DNA from: a virus
DNA length: 44,090 nt
Virus record (IMG/VR): IMGVR_UViG_3300009149_000073
Coordinates: 1-44,090 of that record
Reading direction: 5' to 3' (one strand)
This document shows positions 1 to 44,090 of the stretch, in pieces (the stretch's first letter is position 1; each line of letters starts with the position of its first letter). The notes beneath the pieces were generated by a model. That model did not search any database. It saw only the letters and a program-made list of their open reading frames with translations, and was not told the DNA's origin. Position numbers and translations under genes: made by a program.

Positions 1-1
1 T

Positions 2-580
2 AGGTCAACCGATAAAGTAGATAATGAAATGTCTGAAGATTTTACTAGATTAGATGGAGAAAAGTCCTCAGTTCTAGGTGAAATAAGTTCTGAAGAGTAT
101 TTCTCACATATTAAGGGTGATGGTAAGATTAAGATAAAGCGAGATTTTACTCCTAAATTCGAGATAGAAAAACACACCAAGAAATTAAATATTAAGATAA
201 TCGATGACGAGTCTAGACTCTTAGAGTTTTATATTAGTAAGTACCCCAACGAATATGATAGGAAGAGTAATGTCTTGATAAGTCGGATTAAGAAAATCGA
301 TAATAACCCAAGGGCGTCTACCTTGATTCATTTTGATACAGTTTCGTTCATCACTTATAACGATTTGGGTGTTGCCGATAATCTATTGTTCGAATTCAAC
401 AATATCCAATATAGTAGTACGGCTGAGTTTGATGGTTATTACGTCTTAAAGTTTGTATCTGCTATTACAATAAACGGAGATAGTCAGGTTGAAGAATTTA
501 GAATGACGGAATTGGATGACAAATACGAGGCAAAAGAAGCTAGAGAAGAAAATGCGGCAAACTATACTTCTTTCCTTTAG
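2..580 (+). CDS. Hypothetical protein, 5' end outside window
   Basis: I do not recognise this protein. The reading frame is open to the left edge: the codons before the first ATG (position 29) contain no stop, so the gene probably begins outside the window and the true length is unknown. The visible part (about 190 residues) is soluble and charged, with no membrane segment and a Glu/Ala-rich tail (residues around EAKEAREENAANY). It ends 29 bases before the PhoH-like gene in the same direction. The short gap holds a candidate late promoter box, so the two genes need not be co-transcribed. Its place beside virion and late genes suggests a phage structural or accessory role, which is inference only. 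Confidence 0.75.
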   Translation, partial: RSTDKVDNEMSEDFTRLDGEKSSVLGEISSEEYFSHIKGDGKIKIKRDFTPKFEIEKHTKKLNIKIIDDESRLLEFYISKYPNEYDRKSNVLISRIKKIDNNPRASTLIHFDTVSFITYNDLGVADNLLFEFNNIQYSSTAEFDGYYVLKFVSAITINGDSQVEEFRMTELDDKYEAKEAREENAANYTSFL

Positions 581-583
581 CTA

Positions 584-600
584 GATATTTACGATTAAAG
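584..600 (+). promoter_or_regulatory. Candidate late promoter box before phoH-like gene
   Basis: GATATTTACGATTAAAG lies 9 bases before the ATG at 610. It closely matches the box before the gene at 11412 (GATATTTACAATAAAG) and the one at 14153. No -33 TTG element is evident. The promoter role is inferred from recurrence. Confidence 0.45.
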
Positions 601-609
601 TTACACTTA

Positions 610-2556
610 ATGGCGAAACGCAACGGAAGGACTCCACGAGTCGAAGAGGAGGATAATTTTTACACACCAGATGTCACCAAAATGTTGGGACATAGATTTA
701 GGTTTAAATGTAAGAATGAAGCCCAAAAAGAATTTTCTAAATTAATCACCGACAAAGAAATAATAATAGCAGCGGGACCTGCTGGAACTGGTAAAGCCCA
801 ACCACTGGACGCTAAAATACTCACACCTAATGGGTGGGTGACCATGGGTGATATTAATGTTGGGGATATTATTATGGGTCGTGACGGTAAAACGACTAAT
901 GTATTAGCTACACACCCACAGGGTATCAAACCAATATATCGAGTCACGTTTAGTGACAACTCTAGTACAGAATGTTGTGCAGAACACTTATGGTTCACCC
1001 AAACGGATAAAGATAGACATAATAGAAAACAACTTAATGGTGAACGTATCAGTTCACCCAAAGACGGCTCAGTAAAGTCGCTGTTGGAGATTAAAGATAG
1101 TATATTAGTTAGGGGTCGTACAAACCATAATATCCCCCTAGTAGAGCCAATACAGTTCCCACCCCAACCATTAGTGGTTGACCCATATTTAATGGGATGT
1201 TTATTGGGTGATGGTAGTATAACATCTAATAATATAAAAATAACCTCACCAGATGAAGAGATTATTGATAATATCGATACAGTTATAACTGAAGGGTGTT
1301 ACAGTAAAAAGATACCTAGTTCTCAGTATGATTACGCTATAAATAGTGTCGGTAGTAAAAATCCAATTTTAGATGAACTACGAGAAGTTAAGCTATTTGG
1401 TTGTAAAAGTCTTAATAAATTTATACCAGATAAATACCTATTTAACGACATTAATGTTAGGGTGGGGGTGTTACAGGGTTTGATGGATACTGATGGTACT
1501 GTTGATAGTCGAAAAGGTACTAGTACTACATTTACCAGTATATCCAAACAATTAATTGATGGTTTAGGGTTTATAATCCGAAGTCTGGGCGGTACCTATA
1601 CCACATCAACTAAAATGGGTAAATATAAGAATAAGTCTGGTGAGTTGGTGGAAACTAACGTAGCATATACACTACATATGAAACTACCAACCAATATAAG
1701 TCCGTTTAGGTTAAGTAGAAAAACTAACCTCGTAACGCCTAAAACTAAATATGGGGCTATGCGCTTTATAAGTAATGTCGAATATGTTGGGGATAAAGAG
1801 GCTAAATGTATTACTATCGATAATAAAGACCATTTATATGTAACTGACGACTTTATAGTGACCCATAATTCATTCGTGGCCATCGGACGAGCAATCGAAT
1901 TACTCCAAAACGTCTCAAACCCATACAACAATATTGTAATATCAAAACCTTCGGTCGAGGCCGAGGAAAAGGTGGGATTCGTTCCTGGTTCAATCAGAGA
2001 GAAAATGGAGCCTAGTATAGCGTCAGCGCTAGATATTATTGATAAAATCATAGGAAAAGCAAACCGAATAAAGCTAGAGGAACAAGAATTGATTATCATT
2101 CAACCACTAGGCTTTATTAGAGGTAAAACCTTTGACAATAGTATGATTATAATTGAGGAGGCTCAAAACCTATCACCTAGCCAATGTAAGACTCTGTTGA
2201 GTCGAATTGGTAGCGCTAGTAAGATGATTATATCTGGAGACTTAGACCAATCTGATAGGTATAAAGATGTCCGCCAAAGCGGGTTATTTGAGCTTATGAC
2301 GATACATAGGAATATACCCGAAATAGGGTTCTACGAATTCGGACTTGGAGATATTGTTAGAAATCCGTTGATTACTAAGATTCTAAAGAATTATCCTCAG
2401 ACCGCAATGCCCCAGCTTAAAAAGAAAGAACCTACAAAACCAGAAATCAGGGTAATACCAGAAGGTTCAACACCTAAAAAGGAATCTACATCTTTGGATT
2501 CGGGTAGTTGGATTAAGGACGTCCAAAAATTTTTTAAAGAAAAATTCTCTTGGTAA
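610..2556 (+). CDS. phoH: PhoH-like P-loop ATPase interrupted by an intein
   Basis: The spliced protein would be about 290 residues, typical of phage PhoH-like NTPases. Family landmarks: the P-loop GPAGTGK at residues 56-62, whose Ser is supplied after the intein; the segment KPSVEAEEKVGFVPG; the Walker B-like MIIIEEAQN; and the later SKMIISGDLDQ motif. PhoH proteins are ATPases or putative helicases that are common in large phages; their exact phage role is unsettled. An intein of 358 residues splits the Walker A motif between Lys62 and Ser421, so the unspliced precursor should be inactive. The C-terminus is lysine- and proline-rich. The ATG at 610 gives the normal short N-terminus and follows a candidate late promoter. 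Antisense open frames here are shadows. Confidence 0.93.
   Translation: MAKRNGRTPRVEEEDNFYTPDVTKMLGHRFRFKCKNEAQKEFSKLITDKEIIIAAGPAGTGKAQPLDAKILTPNGWVTMGDINVGDIIMGRDGKTTNVLATHPQGIKPIYRVTFSDNSSTECCAEHLWFTQTDKDRHNRKQLNGERISSPKDGSVKSLLEIKDSILVRGRTNHNIPLVEPIQFPPQPLVVDPYLMGCLLGDGSITSNNIKITSPDEEIIDNIDTVITEGCYSKKIPSSQYDYAINSVGSKNPILDELREVKLFGCKSLNKFIPDKYLFNDINVRVGVLQGLMDTDGTVDSRKGTSTTFTSISKQLIDGLGFIIRSLGGTYTTSTKMGKYKNKSGELVETNVAYTLHMKLPTNISPFRLSRKTNLVTPKTKYGAMRFISNVEYVGDKEAKCITIDNKDHLYVTDDFIVTHNSFVAIGRAIELLQNVSNPYNNIVISKPSVEAEEKVGFVPGSIREKMEPSIASALDIIDKIIGKANRIKLEEQELIIIQPLGFIRGKTFDNSMIIIEEAQNLSPSQCKTLLSRIGSASKMIISGDLDQSDRYKDVRQSGLFELMTIHRNIPEIGFYEFGLGDIVRNPLITKILKNYPQTAMPQLKKKEPTKPEIRVIPEGSTPKKESTSLDSGSWIKDVQKFFKEKFSW
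796..1869 (+). other. Class 3-type intein with LAGLIDADG endonuclease inside PhoH
   Basis: The intein spans precursor residues 63-420 (358 aa). It starts with Ala (AQPLDAKILTPNGW) rather than Cys or Ser, ends in THN, and is followed by Ser421. Three residues match the WCT signature of class 3 inteins: Trp128 two residues after the block B His (AEHLWF), Cys400 in block F (AKCITID) and Thr418 just before the terminal His-Asn. Class 3 inteins use the block F Cys as the first nucleophile, so a missing Cys1 need not abolish splicing. The endonuclease domain has two LAGLIDADG motifs, YLMGCLLGDGSI near residues 193-204 and VLQGLMDTDG near 287-296. The splice borders are set by regenerating GPAGTGK|S. 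Confidence 0.9.
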
Positions 2557-2634
2557 CTTTACTTTAAGCTAAGTTATCCCTATTCTTATTACCATGAGAG
2601 TAGGAATTACATTAATTAGATAAAACGGTAAACT

Positions 2635-3249
2635 ATGAAAAAAACAACTAAGGTTGGTATCACGTTAGATGAGGTCATTAGAGACTTCTTAGGCCACCTA
2701 GCTTATACTATGGCGAAGGTTAGTGGCGATAAAGATTATAGCGTAACGGAAGACGATGTTACTTCATACGACTTGGCAAAGCATTTTGGCTTCAAGTCTA
2801 AAGAGGAAATGTATAAGATTTTTTATGAAGATGCTGCATTGGAGCTGTTCGGTCATCCTGACCAGTTGCATGATAACATCATGAATAAATTGAACACCTT
2901 ATATCTAGATATTCTAGATGATGAGGAGGATATCGAATTCGTTATCATTGAACGCTCTGTTAGTAGAGCCATCCCCGCAACCTTCTTCTTCCTATCCAAA
3001 CTTGAGTGTGAAATACCAAATATCAGGTTTGTAAACGAATACGAGAATATGTGGGACCATGTGGACACACTAATAACCGCAAACCCAATAGCATTAGAGT
3101 CTAAACCAAAAGATAAAACTTCGGTAAAAATTCATGCTCCATATAATGTTGAGAGTACTGCTGACTTCGAATTAGATTCGTTGGTTGACTTTATTAACGA
3201 CATTGACATCCAAGATAAAATCTTAGGATATAACGCAGAAGAAAGATAA
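2635..3249 (+). CDS. Hypothetical protein (204 aa)
   Basis: I do not recognise the family. The protein is acidic and probably mostly helical in its first half (segments such as LAYTMAKV and ALELFGHPDQLHDNIMNKL). It has no signal peptide, membrane segment or obvious catalytic motif. It ends in a segment resembling a linker plus a short acidic tail (ADFELDSLVDFINDIDIQDK). It starts 78 bases after phoH and ends 5 bases before the next gene, so it probably opens a co-transcribed group of genes at 2635-6263 that includes two glycosyltransferases and a sigma-like factor. Confidence 0.8.
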   Translation: MKKTTKVGITLDEVIRDFLGHLAYTMAKVSGDKDYSVTEDDVTSYDLAKHFGFKSKEEMYKIFYEDAALELFGHPDQLHDNIMNKLNTLYLDILDDEEDIEFVIIERSVSRAIPATFFFLSKLECEIPNIRFVNEYENMWDHVDTLITANPIALESKPKDKTSVKIHAPYNVESTADFELDSLVDFINDIDIQDKILGYNAEER

Positions 3250-3254
3250 AAAAT

Positions 3255-3575
3255 ATGAACTACTATATCGACTTAGATGCACTTTCCAAATTTGTTACAG
3301 TTACTTATGAGGATAATAAAATAACAGAAAAAGAAACTAACACGACTGAGGATGGTCGTATTGCCACCAACTTAAAAGAGTTTGACAGACAACTAGAGAT
3401 TGATACCACCAAGTATAATATGGTAAACACTCTATTAGAAGTATTCCTAAGTCAAGACATGTCTGAATTAGATTTCACCATGGGTATTGATAGAGCATTA
3501 GCGAAGGCCCCGACTGGATTTAGAGTTGCGGTTAATACGCTAGAGCAATATGGACTAATTAAAGAATTTGAATAA
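3255..3575 (+). CDS. Hypothetical protein (106 aa)
   Basis: This is a small acidic protein of unknown function without membrane segments. The second half is predicted helical by eye, with leucines at regular spacing. It lies 5 bases after the previous gene and 6 bases before the glycosyltransferase gene, which supports a real gene in an operon. No family could be assigned. Confidence 0.78.
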   Translation: MNYYIDLDALSKFVTVTYEDNKITEKETNTTEDGRIATNLKEFDRQLEIDTTKYNMVNTLLEVFLSQDMSELDFTMGIDRALAKAPTGFRVAVNTLEQYGLIKEFE

Positions 3576-3581
3576 AAAGAA

Positions 3582-4691
3582 ATGGATAATCAACAAATAG
3601 AATTAACTGATGTTTTGGCTAATCTGAAGAACAAGGATACTAACCTATACTTCTTCACATTGGATACCATGGGTAACCCAACCGCTGGTGTGGCAAACAT
3701 TTATGAGCACGTTAAAGTATTAACAGAGCTAGGGTATCATGCACATATTTTGCATGAGAAAAATAACTACAAATTACGTGGAGACGAGAATGGTATGGGA
3801 CTAATCGATTGGTTAGGTGAGGAATATGGCGAATTGAGTCACGTTTCTATTGAACAGCAACAGCTTACAGTTAAGCCTAGCGATTTCATTATCATTCCAG
3901 AGATTTTCGCTAACGTAATGGAGCAGGTTAAATCGTTCCCGTGTAAGAAAATCGTTTTCTGTCAAAGTCCAGAATACCTTTTGGAATTACTACCAGTGGG
4001 TAGACGATGGACAACCGACTACGGATTTCATGATGTAATTACGACAAGCCAAAAGCAAGCGGATTATGTTAGAAGTTTGTTTTTAGATGTGAACACTCAC
4101 ATCATTCCTGTTGGAATACCAAGCTACTTTAAAACAGACGCTAAACCTAAGATACCTTTGGTAACATTGGTAACCCGTAACCAAAACGATGCAGCTAAAA
4201 TTGCTAAGGCATTTTATCTACAGTACCCACAATATAAGTGGATTTCATTTAAGGAGCTGAGAGGTCTCCCTAGAAAGACATTTGCTGAGGAACTAGGAAA
4301 GTCTTGTCTGGCTGTCTGGATTGATGATATGGCAGGTTTCGGTACGTTCCCATTGGAAGCGTTTGAATCTGACACACCAGTAATCGGTAAGATGCCGAAT
4401 ATCATTCCAGAGTGGATGGAAACGACTGATGCGGACGGTAACCCGACAATCAAGAATAACGGTGTGTGGACTAATACTCCGCATAACATTCCTGAACTTA
4501 TTGCGACTTACATTAAGGTGTGGTTAGAGGATGGAGTACCTACCGAACTTTTGGATACTATGAAGGCATCCACGGGTCATTACACAGTAGATGCTCAACG
4601 AGATGAGATAGAAACAGTATACGCTCAATTGGTAAACAATCGAATTGAAGAGATTGAGGCGTTAATAGAAACAGCACCAGTTGCTAAATAA
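3582..4691 (+). CDS. Glycosyltransferase, GT-B fold (GT4-like)
   Basis: The protein is likely to transfer a sugar from a nucleotide-sugar donor. Residues near the N-terminus (FFTLDTMGNPTAGVANIYEH and LTELGYHAHIL) resemble the first Rossmann-like domain of GT-B enzymes, where a glycine-rich turn is followed by the helix that recognises the acceptor. In the C-terminal half, GFGTFPLEAFESDTPVIG matches the donor-binding PLEAMACGTPVI-type motif of GT4 enzymes, including the Glu. The length (369 aa) fits the family. It is followed after 8 bases by a GT-A enzyme, so the two may act on the same target, for example phage DNA, virion protein or host surface glycan. The target is not visible from sequence. 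Confidence 0.75.
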   Translation: MDNQQIELTDVLANLKNKDTNLYFFTLDTMGNPTAGVANIYEHVKVLTELGYHAHILHEKNNYKLRGDENGMGLIDWLGEEYGELSHVSIEQQQLTVKPSDFIIIPEIFANVMEQVKSFPCKKIVFCQSPEYLLELLPVGRRWTTDYGFHDVITTSQKQADYVRSLFLDVNTHIIPVGIPSYFKTDAKPKIPLVTLVTRNQNDAAKIAKAFYLQYPQYKWISFKELRGLPRKTFAEELGKSCLAVWIDDMAGFGTFPLEAFESDTPVIGKMPNIIPEWMETTDADGNPTIKNNGVWTNTPHNIPELIATYIKVWLEDGVPTELLDTMKASTGHYTVDAQRDEIETVYAQLVNNRIEEIEALIETAPVAK

Positions 4692-4699
4692 TAAGAAAC

Positions 4700-5503
4700 A
4701 TGGGAAAAATAGAAAGAACCAATATAAGTGTAATCATTCCGATTCACGAATTTAATGATGAGACAACTAACTCATTTGGTATTGCAATTGAAAGCATTCG
4801 CCAACAAAAAGTATTTCCAGATGTAGTATGTGTCGTAGTACCTAAAGGGTCCGATGCGGCTAAATACATTAAGAAGTTCGAATTCAATCTACCAAAAGAC
4901 ACGGTCGTTATGACAGTGTTGAATGAGGGTGAGACGGATTTCTGTAATCAAGTTAATCTAGGTATCGAAAATGTACCTACCGAATGGTTCTCCATTCTAG
5001 AATTTGATGACGAGTACTCAACAATCTGGTTTGATAATGCGGTTAAGTATAGAGAAGCGTATCCAGAAGTGGGTATCTTTTTACCTATGATTGCAGACGT
5101 CAATAAGGATGGGCAATACATCGGAGGAACTAATGAGGCTGTTTGGGCCAACCAATTCTCTGATGAAATGGGATTCCTAGACGAGGGAGCACTGTTGCGA
5201 TATCAAAACTTCACCACTTCTGGTGCTGTGATTAAAAAGGAAACAATTGAAGACTTCGGTGGGTTTAAATCTAAAATCAAACTTACCTTCATTTACGAAT
5301 TCCTATTGAGAATGTCTCATAACGCTGTATCTATTATGGTAATTCCTAGAATTGGTTATAAGCATGCAAACCTAAGAGATGGTTCATTATTTGCTGACTA
5401 TGCGATTGAGTTGGACCAAAACGAAAGTAAGTGGTGGTTAGAACAAGCTAAGAAGGAATTCCATTGGTCTGAGAACAGAGTATTAACATACGAAACTACG
5501 TAA
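4700..5503 (+). CDS. Glycosyltransferase family 2-like (GT-A fold)
   Basis: The N-terminus ISVIIPIHEFNDETTNSF and the following helix (GIAIESIRQQ) are the classic nucleotide-binding start of GT2 enzymes. Around residues 93-101, WFSILEFDDEY provides an Asp-rich motif in the place of the metal-binding DxD. The later segment LRYQNFTTSGAVIKKETIEDFGGF resembles the GT2 acceptor-side region where a new residue is accepted and the chain turns back. At 267 aa it is a compact catalytic domain without membrane anchors, so it should be cytoplasmic. It sits between the GT-B gene and the sigma-like gene, separated by 8 bases and 1 base. Confidence 0.8.
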   Translation: MGKIERTNISVIIPIHEFNDETTNSFGIAIESIRQQKVFPDVVCVVVPKGSDAAKYIKKFEFNLPKDTVVMTVLNEGETDFCNQVNLGIENVPTEWFSILEFDDEYSTIWFDNAVKYREAYPEVGIFLPMIADVNKDGQYIGGTNEAVWANQFSDEMGFLDEGALLRYQNFTTSGAVIKKETIEDFGGFKSKIKLTFIYEFLLRMSHNAVSIMVIPRIGYKHANLRDGSLFADYAIELDQNESKWWLEQAKKEFHWSENRVLTYETT

Positions 5504-5504
5504 C

Positions 5505-6263
5505 ATGGCTACAAAAGGACGAAAAAGGACAATTGCACCTTACTTCGGTCCCGTACAAGAAGAAGCTGTGATTTTATATGTTGCGTCTGACGACCAACAA
5601 GAACGAAATATTATATATAGCAGAAACCTTCATGAGCCGCTGAACAAAATGGTAGAATATATCATTAAACGCTATAAGCTCTATCGAAAAGGTATGACAT
5701 TTGAAGAGCAGCACATGGATGCGCTGGGTGACCTAATAATGAAAGCCGATAAATTTGATGGTGGAAGAGGCAAGAAAGCCTACTCGTACTACGGAACGAT
5801 TATAAAAAGGTATTTGATAGGTAAGCTTATCGAAGACGATAAGAACATGAAGAAGTATAGCTCGTTTGATGACGTTTCTAGTTATCTAGAAACCAAAGAC
5901 GACTATCAATATGAATTGATAAATCACGATGATTTTACTATTCCTAAATTCATGGTCAAATTGGTTGTCGAAATCAAGAAAGAGATTGACAAAGGACTTG
6001 AGGAGAACGAGAGGTCTCCTAACAAGAAGAAGTTCAGTGATAACGAACAATCGGTAGGGTATGCCCTAATCGATATTCTAGAGAACTGGGAAACCATTTT
6101 CGAAGATATGGGTTCTGGCAGTAAGTACAACAAAATTGCTATCCTAGAAACGATGCGAAATAACACTGGGTTGACGACTAAAGACATTAGATTAGCGATG
6201 AAACGTTATAAGGGTCTTTACGACTTCCTTAAGATAGATGGTATAGAAAAAGGATTACATTGA
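5505..6263 (+). CDS. T4 gp55-like late sigma factor (putative)
   Basis: The middle of this 252-residue protein resembles the sigma region 2 core of T4 gp55, the sigma factor that directs host RNA polymerase to late promoters. The segment DALGDLIMKADKFDGGRG, then AYSYYGTIIKRYLIGKLI and KKYSSFDD, parallels the gp55 order: helix, FD-containing turn, Y-rich helix, then a basic stretch followed by YS-F. The N-terminus is basic (MATKGRKRT). No region 4 is evident. The last third (about residues 200-252) could be a small DNA-binding helical domain. The start is 1 base after the GT2 stop. The assignment rests on motif order read by eye; a profile search against gp55 would settle it. Confidence 0.55.
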   Translation: MATKGRKRTIAPYFGPVQEEAVILYVASDDQQERNIIYSRNLHEPLNKMVEYIIKRYKLYRKGMTFEEQHMDALGDLIMKADKFDGGRGKKAYSYYGTIIKRYLIGKLIEDDKNMKKYSSFDDVSSYLETKDDYQYELINHDDFTIPKFMVKLVVEIKKEIDKGLEENERSPNKKKFSDNEQSVGYALIDILENWETIFEDMGSGSKYNKIAILETMRNNTGLTTKDIRLAMKRYKGLYDFLKIDGIEKGLH

Positions 6264-6290
6264 TGTTTATGGTGAAAAATGTAGGTTATT

Positions 6291-6300
6291 CGATATTTAT
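6291..6300 (+). promoter_or_regulatory. Candidate late promoter box
   Basis: CGATATTTAT followed by TAATATAAC lies 28 bases before the HNH pseudogene ATG. It may originally have served the virion gene at 7003, which now lacks a box of its own. Confidence 0.4.
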
Positions 6301-6328
6301 TAATATAACAAACAAGTAAAACTGAACT

Positions 6329-6986
6329 ATGGAATTAACTTGCAATACCTGTCATCAAGCTAAACATATTAGTGATTTCACTAAATGTAAGCCATGCTCC
6401 AATGGGGTTAGGAATACGTGTAAAGTATGTACTAGGCAATACAAGTTAAAATACGATAAAGATAACCATAAAAAGGTATCAGAATACAATGAGCAATATC
6501 GGAAAGATAATGCTGATAAGTATAGAGAATATATGACCGAATATAATCTTAAATCCGAAGTTAAAAGGAAAAAAAGAGAATATTATGATACCAGTATTCA
6601 ATACTATCGTGACTTGGAAAAAACTAAAGAACGTAAACTTTACCGTTACCACTACAATAGAACCTCTCACCTAGCTAGGTGGAGAGCATTCCTTAATAAT
6701 ACCCTAAATAGACGTAACGAGCGTAAGTAAAATAAAACGATAGACTTGTTGGGATATACGTCAGACGACCTTAAAAAAACACTTAGAAGGACTATTTACT
6801 GATGAAATGTCTTGGGATAATTATGGTGAGTGGCATATTGACCACATTAAACCATTATATAGCTTTGACCCAGACACCCCCATTATAGTTGTAAATGCGT
6901 TAAGTAATTTACAACCATTGTGGGCTACTACTAGAGAAATTAACGGTGTAGTTTATGAGGGGAACTTAAATAAGCCTAAAAAATGA
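6329..6986 (+). pseudogene. Broken zinc-finger HNH homing endonuclease
   Basis: The intact gene would encode an N-terminal zinc-binding region (CNTC, CKPC and CKVC pairs near residues 5-36), a Lys/Tyr-rich repeat region and a C-terminal HNH domain. The first frame stops at TAA 6728-6730. The codons after the stop continue in frame with IDLLGYTSDDLKK. Homology then moves to the next frame after a run of seven A at 6773-6779, giving HLEGLFTDEMSWDNYGEW, WHIDHIKP and NLQPLW, and ends at TGA 6984-6986. One stop plus one extra base indicate decay, though a sequence error cannot be excluded for the A run. It lies between the sigma-like gene and the virion gene at 7003. Confidence 0.8.
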
Positions 6987-7002
6987 TTAAAAATTAGAAA
7001 TT

Positions 7003-7401
7003 TTGCCAAGAAAAAAGAAACAAGTAGTCAAGATAAACAACGTAACGAGTCTAGAAGGCGTGTTACAAGAAGTTTACAATGAAGCGTGTGGTAACATTAA
7101 AGATGCCCAAGGTATCATTAATGAACTATCTAACGGTACAACACCTGACGATGTTGATGACCACACTAAGATTGCTAAAGCTAAAACCGATGCTATTAAG
7201 GAAAAGACGACTAACATAAAGGTTAAGTTAGAAGTTGCCAAACTACAGAACGATAGCGTGAAGCATGCTGGTGACGTACAAGCTACATTACATAGCGTTG
7301 CTGATGGTGAAGTTACAACAGATGACTTCCACGCAGTTAAAAAGCTAATAAAAGATAAGGCAGCGGCTGATAAGGCTGCTGCTGATAAAGCAAATGAATA
7401 A
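7003..7401 (+). CDS. Lysine-rich coiled-coil protein, possibly small terminase-like
   Basis: The frame MPRKKKQVVKIN starts at TTG 7003. The only other upstream choice before an in-frame stop is ATT at 7000, and there is no ATG nearby. The protein (132 aa) is helical and rich in Lys, Asp and Ala. It has a likely coiled coil (THTKIAKAKTDA-type segments around residues 50-90) and a repeated KAAADKAAADKA tail. A gp16-like small terminase is possible because no small terminase appears beside the large one, but this is only a guess from size and helicity. It overlaps the next gene by one base (TAATG). Confidence 0.7.
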   Translation: MPRKKKQVVKINNVTSLEGVLQEVYNEACGNIKDAQGIINELSNGTTPDDVDDHTKIAKAKTDAIKEKTTNIKVKLEVAKLQNDSVKHAGDVQATLHSVADGEVTTDDFHAVKKLIKDKAAADKAAADKANE

Positions 7402-8804
7402 TGCCAGTATTAGACCAGAAGGAAAAAGCCTTTGGGAACATTGCAGCATTACGAACATTAACTGACGATTTTCCAGAGCTTAAACTAAACAATTCATTCC
7501 CCTCAATAAACAATCAAGGAAGTTCACAAGATTTCCTAATAGACTTACTAAAGTCTTTGGTTGGATATGAGGAGCTTAGAGACACGTTAGTCGAGATTCT
7601 GGTCTATGCCACCGAAGAAGCGGAGATAGCCGTTAAGGACTCCTTAAAACTACAATTAAAGAGCCTTGTGGCGTGTGGGGTTGACCCTTCTCTACCAGAT
7701 TGGCTTATTAACGATGGTATAACCATTCCCGTTAAGAAAATTGACTTCATGAACATCATGAAGATTAATCCTGTTACTCAGGCGGGTAGTCTGTTATATG
7801 ATGATGTTGCTAACACAACTAACTCGTCAGACTTCAACACATACCTGTATTATACGATTCAAGATGAAGGTACCACATATACGTGGGATAACATTTTCGA
7901 TGTCCAATTTACACAGGTAGCTTCCCCAGATAATAACATTCTGAACTTCAAACCAACAGCAAGTTATACTAATCTAACAGACTTGAATAATGATTTTGTA
8001 GATAGTCTTAAGCTATTCGCTTCGGAAGATTTAATTATTAACATTATTGACACTCTATTTGGGAGTATCGCGGTACAACCTGAAGTCAATAAGACTGAGG
8101 AACAGTTAGAGATGGAGGCTAAGATTGATACTGTTATAACCTGTCTAGTTAGTGCTGACGCTGATAACGTATTTGATGATACTTATTTTGAGTTCACCAA
8201 CGACCAATTACAGGGGATTAAAGAAGGTGCAACAAATAGAAGAAATGGGATACGTTACTTAGAAACGTGTGGGAACGTTAAAGTTGACGTGCCTATCGCA
8301 CACTTAACAGCACTGAAAGAAGAAATGACACTCGCTAGTAATCAAGTAGAGCGTAAAACTGTTATCAGTAACAGTATAACAACAATGGCTAATAGTACTT
8401 CAGAAAGTTCTGAACCAGTTGACCAATACGGCATAGAATTGGGCTTTGTTGAGCTAATGTTAACATCGTTAATTAGGTCTATCGTTAATGCGATAATAAG
8501 TCCTAAAGTGTTAGCAATCTTCTTGATAATCTACAAGATAGTTTATGGGCCTACAGCGGACTACGGTGACCCACTAGTCTTTATATCACAAAATAAAACC
8601 TTGATGCGGAACATGATAAATAGTATCAGAGACATGATTGTCAAAGTACTATTGGATAAGGTTCTAAAGTTCATAATGAAATTAGTTGCGGCTAGTGCTA
8701 TCGGCATGTTGAAAGAACAAGCCACAGCGCAGCTAGCTCAAATGTTAAGTCTTATCGGTATACCACAGGATGTTATACGTATGATAAGAGAAAATAGTAT
8801 GTAA
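7401..8804 (+). CDS. Virion-associated protein (467 aa), function unknown
   Basis: I do not recognise a family. The protein is mostly hydrophilic but has hydrophobic helices near residues 350-390 (VELMLTSLIRSIVNAII and VLAIFLIIYKIVYG) and an amphipathic Ala/Leu-rich C-terminus (MKLVAASAIGMLKEQATAQL). Membrane-active or tape-measure-adjacent tail proteins can look like this. It overlaps the preceding gene by one base and precedes two small genes and the gp5-like hub gene, so a baseplate or tail role is plausible. That role is inferred from neighbours only. Confidence 0.75.
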   Translation: MPVLDQKEKAFGNIAALRTLTDDFPELKLNNSFPSINNQGSSQDFLIDLLKSLVGYEELRDTLVEILVYATEEAEIAVKDSLKLQLKSLVACGVDPSLPDWLINDGITIPVKKIDFMNIMKINPVTQAGSLLYDDVANTTNSSDFNTYLYYTIQDEGTTYTWDNIFDVQFTQVASPDNNILNFKPTASYTNLTDLNNDFVDSLKLFASEDLIINIIDTLFGSIAVQPEVNKTEEQLEMEAKIDTVITCLVSADADNVFDDTYFEFTNDQLQGIKEGATNRRNGIRYLETCGNVKVDVPIAHLTALKEEMTLASNQVERKTVISNSITTMANSTSESSEPVDQYGIELGFVELMLTSLIRSIVNAIISPKVLAIFLIIYKIVYGPTADYGDPLVFISQNKTLMRNMINSIRDMIVKVLLDKVLKFIMKLVAASAIGMLKEQATAQLAQMLSLIGIPQDVIRMIRENSM

Positions 8805-8806
8805 TC

Positions 8807-9262
8807 ATGGCAGAAACTTGCACAAAAAGTACGCAGAAAATGGGAGCTGGTGGAGGCGGAAGCTTCAGTTCCATGAGTAATATTTTACGAATCATCATGG
8901 CAGCATTCTCCATTATGAAATCACCAGCACAAACATTACCACCACCACTAATCATGATTGGTAGTAAGATGCGACCAGGACTGAGTGCCAGAGACTTATC
9001 CGCTAGAGTTATCTCTAGATTTTCGGAAGCCGATGCTGTAGGTGGAGAAATATTCCAAGGAGGAGACAATGTTATGACGGCACTAGAAGTGATTAGAATG
9101 GAAGAAATTGTTAGCGCAATTCAAACAGAAATGAAGATTTCATCAGTCATCGACCCAGGAAGTATCCTAGTACAATCCAACGGTGTTGGGTATGCTGGAT
9201 GGCCTGTAGCAAGCGTTGGTACCAACCCAATTATCGTTAGTAGCGCGGGTGTAGCACAATAA
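8807..9262 (+). CDS. Small Gly/Ser/Met-rich probable structural protein
   Basis: The 151-residue protein begins with a Gly/Ser-rich stretch (GAGGGGSFSSMSN). A hydrophobic helix follows (ILRIIMAAFSIM), then a Pro-rich turn (LPPPLIMIG). The rest is mixed, with LSARDLSARVISRFSEA and an EEIVSAIQTEMK helix. I cannot name the family. It starts 2 bases after the preceding stop and ends 5 bases before the next gene, inside a run of tail genes. Confidence 0.75.
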   Translation: MAETCTKSTQKMGAGGGGSFSSMSNILRIIMAAFSIMKSPAQTLPPPLIMIGSKMRPGLSARDLSARVISRFSEADAVGGEIFQGGDNVMTALEVIRMEEIVSAIQTEMKISSVIDPGSILVQSNGVGYAGWPVASVGTNPIIVSSAGVAQ

Positions 9263-9267
9263 GAAAT

Positions 9268-9474
9268 ATGGATAATATAGAAGAAACAAAAGACGCCAAA
9301 TTTGCTGATATGTCAAACAGCGAATTAACGATGGAAGCAGAACGATTAGCAAACGCTCATACTGCTCTAAAGACTAAACTCGCCCAAGATTTGGATAGAG
9401 GTTGGGACACGTTGTTGGAATTTGAATCTAACTTCGCTCATATAAACAGAGTATTAAAGAGTAGAAATGTCTAA
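9268..9474 (+). CDS. Small helical protein (68 aa)
   Basis: This is a short, charged, probably all-helical protein (SELTMEAERLANAHTALKTK) of unknown function. Its stop overlaps the start of the hub gene by 8 bases, which suggests translational coupling and supports a real gene. Confidence 0.7.
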   Translation: MDNIEETKDAKFADMSNSELTMEAERLANAHTALKTKLAQDLDRGWDTLLEFESNFAHINRVLKSRNV

Positions 9475-10444
9475 TAAGTACGCCTACGGTCAAAAAAGTG
9501 AATTTAACAAAGCTCCTAGTGATAAGGGGATGCAAATTGGTACCGTAAAGTTTGTGGGTAAAGTTGGTGTTAATACTAAGAATGGACAACAACGAGCTGC
9601 TGACGAAAGATTCAACGCAGACCCTAATGTGATACGAGTTAGAATAGAAGGAGCTAGCTGGGATAAGAATAAGAATGATGCGGAATTAACTAACTGTAAT
9701 CCACTACTACCAGCACACTTAAACGTAGTGCCTAAAGTAGGTGAGGTTGTATATATATTCACATTCGATGATGATACTAGATATGCCGATAGATTCTACA
9801 TGGGGCCTATCATTTCAAGCCCATTAACACTACAGAAAGATACAATAGATAAGACAGCGTTATCTAGTCTAAGTATTTCACCATTAACACCTAACGTGGA
9901 CGTAGATACAATTACAGACGCAAAAGGAGTCTACCCTAACGTGGAGGATATCTCTCTACAAGGTAGACGTAATGCTGATATCATTTTCAAGGAAAACCAA
10001 GCGATACTTAGAGCTGGACAACACGACTTGAATGACAATAAAATATTCAACACGCAGAACCCAGCATATATACAATTACGATTTGATGCTCCGATTAAGA
10101 AAGGGGAGAATGATAATGACCCAGAAAAAGGCACCGTAACCAACATTGTATCAAACAAGATTAACCTACTAACACATAAGGGGGGTTCTCCTAGATTTAT
10201 ATTAGCTGACAATGAGTATAATATTACAGACGAGGAACTACTTAACATTCTAGATACAGCACATCCAATAGCATTCGGTGACACGTTATTAGAATACTTG
10301 AAGAAACTTGAATTGGCGTTGGCTAATCACGTACATAGATTTCCAGGATTGAAGTGGACCGCAGTAGACGGTGAGAACTTTATTAAAGAATATTTAGAGT
10401 TCGAAACAGAGACCATATTATCTAAGAATATCATGGTTAATTAA
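9467..10444 (+). CDS. Baseplate hub protein, gp5-like OB-fold
   Basis: The N-terminal half carries the beta-rich OB-fold pattern of gp5/gpV-type hub proteins. Examples are VIRVRIEGASWDKNKND, the LPAHLNVVPKVGEVVYIFTF segment (valine and glycine at the strand turn) and DRFYMGPIISSP. The middle has a beta repeat-like region (LQGRRNADIIFKENQAIL). The C-terminal part contains HPIAFGDTLLEYLKKLELAL and ANHVHRFPG, also common in phage hub or baseplate proteins. No lysozyme domain is present, unlike T4 gp5 (575 aa); this protein has 325 aa. It is the last gene before the cassette insertion at 10.5 kb. Confidence 0.65.
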   Translation: MSNKYAYGQKSEFNKAPSDKGMQIGTVKFVGKVGVNTKNGQQRAADERFNADPNVIRVRIEGASWDKNKNDAELTNCNPLLPAHLNVVPKVGEVVYIFTFDDDTRYADRFYMGPIISSPLTLQKDTIDKTALSSLSISPLTPNVDVDTITDAKGVYPNVEDISLQGRRNADIIFKENQAILRAGQHDLNDNKIFNTQNPAYIQLRFDAPIKKGENDNDPEKGTVTNIVSNKINLLTHKGGSPRFILADNEYNITDEELLNILDTAHPIAFGDTLLEYLKKLELALANHVHRFPGLKWTAVDGENFIKEYLEFETETILSKNIMVN

Positions 10445-10454
10445 GATTTTGTAC

Positions 10455-10504
10455 CTATTTACTATAAAAAGAAGATGGTAGTAAGAACATACTTTGATTC
10501 TAAT
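10455..10504 (+). other. Stranded promoter and 5' stub of the gene at 11412
   Basis: CTATTTACTATAAAAAG (10455-10471) is followed by ATG at 10475 and codons for MVVRTYFDSN, then an out-of-context tail and stop. The active gene 0.9 kb downstream begins IVIRTFFDRSN behind a very similar box. The stub is therefore best read as the original start region, cut off by the HNH-RHH cassette. Protein match is 5 of the first 8 residues; this is by-eye alignment. Confidence 0.65.
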
Positions 10505-11195
10505 ATAGAGACCCCTTTATGTCTCTATTAGTCTTACTACATAGTGGTTGTAGATTAGTATAATGGTTTAACCTAATAACATCCTCTTTCGTTATTGCGG
10601 TGGATAATGGTATTATATGGTCAATATCCCAACCATAATTCAATTCGCCATTATATAGACCATGATTATCCCAGCTCATCCATGGTTCAAATTTAGATTC
10701 AATATATTCTTTTAACTCATCGAATGGGCAGTCAATAATGTTGTGAGTCTTCGAACGTTTAGTATAACCATTTCGAGTTAAGGATTGTCTAACTATGGTA
10801 CGCATATTACCCTTAAGTTTATATAGGGGGTCTATTAGTCTCTTATTTCGAACATATTCATTTATTTTATCTTTATTTTTGTGATATTGACGTTTAATTT
10901 GTTCTCGATTATTATCCTTCCACGTTTTCTGTTTTATCCTTATTTTCTCTTTATTCTTCTCCCTATATTCTTTTTGATATTCTTTCTCTCTATCCAAGTT
11001 TTTTATGTAGAATTCGGCTCTCTTTTCTTTAACTTTTTCGGAATTTTTATCATATGAGCGCTTACTTTTCGCTTTGATTTTATCAGGATTATCTTTAGCC
11101 CACCTTAATTGGCGTTTACGTATTTTATCCTTATTACGTTTACGATACTCAATATCGTATAATCGTTTGGCCTCCTTTCGTCTATTATCACTCAT
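10500..11195 (-). CDS. HNH homing endonuclease of cassette A
   Basis: This 231-residue protein has a long Lys/Glu/Tyr-rich repeat region (residues 1-120, units like EYRKRNKDKIRKRQ) that is probably an extended DNA-binding helix or coil. A conserved linker follows (RTIVRQSLTRNGYTK), then a C-terminal HNH nuclease domain: FEPWMSWDNHGLYNG, YGWDIDHIIPLS with the catalytic Asp-His, and HYTNLQPLCSKTNRD. It is a clear paralogue of the protein at 27971-28714. Its ATG overlaps the RHH stop (ATGA). It runs opposite to the flanking tail genes, and its stop lies inside the stranded stub of the gene it displaced. Confidence 0.88.
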   Translation of the reverse strand: MSDNRRKEAKRLYDIEYRKRNKDKIRKRQLRWAKDNPDKIKAKSKRSYDKNSEKVKEKRAEFYIKNLDREKEYQKEYREKNKEKIRIKQKTWKDNNREQIKRQYHKNKDKINEYVRNKRLIDPLYKLKGNMRTIVRQSLTRNGYTKRSKTHNIIDCPFDELKEYIESKFEPWMSWDNHGLYNGELNYGWDIDHIIPLSTAITKEDVIRLNHYTNLQPLCSKTNRDIKGSLY

Positions 11196-11335
11196 TTAAT
11201 TGAATCTTTAATCAATTGTCTAATATGCTTCGACATATTAATATTAGCGTTTTCGCAGAACGTTAAGTATCTTTGTTTAAGTTCTGGTGTTAGTCTAATG
11301 TTAATGTCTTTAGTTTTATTTCGTTTTTTGTCCAT
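11192..11335 (-). CDS. Ribbon-helix-helix (CopG/Arc-like) protein of cassette A
   Basis: The protein has 47 residues: a basic N-terminus (MDKKRNKTKD), a beta strand INIRLTPELKQRY and two helices ending NMSKHIRQLIKDSIK. This is the ribbon-helix-helix order of small dimeric DNA-binding repressors. I chose ATG 11335 because the longer open frame upstream codes for an implausible hydrophobic run and crosses the promoter box. The stop overlaps the HNH start. A gene of the same kind precedes the other HNH gene at 27801. A role in repressing the cassette or guiding the nuclease is inference. Confidence 0.75.
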   Translation of the reverse strand: MDKKRNKTKDINIRLTPELKQRYLTFCENANINMSKHIRQLIKDSIK

Positions 11336-11338
11336 ACA

Positions 11339-11348
11339 TATAAATATA
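11339..11348 (-). promoter_or_regulatory. Candidate late promoter box for RHH-HNH cassette A
   Basis: On the minus strand TATATTTATA lies 3 bases before the RHH ATG, so a transcript from it would be nearly or fully leaderless. Confidence 0.45.
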
Positions 11349-11386
11349 GTACTAATTCGAAAAAGGGTGACTTTAATCTTTTTGTT

Positions 11387-11402
11387 GATATTTACAATAA
11401 AG
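11387..11402 (+). promoter_or_regulatory. Candidate late promoter box for gene at 11412
   Basis: GATATTTACAATAAAG, nearly the same as the box at 584-600 and related to the stranded copy at 10455. It lies back to back with the minus-strand box at 11339. Confidence 0.5.
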
Positions 11403-11411
11403 ATTATTATA

Positions 11412-12821
11412 ATAGTTATTAGAACCTTTTTTGATAGAAGTAATACAATTATTTCAGATAGTTGGACGAACACTGGTTTAAACCCAGTGACGGAATTGTA
11501 CTATGGTGGCACCACAGGTGAAACTGAGTACACAAGGTTCTTATTCTATTTTGACGTTGCGAGATTACAGAATTTCTACACTGGTGGCACATACCCAGAC
11601 CTAACCAAAATGACTCATACTTTACGTATGATTAATACTGGTTGTTTGGATAAGAATCTATTAGGAGAAAAGAATTGTGACGGTAAGGATAGAGCATCTT
11701 CATTTGATTTAATATTATTCCCAATAACTGATGATTGGGTAGGCGGAACTGGATACGATTATGACGATTGTACTTATACTGCTGGTGAGCCAGCTTACAA
11801 GGCCGTACCATCTAATTGGTACTCAGCTACCACTCTAAGTGCTTGGACACAAGCAGGGACGATAACAGGAGCCACTAGTGGGGTTACAATTGCAACACAG
11901 AACTTCGAGTTAGGTAATGAAAATATAGACATCGACATCACTAGCCATGTGAACGGACTAATTACTGGTGGTACTAACTACGGATTAGCACTGGCATATC
12001 AACGGGAATACGAAGTGTTAATTACAGACGTACACCAATACGTGGGCTTCTTCACTCAACATATTCAAACAATATACGAACCTTACGTAGAAACTACTTA
12101 TTCAGATTCAATAGTTGATGATAGACATGAGTTCTATCTAGATAAAGCGAACAAACTATACCTTTATGTTAATATTGGTGGAGAACCAACTAACCTTGAT
12201 TCCGTGCCGACTGTTCAAGTATTAGACCAAGATGGAACAGTGTTCTCATCTTACACCTCAAGTGCCGTTACACACGTTACAAAGGGTGTCTACTGCATCG
12301 ATGTAACTGTCCCAACTACAAGTAGTTACGAGGATTGTGTCATGTTCAACGATGTGTGGTCTGGGGTTACGCTAAACGGTATTACAAGACCTGACATTAC
12401 GCTAGATTTCGCATTAAAATCTGCTGACGATTGGTACAATATTGGTGACAATAATATGCTACCTAAGAGTGTTGGGATTATAGCATCTGGCATCCAAAGA
12501 GGAGAGGAAATCAAGAGAGGAGACATACGTAAAGTCATCCTAGCGATGAAGATTCCTTACACTACAAATCAAGAGCAATCAATAGATGATGCTCAGTATA
12601 GAATCTACGCAAAGGAGGGTAAAAATCAATTAACAATTGTAGATTATCAACCAATTCAAAGGGCTAATAATCACAATTATTTCCTAATTGATACGGCTAG
12701 TTTAATACCTACAACCTACTACGTAGACATCAAAATCATAACCAATAATGAGGTTAAAACCCTCAAAGAACAACTTTATTTTGACATAGTTTCACAGTCG
12801 GAATTGAGGGATTCTCAATAA
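11412..12821 (+). CDS. Virion structural protein, 5' end replaced by cassette A
   Basis: The protein (about 469 aa) is beta-rich with many Thr, Gly and Tyr residues and no transmembrane segment. It resembles tail or fibre-type virion proteins; the family is not identified. Segments include ELYYGGTTGETEYTRFLFYF near the N-terminus and a C-terminal region with repeated beta strands. No ATG is available at the expected N-terminus. Alignment with the stranded stub at 10475 places the start at ATA 11412 (IVIRTFFDRSN); ATT at 11403 or 11406 is an alternative. The open frame extends further upstream but that part overlaps the RHH gene and its promoter. Confidence 0.7.
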   Translation: MVIRTFFDRSNTIISDSWTNTGLNPVTELYYGGTTGETEYTRFLFYFDVARLQNFYTGGTYPDLTKMTHTLRMINTGCLDKNLLGEKNCDGKDRASSFDLILFPITDDWVGGTGYDYDDCTYTAGEPAYKAVPSNWYSATTLSAWTQAGTITGATSGVTIATQNFELGNENIDIDITSHVNGLITGGTNYGLALAYQREYEVLITDVHQYVGFFTQHIQTIYEPYVETTYSDSIVDDRHEFYLDKANKLYLYVNIGGEPTNLDSVPTVQVLDQDGTVFSSYTSSAVTHVTKGVYCIDVTVPTTSSYEDCVMFNDVWSGVTLNGITRPDITLDFALKSADDWYNIGDNNMLPKSVGIIASGIQRGEEIKRGDIRKVILAMKIPYTTNQEQSIDDAQYRIYAKEGKNQLTIVDYQPIQRANNHNYFLIDTASLIPTTYYVDIKIITNNEVKTLKEQLYFDIVSQSELRDSQ

Positions 12822-12835
12822 TTTTTCTTAAACAC

Positions 12836-12867
12836 TTGACAATAAAACAATATTGTCTATATTTATA
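12836..12867 (+). promoter_or_regulatory. Candidate promoter with -33 TTG and TATATTTATA box
   Basis: TTG (12836-12838), 19 bases, then TATATTTATA (12858-12867). A GACAAT...ATTGTC inverted repeat occupies the spacer. It lies 107 bases upstream of the gene at 12975, giving an unusually long leader for this window. Confidence 0.5.
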
Positions 12868-12974
12868 ATTGAAAGTTAAGCTAAATTTCAGTCTTGCGTC
12901 ACTTTGGCGTTTGAGTTATCATTGGTAACAATTAGATTGGAATGTTAATAACAACATATTAAAAACTTAATAGT

Positions 12975-13880
12975 ATGAAAAACAAAACTTCCAACAGAGG
13001 GGAAGCTACGCCCACGGTAAACGTATCGGTAGCCAAAAATAGACTCAAAGTCTATAACAAGGAATCACAACTCCCAACAATTTATTTAGAGAAAGACGCT
13101 GAGTTCGAGATTGAATTATTCAATCCGACCAAAGACGTTATTGTCGCTGAGATTATATTGAACGACAAGGCTATCAGTCAAGGTGGTTTAGTATTACGTC
13201 AAGGTGAGAGAATCTTCCTAGAGAGATATCTAGATGTAGCCAAGAAATTCAGATTCGAGACTTACACCGTAAGTAACACTGAAGAAGTGCAAGCCGCAAT
13301 CAAGGATAATGGTTCTCTAAAGGTGAAATTCTATCGTGAAGATACAACACCAAAGTATGTTACTCCAAAGAGTAATATCACTGATTGGACTCCTAGACTA
13401 TATGGGAATAATTACGACTCACCGTTCGGATACGTACATAACTCATCTACTGACGATGTACATACCATGTTAAGTGGTTCGTTAAGTGATACTTTAAGTT
13501 TTACAAATATTAACGCCAGTATAGATGATGACGTAATAGGATTTACTAGTTCAGTACAATACAGTGCCCAAGAGATTCCAGTGCTTGATGCTGAAGACTT
13601 CATTGAGAAACACCCAGAGTTTGGACGAGACTTACGAAAAAAATCTAAGAAGACTGAAACAGGTAGGGTATCGGAAGGGTCAACCTCTAGTCAAGAGTTT
13701 GCGAATTCCGAAAGGGAATTCCATCCATATCCGTTCGCAACGGTGACATATAAACTGATGCCAGTATCAACCAAACAAGTTGATGCTTCTGAAGTTGGAA
13801 AGCGAAGATACTGCACAAACTGTGGGTCCAAAGCCAAATCCACCTTCAAGTTTTGTCCGACATGTGGAGATAAAGTATAA
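12975..13880 (+). CDS. Probable virion protein with C-terminal zinc ribbon
   Basis: The N-terminal half (residues 15-110) has a beta-rich domain with LFNPTKDVIVAEIILND, GLVLRQGERIFLERYLD and KFRFETYTV. A Ser/Thr-rich middle follows. The C-terminus carries a zinc ribbon with CTNC and CPTC pairs (residues about 279-298). I recall similar N-terminal modules in large-virus structural proteins but cannot name the family. The gene ends just before a strong terminator and follows the structural gene at 11412, so a virion role is likely. The zinc ribbon is unusual for a capsid-exposed protein and may mediate nucleic-acid or protein contact. Confidence 0.7.
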   Translation: MKNKTSNRGEATPTVNVSVAKNRLKVYNKESQLPTIYLEKDAEFEIELFNPTKDVIVAEIILNDKAISQGGLVLRQGERIFLERYLDVAKKFRFETYTVSNTEEVQAAIKDNGSLKVKFYREDTTPKYVTPKSNITDWTPRLYGNNYDSPFGYVHNSSTDDVHTMLSGSLSDTLSFTNINASIDDDVIGFTSSVQYSAQEIPVLDAEDFIEKHPEFGRDLRKKSKKTETGRVSEGSTSSQEFANSEREFHPYPFATVTYKLMPVSTKQVDASEVGKRRYCTNCGSKAKSTFKFCPTCGDKV

Positions 13881-13886
13881 TCGAAA

Positions 13887-13918
13887 AGTCAGAAGAACTT
13901 GTTTCTCTGGCTTTTTTT
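13887..13918 (+). terminator. Rho-independent terminator
   Basis: An imperfect stem (11 pairs with one mismatch and G-U pairs) formed by AGTCAGAAGAA and TTTCTCTGGCT around a CTTG loop is followed by seven T. It ends the structural gene run; the -33 element of the next promoter lies inside it. Confidence 0.7.
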
Positions 13919-13929
13919 CGGTATCTTTG
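13899..13929 (+). promoter_or_regulatory. Host-like promoter TTG-N20-TATCTTTG
   Basis: TTG at 13899-13901, 20 bases, then TATCTTTG at 13922-13929. This is the Bacteroidota sigma consensus. The downstream ATG is at 13957. Confidence 0.7.
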
Positions 13930-13956
13930 TACCCTAACATGAAAACAGAAACATAA

Positions 13957-14142
13957 ATGAAGCACGATTATAGATTTTTTTACCACTACAATACTTATTC
14001 TAAAATGTGGGGGGCGATGACGGCAGACAGTGTTGGATATTACTCACTCTTAGATGCTAGAGGAAACTTCGCATTCGGTAAGACGATGAGCGAGGCTAGA
14101 ACTAAACTATACGCTAAATTGGAAAATACTGTGACTACCTGA
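13957..14142 (+). CDS. Small protein (61 aa), unknown
   Basis: A Tyr/Phe-rich small protein (YRFFYHYNTYSKMWGAM, then a helix TMSEARTKLYAKLEN) resembling the small one-domain proteins found near HicB/DUF1902-like folds, though I cannot assign it. It sits directly behind a host-like promoter, which suggests early or constitutive expression, unlike the flanking virion genes. Confidence 0.65.
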   Translation: MKHDYRFFYHYNTYSKMWGAMTADSVGYYSLLDARGNFAFGKTMSEARTKLYAKLENTVTT

Positions 14143-14152
14143 CGACTTACTC

Positions 14153-14169
14153 CATATTTACTAATAAAG
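14153..14169 (+). promoter_or_regulatory. Candidate late promoter box
   Basis: CATATTTACTAATAAAG, 6 bases before the ATG at 14176; matches the boxes at 584 and 11387. Confidence 0.45.
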
Positions 14170-14175
14170 ATAGAT

Positions 14176-14520
14176 ATGGAAGAGTTAACAAAATGGGAGA
14201 AAGTGAAAGCCTTCTTCGACAAAACACCAAGACCAATCAAGTGGATGTTCACTAGAGTTGGTCGAATAATGACACTATCAGTAATTGCTGGTATAATATT
14301 TTGGATATCTCAAATACCGTCATTAACTTATGCTGCCAATGCCGCACTATTTTACGTGGCGATATTTTTTGCGACCTACCCTGTAGTTGCTGGCTTATGG
14401 TACATAGTGAATGCGTTAGTTATCAACCCGCTAATCATGGCGGTAGGAGAGAATCCTAAAAATAAAACATTGCGCAAGATAGTCCATTGGATTAGAAAGT
14501 GGCAATTAAAAATACATTAA
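14176..14520 (+). CDS. Two-helix membrane protein (114 aa)
   Basis: The protein has a charged cytoplasmic-looking N-terminus (about 30 residues), a first membrane segment around residues 31-48 (IMTLSVIAGIIFWIS) and a long or double hydrophobic segment around 55-88. The tail is basic (RKIVHWIRKWQLK). Family unknown. It heads a group of short overlapping genes to 15896. Such proteins in phages include holin-like and host-envelope factors, but nothing here proves that. Confidence 0.72.
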   Translation: MEELTKWEKVKAFFDKTPRPIKWMFTRVGRIMTLSVIAGIIFWISQIPSLTYAANAALFYVAIFFATYPVVAGLWYIVNALVINPLIMAVGENPKNKTLRKIVHWIRKWQLKIH

Positions 14521-14522
14521 TA

Positions 14523-14717
14523 ATGGCGACAACAAGCGTATTACTAGAGTGGATGTTATACAACAATGATGTGATGAGTGATGTCAGAAGACTAATTCAT
14601 AAAACACCCAATGACCAAGATTTGGGTAATAAGATACGGGAGTATGTATCTGGTCGTGATAACGACAGAAAGCTTGCCACCAAGTCTCATAATCAATTTG
14701 ATAATACTGAAGACTGA
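14523..14717 (+). CDS. Small protein (64 aa), unknown
   Basis: The start at ATG 14523, 2 bases after the previous stop, is preferred over GTG 14499, which overlaps it. The protein is hydrophilic (DVRRLIHKTPNDQDLGNKIR) with no recognised domain. The stop TGA overlaps the next ATG (TGATG), so translation is likely coupled. Confidence 0.65.
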   Translation: MATTSVLLEWMLYNNDVMSDVRRLIHKTPNDQDLGNKIREYVSGRDNDRKLATKSHNQFDNTED

Positions 14718-14965
14718 TGAGGGTACATGCTACTATGGGGTGCGAAGTAACTATCGACCCTAAGACAACCATTCGGAAAATGCTTGACCAAACCAAGGGT
14801 GATTATAAGCATTGGGTTACGGAAGAGGATGGTAAATATTACACTTGCTATGAAGATTCTAGGTGTGATATAAAAGACGAAATAACGAAAGACAAATACG
14901 AGTATATTCAGAACTTAAAAGCAGTTCTCAAATACATCGAAGAAAACGAACCAATGTACCGATGA
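14717..14965 (+). CDS. Small protein (82 aa), unknown
   Basis: Hydrophilic with three cysteines (C9, C49 and C54, in YTCYEDSRCD) and a helical C-terminus (YEYIQNLKAVLKYIEEN). It overlaps its neighbours by 1 and 4 bases. No family assigned. Confidence 0.65.
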   Translation: MRVHATMGCEVTIDPKTTIRKMLDQTKGDYKHWVTEEDGKYYTCYEDSRCDIKDEITKDKYEYIQNLKAVLKYIEENEPMYR

Positions 14966-15399
14966 ATCTAATTATATTAGGCTTATTCATAATATACGCT
15001 GGTTTCGAAGGTTGGCGAGAAGGTATCTACTGGCACGTTAAAGTAGGTTCTAGATTCTACGATTGGTTTCCACCAGTTGAAGAACATATTATCTTCTCAA
15101 TTCAGAGAGGGATAGTATTAATCATGGGCTGTGCATTATTGTTAACGGTTATGAGTTGGTATTGGGTTCTAGCCAGTTTAATTGGTATGGCTCTATGTTT
15201 TAGCTTCGTCCACAATGGGGCGATGTATTTAACTAGAAATAATCTAGATAATACCGTATATAAGAAAGGCTGGATGGACCAAAGTACCTCTAGCGTGGCT
15301 TTAACTACTAAATTTATGACCCCAGTATCGCGTACAATCCAGTTTATCTTGGGTTTACTGATTAATATGGGAGCATTATTAGGTGATATATTGTTATAA
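14962..15399 (+). CDS. Multi-pass membrane protein (145 aa)
   Basis: Hydrophobic segments lie at residues 1-15 (MNLIILGLFIIYAGF), about 48-66, about 68-84 and about 124-142, so three or four membrane passes are likely. The ATG overlaps the previous stop (ATGA). Function unknown; with the 14176 protein it makes this short operon a candidate for modifying or sensing the host inner membrane. Confidence 0.68.
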   Translation: MNLIILGLFIIYAGFEGWREGIYWHVKVGSRFYDWFPPVEEHIIFSIQRGIVLIMGCALLLTVMSWYWVLASLIGMALCFSFVHNGAMYLTRNNLDNTVYKKGWMDQSTSSVALTTKFMTPVSRTIQFILGLLINMGALLGDILL

Positions 15400-15405
15400 A
15401 TTGTG

Positions 15406-15603
15406 ATGGAAAAGAAAACTAATTACGACATTTGTATAGGTAATACGTACGAATTCAGGGAATTCGGTTCTGATGAGATTCAACATGTGAAGATAACCGA
15501 CATCAAATTTGATGGGTTATACTTCGTAATAACGTTCCAAGACATAGACGACCGAAGTATGGGGGCGACTATTTACCCAGAGAAACTACTTCAAATCATA
15601 TGA
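15406..15603 (+). CDS. Small beta-rich protein (65 aa), unknown
   Basis: A compact, probably SH3-like or beta-barrel domain (GNTYEFREFG, HVKITDIKFDGLYFVITFQD). ATG 15406 is chosen over GTG 15403 one codon earlier. It overlaps the next gene by 4 bases (ATGA), and the next protein has a similar layout (GKTYTHYKGGQYKALCV), so the two may be related. Confidence 0.65.
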   Translation: MEKKTNYDICIGNTYEFREFGSDEIQHVKITDIKFDGLYFVITFQDIDDRSMGATIYPEKLLQII

Positions 15604-15896
15604 TTAAGAAGATTGTAGTTAAAAAGTATCCCATTATTGGGAAAACTTACACTCATTATAAGGGTGGCCAATATAAAGCGTTATGTGTATCTAAACACAC
15701 TGAGACCAGTGAAATGCTGGTAACGTACCAATCAATACCGTTCGGTAGTTATCATTCGCGACCTCTATCTATTTGGGACGATGAAATTATATACACTGAC
15801 GCTGATGGTCAGTTTAAGACAAGGAGATTTGTTTTAGGTGACGAGATTGTTAGGTGCGAATATAAAGACCCGCCACAGGTCAAGAAGTCCCTTTAA
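15600..15896 (+). CDS. Small protein (98 aa), DUF1653-like
   Basis: The segment GKTYTHYKGGQYKALCVSKH, then LVTYQSIPFGSYHSRPLSIW and a final W-containing strand resemble the small DUF1653-type domain (pattern Y.HYKGG.Y...), in which a beta barrel is built around repeated Tyr/Gly strands. The match is by eye. It converges on the minus-strand gene at 15880 with a 17-base overlap. Confidence 0.65.
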   Translation: MIKKIVVKKYPIIGKTYTHYKGGQYKALCVSKHTETSEMLVTYQSIPFGSYHSRPLSIWDDEIIYTDADGQFKTRRFVLGDEIVRCEYKDPPQVKKSL

Positions 15897-16167
15897 TAAA
15901 ATCATGATACCTACCAATGGCTCCCTTTAATGTTGGGGCTGTGTTATAGGCTCTATGCGTGTGAGTAATATAAGTTACTTCATCGGTCTTAGGGTCTACA
16001 CTCTTCCATACTGCATACCAATCCTTTGACCACATAGCGTCACGTTCCTTAACTATCGCTTTCTCTTCGTCAGTTAGCTCAACTTTATTGTCCTCCAACT
16101 TATCGAACTTACTTTTCTTCTTTGTCTCGTTTAGGGCAGCGCGTATTGATTCTAATCTATCTCTCAT
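15880..16167 (-). CDS. Small protein (95 aa), unknown
   Basis: I place the start at ATG 16167 (MRDRLESIRAALN), just after a late promoter box; the longer open frame would extend into the terminator. The N-terminal half is helical and charged, with EKAIVKERDAMWSKDW; the C-terminal half has WYAVWKSVDPKTDEVTYITH, resembling a small WxxxDP-type domain. Function unknown. It is downstream of, but separated by a terminator from, the capsid gene. Confidence 0.65.
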   Translation of the reverse strand: MRDRLESIRAALNETKKKSKFDKLEDNKVELTDEEKAIVKERDAMWSKDWYAVWKSVDPKTDEVTYITHTHRAYNTAPTLKGAIGRYHDFIKGTS

Positions 16168-16170
16168 GTA

Positions 16171-16180
16171 TATAAATATG
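16171..16180 (-). promoter_or_regulatory. Candidate late promoter box
   Basis: CATATTTATA on the minus strand, 3 bases before ATG 16167; same geometry as at 11339. Confidence 0.45.
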
Positions 16181-16192
16181 AGACTATAGGGT

Positions 16193-16223
16193 AAAAAAAA
16201 AGCCTCCATATGGAGGCTTTTTT
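16193..16223. terminator. Bidirectional rho-independent terminator
   Basis: A perfect palindrome AGCCTCCATATGGAGGCT (16201-16218) is flanked by nine A on the left and six T on the right. It can stop both the capsid-gene transcript (minus) and plus-strand read-through. Confidence 0.88.
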
Positions 16224-16239
16224 GTGTACGAATGAGAGA

Positions 16240-18057
16240 TTATCTCAATTCGTTAGTGTTAAATGTTACAACACCATCTACTCGGATTGCTCCGTAGAAC
16301 CTGTTATTAACAGACTTCTTAGCGTATCTGGTCATGATTCCCTTCACTGGTGCGAAGTTGAGCGGGTTGTACATTGTAGGAGTCAATTGCATTGGCACGT
16401 ATGGTGCGTAGATGTAACCTGTGTCCAACAAAGACTTACCTTTGTGTCCGATAATCATTGAGTTAGCTGGTGCATAAGGGTCACGGTACACTTGGTATCG
16501 TCCTCCCAATGAACCGATTCTCTCGATTCCCATGTTATATTGGTCTTGCTCTGGAGAAGCATCACTTACGTGGAAGTACTCCAAGTCATCGAATATTGCA
16601 GAAATCTCTGAAGATACTATGATGAAGTTAGCGCCACCTCTAAGAGTTGACTTATGGATTTGAGCCGAGATTTGATTTACCTTCGTAATCAAAGTTTGGT
16701 TCCAATCTTTTTGGGTGTATGCGTTTGCAGCAAGGCTAGCCTTTCTCCATCCGTTGTAATCCCATCGTAGTTGCCATGCACCTACTTTTCTTAGGTCTCT
16801 AAGAATCTCTCTATCAATCTCTGATGCTACTTGCTCAGAAAGCAATGCAGTCAATTCAGCTTCTGCGTCAATGTTGTGGAATGCACTAACATCTTGCGCC
16901 AATTCTGGTGACCATGTTGCTCTTAGCTTTCGTTCTTCAACAGAAACAACAACCTCATCAAGTGTGAAGGTTACTTCTCCCATTTCAGTTTCGAATTCTA
17001 GAGATGCGTACTCTGCCCATACTGCTCCGAATGCATCGGTTGTTGCACTGTATGTTGCTACAGCGCTACCAGTTTGTGCGGTCGCTCCAATGTATCCATC
17101 AAATGTTGATGTTCCGTCAGCTTCTGCTGGGTGACTTAGGTCTGCACCTAGGTAGATAATACCATTTACGTCACAAATATCGTCATAAGAAACAAGTCCC
17201 TTTCCGTATCTTTGTGTTACCACTCTGAATGGTACTGAAGCACCAACTGCGATAATCGTGTTATTATCTTGGTCCAAGATAGCTGCACCTGTGTTATTCC
17301 AAATTGTCAAAGACGCAAGGAATGATTCAGTATCCATTTGGTTACCGTCTGGTCCAGTCAATCGACCTTTATTCTCTGATGAGAAACCTGATACTTGAAG
17401 TATGATTTCACGTACAGAACCATCAGTTGCCGCTGGCAATGCAGTACCAATTGCATAGGTAAAGTCACCATCTGTACCTAATGTTACAGGAATAGTTGAA
17501 CCAGTTACCATTGTAAGAGTACCTTTAGAGTTATCAAACATACCGTCATTGTAGAAAATGTCGTATAGGTTCTTAGCCATATTAGTAGGAACAACACAAC
17601 CGTTTGCACCAACACAGTCAGGAAGACCGTCAGATGCCATAGATGTATGACCAGAGAACTGAGTATTTGCATCAGTCCATCCAGCGTTTGGATAGTCACT
17701 ACCAGCGGTAGTTCCATCATTACGACTAGATGTTTGAGGTACGAAGAAGAACAACTTACCAATTGGCATGTTCATAGCTTGTACACTAACGATATCATTA
17801 GCTAATAATTTTGAGAATACCCTTCTTACGATAGGGAATACTACTGTTTCGAAAGAACCTGAAGAGGTTGCGTCAGTTGATTCTTTAATCAAGCTAGAAG
17901 CTTGGTTTTCGAACAATTGAGCTACGTTCTCTTTTACGTGGCCTTCCAAACCTTTTAGGAATCCTGTTGAATCCCATTTTGTTTGAACTTTGTGACGGAT
18001 GTCCTTCATGTGGTTAAGACCGATATTTCCGACAGTTCCAGAGTTTAAAAATGACAT
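16240..18057 (-). CDS. gp23: Major capsid protein, gp23-like
   Basis: This 605-residue protein forms the head shell. The N-terminal part matches the T4 gp23 layout: a short pro-region followed by SSLIKES and VVFPIVRRVFSKLLANDIV, then SVQAMNMPIGKLFFF, like the gp23 segment around LVRRSMPNLIAYDI and VQPM. The pro-region (about residues 1-59) contains possible prohead-protease sites of the [LI]xE type, LFE at 48-50 and IKE at 57-59. Later segments YGAIRVDGVVTFN and IDREILRDLR fit the HK97-like fold. It is 84 residues longer than T4 gp23, mostly through Thr/Gly-rich middle insertions. It is the last head gene, 33 bases after the scaffold-like gene, and ends at a strong terminator. Confidence 0.92.
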   Translation of the reverse strand: MSFLNSGTVGNIGLNHMKDIRHKVQTKWDSTGFLKGLEGHVKENVAQLFENQASSLIKESTDATSSGSFETVVFPIVRRVFSKLLANDIVSVQAMNMPIGKLFFFVPQTSSRNDGTTAGSDYPNAGWTDANTQFSGHTSMASDGLPDCVGANGCVVPTNMAKNLYDIFYNDGMFDNSKGTLTMVTGSTIPVTLGTDGDFTYAIGTALPAATDGSVREIILQVSGFSSENKGRLTGPDGNQMDTESFLASLTIWNNTGAAILDQDNNTIIAVGASVPFRVVTQRYGKGLVSYDDICDVNGIIYLGADLSHPAEADGTSTFDGYIGATAQTGSAVATYSATTDAFGAVWAEYASLEFETEMGEVTFTLDEVVVSVEERKLRATWSPELAQDVSAFHNIDAEAELTALLSEQVASEIDREILRDLRKVGAWQLRWDYNGWRKASLAANAYTQKDWNQTLITKVNQISAQIHKSTLRGGANFIIVSSEISAIFDDLEYFHVSDASPEQDQYNMGIERIGSLGGRYQVYRDPYAPANSMIIGHKGKSLLDTGYIYAPYVPMQLTPTMYNPLNFAPVKGIMTRYAKKSVNNRFYGAIRVDGVVTFNTNELR

Positions 18058-18090
18058 GATTTTTATTTTTTAATTGATTGTTATTTGTTA

Positions 18091-19632
18091 TTATTTTCTA
18101 TCTACTCGATAATTCATTAATTCTAATGTACGTGCAGTATCTTTATCTACAAAAGCGCTTTGCTCATTAAGTTGTGTAGAACCAGTTCCGATTGTGCTAT
18201 CTAAAGTGTTAACATTCTCAGTAAGTGTAGTTCTTGACTCCAATTCCACTACAATTTTCTTGTAAAGGTCTTTAGACTCAGTGATTGACTTAACTTCGTT
18301 GTCGAATCTCTTTATAATCGCTGCTTTTTCGTTTTTAGTAGTAGCGTGTTCCATAAAGATTCGGACTGCATTTGTTAGATTTGTGCTGTAAACACCAGTA
18401 GTTGCTATCATCTTTCTGAATTCTCTCAAGTTAGCCTTGAATGATTCATTTTCTTCCTTAAGAGCTTTTGACTCTGCAAGAAGGTCAGAATAACTTACTG
18501 TTCCTTCAGCCGTAGGTACTTTCCCTGATTTTGCAATAGGTACTGCTCCAGCTCCTCTAGGTTGGCCTATATCGGCTTGTCCTGGAACTCGTCTAGAGTC
18601 AGATTGTCCTTTTGGAATGTGCTCTTCTAAAGGTTCTTCCTCACCTTCCATTACATGTGGTCCGTGATTACCATCTGAACTACTTCCACCTGCTTCGATT
18701 TTCTCTTCGGCTGGTAATGCAGTTGCTTTAGTTTTCGCGGTAGGGTCGGTTTTACCCTCAGCTCCCATGATATGCTCGGCATGTGCATCTCCTGAACCAT
18801 TTTTCGCTTCTGCTTCACCAAACCCGCCATCAAGGTTATCCCCTGTAAGACTTGAGTCTAATTCTTTAGAAGTTTGCGAATCTATATCACCCGTATTAGG
18901 TGGTGTAGTTTCTTTCATGTGTTCAGCATGTGCGCCTTCATTCTCATTTAAGCCTGTGATTTCGTATACTCTTCCTTCTTCGAATTCCAGTTCTTCTTCA
19001 TCTTCAGCTCCACCTTCTAGTCCTCCCATTTCTGGTTCTTCTTCTGGTTCTACAACTGGGTCTCCCATTGGCTCCTCAAGACCACCTTCTAGTCCTCCCA
19101 TTTCTGGTTCTCCCATTGGTGCTTCAAGGTCTCCCATTTCAGCTCCACCTGCATTTGGCTTAATGATGTATTTTCCTGGTTCCGCGATATCTAAATGTAC
19201 TTCGTCACCTACAACTTCGATTTCATCTTCCGCTGACAATTCCTTGTACACTGAAATGACTTCATCGTCAGATGCTGATGTTAAGTCTAATTCGCTGCCC
19301 ATATCTGATGACATGTCATCAAGACCTTCCATACTCTCAGGTTCACCACCTTCAGAGTCAGCACTTACATCTATTGCTACAGATTCTTCATCCTCGCCTC
19401 CGATGCTTCCTTCACCATCAACTGGCAAGTCCATTGGAGCTTCGTCAGAAGTTTCAGTATCTTCTACATCTTCTTCTTCGAAATCTTCGTTAAGAGATTC
19501 CTTTACAACACTTTCAATTTCTTCTCTGGCTACCTGTCGAAGTATTTCTTTAGTGTTTTCGTTTAAAGCGTCCTTAATCGCTTGGATTTCAAGCAACGCC
19601 TCGTTCGTAATTTCTTTTTTATTTTCGTCCAT
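18091..19632 (-). CDS. Prohead scaffold/core-like protein (gp22 position)
   Basis: In T4 order the gene between the prohead protease and the capsid gene encodes scaffold gp22. This 513-residue protein fits in position and character. Its first 70 residues are helical and acidic. A long middle is very acidic, rich in Glu, Gly, Met and Pro, with imperfect repeats such as EPEMGGLEGG and EEPMGDPVVEPEEEPEMGG. The C-terminal third is helical (LLAESKALKEENESFKANL) and probably coiled. It ends with LELMNYRVDRK. It is much larger than T4 gp22 (269 aa) because of the repeats. Sequence identity to gp22 is not visible by eye, so the role is inferred from gene order and composition. Confidence 0.72.
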   Translation of the reverse strand: MDENKKEITNEALLEIQAIKDALNENTKEILRQVAREEIESVVKESLNEDFEEEDVEDTETSDEAPMDLPVDGEGSIGGEDEESVAIDVSADSEGGEPESMEGLDDMSSDMGSELDLTSASDDEVISVYKELSAEDEIEVVGDEVHLDIAEPGKYIIKPNAGGAEMGDLEAPMGEPEMGGLEGGLEEPMGDPVVEPEEEPEMGGLEGGAEDEEELEFEEGRVYEITGLNENEGAHAEHMKETTPPNTGDIDSQTSKELDSSLTGDNLDGGFGEAEAKNGSGDAHAEHIMGAEGKTDPTAKTKATALPAEEKIEAGGSSSDGNHGPHVMEGEEEPLEEHIPKGQSDSRRVPGQADIGQPRGAGAVPIAKSGKVPTAEGTVSYSDLLAESKALKEENESFKANLREFRKMIATTGVYSTNLTNAVRIFMEHATTKNEKAAIIKRFDNEVKSITESKDLYKKIVVELESRTTLTENVNTLDSTIGTGSTQLNEQSAFVDKDTARTLELMNYRVDRK

Positions 19633-19670
19633 TTTTGTAATTGGATTTAGAAAGTTTTTATTTTCTACTA

Positions 19671-19681
19671 AATAAATATAT
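19671..19681 (-). promoter_or_regulatory. Candidate late promoter box
   Basis: ATATATTTATT on the minus strand, 38 bases before the scaffold ATG, overlapping one arm of the inverted repeat at 19676-19716. Confidence 0.4.
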
Positions 19682-19716
19682 CTAGTAAGGGCAAAAGTCC
19701 AAAAAACTAGATATAT
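19676..19716. repeat. Perfect 11-bp inverted repeat upstream of scaffold gene
   Basis: ATATATCTAGT (19676-19686) and ACTAGATATAT (19706-19716) are exact reverse complements around a 19-base loop. One arm overlaps the promoter box, so it could act as an operator or as a leader hairpin. A second box-like element, GCTATTTATA, lies just beyond on the minus strand. No T run follows, so it is not a simple terminator. Confidence 0.6.
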
Positions 19717-19775
19717 CGTACTGAATATAAATAGCTTACAACTTAACGAAAGTCAGGAGACTTAGAAAAAACTTA

Positions 19776-20474
19776 TTAGTTCAGCAAAAATTGGTCTAAT
19801 CCACCTTCTAATAGAGTTGGCTTAATAACCTTCACTTCTTCAGTGTATGCTGCTTTATCGCTAGGGGAATTGAAAATCCAACTTCCTGGAGTGCTTGGGT
19901 TCGTCACAACGTCCCAACAGATTAATTCGAAATCTGATTGTACTAATTGCACACCACCAACATCTTCAACTGAACCAACACCTCTTGATGAAACTCCAAC
20001 TTTAATTCCTAGTCTTAGAAGATTTGCAACATGGTCACCCATCGTAGATGCGATTCCTAGGTTAACAAATCCTGGAGTCATAAGTATCTCAAGCTTACCC
20101 ATAAGGGTGTTTCCTTCCCACCACATCTCTACGATGTTATGTGATACTTTACTTCCTGAAATAATTGATGATTCTGGATGGTCTAGTTCGCCTAGTGCCC
20201 GTTTCTCTTGAATTAATTGTTGGTACGCTTGTTCTTGCGCTTTAAGTACGGCCTCTGGATAGACTCTGCCATTTCTGTTCTTGATACCGAACTTCTGAAG
20301 TACAGCATAAACATATAGGGGTTCAACAATTACTTGCTTACCTCTCTCTAGGTTTTTAATCTCATTGATGAAAGGTAAATTCCTCTCATCACTTGGTGAG
20401 ATATACCCAGCGTCTTGCTCAATTAGGAATCCAGTTCCTAGTTCCCCTGCTTTTAATGTAATTAACTCCGACAT
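19776..20474 (-). CDS. gp21: Prohead core protease, gp21-like (S78 family)
   Basis: The protein cleaves head proteins during maturation. It has 232 residues, close to T4 gp21 (212). Landmarks are the region NRNGRVYPEAVL, the catalytic His in GELDHPE (His99), the core strand WWEGNTLMGKLEIL, and the nucleophile region VGVSSRG (Ser162/Ser163), followed by FELICWDVVTNPSTPG. These match the gp21-type herpes-like assemblin fold. It sits upstream of the scaffold and capsid genes as in T4, behind its own late promoter box. The last residues (LLEGGLDQFLLN) may be a tail removed by self-cleavage. Confidence 0.9.
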   Translation of the reverse strand: MSELITLKAGELGTGFLIEQDAGYISPSDERNLPFINEIKNLERGKQVIVEPLYVYAVLQKFGIKNRNGRVYPEAVLKAQEQAYQQLIQEKRALGELDHPESSIISGSKVSHNIVEMWWEGNTLMGKLEILMTPGFVNLGIASTMGDHVANLLRLGIKVGVSSRGVGSVEDVGGVQLVQSDFELICWDVVTNPSTPGSWIFNSPSDKAAYTEEVKVIKPTLLEGGLDQFLLN

Positions 20475-20486
20475 ATTTACTTTTTC

Positions 20487-20496
20487 TATAAATATG
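20487..20496 (-). promoter_or_regulatory. Candidate late promoter box for gp21-like gene
   Basis: CATATTTATA on the minus strand, 12 bases before the ATG at 20474. Confidence 0.45.
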
Positions 20497-20513
20497 TTGG
20501 ACGAGGGTAAAGA

Positions 20514-20942
20514 TTACGTTTTCTTATTTTTGTTGAATATGAAAGCCTCACCGAATTCTTCGTATAAGGTACCTGTTAGTACCTGTATTAACGTTTCGAT
20601 GTCAGTGGTTAGGTCGTGTATACTTTTATCGGTAAACAGCGTTATATCGCAAGACATGAAGCTTTGCTTACCCAAACGTATCCCAGATACTCTCAAATCT
20701 AAATCTACGATGTATACGGTCTTGTTGAAGTTATCGGTTAAGTTACGATAGATACAATCTTTTATCCGCTTAGTTATTCTGCGTACGTACGTACCAGCAC
20801 CATCGTCATTATCGAATAATGGCTCAACCCAAGAGGTTAGGTCAATGTATACTGATTTATTAGTTGTTTGGTCTACCGTCCCATATGATGTTGAGAATCC
20901 GTACTCGGATTCCACCATAAATTTCTTTCCCTTCTTTTCCAT
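20514..20942 (-). CDS. Hypothetical head-module protein (142 aa)
   Basis: A mixed alpha/beta protein with no family I can name. It contains VYIDLTSWVEPLFD, a basic helix YVRRITKRIKDCIYRNL, then VYIVDLDLRVSGIRLGK strands and a C-terminal helix. It lies between the cupin-like gene and the gp21-like gene inside the head module, behind a late promoter box. By position it may correspond to one of the small T4 core genes (67, 68), but this is a guess. Confidence 0.7.
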   Translation of the reverse strand: MEKKGKKFMVESEYGFSTSYGTVDQTTNKSVYIDLTSWVEPLFDNDDGAGTYVRRITKRIKDCIYRNLTDNFNKTVYIVDLDLRVSGIRLGKQSFMSCDITLFTDKSIHDLTTDIETLIQVLTGTLYEEFGEAFIFNKNKKT

Positions 20943-20944
20943 AT

Positions 20945-20955
20945 ACTAAATATAG
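20945..20955 (-). promoter_or_regulatory. Candidate late promoter box
   Basis: CTATATTTAGT on the minus strand ends 2 bases before the ATG at 20942; a transcript would be leaderless or nearly so. Confidence 0.4.
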
Positions 20956-20957
20956 TC

Positions 20958-20988
20958 AAAAAAAAGGACTTAATCAAGTACTTTAAGT
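20958..20988 (-). terminator. Possible weak terminator after cupin-like gene
   Basis: On the minus strand ACTTAA and TTAAGT form a short stem and are followed by eight T. Stem is only 6 bp, so strength is doubtful. Confidence 0.4.
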
Positions 20989-20990
20989 AC

Positions 20991-21374
20991 TCACCCTAAC
21001 GTCTTGCGACTCTTGGACATTACGCAGAAAACGTATGCCTCTTCTTCGCAAAGAATTTCATGTTCTTCACCTTTTTCGAAAACTACAACATCACCCTCAC
21101 TGTACGTATCGCCAGTAACTAAGTTAGTTATAGAACCTACTCTAACATCTAGGATTTCATATTCCTCAGAATTCTGATGCTTGAGGCTTCTAGCTCCCGT
21201 TTCGTATCGTATTAAAAACCCATGATATTCATTAGGGGTTTTAATCCTCTTACATAGTGCGTTTTCACACACACCTACTCTATTCCATTTATCGTAAGCT
21301 GTTTCTCCGATTAAATCTCTACTAGATAATTTTACGGTATTAGTTACGACATCAATTCCAAAACTGTTGTTCAT
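20991..21374 (-). CDS. Cupin-domain protein
   Basis: The segment from about residue 50 has the two conserved cupin stretches. The first is YHGFLIRYETGARSLKHQN, in which a single His remains. The second is DTYSEGDVVVFEKGEEHEI, which resembles the second cupin motif G-D-...-P..-H. Cupins are small beta barrels that often bind a metal or sugar. The second motif has one His (KGEEHEI). The first 45 residues are unlike known cupins. In a head-gene cluster, a virion-associated or sugar-binding role is possible; the substrate is unknown. Confidence 0.7.
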   Translation of the reverse strand: MNNSFGIDVVTNTVKLSSRDLIGETAYDKWNRVGVCENALCKRIKTPNEYHGFLIRYETGARSLKHQNSEEYEILDVRVGSITNLVTGDTYSEGDVVVFEKGEEHEILCEEEAYVFCVMSKSRKTLG

Positions 21375-21381
21375 TATAAGA

Positions 21382-22149
21382 TTAGTTTAACGTTATTTTA
21401 AGGTCTAATAATTTTTTAGCCTCACTTATGAAAGTCTCCCCATCATACTTTAACCTAAGTAACTTGTCTTTTGTCGATAAAAGCTTTTCCTTTATCGTCA
21501 AATCTGCGTCAGTAATATTTTCATTTACCAAATCTACACACTCTCTAACCAACTCTACGAAAATAGTCTCACGTCCTTCAGTTGGTGTATTGATAATCTT
21601 CTTAAGAACACTCTTAGTATTCTCATCAAGCTTTTCATACTTTTTGTTGAAGTTGTTGACCATAATATTAGTCATTAGGTCCGTAGGCATATAATCCCCA
21701 CTTCCTTTTTCGGTTCCTTGGTTGTTCTTAATATGCTCTGCAATAACACCCTTAGCATCTAACCTAGAATCAACGTTCTTAAGGTTCGCTTTCTCCACCA
21801 TTAATTGGTGAATAGCTTCGTGCAATTTGGCGAATGGATTGTCAGGGTACTTAACGTTGGCTTCAGAGATTAAGTCAGCTAACTTATTATTAGCCTCCAC
21901 AATTTGCTTCTTAGAGTATCCCTCCATCAATCTAACATTCTCTCGAATGAATTCTGAAATGTTAGCATCGCTACCACCCAGCTTGTTCTGTAGGTTGGAA
22001 TACACCATGAACTCGTCTTGTAAAACTTTATTTTCCTTAAGAGTTTTCATAAACTTCTTAAACATCTTCTTATTGGTCTTCTTATTAGAAGAGATACCTT
22101 CCGCTAAAAACTCCATAACAATATGATTTAGTTCGCCAAAATTTTGCAT
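21382..22149 (-). CDS. Hypothetical helical head-module protein (255 aa)
   Basis: The protein is almost entirely helical and rich in Lys, Asn and Leu. It begins with an amphipathic helix (ELNHIVMEFLAEGI) and a basic region (SSNKKTNKKMFKKF). No catalytic or membrane motifs are seen. It lies 52 bases after the portal gene and 7 bases before the cupin-like gene. Gene order suggests an internal head or assembly factor, though no T4 counterpart can be recognised. Confidence 0.75.
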   Translation of the reverse strand: MQNFGELNHIVMEFLAEGISSNKKTNKKMFKKFMKTLKENKVLQDEFMVYSNLQNKLGGSDANISEFIRENVRLMEGYSKKQIVEANNKLADLISEANVKYPDNPFAKLHEAIHQLMVEKANLKNVDSRLDAKGVIAEHIKNNQGTEKGSGDYMPTDLMTNIMVNNFNKKYEKLDENTKSVLKKIINTPTEGRETIFVELVRECVDLVNENITDADLTIKEKLLSTKDKLLRLKYDGETFISEAKKLLDLKITLN

Positions 22150-22201
22150 AATTAACCGTTTAATTTAAATAGTTCGCTAAACATAGAAAAGACCAAGTAT
22201 G

Positions 22202-25200
22202 TTACGCGTTACCCTTATCCTTGTCCAACAACTTATCTATATTCCTCAAGACACCATCAATGTCGTCATTGATTCTTAGACCCCTATCGGTCATCTTAAC
22301 CTTGTTCTCATTTATGGTTTGGTCTTTCTTATCTACTAAAGATTCCATGAGCCTGTTCATCCAGATGTCATTTCGCTTATCTTTAACCTTAACCAACTGC
22401 TCAGTTAAGACTATCTTCTCCTCACGTAGTAGTTTACCGACTAACTTGATGTCTTCACCCATTTCTGGAATATCACCACCTAGGTCATCACCACCAGCAT
22501 CTCCTTCACCACCTAGGTCCTCACCGCCCATGTCTCCACCAATATCACCACCAGCTCCACCTTCATCTTCGATATTCACATCTTCATCTCCAAAGTCTAT
22601 ATCTTCTCCTCCCATTCCGCCTCCACCGAAGCCTCCGCCTCCACCAGCAGGTCCACCGTCTTCACCTTCTTCACCAGTTTGTCCACCCTCTCTAGCAACA
22701 TCTATGTCACCATATAGTTTGTCCACCTTATCGAATAGTTTAGTATTCTTAATAACAGACGCAGTGTTAGCCAATTCAGCGGCAGCAGCTTTCTCCATTC
22801 TTTGTTCAAGAAGGTCTTGCTTAATCTCTTCGTTACTCCACCCTAAAATTTCTCTTCTGGCTCTAGTCATTGACATAATACCAAATCCATTACCAGCATC
22901 AGCAACCGCTGTTTGAATAGCGGTGAACTGTTGTTGTAAATTCTCAATCCTAAGCATCTTAGCTTGGGTTGAAGGGTTATTCATCGTGATTGTGAAGTTA
23001 TCCAAATCATCATCAAATCCTAATAGATATAGGTGAATGATTGCCATCTTATTTAGCTCTTGGATAATAGCTTGTTGTAGTCTATTAATAGTTCTAGCGA
23101 ATCGAATATCCATCAACGCTAAATTCTTTCCATCACCAACTGGGTCGTCAAATCCTAGGAAGGACTTTGGTACTCTCAATGATGTGAATAACTTTCTTTG
23201 TAGGTACTCGATATCCGCGATTTGGTCTAGGTTCTGCGCTCCTGGAAGTGTGTCAATCGGTGTAGCTGCATTCTCATCTCTTACTGGGATGAAAATATCT
23301 TGGTCGTTGGCCAATTGATTGAACCTCAAGTCGATTTGTCCAGTTTGTGAATCCACAACACTGGCACGTTTAAAGTTGTTCGCAATATCATTAACGTATA
23401 CTTGCACATCTTCCACATCGATATTACCAACGTATACTTTAAATACTCTACGCTCTGGCGCTCTGGTAACCCTATATACTAGCATCGCATCTTCAGATAG
23501 TAACAATTGTTTCCATATTCTTCTGGCCTTTTCTAACACACTGGTACCATATGGTAAACGTCTGTCGTCACCCAATAATCGGAAGTGTGCAATTTGCCAT
23601 GCTTGGAATTCTAAATCTCTTCCTCTCCAGAAGAATCTAACCTTCTCTTCTTTACCAGCCTTTTCTCTTTGGTCGGTATCAATCTTAGTACTGTTAAGTT
23701 TAGCGGTAATAGTATCGTACACACCACCTTCTCTACGCTCCATTTCGAAGTTAGGAAGTTGCTTTGCACTTATAATACCTTTGGTGTCAGTGATGTTTAA
23801 GTATACGAAGTTATCTCCGTACTTACAGTTGGATAAAAAGACCCCAGAGTTTCTCGAATAGTTTCCATTTATATCCTTACCACACACAGGGAAGTTATGT
23901 CTATCGTGCTCCCCGTTAGGTCCTACAGCTTCTAAACAATAAACATCAGAGGTTTCGTTTAATTTAACAACGGAAACTACTTTATGATTTAATAAAGATT
24001 TTTCCTTAGTTTTACCTAGATAAATCGCCTTTGCTTTTACATAGTTTTTATCTAAAATTAAGTTTGGTCTAACTGATAAAACAAAGTCAAAATAATTTTT
24101 ATTTGTTTTCCTAAAAATAGTTTTCTTTAGGGTTGTTGGGTTAATTGATTTGGTTATGTCTTTCCTTATAGTGTAGGTTTCCTTAAATAAGGCGATAAAC
24201 TTATTATCGTATTTTAATAACTCGGCCAATTTCTTCGCCCCGATATACCCTTCGGTATTCTTTGTAATATTAGAAATATAGTCTAAACAAGAGTCACTGA
24301 TTTCAATGGTCATACCTTTCTTAGTCTTTTCCCTAAATTCGGTATCAGACCAATTGTTTAACATTTTTTCAGAACGAACGATGTTATGTTCAGAATGTAA
24401 GTTACTTGAATTGTATTCTTCAAAATCTTTAGGGTAAACACCAGACATCTCATTAGAAAGGCGTTGGCGCCTTTCGTCAGACCTGAGATACCTATCAATA
24501 CCTTCCATCCTTTTTTTGACTACTTCAGGAGAACCTAACACTTTATTAAAATGTTCTATATGTAACTTAAAATGGTCTGAATGGGTTAATCTAACCAAAT
24601 TAGTGGGCTTATTATTTAATTTGTTAAAATCTTGATGATGTGTATCAAACTGACCACCAACTCTTTTTTCGTAACCTAAGTCTCTAACACATTCATGTGC
24701 GACCATTGAATGCGTGAACTTATATTTAGTGGTACTAGGATTATACACTTTTTCGTAACCATTGATGCAATCTTTTTTCTTGTCACTTTTTCTAGTGTAA
24801 AATGGCATTAACGACTGTCCACTTATTAATTCATCTGCCCTCTTATAAGAACCATCTCTAAGCATGTATTCGTGGTCAGGTGTCGTATCCACATACGTAC
24901 CGTCATCCAACGTAATCCTTATTAATTCGCTATTTCTCCTAGTTAAATCACACCATGTTATTTTACTGGGTACTATTGCTTTAGTGTTATCCTGAACGGC
25001 ATAAGACCAAACTTCTTCACCATCTTTAATTTTATTAGATAATTCTTTAATAGTTACTTCGGTTCCATCTAATAAAGGTATTATACTATCTTCTCTAATA
25101 GGCATATTTCTAACCCACATAGGTAGAGTGGTATGTATGTCCATTCTGTTGAAGAACAAATCCTCCAAAATACCCTTAACTCTAGGACTATCCGAATAGA

Positions 25201-25564
25201 TGTTCAATACTCGACCAACATCGTTTACAGTTGTGGACTCCTCCATTAAGATGTCTAGCGTAGCTGCAATCTCAGGATAGAACTCCATATTCTCGAAATC
25301 GGAATACGCTCCGATTCTGGTCATCTCGTATTGGATGGATTGTTGGAAAAGATTATCTTCCACCTTACCCCATACTAGACCTAAGTACTTGTTTTGTTTG
25401 GCTTGTAAAGCCCTAGTTTTGTATTCTTCTTGCGATGTGGTTCTTAATAACTCACCATCACCAATGTTGTACTTATTGCTACTCGCCTTTTCTGGTTCGA
25501 TACCATTAGGGGTCGTAATCCTGTTCAATCGTTGGAATACTGTTAAATCTTGTTTGCTAGCCAT
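22202..25564 (-). CDS. gp20: Portal protein, gp20-like, with intein and acidic tail
   Basis: The spliced protein would have about 695 residues (T4 gp20: 524). It forms the head-tail connector through which DNA passes. Diagnostic segments are PMWVRNM|CKYGDNFVYLN across the intein, LPYGTSVLEKARRIWKQ, AMLVYRVTRAPERRVFKVYVGN (T4-type RAPERRVWYVD) and FLGFDDPVGDGKNLALMDI, RFARTINRLQQAIIQELNK. The C-terminal quarter contains an acidic Gly-rich low-complexity tract (around residues 990-1055, with GGGGGFGGGGMGGEDIDFGD and GGDMGGEDLGGEGD) before a final helical part. Similar tracts occur in the genes at 18091 and 31218. The intein lies within residues 155-579. Confidence 0.9.
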   Translation of the reverse strand: MASKQDLTVFQRLNRITTPNGIEPEKASSNKYNIGDGELLRTTSQEEYKTRALQAKQNKYLGLVWGKVEDNLFQQSIQYEMTRIGAYSDFENMEFYPEIAATLDILMEESTTVNDVGRVLNIYSDSPRVKGILEDLFFNRMDIHTTLPMWVRNMPIREDSIIPLLDGTEVTIKELSNKIKDGEEVWSYAVQDNTKAIVPSKITWCDLTRRNSELIRITLDDGTYVDTTPDHEYMLRDGSYKRADELISGQSLMPFYTRKSDKKKDCINGYEKVYNPSTTKYKFTHSMVAHECVRDLGYEKRVGGQFDTHHQDFNKLNNKPTNLVRLTHSDHFKLHIEHFNKVLGSPEVVKKRMEGIDRYLRSDERRQRLSNEMSGVYPKDFEEYNSSNLHSEHNIVRSEKMLNNWSDTEFREKTKKGMTIEISDSCLDYISNITKNTEGYIGAKKLAELLKYDNKFIALFKETYTIRKDITKSINPTTLKKTIFRKTNKNYFDFVLSVRPNLILDKNYVKAKAIYLGKTKEKSLLNHKVVSVVKLNETSDVYCLEAVGPNGEHDRHNFPVCGKDINGNYSRNSGVFLSNCKYGDNFVYLNITDTKGIISAKQLPNFEMERREGGVYDTITAKLNSTKIDTDQREKAGKEEKVRFFWRGRDLEFQAWQIAHFRLLGDDRRLPYGTSVLEKARRIWKQLLLSEDAMLVYRVTRAPERRVFKVYVGNIDVEDVQVYVNDIANNFKRASVVDSQTGQIDLRFNQLANDQDIFIPVRDENAATPIDTLPGAQNLDQIADIEYLQRKLFTSLRVPKSFLGFDDPVGDGKNLALMDIRFARTINRLQQAIIQELNKMAIIHLYLLGFDDDLDNFTITMNNPSTQAKMLRIENLQQQFTAIQTAVADAGNGFGIMSMTRARREILGWSNEEIKQDLLEQRMEKAAAAELANTASVIKNTKLFDKVDKLYGDIDVAREGGQTGEEGEDGGPAGGGGGFGGGGMGGEDIDFGDEDVNIEDEGGAGGDIGGDMGGEDLGGEGDAGGDDLGGDIPEMGEDIKLVGKLLREEKIVLTEQLVKVKDKRNDIWMNRLMESLVDKKDQTINENKVKMTDRGLRINDDIDGVLRNIDKLLDKDKGNA
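23828..25102 (-). other. Atypical intein with HNH endonuclease in the portal gene
   Basis: Intein of 425 residues (precursor 155-579) inserted between WVRNM and CKYGD. Block A reads EDSIIPLLDGTEVTIKEL, block B DTTPDHEYML (His231). Block F is VYCLEAV with Cys543, and the C-terminus is GVFLSN followed by Cys580. The first residue appears to be Pro (or Met if the border is one codon earlier), not Cys, Ser or Ala, and the penultimate residue is Ser rather than His. A Cys in block F would fit a class 3-like route, but Trp and Thr of the WCT set are absent (Tyr233, Leu577). The endonuclease is HNH type: DTHHQDFNKLNN, PTNLVRLTHSDHFKLHIEH. Confidence 0.8.
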
Positions 25565-25609
25565 TATATCTTTTTATTAATATAGGTGTTTAATTCTAAA
25601 ACTAAAGTC

Positions 25610-25834
25610 TTATTGGACATACCCACACTCAACGTACGCTAATTGCTCAAGCTGTCCGCCTACTACTACTCTGTTATTTACATATCCACTAATCCAGTCT
25701 TGTCCCTGACTACCAGCCACAGCATCACAACCAAGTGCTGCTTGGTTACGCCTCTTATTTCCTTGTGGTCCAGTATTAACACACCACTTGTATAGCGTTC
25801 CGTAGTTTTTTCTTACAAATACTTTCTTACTCAT
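25610..25834 (-). CDS. Small Gly/Asn-rich protein (74 aa)
   Basis: A short, cysteine-containing protein (WCVNTGPQGNKRRNQAALGCD, then VNNRVVVGGQLEQLAYV). It ends CGYVQ and resembles a small decoration or connector protein, but the family is unknown. It sits between the large terminase and portal genes, where T4 encodes tail-sheath and tube genes (18, 19), so head-module order is compressed here. A late promoter box lies upstream. Confidence 0.65.
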   Translation of the reverse strand: MSKKVFVRKNYGTLYKWCVNTGPQGNKRRNQAALGCDAVAGSQGQDWISGYVNNRVVVGGQLEQLAYVECGYVQ

Positions 25835-25850
25835 AATTAGTTTCTTTTAT

Positions 25851-25860
25851 CTAAATATCA
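25851..25860 (-). promoter_or_regulatory. Candidate late promoter box
   Basis: TGATATTTAG then ATAAAAG on the minus strand, 16 bases before ATG 25834 and overlapping the end of the terminase gene; resembles the box at 584. Confidence 0.4.
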
Positions 25861-27678
25861 TCGCGTACCACTGAAGAGCCATAAATATTTACCTTCTGGG
25901 TCTTGCATGTTTCTACTTATATTTCTATTGAATGTTGGTGGTTTACCAGTATCCTTCTTCTTACCCCTCGGTACGAATCCATTACCACTAAGAACATCTA
26001 AGTCTACTGGGTCAGCGCTATTCATGACCCAACTACCTAACATGTTCTTAGTTTTGGCCTTGAATGCTTTCAACTTCTTAAAGGAGAATTCCATAACGAA
26101 TAATGCCATAGCCATTGCCATGATAAGGTCATCATGTTTACCAGTGGCATGGTCAGGTCTGCCGTTCTTGTAGATGAACGTATTCATCTCAGTAATCAGT
26201 CTACTAGACCTAATCTTAATCCCTTTATCCGCACCTTCGTCAGAGTTTATTCTAACCATCTTTTCGAACTGAGCCACCAACCTACTTCGGTCAGCACCTA
26301 CTTGGAAACCTGGAGTTTCATTCTTCTCGTGATATTTCCCCTCTTCTTTTCTCTTCCTAAGAGCTTTGGTTCTCTCTTCGTAGTATAGGTTCGGATACTT
26401 CATTTCCTGTAGCTTCAGTGTGGTGGTTATACCCATACCACCTGTAATATCCACAATCAACAACGCATTACCATACAACCTACCATATTCGTCTAACACT
26501 ATCGCCAGCTTATCTGGTGGTACCTTACCGCGATACTCTACCACTTGCTCCATGGTAGTGAAATCAATAATAGTAAACGTGGACCAATCATCTCCATCAC
26601 CTCTAGAGACATCGGAAGATAGGATATACTCGTGGTCCTCAATAGGTTTCTGCCATATCCAAGTTACATTGTCTTTACCATCAAGGAATGCTGGTTCCAT
26701 GACATTAACAGTCTTATGATACTCAATGTATTCCTCATCGACTACGTTATCACCAGAACCAAGGAACGATACGTCAAGCTCTTGAGCAATCATTCGCTTG
26801 TCATTATTCATCGCTCTGCACATCTCTTCGTACCAGCTTGAGGTCGGCTTAAAGCCATCCTTAACCATCTCATCATAAGATTCGAACGTGAATTTGGTTT
26901 CTACTATAACAATCTTACTAGTCTTATTCTCGTCAGACCATTTCCACCATTTAAGGTCTTTGTTATATCGTAAATCTTGATACCAACGCATTTCAATCAC
27001 ATTGAAATCGTTCTCACCCAATTGAGAGTTTTCGTAGGTCTCATAGTATAGCGGGTCTTGACCGTTTGGTGTTGAAATAAGAGTAGCTCTACCACCAGTA
27101 CCCAATGCTGTAAGTGCCGCACCGAATAGCTCTTTACCGTTGTCGATAAATGCTGCCTCATCCATAATCAAATATGTTGGAGTATACCCACGCAAAGCAT
27201 CCTTAGATGTTGCAACGGCCTTAATTCTAGAACCGTTAGGTAGTTTGATTTCTTTCTTGGACTCGGTATCATACAGCTTACGCTTTTCCTTCTCAGGAGT
27301 ACCGTAGTATTCAGAACCCCATACCCATCTAGGTAGTTGGTTGATAAAGTCTTTAACTTTACCTAGGAATTCAAATGCCATATCTTGTTTGTTCGCGACA
27401 ATTAGAATCGCTTCAGGATTCTCTTTATCTGCGAACCCTGTTCGCACCGCAAGGAATGCGGCTGTGGTTGTGGAGATACCAGCCTGTCTAGGCTTGGCCA
27501 CCAGATTCATTCTGTACTTTTCGTAATCCCCTATAATCTCTATCTGCTTAGGGAATAGCTTGAATGGAACAAAACCATTTTGGGTCTTGTCGAACGTTCT
27601 AAAAAACGTTTCAATAGGGTAGGTAGGGTCTAAAATACACTTACCATACTCTTCTAATATCTCTGATGCTGTGAGCAA
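25858..27678 (-). CDS. terL: Terminase large subunit, gp17-like; 5' end recoded
   Basis: The ATPase-nuclease motor that packages DNA. The ATPase half has a variant Walker A, AKPRQAGIST (residues 61-70), Walker B YLIMDEAAF (about 169-177) and the coupling motif STPNG (202-206). The nuclease half shows the RNase H-like acidic residues: Asp356 in SSDVSRGDGDDWST, Asp410 in LLIVDITGGMG and Asp516-Asp517 in GKHDDLIMAMAMAL. Length (606 aa) matches T4 gp17 (610). The start is TTG 27678, and no ATG is available; the upstream codons are GAT and an in-frame TAA. A stranded ATG copy of the same first nine codons lies beyond the RHH-HNH cassette at 28709-28735. Confidence 0.93.
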   Translation of the reverse strand: MLTASEILEEYGKCILDPTYPIETFFRTFDKTQNGFVPFKLFPKQIEIIGDYEKYRMNLVAKPRQAGISTTTAAFLAVRTGFADKENPEAILIVANKQDMAFEFLGKVKDFINQLPRWVWGSEYYGTPEKEKRKLYDTESKKEIKLPNGSRIKAVATSKDALRGYTPTYLIMDEAAFIDNGKELFGAALTALGTGGRATLISTPNGQDPLYYETYENSQLGENDFNVIEMRWYQDLRYNKDLKWWKWSDENKTSKIVIVETKFTFESYDEMVKDGFKPTSSWYEEMCRAMNNDKRMIAQELDVSFLGSGDNVVDEEYIEYHKTVNVMEPAFLDGKDNVTWIWQKPIEDHEYILSSDVSRGDGDDWSTFTIIDFTTMEQVVEYRGKVPPDKLAIVLDEYGRLYGNALLIVDITGGMGITTTLKLQEMKYPNLYYEERTKALRKRKEEGKYHEKNETPGFQVGADRSRLVAQFEKMVRINSDEGADKGIKIRSSRLITEMNTFIYKNGRPDHATGKHDDLIMAMAMALFVMEFSFKKLKAFKAKTKNMLGSWVMNSADPVDLDVLSGNGFVPRGKKKDTGKPPTFNRNISRNMQDPEGKYLWLFSGTR

Positions 27679-27708
27679 ATCTTATTAATTTAGTTTAATC
27701 GTTATACA

Positions 27709-27718
27709 TATAAATATA
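27709..27718 (-). promoter_or_regulatory. Candidate late promoter box for terL
   Basis: TATATTTATA on the minus strand, followed by TGTATAACG. A near copy with the same TGTA after it lies at 28747 before the stranded terL start, showing the promoter was duplicated too. Confidence 0.5.
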
Positions 27719-27775
27719 CCTACCAACTCAGATATTAATTAATAAGATAAAAAGTAGTGTTTTTATCATACTATC

Positions 27776-27785
27776 TCTATTTATA
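27776..27785 (+). promoter_or_regulatory. Candidate late promoter box for cassette B
   Basis: TCTATTTATA then ACAAATTAAGAG, 15 bases before the RHH ATG at 27801; divergent from the terL box. Confidence 0.4.
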
Positions 27786-27800
27786 ACAAATTAAGAGATT

Positions 27801-27971
27801 ATGAGACGAAAATTAAAAGACACCGAAAAGAAAGTTAGGTTAACTATAACCATCAATCCAGTATTGGGGAGGGAACTAACAGACCAACACGCTAATATAT
27901 CGAAACATATTGAATGGTTGGTTTATCAAGATATGTTAAAGAATAATACAATAACAGAAATGCCTCTATAA
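27801..27971 (+). CDS. Ribbon-helix-helix protein of cassette B
   Basis: A 56-residue protein (MRRKLKDTEKKVRLTI...) with a basic N-terminus, a strand VRLTITINPVLGRE and a helix-turn-helix ending ISKHIEWLVYQDMLK. It matches the layout of the cassette A protein (INIRLTPELKQRY, NMSKHIRQLIKDSI). The stop TAA overlaps the HNH ATG (TAATG). It was too short to be obvious as a gene, but its pairing with HNH twice in one genome supports it. A role in repressing its own operon or in target recognition is inference. Confidence 0.75.
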   Translation: MRRKLKDTEKKVRLTITINPVLGRELTDQHANISKHIEWLVYQDMLKNNTITEMPL

Positions 27972-28714
27972 TGAGTAAAATAATAGAAGAGAAAAAAGAG
28001 GCTAAACGACTATATGATATAGAATATCGTAAAGCTAATAGAGAAAAAGTAAATACCCGAATGAAGAATTGGCGATTGAATAATCCTGATAAGGTTAAAG
28101 AATATCACAAGAACGGGAAAATCAACAAATCGACTCAAGCTAAAGAATATCGAAAAGCTAATAAAGACGAATTAAATGAAAAATCTAAAGAATACTACCA
28201 AAAGAATAAGGAAGCGATACGGATAAAATCCAGAGAGTATCAATCTCAGAATAAAGAAAAATTAGCTGAGTATTATAAACAATATCGGGAAAACAATAAA
28301 GATATCATCAAACAGTATCATAAGGATAATAGTGAAACTATCAGAGTAAAACAACAAAATAGACAAAATCATCGTCTAATAACTGAACCGCTATACAAAC
28401 TAAAGCATAACACTAGGACGCTTATTAGAAATTCTATCACACGGCTAGGGTATAGAAAAATTAGTAAGACACAGGAAATTCTCGGATGTTCTTTTGGTGA
28501 GTTTAAAGGACACCTTGAAGAACAGTTTGAACCGTGGATGAATTGGGATAATAGAGGTCTTTATAACGGAGATTTCAAGTATGGTTGGGATATAGACCAT
28601 ATTATACCGTTGGATGCGGCAGTAACGGAAGAAGACGTACTTAAATTAAATCATTATACTAATTTACGACCATTATGTAGTAAGATAAATAGGGTTATAA
28701 AGAGAAACTTCTAA
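27971..28714 (+). CDS. HNH homing endonuclease of cassette B
   Basis: A 247-residue paralogue of the cassette A nuclease. The N-terminal 130 residues are a Lys/Glu/Tyr/Asn-rich repeat region (units such as EYYQKNKEAIRIKSREYQ with about 14-residue spacing). Next is TLIRNSITRLGYRKISKTQ, then the HNH core FEPWMNWDNRGLYNG, YGWDIDHIIPLDAAV and HYTNLRPLCSKINR. The stop TAA (28712-28714) is formed by the complement of a Leu codon of the stranded terminase stub, so the cassette ends in the target gene. It is transcribed opposite to terL. Confidence 0.88.
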   Translation: MSKIIEEKKEAKRLYDIEYRKANREKVNTRMKNWRLNNPDKVKEYHKNGKINKSTQAKEYRKANKDELNEKSKEYYQKNKEAIRIKSREYQSQNKEKLAEYYKQYRENNKDIIKQYHKDNSETIRVKQQNRQNHRLITEPLYKLKHNTRTLIRNSITRLGYRKISKTQEILGCSFGEFKGHLEEQFEPWMNWDNRGLYNGDFKYGWDIDHIIPLDAAVTEEDVLKLNHYTNLRPLCSKINRVIKRNF

Positions 28715-28756
28715 TATCTCGCTAGCTGTTAACATATATCTTTACATATAAATATG
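28709..28756 (-). other. Stranded promoter and 5' stub of terL
   Basis: Minus-strand CATATTTATA (28747-28756) precedes ATG 28735 and nine codons encoding MLTASEILE, identical in protein to the first nine residues of the active terL. The codons differ at the start: ATG TTA ACA GCT AGC versus TTG CTC ACA GCA TCA. The last 13 bases (GAGATATTAGAAG) are identical and mark the break point. After it, the stub reads into the end of the HNH gene. Confidence 0.85.
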
Positions 28757-28779
28757 CAGAATATATGTAATTGTTAATA

Positions 28780-30033
28780 TTAGCTAATCATACCACCTAG
28801 AATGTCGTCAAAGTCTTCTCGATTTAGTAGGTCTCTAAGTTGCTTTTGAGTAGTCTGAATATCCTTATAGTCGTCACCATCATCTTCACTAATATTAGCC
28901 ATCTCGTCTAGCTCAATACCAGACTTAATATCGTCCACTATATCGAGTATCAATTGTTTACCCCGTTTAGTACCTGCAAAAATCTCTCTAAGACAGTCAT
29001 TAAACTCATCTACGGGCATAGAAATGATATTGTGGTATATGTGGTGCTTATACTTCAAATCGTCTGGCGCGATAGCGCTCATGAACTTACCCCAAAGAGC
29101 AGGTCCCATCCTCATATCGCTTGGCTCTGCACCAGTAAAGTCGGCCTGACTCATAACAAACTCATTAAGTTCGTCATCTTCAGTAAATCCATGTAACGAA
29201 ACCAATTCCATAACACCCTTAACCAATTCGTGAATCAATACTGGGAATGTTAGTGCTTCTGCAACTATCTTAGGTATATCACCGTTAGATTCTACATTAC
29301 AAACTCCACCTGCGGTATGATTACCACTTGCTGGAGCTAAGTTCTTAAAATAACTATAATCGGCTGCCGACATAAGCTTCTTATACTTACCAGATAAAGT
29401 AGGATTAAGAAGCATCAATTCATCATTAACCAAATTGAACATATGATTAGTTTTCATGGACGCACCTTGAATCAGAGCGTTAATCATACGTCTCTTCATA
29501 ACCTCTTTCTCAGCGTTATCTATATCGTCATGACTTTCATACTCTCTCTCAAACTCTTCATCAGACGTTTCTCTATCCAAACTAGGCTTCAATGACACAG
29601 CTTCAACAATATCAGCCTCAATATCGACCATATCCTCATCCATGTCAAATTCTTCTCTAACCATTTTGATTGCTAGCTCTACTAAGGCTTTCTTATGTGG
29701 TTTTTCGGTTAACCTACAATCCATAAGTAATTTTTGAATATTTGGGTTAACTTCATCATCATTTATGGCCTCTACTCCGAAGGCTTCTTTATATCGATTA
29801 ACAACCTCTACGAACCTATCTAAGAGTAATTTTTGGTCAAACCCTCTTACGCCACCTTTAGGTAGTGCTGGGTGGTCACCAATAGCGGTTTTCCTATCGA
29901 TAATATTCTTCTCAATAGTAGGATGAATTCTCTCCATCATACCTTCTGGATATCCAAATCCTTCATTCAGAATGGTTTTATCACCAGCCATTCTTAGTGC
30001 TTTCCTAGCAATATCTTTATAATCCTTAGCCAT
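28780..30033 (-). CDS. Hypothetical protein, probably virion-associated (417 aa)
   Basis: An acidic, helical protein with no family I can name. The N-terminus reads MAKDYKDIARKALRMAGD, followed by TILNEGFGYPEGMMERIHP. The centre has FPVLIHELVKGVMELVSLHGF, which contains His-Glu but not the HExxH zinc-protease motif, so I do not call it a protease. Overlap of one base with the upstream gene (30033) places it at the end of a co-transcribed set from 33083 down. Confidence 0.72.
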   Translation of the reverse strand: MAKDYKDIARKALRMAGDKTILNEGFGYPEGMMERIHPTIEKNIIDRKTAIGDHPALPKGGVRGFDQKLLLDRFVEVVNRYKEAFGVEAINDDEVNPNIQKLLMDCRLTEKPHKKALVELAIKMVREEFDMDEDMVDIEADIVEAVSLKPSLDRETSDEEFEREYESHDDIDNAEKEVMKRRMINALIQGASMKTNHMFNLVNDELMLLNPTLSGKYKKLMSAADYSYFKNLAPASGNHTAGGVCNVESNGDIPKIVAEALTFPVLIHELVKGVMELVSLHGFTEDDELNEFVMSQADFTGAEPSDMRMGPALWGKFMSAIAPDDLKYKHHIYHNIISMPVDEFNDCLREIFAGTKRGKQLILDIVDDIKSGIELDEMANISEDDGDDYKDIQTTQKQLRDLLNREDFDDILGGMIS

Positions 30034-30827
30034 TACTTTTTCTTCTTTAAGTCCCCAACTTTAATTATTCGTTTCTTAGGTGTAACTTTTGACTCAATTA
30101 GTTTTTCTAAATCACCTTTACTCATCTTAGCCACCGATTCGACAATTTTCTTACCGTTGATTAAATTGATATAAAACCTTCTACCTCTTGGGTCTAATCT
30201 TTTAGTTATCGCTATTGCTTCTTCTGGAGACGAAGCTTCCACTTCATTATGGAACAAATCGAAATCGTCACCATCCCTTGTGTATTTCCAGTACGATACT
30301 ACGTATTGGTCTAAAGCGGAACTTTGCTTAAGTCTCTCCATTTCTTCGTAATCATCTGCCCCAACTTCTCCCATATCTGAACCCCTAGAAGCAGATTCGT
30401 AATCGTCACCCAAATCCTCATTAGTCCTCTTGTTTTCATTCTTTTTATCTATAAAAGTATCCCTAAACCACTTATAATCATAAGCTAAATCGTGGTCAAA
30501 TCTGTAAACTGCAATATCTTTCTTACCGTCAGGATATATTCCATTCACAAACTGCCATTTAATACCACTCATCATGAATGGCTCTTCGCCAGCCCTATCG
30601 CTATCGAATTGGACGACAGCGCTACCATCCACCACTTCGTTCAAAGCTTCATCGATAACCTCGACCTCAACATCTCCACCGCCTTGAGCCTTAGATGCTT
30701 CGACATCTTTAAGTGTTTTGGCTAGGCTATCGGATTTGGCGACTACCGTAGTTGTATCGTCTTGACCCATAGAGCTACCCATGGTTCCTTCTCGTAAAGT
30801 CTTAAGTATTTTATCAGTTAGTTTCAT
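30033..30827 (-). CDS. Hypothetical protein, probably virion-associated (264 aa)
   Basis: The N-terminus (MKLTDKILKTLREGTM) resembles the leader-like starts of several neighbouring proteins (TILNEGFG, TLIKEGV). A central acidic segment is followed by a domain with QYVVSYWKYTRDGDDFDLFHN and a basic tail (KKRIIKVGDLKKKK). Function unknown. It overlaps the upstream gene by 14 bases and the downstream gene by one base. Confidence 0.7.
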   Translation of the reverse strand: MKLTDKILKTLREGTMGSSMGQDDTTTVVAKSDSLAKTLKDVEASKAQGGGDVEVEVIDEALNEVVDGSAVVQFDSDRAGEEPFMMSGIKWQFVNGIYPDGKKDIAVYRFDHDLAYDYKWFRDTFIDKKNENKRTNEDLGDDYESASRGSDMGEVGADDYEEMERLKQSSALDQYVVSYWKYTRDGDDFDLFHNEVEASSPEEAIAITKRLDPRGRRFYINLINGKKIVESVAKMSKGDLEKLIESKVTPKKRIIKVGDLKKKK

Positions 30828-31221
30828 TTTTCTTTTCGTATTTCCATTCTATAATTATGTCCTTAGCGTACAAGGCGTCAGTTACTATTGATAAATCATC
30901 ACCATAGAAGAATTTGATTCTATCTTCTGGATACTCATCGTAATCGGTAATATCCTCATAAGCCAAAGCTACTACACCATCTACTGCATCCCAAACTGCG
31001 AACGAGTCGCTATCTTGAACACACTTAAGATTGAACTCTGCCGTCTCGACTCTGCCCACTTTGTCAACATAAGCTTCTTCTGGCGGCTCAGGATTTCCGT
31101 TTGCTGGGTACGTATCCCATGACTCACCGTCTACACCCTCAGTATCCTCTGCAAATATGAATTCGTAAATATACTTACCGTTCCACTCTTCACCTATCTT
31201 TCTGACGAATATTAGTTTCAT
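30814..31221 (-). CDS. Hypothetical protein (135 aa)
   Basis: Acidic, beta-strand-rich protein (MKLIFVRKIGEEWNGKYIYE, then several strands ending YAKDIIIEWKYEKK). No recognised domain. It overlaps the upstream gene by 4 bases and the downstream one by 14, so translation of the set is likely coupled. Confidence 0.7.
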   Translation of the reverse strand: MKLIFVRKIGEEWNGKYIYEFIFAEDTEGVDGESWDTYPANGNPEPPEEAYVDKVGRVETAEFNLKCVQDSDSFAVWDAVDGVVALAYEDITDYDEYPEDRIKFFYGDDLSIVTDALYAKDIIIEWKYEKKNETN

Positions 31222-31886
31222 GCGTTGAACTTAGGCTTTGGGTCCGTTCTAGGCTTCTTGCTAGGCGGTGAAAATGGAGAGCTTTTAGTTCGTCTAAGTG
31301 GTTTAACCTCTGGCTTAACCTTTGGTTCTACAACTGGTGTGTCGTCTAAACCCAAATCTAAATCGTCTCTCGTATCTTCTTCGTTGTTATGTATACCTAT
31401 TGTCTCTTCCATACCTTTTTGCATTAGGGCGTTAACACCACTTACAAAGTTACCGATTTCCTCTGACGTTTGCAACTCATCAGTTCCACCAGCTTCACCT
31501 AATCCTTCTTCCTCCATCTCTGGTTCTGCAACTGGCTCATCCACGCTAACATCAACATCGTCTCCTCCGCCATTGTCTAGTCCACTGGTTTTAACCTTTG
31601 TTATAATATCTTTCTGGTCTTCACTATCCATGTCACCAGTATTGGTGGCGGATAATACAGAGTTAACCACAAACTTCTCTAATTCGAAGTCTGGGTCACC
31701 AATATCTTTTTCGTACTTTCTAAGGGATTGCCCAATCTTTCCAGCCAATTGTTGGATGTATTGTTTTGGGTCTTCAGTTTCATCAGCCTCAACGCCAGCC
31801 TCAAATGGCTCGTCATTGAATGGCTTATCAGTAGCTGGTTCTTCAAAACCACCTAATTCTTCTCCACCCATATCACCTCCACCCAT
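31218..31886 (-). CDS. Acidic Gly/Met-rich protein, possible -1 frame extension of upstream gene
   Basis: The protein contains a helical domain (DPKQYIQQLAGKIGQSLRKY, then ELEKFVVNSVLSATNTGDM and EDQKDIITKVKTSGL) flanked by acidic tracts. The ATG at 31886 (MGGGDMGGEELGG) lies inside a frame that stays open upstream to an A9 run at 31949-31957, in the codon frame for KSLTETKYKLKVDNPEPAPAPE. A -1 shift there would fuse this to the 31943-32809 product. The C-terminus is basic and Pro-rich. Function unknown; similar acidic tracts occur in the portal and scaffold-like proteins. Confidence 0.68.
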   Translation of the reverse strand: MGGGDMGGEELGGFEEPATDKPFNDEPFEAGVEADETEDPKQYIQQLAGKIGQSLRKYEKDIGDPDFELEKFVVNSVLSATNTGDMDSEDQKDIITKVKTSGLDNGGGDDVDVSVDEPVAEPEMEEEGLGEAGGTDELQTSEEIGNFVSGVNALMQKGMEETIGIHNNEEDTRDDLDLGLDDTPVVEPKVKPEVKPLRRTKSSPFSPPSKKPRTDPKPKFNA

Positions 31887-31942
31887 TTCTGGTGCGGGAG
31901 CTGGCTCAGGATTGTCAACTTTAAGTTTGTATTTAGTCTCGG

Positions 31943-32809
31943 TTAGACTTTTTTTTTACCAGTAATGGCTTCTAGTACTGCAATAACTTCGTCCTTCTTC
32001 AATCCTTTAAGGATGTCAGTGGCTTCAGCCATAGCTTCTTTGGTGCCTTCACCAGTTACACGATAGATAGTATCATCGATAGCTGTGATAGTGTCTGTGA
32101 TACTCATAGGAGCCTTAATAGTCATATTATCACCTTCGAATACGAAGTCAGCTTCTGGTTCTGGTATGACAACCTCGTCACCACTTAACATACCTTCAAT
32201 AATCTTTTCAGAATCGGTCAATTCATCACGCTCAAATATTGAGTCTGATAATTTAGCGAAGTCTTTGTCAGCCTTTCCTTTACCATTATTCTTGGTAAGA
32301 TTATCACCAGTTATTCCGTCTTCAGCATCATCTGATACATTATCCCATGACAATTTCTCACCTTTCTTGTCTGTGATGTTAGCATCGTATTCTACAGCTC
32401 CGTAGTTCTTGTAAGACATGTTAGTCTCAACAATCTTATCGTCTCTGAAAATATTAGCCTCACTAGCCAATCCAAGGGATTCGTTAATTGAGTGGAACTT
32501 AAGGTTTAAATGCTTAATCGCTTTTGCGTATGATGGGTAAGCGAAATCTTTCTTGTTTGCTAATCCACCCATGTATTCGAAGTCTTCTTTTACAAGACCT
32601 TCTTTCATATCCGCAGTCTTAATGTAGTAATCTTTGTTTTCACGTATGATTGCATACACTTTACCGTCAGGACCTTTCTTGGTAATCTCCAATACTCCAC
32701 GGTCTACACCTTCCTTAATTAGAGTTGCGTCCATAAGTTCCAGCATTCTATTCTTAACCTCTCGGCCTTTAAGACCTACTGGTCTGATATTTAGTTTTTT
32801 CTTAGTCAT
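31943..32809 (-). CDS. Hypothetical structural protein, may be N-terminal half of a fusion
   Basis: ATG 32809 gives MTKKKLNIRPVGLKGREVKNR; a longer frame to 32857 overlaps the next gene and lacks support. The N-terminal domain (about residues 1-115) has RMLELMDATLIKEGVDRG, VYAIIRENKDYYIKT and SYAKAIKHLNLKFHSI. The middle is acidic. The C-terminus ends in a helix (DILKGLKKDEVIAVLEAITG) and KKKV. The A9 run at its end allows a -1 shift into the frame of the next protein. Function unknown; position suggests a virion or internal head protein. Confidence 0.7.
   Translation of the reverse strand: MTKKKLNIRPVGLKGREVKNRMLELMDATLIKEGVDRGVLEITKKGPDGKVYAIIRENKDYYIKTADMKEGLVKEDFEYMGGLANKKDFAYPSYAKAIKHLNLKFHSINESLGLASEANIFRDDKIVETNMSYKNYGAVEYDANITDKKGEKLSWDNVSDDAEDGITGDNLTKNNGKGKADKDFAKLSDSIFERDELTDSEKIIEGMLSGDEVVIPEPEADFVFEGDNMTIKAPMSITDTITAIDDTIYRVTGEGTKEAMAEATDILKGLKKDEVIAVLEAITGKKKV
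31949..31957 (-). other. A9 slippery run at the end of the upstream gene
   Basis: On the minus strand nine A follow GGT: frame 0 reads GGT AAA AAA AAA GTC TAA. Moving back one base gives AAA AGT CTA ACC and stays open into the next gene. It could act in -1 ribosomal frameshifting or transcript slippage, or reflect one missing A. Confidence 0.5.
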
Positions 32810-32822
32810 CCTAATTTTAGTT

Positions 32823-33083
32823 TTATCCGTATGAACCGCCAATGTACGTTCCAGCACTTGAGACGCTCTTTGTTTCCCCTAACAAGTATAGATTACCTGA
32901 AATATTTCCAATACTTCGTACTAATATTTCTGTATTGGAACTCTCACCGAAATTGATTATAGTGCCGTTAATATCTGCGACACCACCACCAGTACCCGCG
33001 TAAACCTCGTAATAGGTATATGCGCTAAGGGTTGCCCCACTTGCTGGGTGAATTATTGAATATATTCCATTTGCTCTTGGCAT
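32823..33083 (-). CDS. Small Gly/Ser-rich virion-like protein (86 aa)
   Basis: ATG 33083 (MPRANGIYSIIHPASGATL) is preferred to GTG 33101. The protein is beta-rich and Gly/Ser/Thr-rich (YAGTGGGVADINGTIINFG, ISGNLYLLGETKSVSS), like small head-decoration or fibre-tip proteins. No cysteine or charged cluster. A late promoter box lies upstream, and it starts the gene set running down to 28780. Confidence 0.68.
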   Translation of the reverse strand: MPRANGIYSIIHPASGATLSAYTYYEVYAGTGGGVADINGTIINFGESSNTEILVRSIGNISGNLYLLGETKSVSSAGTYIGGSYG

Positions 33084-33102
33084 GATTATCTGATTTATCA
33101 CT

Positions 33103-33112
33103 TATAAATATA
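33103..33112 (-). promoter_or_regulatory. Candidate late promoter box
   Basis: TATATTTATA on the minus strand, 19 bases before ATG 33083. Confidence 0.45.
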
Positions 33113-33141
33113 AACAAACAGACAAAAAAGACGGATATTAC

Positions 33142-33579
33142 TTAGAAATGGTAATTGAAGATAACACAATCTGGGTTTAGATTGCTAAAGTCTGGAAATG
33201 TGGTATCACCGATGGTATTATCATCGATGTGTGATATGTGTAATTCGTGGATGTAGGGTGCATACTTTTCGTAAGTCTTCTTCCCTCCGATACACCATAG
33301 ATTATCGTCTGGGGTAATATCGTCACCGATGATAAATGACCAATCTTGTTTAGGTCTATCTTCTTTGGGTGTGGAACTTAGAATAGGTTCACCTCTCGAA
33401 TCAACAATAGTCATTCTACCCTCTAATTTGGGTAGCGTCTGATAAGTGTTCCATCCAACTAAACAAGAGTGACCCATGGTAAGCTTCTTGAAGTGTTTGA
33501 AGTCTTCTAGATTACGCCAAGGTAACCCACCATCAAGGCCAATGAAGTTTAAGTTATTTACCGCTAATATCGCTTTCAT
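33142..33579 (-). CDS. folA: Dihydrofolate reductase
   Basis: Regenerates tetrahydrofolate consumed by thymidylate synthase. Landmarks are MKAILAVNNLNFIGLDG with the GLPWRN loop near residues 17-22, HFKKLTMGHSCLVGWNTYQTLP (cofactor-binding and helix region), IGGKKTYEKY and the C-terminal TTFPDF. At 145 aa it is slightly short for the family (about 160). The start overlaps the GIY-YIG stop by 4 bases (ATGA), so it is translated from the same transcript. In T4 the frd and td genes are also adjacent. Confidence 0.9.
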   Translation of the reverse strand: MKAILAVNNLNFIGLDGGLPWRNLEDFKHFKKLTMGHSCLVGWNTYQTLPKLEGRMTIVDSRGEPILSSTPKEDRPKQDWSFIIGDDITPDDNLWCIGGKKTYEKYAPYIHELHISHIDDNTIGDTTFPDFSNLNPDCVIFNYHF

Positions 33580-34301
33580 GTGTACTGATAATTATTAAAT
33601 TTACTATTAGAGCTTTTAACTCGCCATCTAATAGTTGTCATGGGGATATTTAGTAATTTAGAAGCCTCACCAGCAGACCGATATTCGACACTATCAACAA
33701 TAATTGGTGCGTTTTGACTCCCATGATATGTTCCCTTTCTGGATTTTGATATTTTTTGTTTAACTTCTTCACTATGCTTTTTCCCATAAAATGGATTTTT
33801 TGTGCCCGTCCTATCTCTACAAGCGGAGCACTCAACAGTTATAGAGTCAATTCTATTCCCACACTTACAGAAGGTCTTCCCTCCCTTCCAATTATTGTTA
33901 TCATCCTTCATCTTACCAAACAATTTACGTTTTTCGTCTATTGTCATGGCACTTAACCGAATTAAAAGACCAGCTTTAATGTTTTCTATAATAGTCTCTC
34001 TATTCGGATGATTACTAATATTATCCCCTCCTGAAGCGCTTTTACCTATATTGTAATCTGGTAATAAATCTAGATATGTTTGTTCCTTAACTAATAACTC
34101 TAATTTATCGCACTCCTCAACAACTTCAAATTTAAAACTATTATCACCATACTTATCCCAAGCTCTTTGTAATAAAATATTTTCATGTGTCCCACGACCA
34201 AGTTTAGATATGTGAGTCTTCCACCTAAAAGTAATATCTTTAGATGAACCATAGTAACACTTATTATTGTACGTATTTCGTATTCTGTAAATTCCTACCA
34301 C
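33576..34301 (-). CDS. GIY-YIG homing endonuclease (free-standing)
   Basis: The N-terminus MVGIYRIRNTYNNKCYYGSS is the GIY...YYG pair of GIY-YIG nucleases, with RWKTHISKLGRG providing the catalytic Arg/His region and EQTYLDLL the conserved Glu. The C-terminal half has two Cys pairs (CKC, CSAC), suggesting zinc binding, and NUMOD-like DNA-binding segments (KHSEEVKQKISKSRKG; EASKLLNIPMTTIRWRV). It starts at GTG 34301; no in-frame ATG is near. It sits between thymidylate synthase and dihydrofolate reductase genes with its own late promoter box. T4 carries a GIY-YIG enzyme (I-TevI) in its td intron, so the location is similar, but here no intron is seen. Confidence 0.9.
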   Translation of the reverse strand: MVGIYRIRNTYNNKCYYGSSKDITFRWKTHISKLGRGTHENILLQRAWDKYGDNSFKFEVVEECDKLELLVKEQTYLDLLPDYNIGKSASGGDNISNHPNRETIIENIKAGLLIRLSAMTIDEKRKLFGKMKDDNNNWKGGKTFCKCGNRIDSITVECSACRDRTGTKNPFYGKKHSEEVKQKISKSRKGTYHGSQNAPIIVDSVEYRSAGEASKLLNIPMTTIRWRVKSSNSKFNNYQYT

Positions 34302-34304
34302 ATT

Positions 34305-34314
34305 AATAAATATG
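34305..34314 (-). promoter_or_regulatory. Candidate late promoter box for GIY-YIG gene
   Basis: CATATTTATT on the minus strand, 3 bases before the GTG at 34301. Confidence 0.4.
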
Positions 34315-34348
34315 ACGCTATGGGTAAAAGTTAAACGGTAGTCCTAGA

Positions 34349-35491
34349 TTAATTGGATAGAGGAAATTTAATTGGGTCGTGGTATTTATAATTCTCTATT
34401 TTGAAATCATCCATCTCAATACCTTCAATAATAGCGTCCCAATTAGTACCTAACACATTCTCTGGATTCCAGAACTCAGTACTGATTACTAATTTAGGTA
34501 AAGGTAGAGGTTCTCTCGATACTTGGAGTAAAGCGCCTTCTACTTGGTTTAAGTATATATGACAATCTCCTAGTTGTCCTATAAGCTCATCTGGCACCAT
34601 ATTGGTTAGTTCACCTAGTATCATCAACAAAGCTCCATAAGAGGCTATATTAAATGGGATACCTAATGGAATATCACACGAGCGTTGAGTCCATAACAAG
34701 GATATTGCTCGTTTAGGTACATTACACTCATCCAAATATAGGTTAATTATAGTATCCGTAAACGGACTGATATTACCAAAATCCCTAACATATATAGGGT
34801 CGGTGAGTAACTCCCTACGCTCTTGCCAGCTTAGTTCTCTGGTAGTTACTTGGAATCCGTAGTGACATGGTGGTAAAGTCATTTGATTAATCTCATCAAC
34901 CTTCCACGTATTGACCATCAGTCTTCTACTATCAGGGTTCTTAATTAGGTTGTTTACTAGGTTAGAAATTTGGTCCACATCATTCCAGTCTCTCCATTGC
35001 TTTCCGTAGATAGGACCTAAGTCACCCCACTTGGTTGCAAAATCATCGTCTAATCTAATTCTCTCAGTGAAACCAGCTTTAGATAGTGGTTCGTAGCTAA
35101 CAGAATCAAAGTCATTACCACTTTCCTCTTGGAGGACCATTGTCTCTATGATATAACCCTTATCGACCATCTTATCTAGATTACCATCATGCCAATTATC
35201 TTGTACGTGCTTTAAGAATTTCTTATATGCGTCACCGACCCATATGTTACAGTCATTCTGAACCAACCATTGGATGTTAGTATCACCATTTAAAAGCCAT
35301 AACAGCTCAGTAAACATACCTCTATGGTACATCTTCTTGGTGGTTAGAAGAGGGAATCCTTCTGACATCTTATGTCGTATCTGTCTTCCGAATACCGATT
35401 TAGTACCAGTACCAGTTCTATCCTTCTTAACCACTCCGTTATCTATGATATCCTTTAGTAAGTCTTGATAATCTTTGTCTAATTTATTCAT
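34349..35491 (-). CDS. thyA: Thymidylate synthase (ThyA type) with insertions
   Basis: Makes dTMP from dUMP. It is 380 residues against about 264 in E. coli. Conserved parts are RTGTGTKSVFGRQ (20s-30s), GFPLLTTKKM, LLNGDTNIQWL, GDLGPIYGKQWRDW, PDSRRLMVNTW, the catalytic Cys209 in LPPCHYGFQV, QRSCDIPLGIPFNIASYGALL, GDCHIYLNQ and SREPLPLPKLV. Two insertions explain the extra length: about residues 85-155 (HVQDNWHDGNLDKMVDKGY and on) and about 217-265 (RELSWQERRELLTDPIYVRD and on). Neither contains intein motifs. The start overlaps a micro-ORF upstream; the stop precedes the GIY-YIG promoter. Confidence 0.93.
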   Translation of the reverse strand: MNKLDKDYQDLLKDIIDNGVVKKDRTGTGTKSVFGRQIRHKMSEGFPLLTTKKMYHRGMFTELLWLLNGDTNIQWLVQNDCNIWVGDAYKKFLKHVQDNWHDGNLDKMVDKGYIIETMVLQEESGNDFDSVSYEPLSKAGFTERIRLDDDFATKWGDLGPIYGKQWRDWNDVDQISNLVNNLIKNPDSRRLMVNTWKVDEINQMTLPPCHYGFQVTTRELSWQERRELLTDPIYVRDFGNISPFTDTIINLYLDECNVPKRAISLLWTQRSCDIPLGIPFNIASYGALLMILGELTNMVPDELIGQLGDCHIYLNQVEGALLQVSREPLPLPKLVISTEFWNPENVLGTNWDAIIEGIEMDDFKIENYKYHDPIKFPLSN

Positions 35492-35567
35492 TTCCTTTTA
35501 GTTTGTGTTTCTTCAGATAGGCTTCATATAGTGTATTAGCCTCGTCAGTATTGTTAGTTGATAACAC
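35484..35567 (-). CDS. Possible micro-gene (27 aa) overlapping thyA start
   Basis: GTG 35567 opens a frame for LSTNNTDEANTLYEAYLKKHK and ends 8 bases inside the thymidylate synthase gene. No family. It fills an otherwise empty gap in a tightly packed operon; a chance frame cannot be excluded. Confidence 0.3.
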   Translation of the reverse strand: MLSTNNTDEANTLYEAYLKKHKLKGNE

Positions 35568-35575
35568 TTTTTTCC

Positions 35576-35848
35576 TCAGTCATCTTCTATTTCATTTTTA
35601 ATCATGTTCACATATCGCTCTACGATGTAGTCTGGTGCAGGTAGAATACTAAGCCTGTCCGCGATATCGGTTAATCCGAATTCTTTATCGGTTTTAAGTT
35701 CCTCTCTCAGGTGTTTCACTGACTCAGGAGTTGGTTCGTTCCAGTACCCCACAAAGTGCAATACTTCGAACATCTCACCCTTTTCATCAGGGTCTATGAC
35801 CATTAGGCCGTGTTTGATGTTATTAACATCAGGTTTCTCATTATCCAT
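35576..35848 (-). CDS. Small protein (90 aa), unknown
   Basis: Acidic protein with FEVLHFVGYWNEPTPESVKHL and a C-terminal helix APDYIVERYVNMIKNEI. Its start is 2 bases after the stop of the 55-aa gene upstream. It lies in the operon leading to thyA. No domain recognised. Confidence 0.68.
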   Translation of the reverse strand: MDNEKPDVNNIKHGLMVIDPDEKGEMFEVLHFVGYWNEPTPESVKHLREELKTDKEFGLTDIADRLSILPAPDYIVERYVNMIKNEIEDD

Positions 35849-35850
35849 TT

Positions 35851-36018
35851 TTATACTTTATCTAATAAATCCGTTAACAACCACATCTCCTTTACATCCA
35901 TAGATAAGTCCATTAACAACCACATATCTTTAAGGTCGTTTGACGACCTATCCAACCTATCGACTTTACCATTCACACTGCCGTATACTACGAATTCTCT
36001 TTCTTCCTCCTCACTCAT
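35851..36018 (-). CDS. Small protein with internal 13-aa repeat (55 aa)
   Basis: ATG 36018 gives MSEEEEREFVVYGSVNGK. The second half contains a duplicated unit (DMWLLMDLSMDVK and EMWLLTDLLDKV) that comes from a 39-base tandem duplication. The ATG overlaps the previous stop (ATGA). Function unknown. Confidence 0.6.
   Translation of the reverse strand: MSEEEEREFVVYGSVNGKVDRLDRSSNDLKDMWLLMDLSMDVKEMWLLTDLLDKV
35865..35932. repeat. Tandem duplication, 39-base period
   Basis: Two copies of a unit starting ATAAATCCGTTAACAACC (35865) and ATAAGTCCATTAACAACC (35904) share about 26 of 30 bases in the aligned core. The duplication preserves the reading frame of the small gene around it. Confidence 0.7.
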
Positions 36019-36179
36019 ACCCCTTTAAGTAATGGTAATACGTAGTACACCGTATTCAGTGCTATTCGTAATTCGATTTCATAATCTCGATGTTGAAGCC
36101 TATTAACCTCCTCGGCCATTTCTAGCGTCCAAGTGGCCTTTATTCTTATTTCCTCCATAGTTTTAGCCTCTTCGGTCAT
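36015..36179 (-). CDS. Small helical protein (54 aa)
   Basis: ATG 36179 gives MTEEAKTMEEIRIKATWTLE, then a helix ending YYVLPLLKGV. The stop overlaps the next ATG and the start overlaps the preceding stop (both ATGA), a pattern typical of real coupled genes. No family. Confidence 0.6.
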   Translation of the reverse strand: MTEEAKTMEEIRIKATWTLEMAEEVNRLQHRDYEIELRIALNTVYYVLPLLKGV

Positions 36180-36298
36180 ACACCTACTAACAAATCTCTA
36201 GTTACCATTCTTATGATGTATCTGTCGGAGTTATCAAATAGTTCACTAAGGCTCGTAGTACGAGCGTTATCAAAAAATATGTTATCTAATTTAAGCAC
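36176..36298 (-). CDS. Small protein (40 aa)
   Basis: GTG 36298 shares its G with the stop TAG of the KTSC gene, giving MLKLDNIFFDNARTTSLSEL and a C-terminal helix. It overlaps the next gene (GTATGACC). Function unknown; support comes only from coupling and the absence of other genes in the gap. Confidence 0.5.
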   Translation of the reverse strand: MLKLDNIFFDNARTTSLSELFDNSDRYIIRMVTRDLLVGV

Positions 36299-36717
36299 TA
36301 GTCCTCTAATAACGCTATCGTCTTGTCAGTAATATCTTTTATGGTCCTAATCGTATCCATATCCATATCATTAGTTAAGAGTAGGCTCTCTACTCTGTTC
36401 TTATATTCGGCCATAAGATTTCTATTGTTAGCCTCTTGGTAACTAGTAATCATTGTTACTATACCGCTTGGCTCCACGTTCTCTAACTTCTCGAAGCTGT
36501 ATTTCTTAATGTGTGAGTTTAAAACCTTACCTTGACTGTCGGCAGTTTCGAATCTCATATAGGCAGCTTTATCAACGTCCTTGTATGCATATTTGGTACC
36601 TTGCTTGAAGATAACCTCCAAAATCTGTTTTGTTGGGTCGTATGTTGATGCTAAAATATTGCTTGAGTTGTAAAGTGCTTTTGTGGCCTCTCCGACCGAT
36701 TTCTTGTGTACTAACAT
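36298..36717 (-). CDS. KTSC-domain protein
   Basis: The first 75 residues match the KTSC domain: SSNILASTYDPTKQILEVIF, then KQGTKYAYKDVDKAAYMRFE, ADSQGKVLNSHIKK (pattern S.I....Y......V.F..G..Y.Y..V....Y..F..A.S.G...N..I). This small domain is found in lysyl-tRNA synthetase tails and in many phage proteins; its role is unclear. The rest is helical. It is the first gene after a host-like promoter and so heads the operon of micro-genes and thyA. Confidence 0.8.
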   Translation of the reverse strand: MLVHKKSVGEATKALYNSSNILASTYDPTKQILEVIFKQGTKYAYKDVDKAAYMRFETADSQGKVLNSHIKKYSFEKLENVEPSGIVTMITSYQEANNRNLMAEYKNRVESLLLTNDMDMDTIRTIKDITDKTIALLED

Positions 36718-36750
36718 GTGTTTACTTTTGTCTATGTTGTTATTCTAGTA

Positions 36751-36781
36751 CAAAGATACGATATTTATATGAAGAAATCAA
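36751..36781 (-). promoter_or_regulatory. Host-like promoter TTG-N20-TATCTTTG
   Basis: On the minus strand TTG (36781-36779), 20 bases, then TATCTTTG (36758-36751). It drives the KTSC-to-folA gene set and lies back to back with the plus-strand promoter at 36791. Confidence 0.75.
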
Positions 36782-36790
36782 TAGCTAAGT

Positions 36791-36821
36791 TTGTTTTATT
36801 GGGAATTAATCTGTATATTTG
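36791..36821 (+). promoter_or_regulatory. Host-like promoter TTG-N20-TATATTTG
   Basis: TTG (36791-36793), 20 bases, TATATTTG (36814-36821), then the clpC ATG at 36836. The -33 boxes of the two divergent promoters are 9 bases apart. Confidence 0.75.
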
Positions 36822-36835
36822 CAACACGAAACGAT

Positions 36836-37675
36836 ATGAATAGAGAGATAAGACCGAAATTGAAGGAGATAGTCAGAAAGGCTATGCAAGAGGTGTTGAA
36901 CCATAACGGTAATCAACTACGCCCAGAACATGTCATACTTAGTATCATAGCAGATGGTGATAACAGAACAACCGAGGTCCTACTCAATATGGATGTGGAC
37001 CTAAACGGATTGTTTGACGACCTATATGATGAAATCTATAACAAGGACATTATCCCTAGAATAGGGGTGCAGAGACAACAGAATGAAATGAGTGCTGATA
37101 TCAAGGGTGTCTTCAATGGCATCGATGTCGAGTGTGATAGTTTGAGCGATACCGCCCTAGATACCGTTCATATGTTTTTAAGTGCGATTAAGGAAGTGTC
37201 TCCGATAGACGGTGTACTATCCAAATACGGAATAAATTATACAGATTTTAAAGAAAAAGTAGTTATCATGAGTGATTTTGAGGACCCAGAGAATGAGGAA
37301 ATACCTAACAACAATGACGCCCTTAAGAGAAGAGGTAAAGGCAGAAGAAAACAAGCCAGTGGCAAGACTAGGCCAGTGGTAGATGCTTTCTGTCGTGATA
37401 TAAGCGCAGCAGCCGAAAAGGGAGAGATTGACCCAGTTGTCGGTCGAGAAAAAGAAATTAAACGAGTCACCCAGATTCTGAGTAGACGAAAGAAGAATAA
37501 TCCAGTCCTGATTGGAGACCCAGGAGTAGGCAAGACCTCGATTGTAGAAGGTTTGGCTAAATTAATCTTTGAACAAAAAGCACCTATGATTATATCTGAT
37601 AAGCGGATTTATTCGCTTGACCTAGCTAGTCTAGTTGCAGGTACAAAATACAGAGGACAATTGAAGAAAGGATGA
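36836..37675 (+). CDS. clpC: ClpC-type AAA+ unfoldase, N-terminal part (frameshifted)
   Basis: ATG 36836 (MNREIRPKLKEIVRKAM) is the start; an open frame to 36791 runs through the promoter. The first 100 residues form a Clp_N-like domain (LRPEHVILSIIADGD). The first AAA+ domain follows: DPVVGREKEIKRVTQILSRR, Walker A IGDPGVGKTS, and DLASLVAGTKYRGQ. The frame then reads LKKG and stops, whereas the family continues FEERMKALMDEL. One missing T in CAATT(T)GAAG would restore it. The next gene resumes exactly there, overlapping by 4 bases. Phage ClpC is rare; this one resembles Bacteroidota ClpC and may have been taken from a host. Confidence 0.85.
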   Translation: MNREIRPKLKEIVRKAMQEVLNHNGNQLRPEHVILSIIADGDNRTTEVLLNMDVDLNGLFDDLYDEIYNKDIIPRIGVQRQQNEMSADIKGVFNGIDVECDSLSDTALDTVHMFLSAIKEVSPIDGVLSKYGINYTDFKEKVVIMSDFEDPENEEIPNNNDALKRRGKGRRKQASGKTRPVVDAFCRDISAAAEKGEIDPVVGREKEIKRVTQILSRRKKNNPVLIGDPGVGKTSIVEGLAKLIFEQKAPMIISDKRIYSLDLASLVAGTKYRGQLKKG

Positions 37676-39318
37676 AGGCTCTTATGGATGAACTTAAGGA
37701 GAATCCAGATATTATTCTATTCATCGATGAATTACATACTATGGTGGGTGCGGGTGCCGCATCAGGTTCCATGGACGCATCCAATATGTTCAAGCCAGCA
37801 TTGGCAAATGGAGAAATCCAAATTATCGGTGCGACCACTCTTGACGAATTCAGAGAAAATATTGAAGATGATGGTGCCCTAACGAGACGATTCCAACAAG
37901 TGTTGGTAAACGAACCATCTTTGGAAGAAACTCATACCATCCTTGTGAATATCAAGGACAAGTATGAGGAACATCACAAAGTAACGTATAGTGAAGAAGC
38001 TATCGAGGAATGTGTCCGACTAGCTGACAGATATATCACAGAGAGAGCGATGCCAGATAAGGCAATTGACGTTATGGATGAGGCTGGTGCCGCTACGAAT
38101 GTAGACATGGAGAAGCCTGAACGAATCAAAGCGTTAGAAACTGCCAAAGCTAAAATCATTGAGAACAAACTTGACGTAGTTAGAACTCAAAAGTATGAAG
38201 AGGCTGCTGAGTTGCGAGACCAAGAAAAGAAAATCCAAGAGGATTTAGAAGCTGCCAAGGCAAGCTGGGCTAAAGACCTAGACAAGAAAAGAACTGAGGT
38301 TGGGGTTGACGAGATATGTGAAGTAGTGTCAACCATGACAGGAATTCCTATCAGTAAGATATCAAGCCAAGAGACCAGTAAGCTGATTAATATGGATAAA
38401 ACCATTAAAGCTGCTTTGGTCGGTCAAGACGAGGCTATTGATGTGGTAACACAAGCCATTAAACGAAATAGATTAGGGTTCAAACCTAAGAATAAGCCAA
38501 TCGGTTCGTTCATCTTCCTAGGGCCAACAGGTGTAGGTAAGACTGAACTAGCCAAGCAATTGGCATCAGAAATGTTCGGTGATTCTGAAGCATTAGTTAG
38601 AATCGATATGAGTGAGTATCGAGACGGGCATACAGTGTCTAGAATGTTAGGTAACCCTCCAGGATATGTTGGACACGAAAAAGGTGGACAACTAACCGAA
38701 GAGGTACGTAGACGTCCATACTCTGTGGTTCTTTTTGATGAGATTGAGAAGGCGCATCCAGACATTTTTAACACCCTGTTACAACTATTAGATGAGGGTC
38801 ACCTTACTGATGGTATGGGTAGAAAAGTAAGCTTCAAGAACTGCTTGGTTATTATGACATCCAATGTAGGTGTTAAGCAATTGAATATGATGGGTGCTGG
38901 TGTAGGTTTTAAGACTGATGCAACAATTGCGGCCAGTGATGAGCGTAAGCGAGGTATTATTGAAAAGGCGCTTAAGAAGAAGTTCCCACCAGAATTCCTT
39001 AACCGTATTGATGACACTGTTATCTTTAACAGCTTGAATCCGAAAGATATTGGTAAGATTATCCATATCGAATTGGCCAAGCTTAAGGACATCATCTCTA
39101 AAGCTGGTTATGAGATTAAGTTGGATAAGGCTGCAATCGATTTCCTAGCTAAGGAAGGGTATCACGAAGAATATGGTGCAAGACCTTTAGGTCGAGCATT
39201 GCAACACTACGTTGGTAATCTGATTGCTGATGAAGTACTTAAGGGTAATGTGACGGAAGACTCTGTGGTCAATGTCTCTTACAGTAAGAAGGACAAAAAG
39301 ATGTTTGTCAAAGCATAA
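37672..39318 (+). CDS. clpC: ClpC-type AAA+ unfoldase, C-terminal part (frameshifted)
   Basis: Begins MKALMDELKENPDIILFIDE, which carries the D1 Walker B and sensor residues (GATTLDEFRENIEDDGALTRRFQ). A UVR-like middle domain (KYEEAAELRDQEKKIQEDL) marks it as ClpC rather than ClpA. The second AAA+ domain has Walker A FLGPTGVGKTELAK, Walker B VVLFDEIEKAHPD, and EEVRRRPYSVV and EYGARPLGRALQHYV near the end. So D1 is split between the two frames and the pair cannot work as separate proteins unless they reassociate. A ClpP-binding loop (IGF-type) is not obvious. Ends before a strong terminator. Confidence 0.88.
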   Translation: MKALMDELKENPDIILFIDELHTMVGAGAASGSMDASNMFKPALANGEIQIIGATTLDEFRENIEDDGALTRRFQQVLVNEPSLEETHTILVNIKDKYEEHHKVTYSEEAIEECVRLADRYITERAMPDKAIDVMDEAGAATNVDMEKPERIKALETAKAKIIENKLDVVRTQKYEEAAELRDQEKKIQEDLEAAKASWAKDLDKKRTEVGVDEICEVVSTMTGIPISKISSQETSKLINMDKTIKAALVGQDEAIDVVTQAIKRNRLGFKPKNKPIGSFIFLGPTGVGKTELAKQLASEMFGDSEALVRIDMSEYRDGHTVSRMLGNPPGYVGHEKGGQLTEEVRRRPYSVVLFDEIEKAHPDIFNTLLQLLDEGHLTDGMGRKVSFKNCLVIMTSNVGVKQLNMMGAGVGFKTDATIAASDERKRGIIEKALKKKFPPEFLNRIDDTVIFNSLNPKDIGKIIHIELAKLKDIISKAGYEIKLDKAAIDFLAKEGYHEEYGARPLGRALQHYVGNLIADEVLKGNVTEDSVVNVSYSKKDKKMFVKA

Positions 39319-39344
39319 GGCTCTCTATAACACAACAAACGATG

Positions 39345-39371
39345 AAAGGTCGAGCATTTTGCTCGACCTTT
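39345..39371 (+). terminator. Rho-independent terminator after clpC
   Basis: A perfect 11-bp stem AAAGGTCGAGC / GCTCGACCTTT with an ATTTT loop; the next promoter box follows at once. Confidence 0.85.
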
Positions 39372-39372
39372 C

Positions 39373-39382
39373 TATATTTATA
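39373..39382 (+). promoter_or_regulatory. Candidate late promoter box
   Basis: TATATTTATA, then AAC and the ATG at 39386. The 3-base distance would make the transcript leaderless. Confidence 0.45.
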
Positions 39383-39385
39383 AAC

Positions 39386-40552
39386 ATGAGCACTATTAGG
39401 AAATCTATATCCGAAAATCTGTCAATCAAACTTAAGAATTATATTTTAGAGGCTGACTACTCCATCCATTTTGGTGATTTGGATGGTTCCAGCGCCTATG
39501 GTGGTGGTACGGATGCTCTGTTTAGAATGTCTGGTAGAGGAACAGGCCACTTTGGAAGCGGCACATACTTCTCAACGTATAAAGAGGAAAATCCAAAAGT
39601 GGCAGAATATTTAGACAATGTACATACTGATACTATTGTACAAGTGAAGAGTGGTGTGTACGTAGCCGATTTAGACCGATTCGGACTATATAGGGTTAAA
39701 AGCCGTCAACAGGGTGATTTACTATTCAAGACTCTTAGGGATATTAACGATTTCTTTTATGGCTATGCTAATAGTGGTAAATTAGATGCTAGGTTAAAAA
39801 ACTCATTGTTGAATATTAAGAAAATGGTTAATAGGTTAGGTCTTACTGTACCAGATAAATTTATGAGATTGGCCAACAAATATGCTCAGTTTTATAAGGA
39901 GCAGCATAAAAACCCGAAGGGAGCACAAACAAACCCCACACTAGCGACATTATTCATGGAAATGAACGGTTTCAATGGGGTTAACGTAAACGGTATTGCT
40001 GGATATGACAATACCACACATGGCTCCGTAATCTATAATTTGGATAAGGTTACTGATACACCTAAAAATACGCCACGTATAGGTAGTGAATTTGATTTTG
40101 ACAATCGTGAAATGGCGACTATGTTAGATAAGGTTAAGAAGTACAGCATATCAGTTTTAGACCTATCTTCATTATCTAACGAAAACCTTAACCTACTCCT
40201 GAAAGCTTCAGATAAGATAATAGATTTGCATTCTTTGGATTATATGGTGGAAGAAGGTAGGCTGACCCAAGACCAGAAGAATCACATATTAAAAGTATAC
40301 CCAAATATCGTTAAACCTAAATTATCTGATATAGACCCAAAATACATACCAGAAGATACGTTCGCATTCCTTCTAAAACGAAATGTGTTACCATACGACA
40401 TAAACGAATTGATTATGATTATCGATAGCAAATTTGTCAAATTTAATAGAAACGATGAACAGTTTATATTATCATACGTTAACCGAATAAAGGATAAAGT
40501 AACCAACCCAGAAGCAATAGAAGTCGTTGGTGAAATTTTATCATATTTATAG
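39386..40552 (+). CDS. Possible ADP-ribosyltransferase-fold protein
   Basis: ATG 39386 (MSTIRKSISENLSIKLKNY) follows the promoter box; a longer frame overlaps the clpC end. Around residues 25-70, SIHFGDLDG is followed by LFRMSGRGTGHFGSGTYFST, which resembles the H...G-x-G-x-YFS/A core of PARP/ART folds. A later segment GFNGVNVNGIAGYDNTTHGS with VIYNL resembles the final catalytic strand region in such proteins. The catalytic Glu is not clear. The second half (residues 240-388) is helical with no name. If real, it could modify host proteins as T4 Alt and Mod do. The assignment is tentative. Confidence 0.6.
   Translation: MSTIRKSISENLSIKLKNYILEADYSIHFGDLDGSSAYGGGTDALFRMSGRGTGHFGSGTYFSTYKEENPKVAEYLDNVHTDTIVQVKSGVYVADLDRFGLYRVKSRQQGDLLFKTLRDINDFFYGYANSGKLDARLKNSLLNIKKMVNRLGLTVPDKFMRLANKYAQFYKEQHKNPKGAQTNPTLATLFMEMNGFNGVNVNGIAGYDNTTHGSVIYNLDKVTDTPKNTPRIGSEFDFDNREMATMLDKVKKYSISVLDLSSLSNENLNLLLKASDKIIDLHSLDYMVEEGRLTQDQKNHILKVYPNIVKPKLSDIDPKYIPEDTFAFLLKRNVLPYDINELIMIIDSKFVKFNRNDEQFILSYVNRIKDKVTNPEAIEVVGEILSYL
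40542..40551 (+). promoter_or_regulatory. Candidate late promoter box
   Basis: CATATTTATA over the end of the previous gene, 18 bases before the ATG at 40570. Confidence 0.4.
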
Positions 40553-40569
40553 GTAGAGAACCTAAAACG

Positions 40570-41163
40570 ATGAATGAAGATAAAATAAAGGGTGGCCTGA
40601 GTGATGGTATGTCAATATCCGACATAGCCAAACACCATGATATGGATATGAAAGCGCTTTCTAAAGCCTACGATAAGGGTGTTAAAGTTGAAATGGAACA
40701 TACCAGTGATGAAACTACCGCCAAGGAAATAGCTAGAGACCACCTGTACGAAGACCCAAAGTACTATGATAAATTAGCCACTATAGAAGAAACCGAAATG
40801 CCCATCATCAAAAGGACGATTCTAACCAAACTTAGAGAACATGCCAGCATCAAAGTGGCTGACGAGAACCCTAAGACGACCATCTACTTCATCTTTGATG
40901 GTGAAAGACCTGTGGGTGGAATCGAGATAGAAAATGTGTCTGGTTCGCCATCAGACGACACTTCCAATATCATTGATATAAGAATAGCGCCAAAGGAACG
41001 ACCAATTAAGGTAATCACTGACGCTATTCCGTTAATCTTCAATAAGGTACCTACGATGAACACACTTCTAATTCCAACCACTCCAACGAACAGAGCGTTC
41101 TGGGAAAGAGCTGGGGCTAACCGAATTAAAGACGGTTTACATGCATTCCAAAGAGGACATTAA
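40570..41163 (+). CDS. DUF5661-like N-terminus fused to a GNAT-like domain
   Basis: The N-terminal part (residues 30-65) has KGVKVEMEHTSDETTAKEIA and RDHLYEDPKYYDKLATIEE, which matches the DUF5661-type segment common in large phages. The C-terminal part has a GNAT-like layout: DIRIAPKERPIKVITDAI, LLIPTTPTNRAFWERAGANR (the N..A..F...G motif of acetyltransferases). The acetyl-CoA loop (Q/RxxGxG/A) is not clear, so activity is uncertain. It converges tail to tail with the transglycosylase gene (4-base overlap). Confidence 0.75.
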   Translation: MNEDKIKGGLSDGMSISDIAKHHDMDMKALSKAYDKGVKVEMEHTSDETTAKEIARDHLYEDPKYYDKLATIEETEMPIIKRTILTKLREHASIKVADENPKTTIYFIFDGERPVGGIEIENVSGSPSDDTSNIIDIRIAPKERPIKVITDAIPLIFNKVPTMNTLLIPTTPTNRAFWERAGANRIKDGLHAFQRGH

Positions 41164-41888
41164 ACGTTTTCGTCTACGTAGAATAAAGCACTCTGAATAC
41201 TCTTGATGTATGCATGCTTTTCTGGTTGTTTGAACTTACTAATAAACTTTCGCATACCACCACTACCAGCGTTATAGGCTACTAATCCTTTAAGGAGTCC
41301 ATTCTTCTCCATATTAGACTTCATTATGAACCCCCACAGAATCAAATTATTTTGAGTATTGGTTAACCACTGTATGGTTAATGCAATCTTATCAGCCTTT
41401 TTGATGGATTTGTCGTACGCAAAAGAAAAGTTCTCCGCACCTAGATTATACAATATGGTCGGGTCCTTGATTTTAGCTAAGTATTCCAGTCCTGTCGATG
41501 GCATTATCTGAGTCATACCCACCTCACCAGAAGTTCCCCTGAGTACACTTCCATTTTCATAGAATTGTCTGGCACCACTCTCAAGAATTACCTGACCTAT
41601 TAACCAATCAAAATGAGTGGTATCTTTTCGCAACCCAAAAGTATCAACCACGGCTAAGTACGTCCTAACCGTCTGAGTGTCGATATTAGCGTTGTAGAGA
41701 GCGAATCTATCATATACGTAGTCAAACCCCTCTGGCATGACTATTACATCCTTAGAGACGCTAATATGCTCAGTCAGAGTAGTATCCAACTCGACTAGTT
41801 TTGAATTCAGTCGGATATTCTGGTAGAATTGTACTCCTACTATTAAACACAGTAGTGCTCCTCCTATTATAATCGGTTTATTGTTCAT
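41160..41888 (-). CDS. Membrane-anchored lytic transglycosylase (SLT domain)
   Basis: Cleaves peptidoglycan. A single N-terminal membrane segment (residues 5-22, IIIGGALLCLIVGVQF) anchors it, probably facing the periplasm. The SLT core has the catalytic Glu103 in GQVILESGARQF, then GTSGEVGMTQIMPSTG (GxxGxxQ motif), and VAYNAGSGGMRKFI (AYNAG motif). A late gene with this anchor could act in lysis (endolysin-like) or in entry. The stop overlaps the convergent gene by 4 bases and the start overlaps the GNAT gene by 11. Confidence 0.88.
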   Translation of the reverse strand: MNNKPIIIGGALLCLIVGVQFYQNIRLNSKLVELDTTLTEHISVSKDVIVMPEGFDYVYDRFALYNANIDTQTVRTYLAVVDTFGLRKDTTHFDWLIGQVILESGARQFYENGSVLRGTSGEVGMTQIMPSTGLEYLAKIKDPTILYNLGAENFSFAYDKSIKKADKIALTIQWLTNTQNNLILWGFIMKSNMEKNGLLKGLVAYNAGSGGMRKFISKFKQPEKHAYIKSIQSALFYVDENV

Positions 41889-42297
41889 GTCCTATATATT
41901 CGTGACTACCACAAATACGTTTATTGTCGGCATAATGATTATTGAAAATATTATTATGTGTAATATCTTTCCTAAGTTTCATATTCTTACTTGTGGGTCG
42001 CCATAACGGGGAATGTTCACGATAGTAAATCATTTTAGGGTGTGCCGTTCGTGAGAAGTATCTGTAGTCATCTGCCAAGTGTATCTCACCAATAGCATCA
42101 GAGAATCTAACTCCAATTCCCATGCCTTGGTAATCTGGTAATATAACTGTTCTACTTCCTCTCCAAGCATTTTTAATGTATCCATTGGGCATCGTCATAC
42201 TGGCATTAAAGGCGACTACATTGCCGTCCATTACTCCAACATAACATCTTGATGCTGCGGCTAAATCTCCGCTTAAATAGTGATGGTCTTTAAACAT
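41878..42297 (-). CDS. GNAT-family acetyltransferase, C-terminal part (frameshifted)
   Basis: The sequence RTVILPDYQGMGIGVRFSDA has the acetyl-CoA binding motif (QGxGxG). KDHHYLSGDLAAASRCYVG and SPLWRP are hallmarks of a phage GNAT family. In-frame codons continue upstream of ATG 42297 for VRPEINIEIYKADRSIWG up to a T9 run at 42352-42360, so the true N-terminus belongs to the gene at 42273-42596 in the next frame. One extra T, or a -1 slip, would join them. Confidence 0.75.
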   Translation of the reverse strand: MFKDHHYLSGDLAAASRCYVGVMDGNVVAFNASMTMPNGYIKNAWRGSRTVILPDYQGMGIGVRFSDAIGEIHLADDYRYFSRTAHPKMIYYREHSPLWRPTSKNMKLRKDITHNNIFNNHYADNKRICGSHEYIGHEQ

Positions 42298-42596
42298 TCC
42301 CCAGATACTGCGGTCTGCCTTATATATTTCGATATTGATTTCTGGTCGGACAAAAAAAAACCGTCATACAAATGACCCATATCGGTATTTATGACCCATT
42401 CAGGCTCAAGCCAATCGATTACCCCTATTGAGAATTCGTCTGGTAATGATTCTGGTAGTGCCCAAGGATAGAACTCTGAAGTACCGTTAAAGATACAATC
42501 AAACGCCTTCTCACTTACCTTAATGAACTCATCCGTTTCTACGGATACTGTAAGTGGCACATCCTTACGCTTTAATACTTCTCGTACTTCAAACAT
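42273..42596 (-). CDS. N-terminal part of the same GNAT gene (frameshifted)
   Basis: MFEVREVLKRKDVPLTVSVE leads into YPWALPESLPDEFSIGVIDW, a region that in related proteins precedes the GNAT domain. After GFF the frame leaves homology at the T9 run and reads to a stop overlapping the next part by 25 bases. The frame-restored product would be about 220 residues. It sits behind a host-like promoter whose TATCTTTG box is only 4 bases from the ATG. Confidence 0.65.
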   Translation of the reverse strand: MFEVREVLKRKDVPLTVSVETDEFIKVSEKAFDCIFNGTSEFYPWALPESLPDEFSIGVIDWLEPEWVINTDMGHLYDGFFLSDQKSISKYIRQTAVSGECLKTITI

Positions 42597-42600
42597 TTAA

Positions 42601-42631
42601 CAAAGATACGTAAAAAAAACGAATAAATCAA
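42601..42631 (-). promoter_or_regulatory. Host-like promoter TTG-N20-TATCTTTG
   Basis: On the minus strand TTG (42631-42629), 20 bases, TATCTTTG (42608-42601), then TTAA and the ATG at 42596, so the transcript is probably leaderless. Confidence 0.75.
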
Positions 42632-42643
42632 ATTTTTTAACAC

Positions 42644-42675
42644 AAAAAGCCAAGACGTTGCGTTAACGTCTCGGC
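42644..42675 (-). terminator. Rho-independent terminator after 42700 gene
   Basis: GCCGAGACGTT and AACGTCTTGGC (one C-A mismatch) pair on the minus strand and are followed by five T. It separates the 64-aa gene from the promoter at 42601. Confidence 0.78.
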
Positions 42676-42699
42676 ATATATTCGTGTTTTGTTTGTAAA

Positions 42700-42894
42700 T
42701 TACTTACCAGTAAGTCTCTTTTCTAGGTTCGCGATACGGGTTTCTAGAAGAGCTTCTTTGGACTCTTTTTGTTCTTGGAGCCAAGTACCTTTAGCCTTAG
42801 CAACCTCTTCAAGGACAATACCTTCAATCATTGCTACCAAGTCATTCTCGGTAATCTTAACGGTTTCATTTATAGGTGTTTTTTTGTTAGACAT
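42700..42894 (-). CDS. Small coiled-coil protein (64 aa)
   Basis: A charged helical protein: ITENDLVAMIEGIVLEEVAK then a likely coiled coil ESKEALLETRIANLEKRL. It has its own promoter box and terminator, so it is probably a single-gene transcript. Function unknown. Confidence 0.68.
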   Translation of the reverse strand: MSNKKTPINETVKITENDLVAMIEGIVLEEVAKAKGTWLQEQKESKEALLETRIANLEKRLTGK

Positions 42895-42930
42895 ATCAAA
42901 ATAGTATTAAGCTTAGATTATTTTTCACTT

Positions 42931-42940
42931 AATAAATATG
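42931..42940 (-). promoter_or_regulatory. Candidate late promoter box
   Basis: CATATTTATT on the minus strand, 36 bases before the ATG at 42894. A small AAGACT-TTT-AGTCTT hairpin with T tail lies just upstream and may end the previous gene. Confidence 0.4.
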
Positions 42941-42950
42941 TCGAAAAAGA

Positions 42951-43127
42951 CTAAAAGTCTTGATTATCACCCCTTACAACGTAAAATAATTCTAGAAGCT
43001 CCTCCTCTGTGAGTCTTTTTATCTGAGAGAACAAGTATGTTGCTTCTTTTAAGTGAACTGCTTTGGTAGTGGTAATCACTTCTGGAGTGGATTCTTTTGT
43101 GGTTAAATTATAGGTTCTCAAACTCAT
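42951..43127 (-). CDS. Small protein (58 aa), unknown
   Basis: ATG 43127 gives MSLRTYNLTTKESTPEVITT, then a helical stretch KAVHLKEATYLFSQIKRLTE and EELLELFYVVRG. The start overlaps the end of the LRR gene by 20 bases. The length and coupling suggest a real gene. No family recognised. Confidence 0.6.
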   Translation of the reverse strand: MSLRTYNLTTKESTPEVITTTKAVHLKEATYLFSQIKRLTEEELLELFYVVRGDNQDF

Positions 43128-44088
43128 GCTTAGTTTTATTTATTAGTTCTATTTCTGCATTAGGTAAATATCGTGATAATTGGTCAGCGACTTGTTTATT
43201 TGATACTACCACCCACTCTAGTGACCCGCCATTGGATGTGTCTAATTCGGAAATACTTTTATCTATCTTACTTATGGGGTTACCAGTTAAACTAAGGAAC
43301 TTCAGATTTTTTAGTTTATTTATACTTATTGGTAACTTGACTATGTTGTTATGGTTCAGCCCTAATATCGTTAGGTTCTCTAGTTCACCAATAGCCCCAT
43401 CAATCTCCTTGAGCCTACATTTGGTGACTACTAAATGGTTAAGTCGCTTAAACCTACTAATGGTGTCTGGTATCCTCCCTAACATATCACCCTTAAATCG
43501 TAGGTTTAGCATATTTTCATCCATAAAGCTGAACATAACATAACCTAGATTGAACTTGAATAACCAGTTCTTATATCGCTTGTTGATTATGGTTCTAGAG
43601 TGTCCCAGTATTTCGAATAGTTCGTCTTCAAAGTAGTCAGATAGTTCGTCACTAACATCGAATAAATCCATGATGTTAGCTCTACCATCTTTCCTATCCA
43701 TAAACTGATTACTCTCGAAGTGTAGCTGATAAATATCTTCCGTTTCGCCAGCAAAAAATCCAGTAGGTATTATAACATAGAGTTTGGACTTAGTTTTATC
43801 AGGTCGCAACTGTTGCGTATAACTTGTAAACATACCATTCCCCACCGAGTTGGTACACCAATTTGCAAAGTTGCTTAGGATGACAGATGCGTCTCTGGTC
43901 TTAGGAATATAAACAATGAAATGTCGGTCCTTAAATGGCATCTCAGCATCACCGTTATTAACAAAGCGCATCAAATCATTCTTCAACCCAGAGACATCCT
44001 TCTCAATATACGGGTCCACAGCGTCAAATAACTCTGATAGACTTCGGTATTGGTCAATGTTAGTACAATCCCCAATGTGCTTTAGGCT
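43108..44088 (-). CDS. Leucine-rich repeat protein, 5' end outside window
   Basis: The frame is open to the right edge (residues before GTG 44019 read SLSELFDAV without a stop), so the gene starts outside. The C-terminal third has about five LRR units: LNLRFKGDMLGRIPDTISRF, LNHLVVTKCRLKEIDGAIGE, LTILGLNHNNIVKLPISINK, LKFLSLTGNPISKIDKSISE. The part before the repeats has FANWCTNSVGNGMFTSYTQQ and ANWC/IYQLHFESNQFMDR segments common in large-phage LRR proteins. LRRs mediate protein binding; the partner is unknown. Confidence 0.8.
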   Translation of the reverse strand, partial: SLKHIGDCTNIDQYRSLSELFDAVDPYIEKDVSGLKNDLMRFVNNGDAEMPFKDRHFIVYIPKTRDASVILSNFANWCTNSVGNGMFTSYTQQLRPDKTKSKLYVIIPTGFFAGETEDIYQLHFESNQFMDRKDGRANIMDLFDVSDELSDYFEDELFEILGHSRTIINKRYKNWLFKFNLGYVMFSFMDENMLNLRFKGDMLGRIPDTISRFKRLNHLVVTKCRLKEIDGAIGELENLTILGLNHNNIVKLPISINKLKNLKFLSLTGNPISKIDKSISELDTSNGGSLEWVVVSNKQVADQLSRYLPNAEIELINKTKHEFENL

Positions 44089-44090
44089 GA

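Follow-up and report, generated by a model that had tools for sequence, protein, structure and literature searches.

The RHH-HNH gene pair inserted at the 5′ end of the terminase large subunit gene (terL) in the viral DNA analysed here (IMG/VR record IMGVR_UViG_3300009149_000073, 44,090 nt, hereafter the window) is very probably a homing endonuclease element of the kind represented by WHO in yeast, which replaces the end of the gene it enters. We found an endonuclease gene placed between a complete target and a displaced fragment of it at terL, at a second cassette of the window (cassette 2), at the loci L016 and L033, and at about a dozen other loci.

The terL locus and its two 5′ ends

The features of the terL locus are as follows.

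25858–27678, minus strand: active terL, T4-type terminase large subunit, 606 aa, TTG start (ORF; Pfam Terminase_6N; phrog_2 terminase)
27651–27678, minus strand: restored terL 5′ end TTGCTCACAGCATCAGAGATATTAGAAG (sequence comparison with terL relatives)
27651–27663, no strand assigned: direct repeat copy 1, CTTCTAATATCTC, common to the stub side (repeat comparison)
27709–27716, minus strand: cassette-borne late-promoter-like box TATTTATA, 38 nt upstream of the restored terL start (putative promoter)
27778–27785, plus strand: late-promoter-like box TATTTATA, 23 nt upstream of the RHH gene (putative promoter)
27801–27971, plus strand: RHH protein, 56 aa, its stop overlapped by the HNH start (ORF, relatives)
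27971–28714, plus strand: HNH endonuclease, 247 aa (ORF; PHROG match; motif conservation)
28708–28735, minus strand: stranded terL stub ATGTTAACAGCTAGCGAGATATTAGAAG, the resident original 5′ end (comparison with relatives)
28708–28720, no strand assigned: direct repeat copy 2, CTTCTAATATCTC, with the HNH stop codon inside (repeat comparison)
28747–28754, minus strand: resident late-promoter-like box TATTTATA upstream of the stub, at the native terL promoter position (relatives)

The active terL starts at 27678 and the stub, which occupies the ancestral position of terL, at 28735. As the first-pass annotation had described, both copies encode the same nine residues when TTG is counted as methionine; 7 of their first 15 nt differ and the next 13 are identical, at both edges of the insertion. 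The RHH and HNH genes lie between stub and active start, antisense to terL, in the opposite orientation already recorded for them. The terL ORF is complete on one side of the cassette and has its own start. As had been proposed, the target gene is restored rather than destroyed. We rejected a group I intron or intein in view of the antisense orientation of the cassette genes and the position of the whole terL ORF to one side of them. A promoter box followed by TGTA at both copies had also been put forward. The box TATTTATATGTA is indeed upstream of both, but it is not special evidence, since the window has 15 copies of TATTTATA, often directly ahead of genes, and in the relatives L172–L175 the native terL has TATTTATATGTA as its promoter-like box, followed by TGTA. 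An assembly error is unlikely because a second IMG/VR contig (L001/L005) shares the cassette junctions, with 99.985% identity over 6.9 kb.

In 79 relatives without the cassette the 5′ end of terL sits at the stub position and has the same promoter-like box, and no HNH relative was found within 2.5 kb upstream of these genes as far as the contigs reach. The match of the stub therefore reflects orthology and not chance, which bears out its reading as the resident terL 5′ end. The exact empty allele predicted on first pass (ATG TTA ACA GCT AGC followed by the terL body) was not found in viral contigs. Nor did any cassette-free relative carry the TTG/CTC version that had been named as contrary evidence; L174 and L175 start with TTG and continue with TTA, and the CTC at codon 2 of the active terL is unique among 80 terL relatives. 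The restored end TTGCTCACAGCATCAGAGATATTAGAAG was absent from other viral contigs except the near-identical L318/L001 contig, a pattern search of viral contigs for a donor gave nothing new, and among annotated phage records the terL region matched a single uncultured one at the DNA level, over a short stretch. For the window's terL itself the comparisons establish only the resident nature of the stub position. Because neither a donor nor a close empty allele was found, the foreign origin of its active 5′ end is argued by analogy with L033 and cassette 2, and a foreign, cassette-borne end is the best reading. The motif TAACAGC, present in terL stubs and missing from active copies, is a candidate sensitive core.

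Displaced gene ends at other loci

L033 carries a terL cassette at the same site. Its stub is identical (27/27) to the cassette-free L230, L238, L242 and L246, whose terL bodies are also the closest to that of L033, at about 87% nucleotide identity. By contrast, active codons 3–5 (ACA ACG ACC) showed an 11/12 nt match to the clade of L209, L211 and L215, against 7/12 for L033's own clade. Judged by these matches, the L033 stub belongs to the resident lineage, the active 5′ end to another lineage, and the body again to the resident one. A similar organization was observed at cassette 2.

10475–10498, plus strand: stub ATGGTAGTAAGAACATACTTTGAT, the resident 5′ end of the gene now running to 12821
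10500–11195, minus strand: HNH endonuclease, 231 aa, 52% identical to the terL-cassette HNH
11192–11335, minus strand: RHH protein, 47 aa, with a TATTTATA box at 11339–11346
11412–11435, plus strand: restored 5′ end ATAGTTATTAGAACCTTTTTTGAT, matching another lineage (L254, 23/24 nt)

Here the stub agrees at 23/24 nt with the unoccupied site of the relative phage L004 (L085), and the active 5′ end, at 23/24 to L254, matches L085 at only 18/24 positions before switching to L085-type sequence. L016 has the same arrangement. The restored start reads ATA instead of ATG, with a TTG 27 nt upstream, and the promoter box is degenerate; restoration may therefore be imperfect at this locus. A candidate sensitive core here is AGAACATAYTTTG in the stub, against AGAACCTTTTTTG in the active copy.

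These comparisons refine what the first-pass annotation had suggested, namely a homing cassette carrying a synonymous replacement for the 5′ end of its target. An active end that came with the cassette is supported, but it appears to be a diverged donor allele rather than a purpose-made recoding: at the window's terL no residue is changed, while L033 (MSFTTTEIF against MLTAQEIF) and cassette 2 (VIRTFFD against VVRTYFD) have amino-acid differences. Loss of the recognition site, also part of that suggestion, is plausible.

When we scored protein duplications between the two flanks of each HNH locus, 14 of 110 loci reached at least 46, compared with 4 of 219 mismatched pairs. This count is a lower bound, because automated scoring misses short stubs such as that of the window's terL, which scores 37, inside the background. 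On inspection about 16 loci have end duplications, in terL, IF-3, primase, sigma-70, HAD, tail and other genes, at 5′ and also at 3′ gene ends. In IF-3 the stub is closer than the active end to all nine natives, and in the HAD gene (L055) comparison with natives did not tell the stub from the active end. Summed over the stub/active pairs with IF-3 left out, 119 of 226 third codon positions differ, against 90 of 452 first and second positions, an excess which indicates that the copies diverged as working genes. No end duplication could be detected in most HNH relatives (about 85%); either their stubs are too short or lost, or these are ordinary intergenic insertions.

Sequence comparison places the same end replacement in cultured Flavobacterium phages. 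Relative to the HNH-free elemoA_13-1A, elemoA_7-5A differs in an HNH gene and about 40 nt of foreign start on the next gene, past which the two are 100% identical over 700 nt; the elemoA_7-5A locus has no stub. In elemoA_2-5C the start codon of the native erf is where the HNH gene begins, and a chimeric erf comes after it. Working genes that are donor/resident chimeras, and fragments that are resident ends, were found among L033, cassette 2, IF-3 and the elemo isolates. Among phages of Flavobacterium sp. BAL314 the cassette is present in some and missing from most, with nearly identical sequence around it otherwise, which makes them a cultured system in which end replacement can be tested.

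Cassette proteins, mechanism and rival readings

The HNH protein of the terL cassette consists of a helical N-terminal array and a WDIDHIIP...NLxPLC HNH motif. Within WDIDHIIP...NLxPLC..N the residues W206, D207, D209, H210, N227, N231, C236 and N240 are invariant in 18 relatives, and the last codons and stop codon of the gene lie within target-derived sequence. The protein matches a PHROG HNH endonuclease, its Pfam HNH matches fall below the curated cut-off, a PDB profile search gave no sequence match, and the AlphaFold model has low confidence over the HNH domain. Membership in the WHO protein family (intein-like endonuclease domain plus zinc finger) was rejected, as the protein is of HNH type with a helical N-terminus. 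The 56-aa RHH protein had no family match; its relatives match CcdA, NikA-like and RHH_1 families weakly. Many HNH relatives have no RHH gene, or an HTH partner in its place. Between L016 and L033, which share a 241-bp block, the RHH proteins are 91% alike and the HNH proteins 46% alike, at different targets, which makes RHH unlikely as a target-specificity factor. The pairing of a nearly constant RHH with varied HNHs and targets leads us to infer that RHH probably regulates the bidirectional promoter region of the cassette.

We envisage that the HNH enzyme would cut a resident target near the gene end, for terL within about the first ten codons, and that the break would be repaired from a co-infecting phage bearing the cassette. 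Towards the gene body, the recipient would recombine with the intact gene of the donor and so acquire the donor 5′ end with its start codon and promoter. At the opposite edge, the distal end of the HNH gene would become linked to the resident 5′ end, either with the donor's own stub as homology arm, as in the WHO model, or through microhomology. The product would be a chimeric working gene (donor end and resident body), then the cassette, then the resident end stranded as a stub. The new end presumably escapes cutting by its own enzyme, and the phage would therefore keep its essential gene and be immune. We give an even chance to the broader proposal of a widespread phage class of non-intron homing cassettes that invade essential genes and swap their ends, at 5′ ends together with promoter and start codon, use the stub as homology arm in the next round, and share a module of about 240 bp (RHH and two-way late promoters) among HNHs of different target specificity.

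A very unlikely alternative is a local event resembling target-site duplication, in which a few resident codons ended up on either side of the insertion and the useless copy then drifted. The perfect 13-bp direct repeat around the terL cassette would fit such an event, as would the L024 stub/active pair with its 94% DNA identity. However, L033 and cassette 2 contradict it: the L033 stub, supposedly the decaying copy, is the one that matches resident relatives throughout, the working copy there matches another clade, and at cassette 2 the foreign sequence again sits in the working copy. The third-position bias is not what drift in a dead copy would produce, and the terL pair has a sharp boundary, with seven differences followed by none. 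We give still less credence to the stub as a separate small gene or leader peptide, for although it retains a start codon and a promoter-like box, it encodes exactly the terL N-terminus at terL's ancestral position and runs directly into the HNH 3′ end.

The gene pair could also be a toxin-antitoxin-like or regulatory module, with RHH as antitoxin and HNH as nuclease toxin, inserted beside terL by chance. The RHH/HNH overlap resembles such operons and 4 of 12 RHH relatives match the CcdA antitoxin weakly (best E 3e-4), but the frequent absence or exchange of the RHH partner and its near constancy beside dissimilar HNHs at different targets make this highly improbable, and the constant feature, the duplicated target end, would be left unexplained. 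More plausible, though we doubt it, is ordinary intronless homing like that of the T4 seg/mob genes, in which the HNH gene is intergenic, flanks are co-converted, and the stub, left by illegitimate repair on one side, is a meaningless scar that does not serve as homology arm. T4 homing co-converts flanks and one-sided repair with microhomology junctions is documented (PMC2988022); HNH stop codons in target-derived sequence are expected from end-to-end joining, and one elemo locus has no stub. Against this, different phages have a stub at one and the same site (terL in the window and L033, cassette 2 in the window and L016), and the insertion lies inside coding sequence rather than between genes. 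Ordinary homing is in fact a sub-case of end replacement, differing in whether the stub has a function, and sequence alone accommodates the stub both as scar and as homology arm.

Relation to known homing elements

Homing endonucleases have been thought to enter essential genes only with the help of splicing (introns, inteins), by tolerated gene splitting, or at intergenic sites. WHO elements represent a fourth way, end replacement, known at 3′ ends in eukaryotes. In yeast FBA1 the endonuclease gene stands between a full-length chimeric target, composed of a recipient part and a donor end, and a fragment that was formerly the end of the recipient gene (Coughlan et al. 2020, PMC7282813); the donor end gives resistance and the target gene still works. 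The phage cassettes likewise have an endonuclease gene between a complete chimeric target and a stranded resident end. However, WHO elements combine an intein-like endonuclease with a zinc finger and act in yeast nuclei at 3′ ends (PMC7282813), whereas the phage cassettes have an HNH gene with or without RHH or HTH, occur in many genes and at both ends, and in their 5′ form must carry the promoter and start codon as well. Mobile ORFs also replace C-termini in mitochondria, in atp6 of Allomyces and in atp6, atp9, cox2 and nad3 of Glomus (Beaudet et al. 2013, PMC3630166). There too an endonuclease ORF comes with a foreign end that has become fused to the resident gene, and the native end is displaced downstream, but their enzymes are LAGLIDADG or GIY-YIG and only C-terminal ends are involved.

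In phages, the T4 seg/mob genes are non-intron endonuclease genes that adjoin essential genes and spread by cutting the neighbour with co-conversion of flanks (PMC2988022). They differ in being intergenic or gene-splitting (mobE in nrdA, mobA at gene 60) and, except for segD, co-oriented with their neighbours; the passages of the review that were consulted describe no displaced gene-end stub or restored end. HNH genes near terL and other essential genes have been tied to recombination tracts (Barth et al. 2023, PMC10448857; Skunavirus, PMC12724721), and a text search of these two papers, the first on exchange boundaries, found no description of end replacement or stranded stubs. We found no report of end-replacing homing from phages, none that involves HNH or RHH, and none at 5′ ends. 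The first-pass annotation had known of no RHH-HNH version of an insertion that restores its target; precedents for the idea exist in yeast and fungal mitochondria, and it is the phage, HNH, 5′-end form that appears to be undescribed.

The evidence extends end replacement to phages, with an unrelated enzyme family, at both 5′ and 3′ ends, and to many genes, among them terL, IF-3, sigma factor and primase. It would explain why the ends of essential phage genes beside nuclease genes look like foreign alleles; if the broader proposal is true, repeated homing would make such gene ends a patchwork of foreign alleles. End replacement looks like a general way for homing elements to invade essential genes without killing them.

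The terL locus and its native start

The window, an IMG/VR virus record of 44,090 bases, is from a T4-like phage (its terL matches Pfam Terminase_6N and its portal gene Portal_T4), and its terL cassette is organized as follows.

Features of the terL cassette
25858-27678, minus strand: terL, starting TTG CTC ACA GCA TCA GAG ATA TTA GAA G
27801-27971, plus strand: RHH gene, between both terL 5′ copies
27971-28714, plus strand: HNH gene, between both terL 5′ copies, its stop codon within the 13-bp repeat
28735-28708, minus strand: terL stub, ATG TTA ACA GCT AGC GAG ATA TTA GAA G, 1 kb upstream of the active start

All sequences cited for this terL in the first-pass annotation, which had proposed a homing cassette with a recoded active start and a stranded ATG copy, were found at the locus, and the cassette junctions are the same in an independent contig. 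Since the whole terL ORF lies intact to one side of the cassette, we rejected an intron or intein. Elsewhere, the portal gene (22202-25564) carries an intein whose first residue is apparently proline (MWVRNM/PIREDSI...VFLSN/CKYGDN); the native form in the portal gene of relative L002 is MWVRNMCKYGDN.

To identify the original copy we compared 80 terL loci (79 once the window's own twin is set aside), plus L002/L004 and L003, whose terL is 88% and 60% identical to that of the window, respectively. A TATTTATA-like box precedes terL in most of these relatives, the native N-terminus is MLTxxEI[LFY] in nearly all of the set, and the start is ATG in all but two (L174 and L175, TTG TTA), a few start calls requiring a shift by 1-2 codons. 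The window stub stands where native terL begins, preceded by the native box, and in its codons it most resembles L172/L173 (ATG TTA ACA GCT CAA GAG ATA TTA). In the 79 loci, L002/L004 and L003, we found no HNH relative in the 2.5 kb preceding terL, as far as the contigs extend. A cassette-free terL with the TTG/CTC start, which would have spoken against the proposal, is absent from the set, where CTC as second codon occurs only in the window's active copy. Of the expectation that cassette-free terL starts ATG TTA ACA GCT AGC, the start position held, but the exact empty allele was not found, nor did a pattern search of viral contigs find an independent donor of the active 5′ end.

Sister loci and cultured Flavobacterium phages

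In another phage, L033, this terL site also holds an RHH-HNH cassette. The L033 stub, ATGCTAACAGCACAAGAAATATTTAAA, agrees at 27/27 positions with the cassette-free L230, L238, L242 and L246, which are also the nearest relatives of its terL body, while the ACA ACG ACC codons of its working start, ATGAGTTTTACAACGACCGAAATATTTAAAGAG, match the L209/L211/L215 clade instead (11/12). The same swap pattern occurs in cassette 2 of the window (10475-11435), whose site also bears a cassette in L016: the stub matches L085, the L004 phage's empty site, at 23/24 positions, the working 5′ end matches lineage L254 at 23/24, and past the junction the target body is again L085-type (AGA AGT AAT AC). These sister cases are direct evidence of the swap: the stub is what remains of the resident end, and the working gene is a donor/resident chimera.

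The clearest empty/filled comparisons come from cultured Flavobacterium phages of the elemoA group. The HNH relative of elemoA_7-5A (44% identical over the matched part) is missing from more than 60 sister records. This phage and elemoA_13-1A are 100% identical over more than 700 nt, reaching about codon 14 of the gene next to the HNH gene, of which the first ~40 nt, adjoining it, form a different start (MKKSKSVNLKKLN vs MSCTSHQVELERLH). In elemoA_2-5C, another HNH gene begins on the first 26 nt of the native erf, and the erf that follows is foreign in its first two thirds and native in its last quarter.

Breadth of gene-end duplication and a possible shared expression module

We collected HNH relatives from three viral scans and compared the flanks on either side of each HNH gene. 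Protein matches scoring at least 46 between flanks of one locus were found at 14 of 110 loci; among 219 mismatched pairs there were 4 (Fisher p ~1e-4), the threshold having been picked after the data were seen, so that the 14/110 count is descriptive. By inspection, about 16 loci have end duplications, at 5′ and 3′ ends.

Loci with duplicated gene ends, by inspection (target names read from protein sequences rather than from database matches)
5′ end: terL (two loci), cassette 2 gene (two loci), L024, L050 (terminase)
3′ end: L055 (HAD phosphatase-like), L067 (primase-like), L110 (IF-3), L039 (sigma-70), L031 (tail-like)
3′ end, further loci: L006, L007, L012, L017, L155

In L006, L007 and L030, displaced residues of the neighbouring gene form the C-terminus of the HNH protein (NFWKSGLSNKTT, INAELSIDF). 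All 9 native IF-3 genes are closer to the stub than to the working end. Because differences between stub and active copies favour third codon positions (119/226, vs 90/452 at first and second positions together; twelve pairs, IF-3 excluded), the copies are best read as alleles that diverged while working. At L269 (2151-2987), a GIY-YIG gene gives rise to an equivalent structure, having stranded the 33 N-terminal codons of a HAD-like gene at its 5′ end; in a separate swap, an HNH cassette replaced the C-terminus. This HAD-like gene therefore has a stub at both ends and two flanking end-swapping elements.

In the terminase gene adjoining the L050 cassette (region 857-1016), an insert of exactly 50 nt lies inside the Walker A motif (GGTS/A). 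The insert has in-frame stops and a hairpin of 20 bp (-34 kcal/mol), and past it the frame continues in phase over 360 residues. The arrangement is reminiscent of T4 gene 60, whose 50-nt translational bypass has a link to a homing endonuclease (PMC5009743). The 362-kb phage contigs of L015 (G043) and L017 (G044) carry about 10 and 9 genes of this HNH family, respectively, some broken by stops.

A TATTTATA box lies upstream of RHH in all four divergent 5′ cassettes and ahead of the restored target in three; in the fourth, window cassette 2, the box is TATTTACA and the restored start is ATA, not ATG (both within 11385-11435), so that either this ATA or a TTG lying 27 nt upstream may serve as initiation codon. 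L016 (3751-3991) and L033 (3644-3880) have in common a 241-bp block of promoter region and RHH with 90% DNA identity, their HNH proteins being 46% alike and their targets different. Because the block is shared despite differing HNH proteins and targets, we think that RHH acts as a regulator of the common promoter region, with HNH setting the target; the arrangement suggests that HNH genes were swapped onto a shared expression module. In seven loci (L025, L026, L027, L029, L046, L051 and L065) RHH is replaced by a different small partner ahead of HNH, by eye a MerR-like helix-turn-helix protein (MKAKDVMxKYxITRRTLxNWVKKG).

A proposed gene-end-replacing homing mechanism

The cassette anatomy is that of the yeast WHO model (PMC7282813), in which the resident allele is cut near a gene end and repaired from the element-bearing chromosome, the resistant end coming with the element and the old end being displaced to provide homology in the next round. 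The closest known mechanisms are WHO at FBA1 and mobile ORFs that replace the C-termini of mitochondrial genes (PMC3630166); a WHO protein itself was rejected, since the enzyme is intein-like there and HNH here. The HNH protein would thus cleave the resident allele close to one end of the gene, and the break would be mended from a cassette-bearing phage. The recipient would gain a presumably resistant donor end along with the cassette, its old end being displaced and kept as homology for the next round; a 5′-end cassette would also have to supply promoter and start codon. In T4, homing cuts are followed by co-conversion and one-sided microhomology repair (PMC2988022), and the first junction could have arisen in this way. 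In a search of mainly open-access papers we found no phage case of gene-end replacement, and an unseen report is possible. The interest of these cassettes lies in their 5′-end form, their breadth across genes and the availability of a cultured test system.
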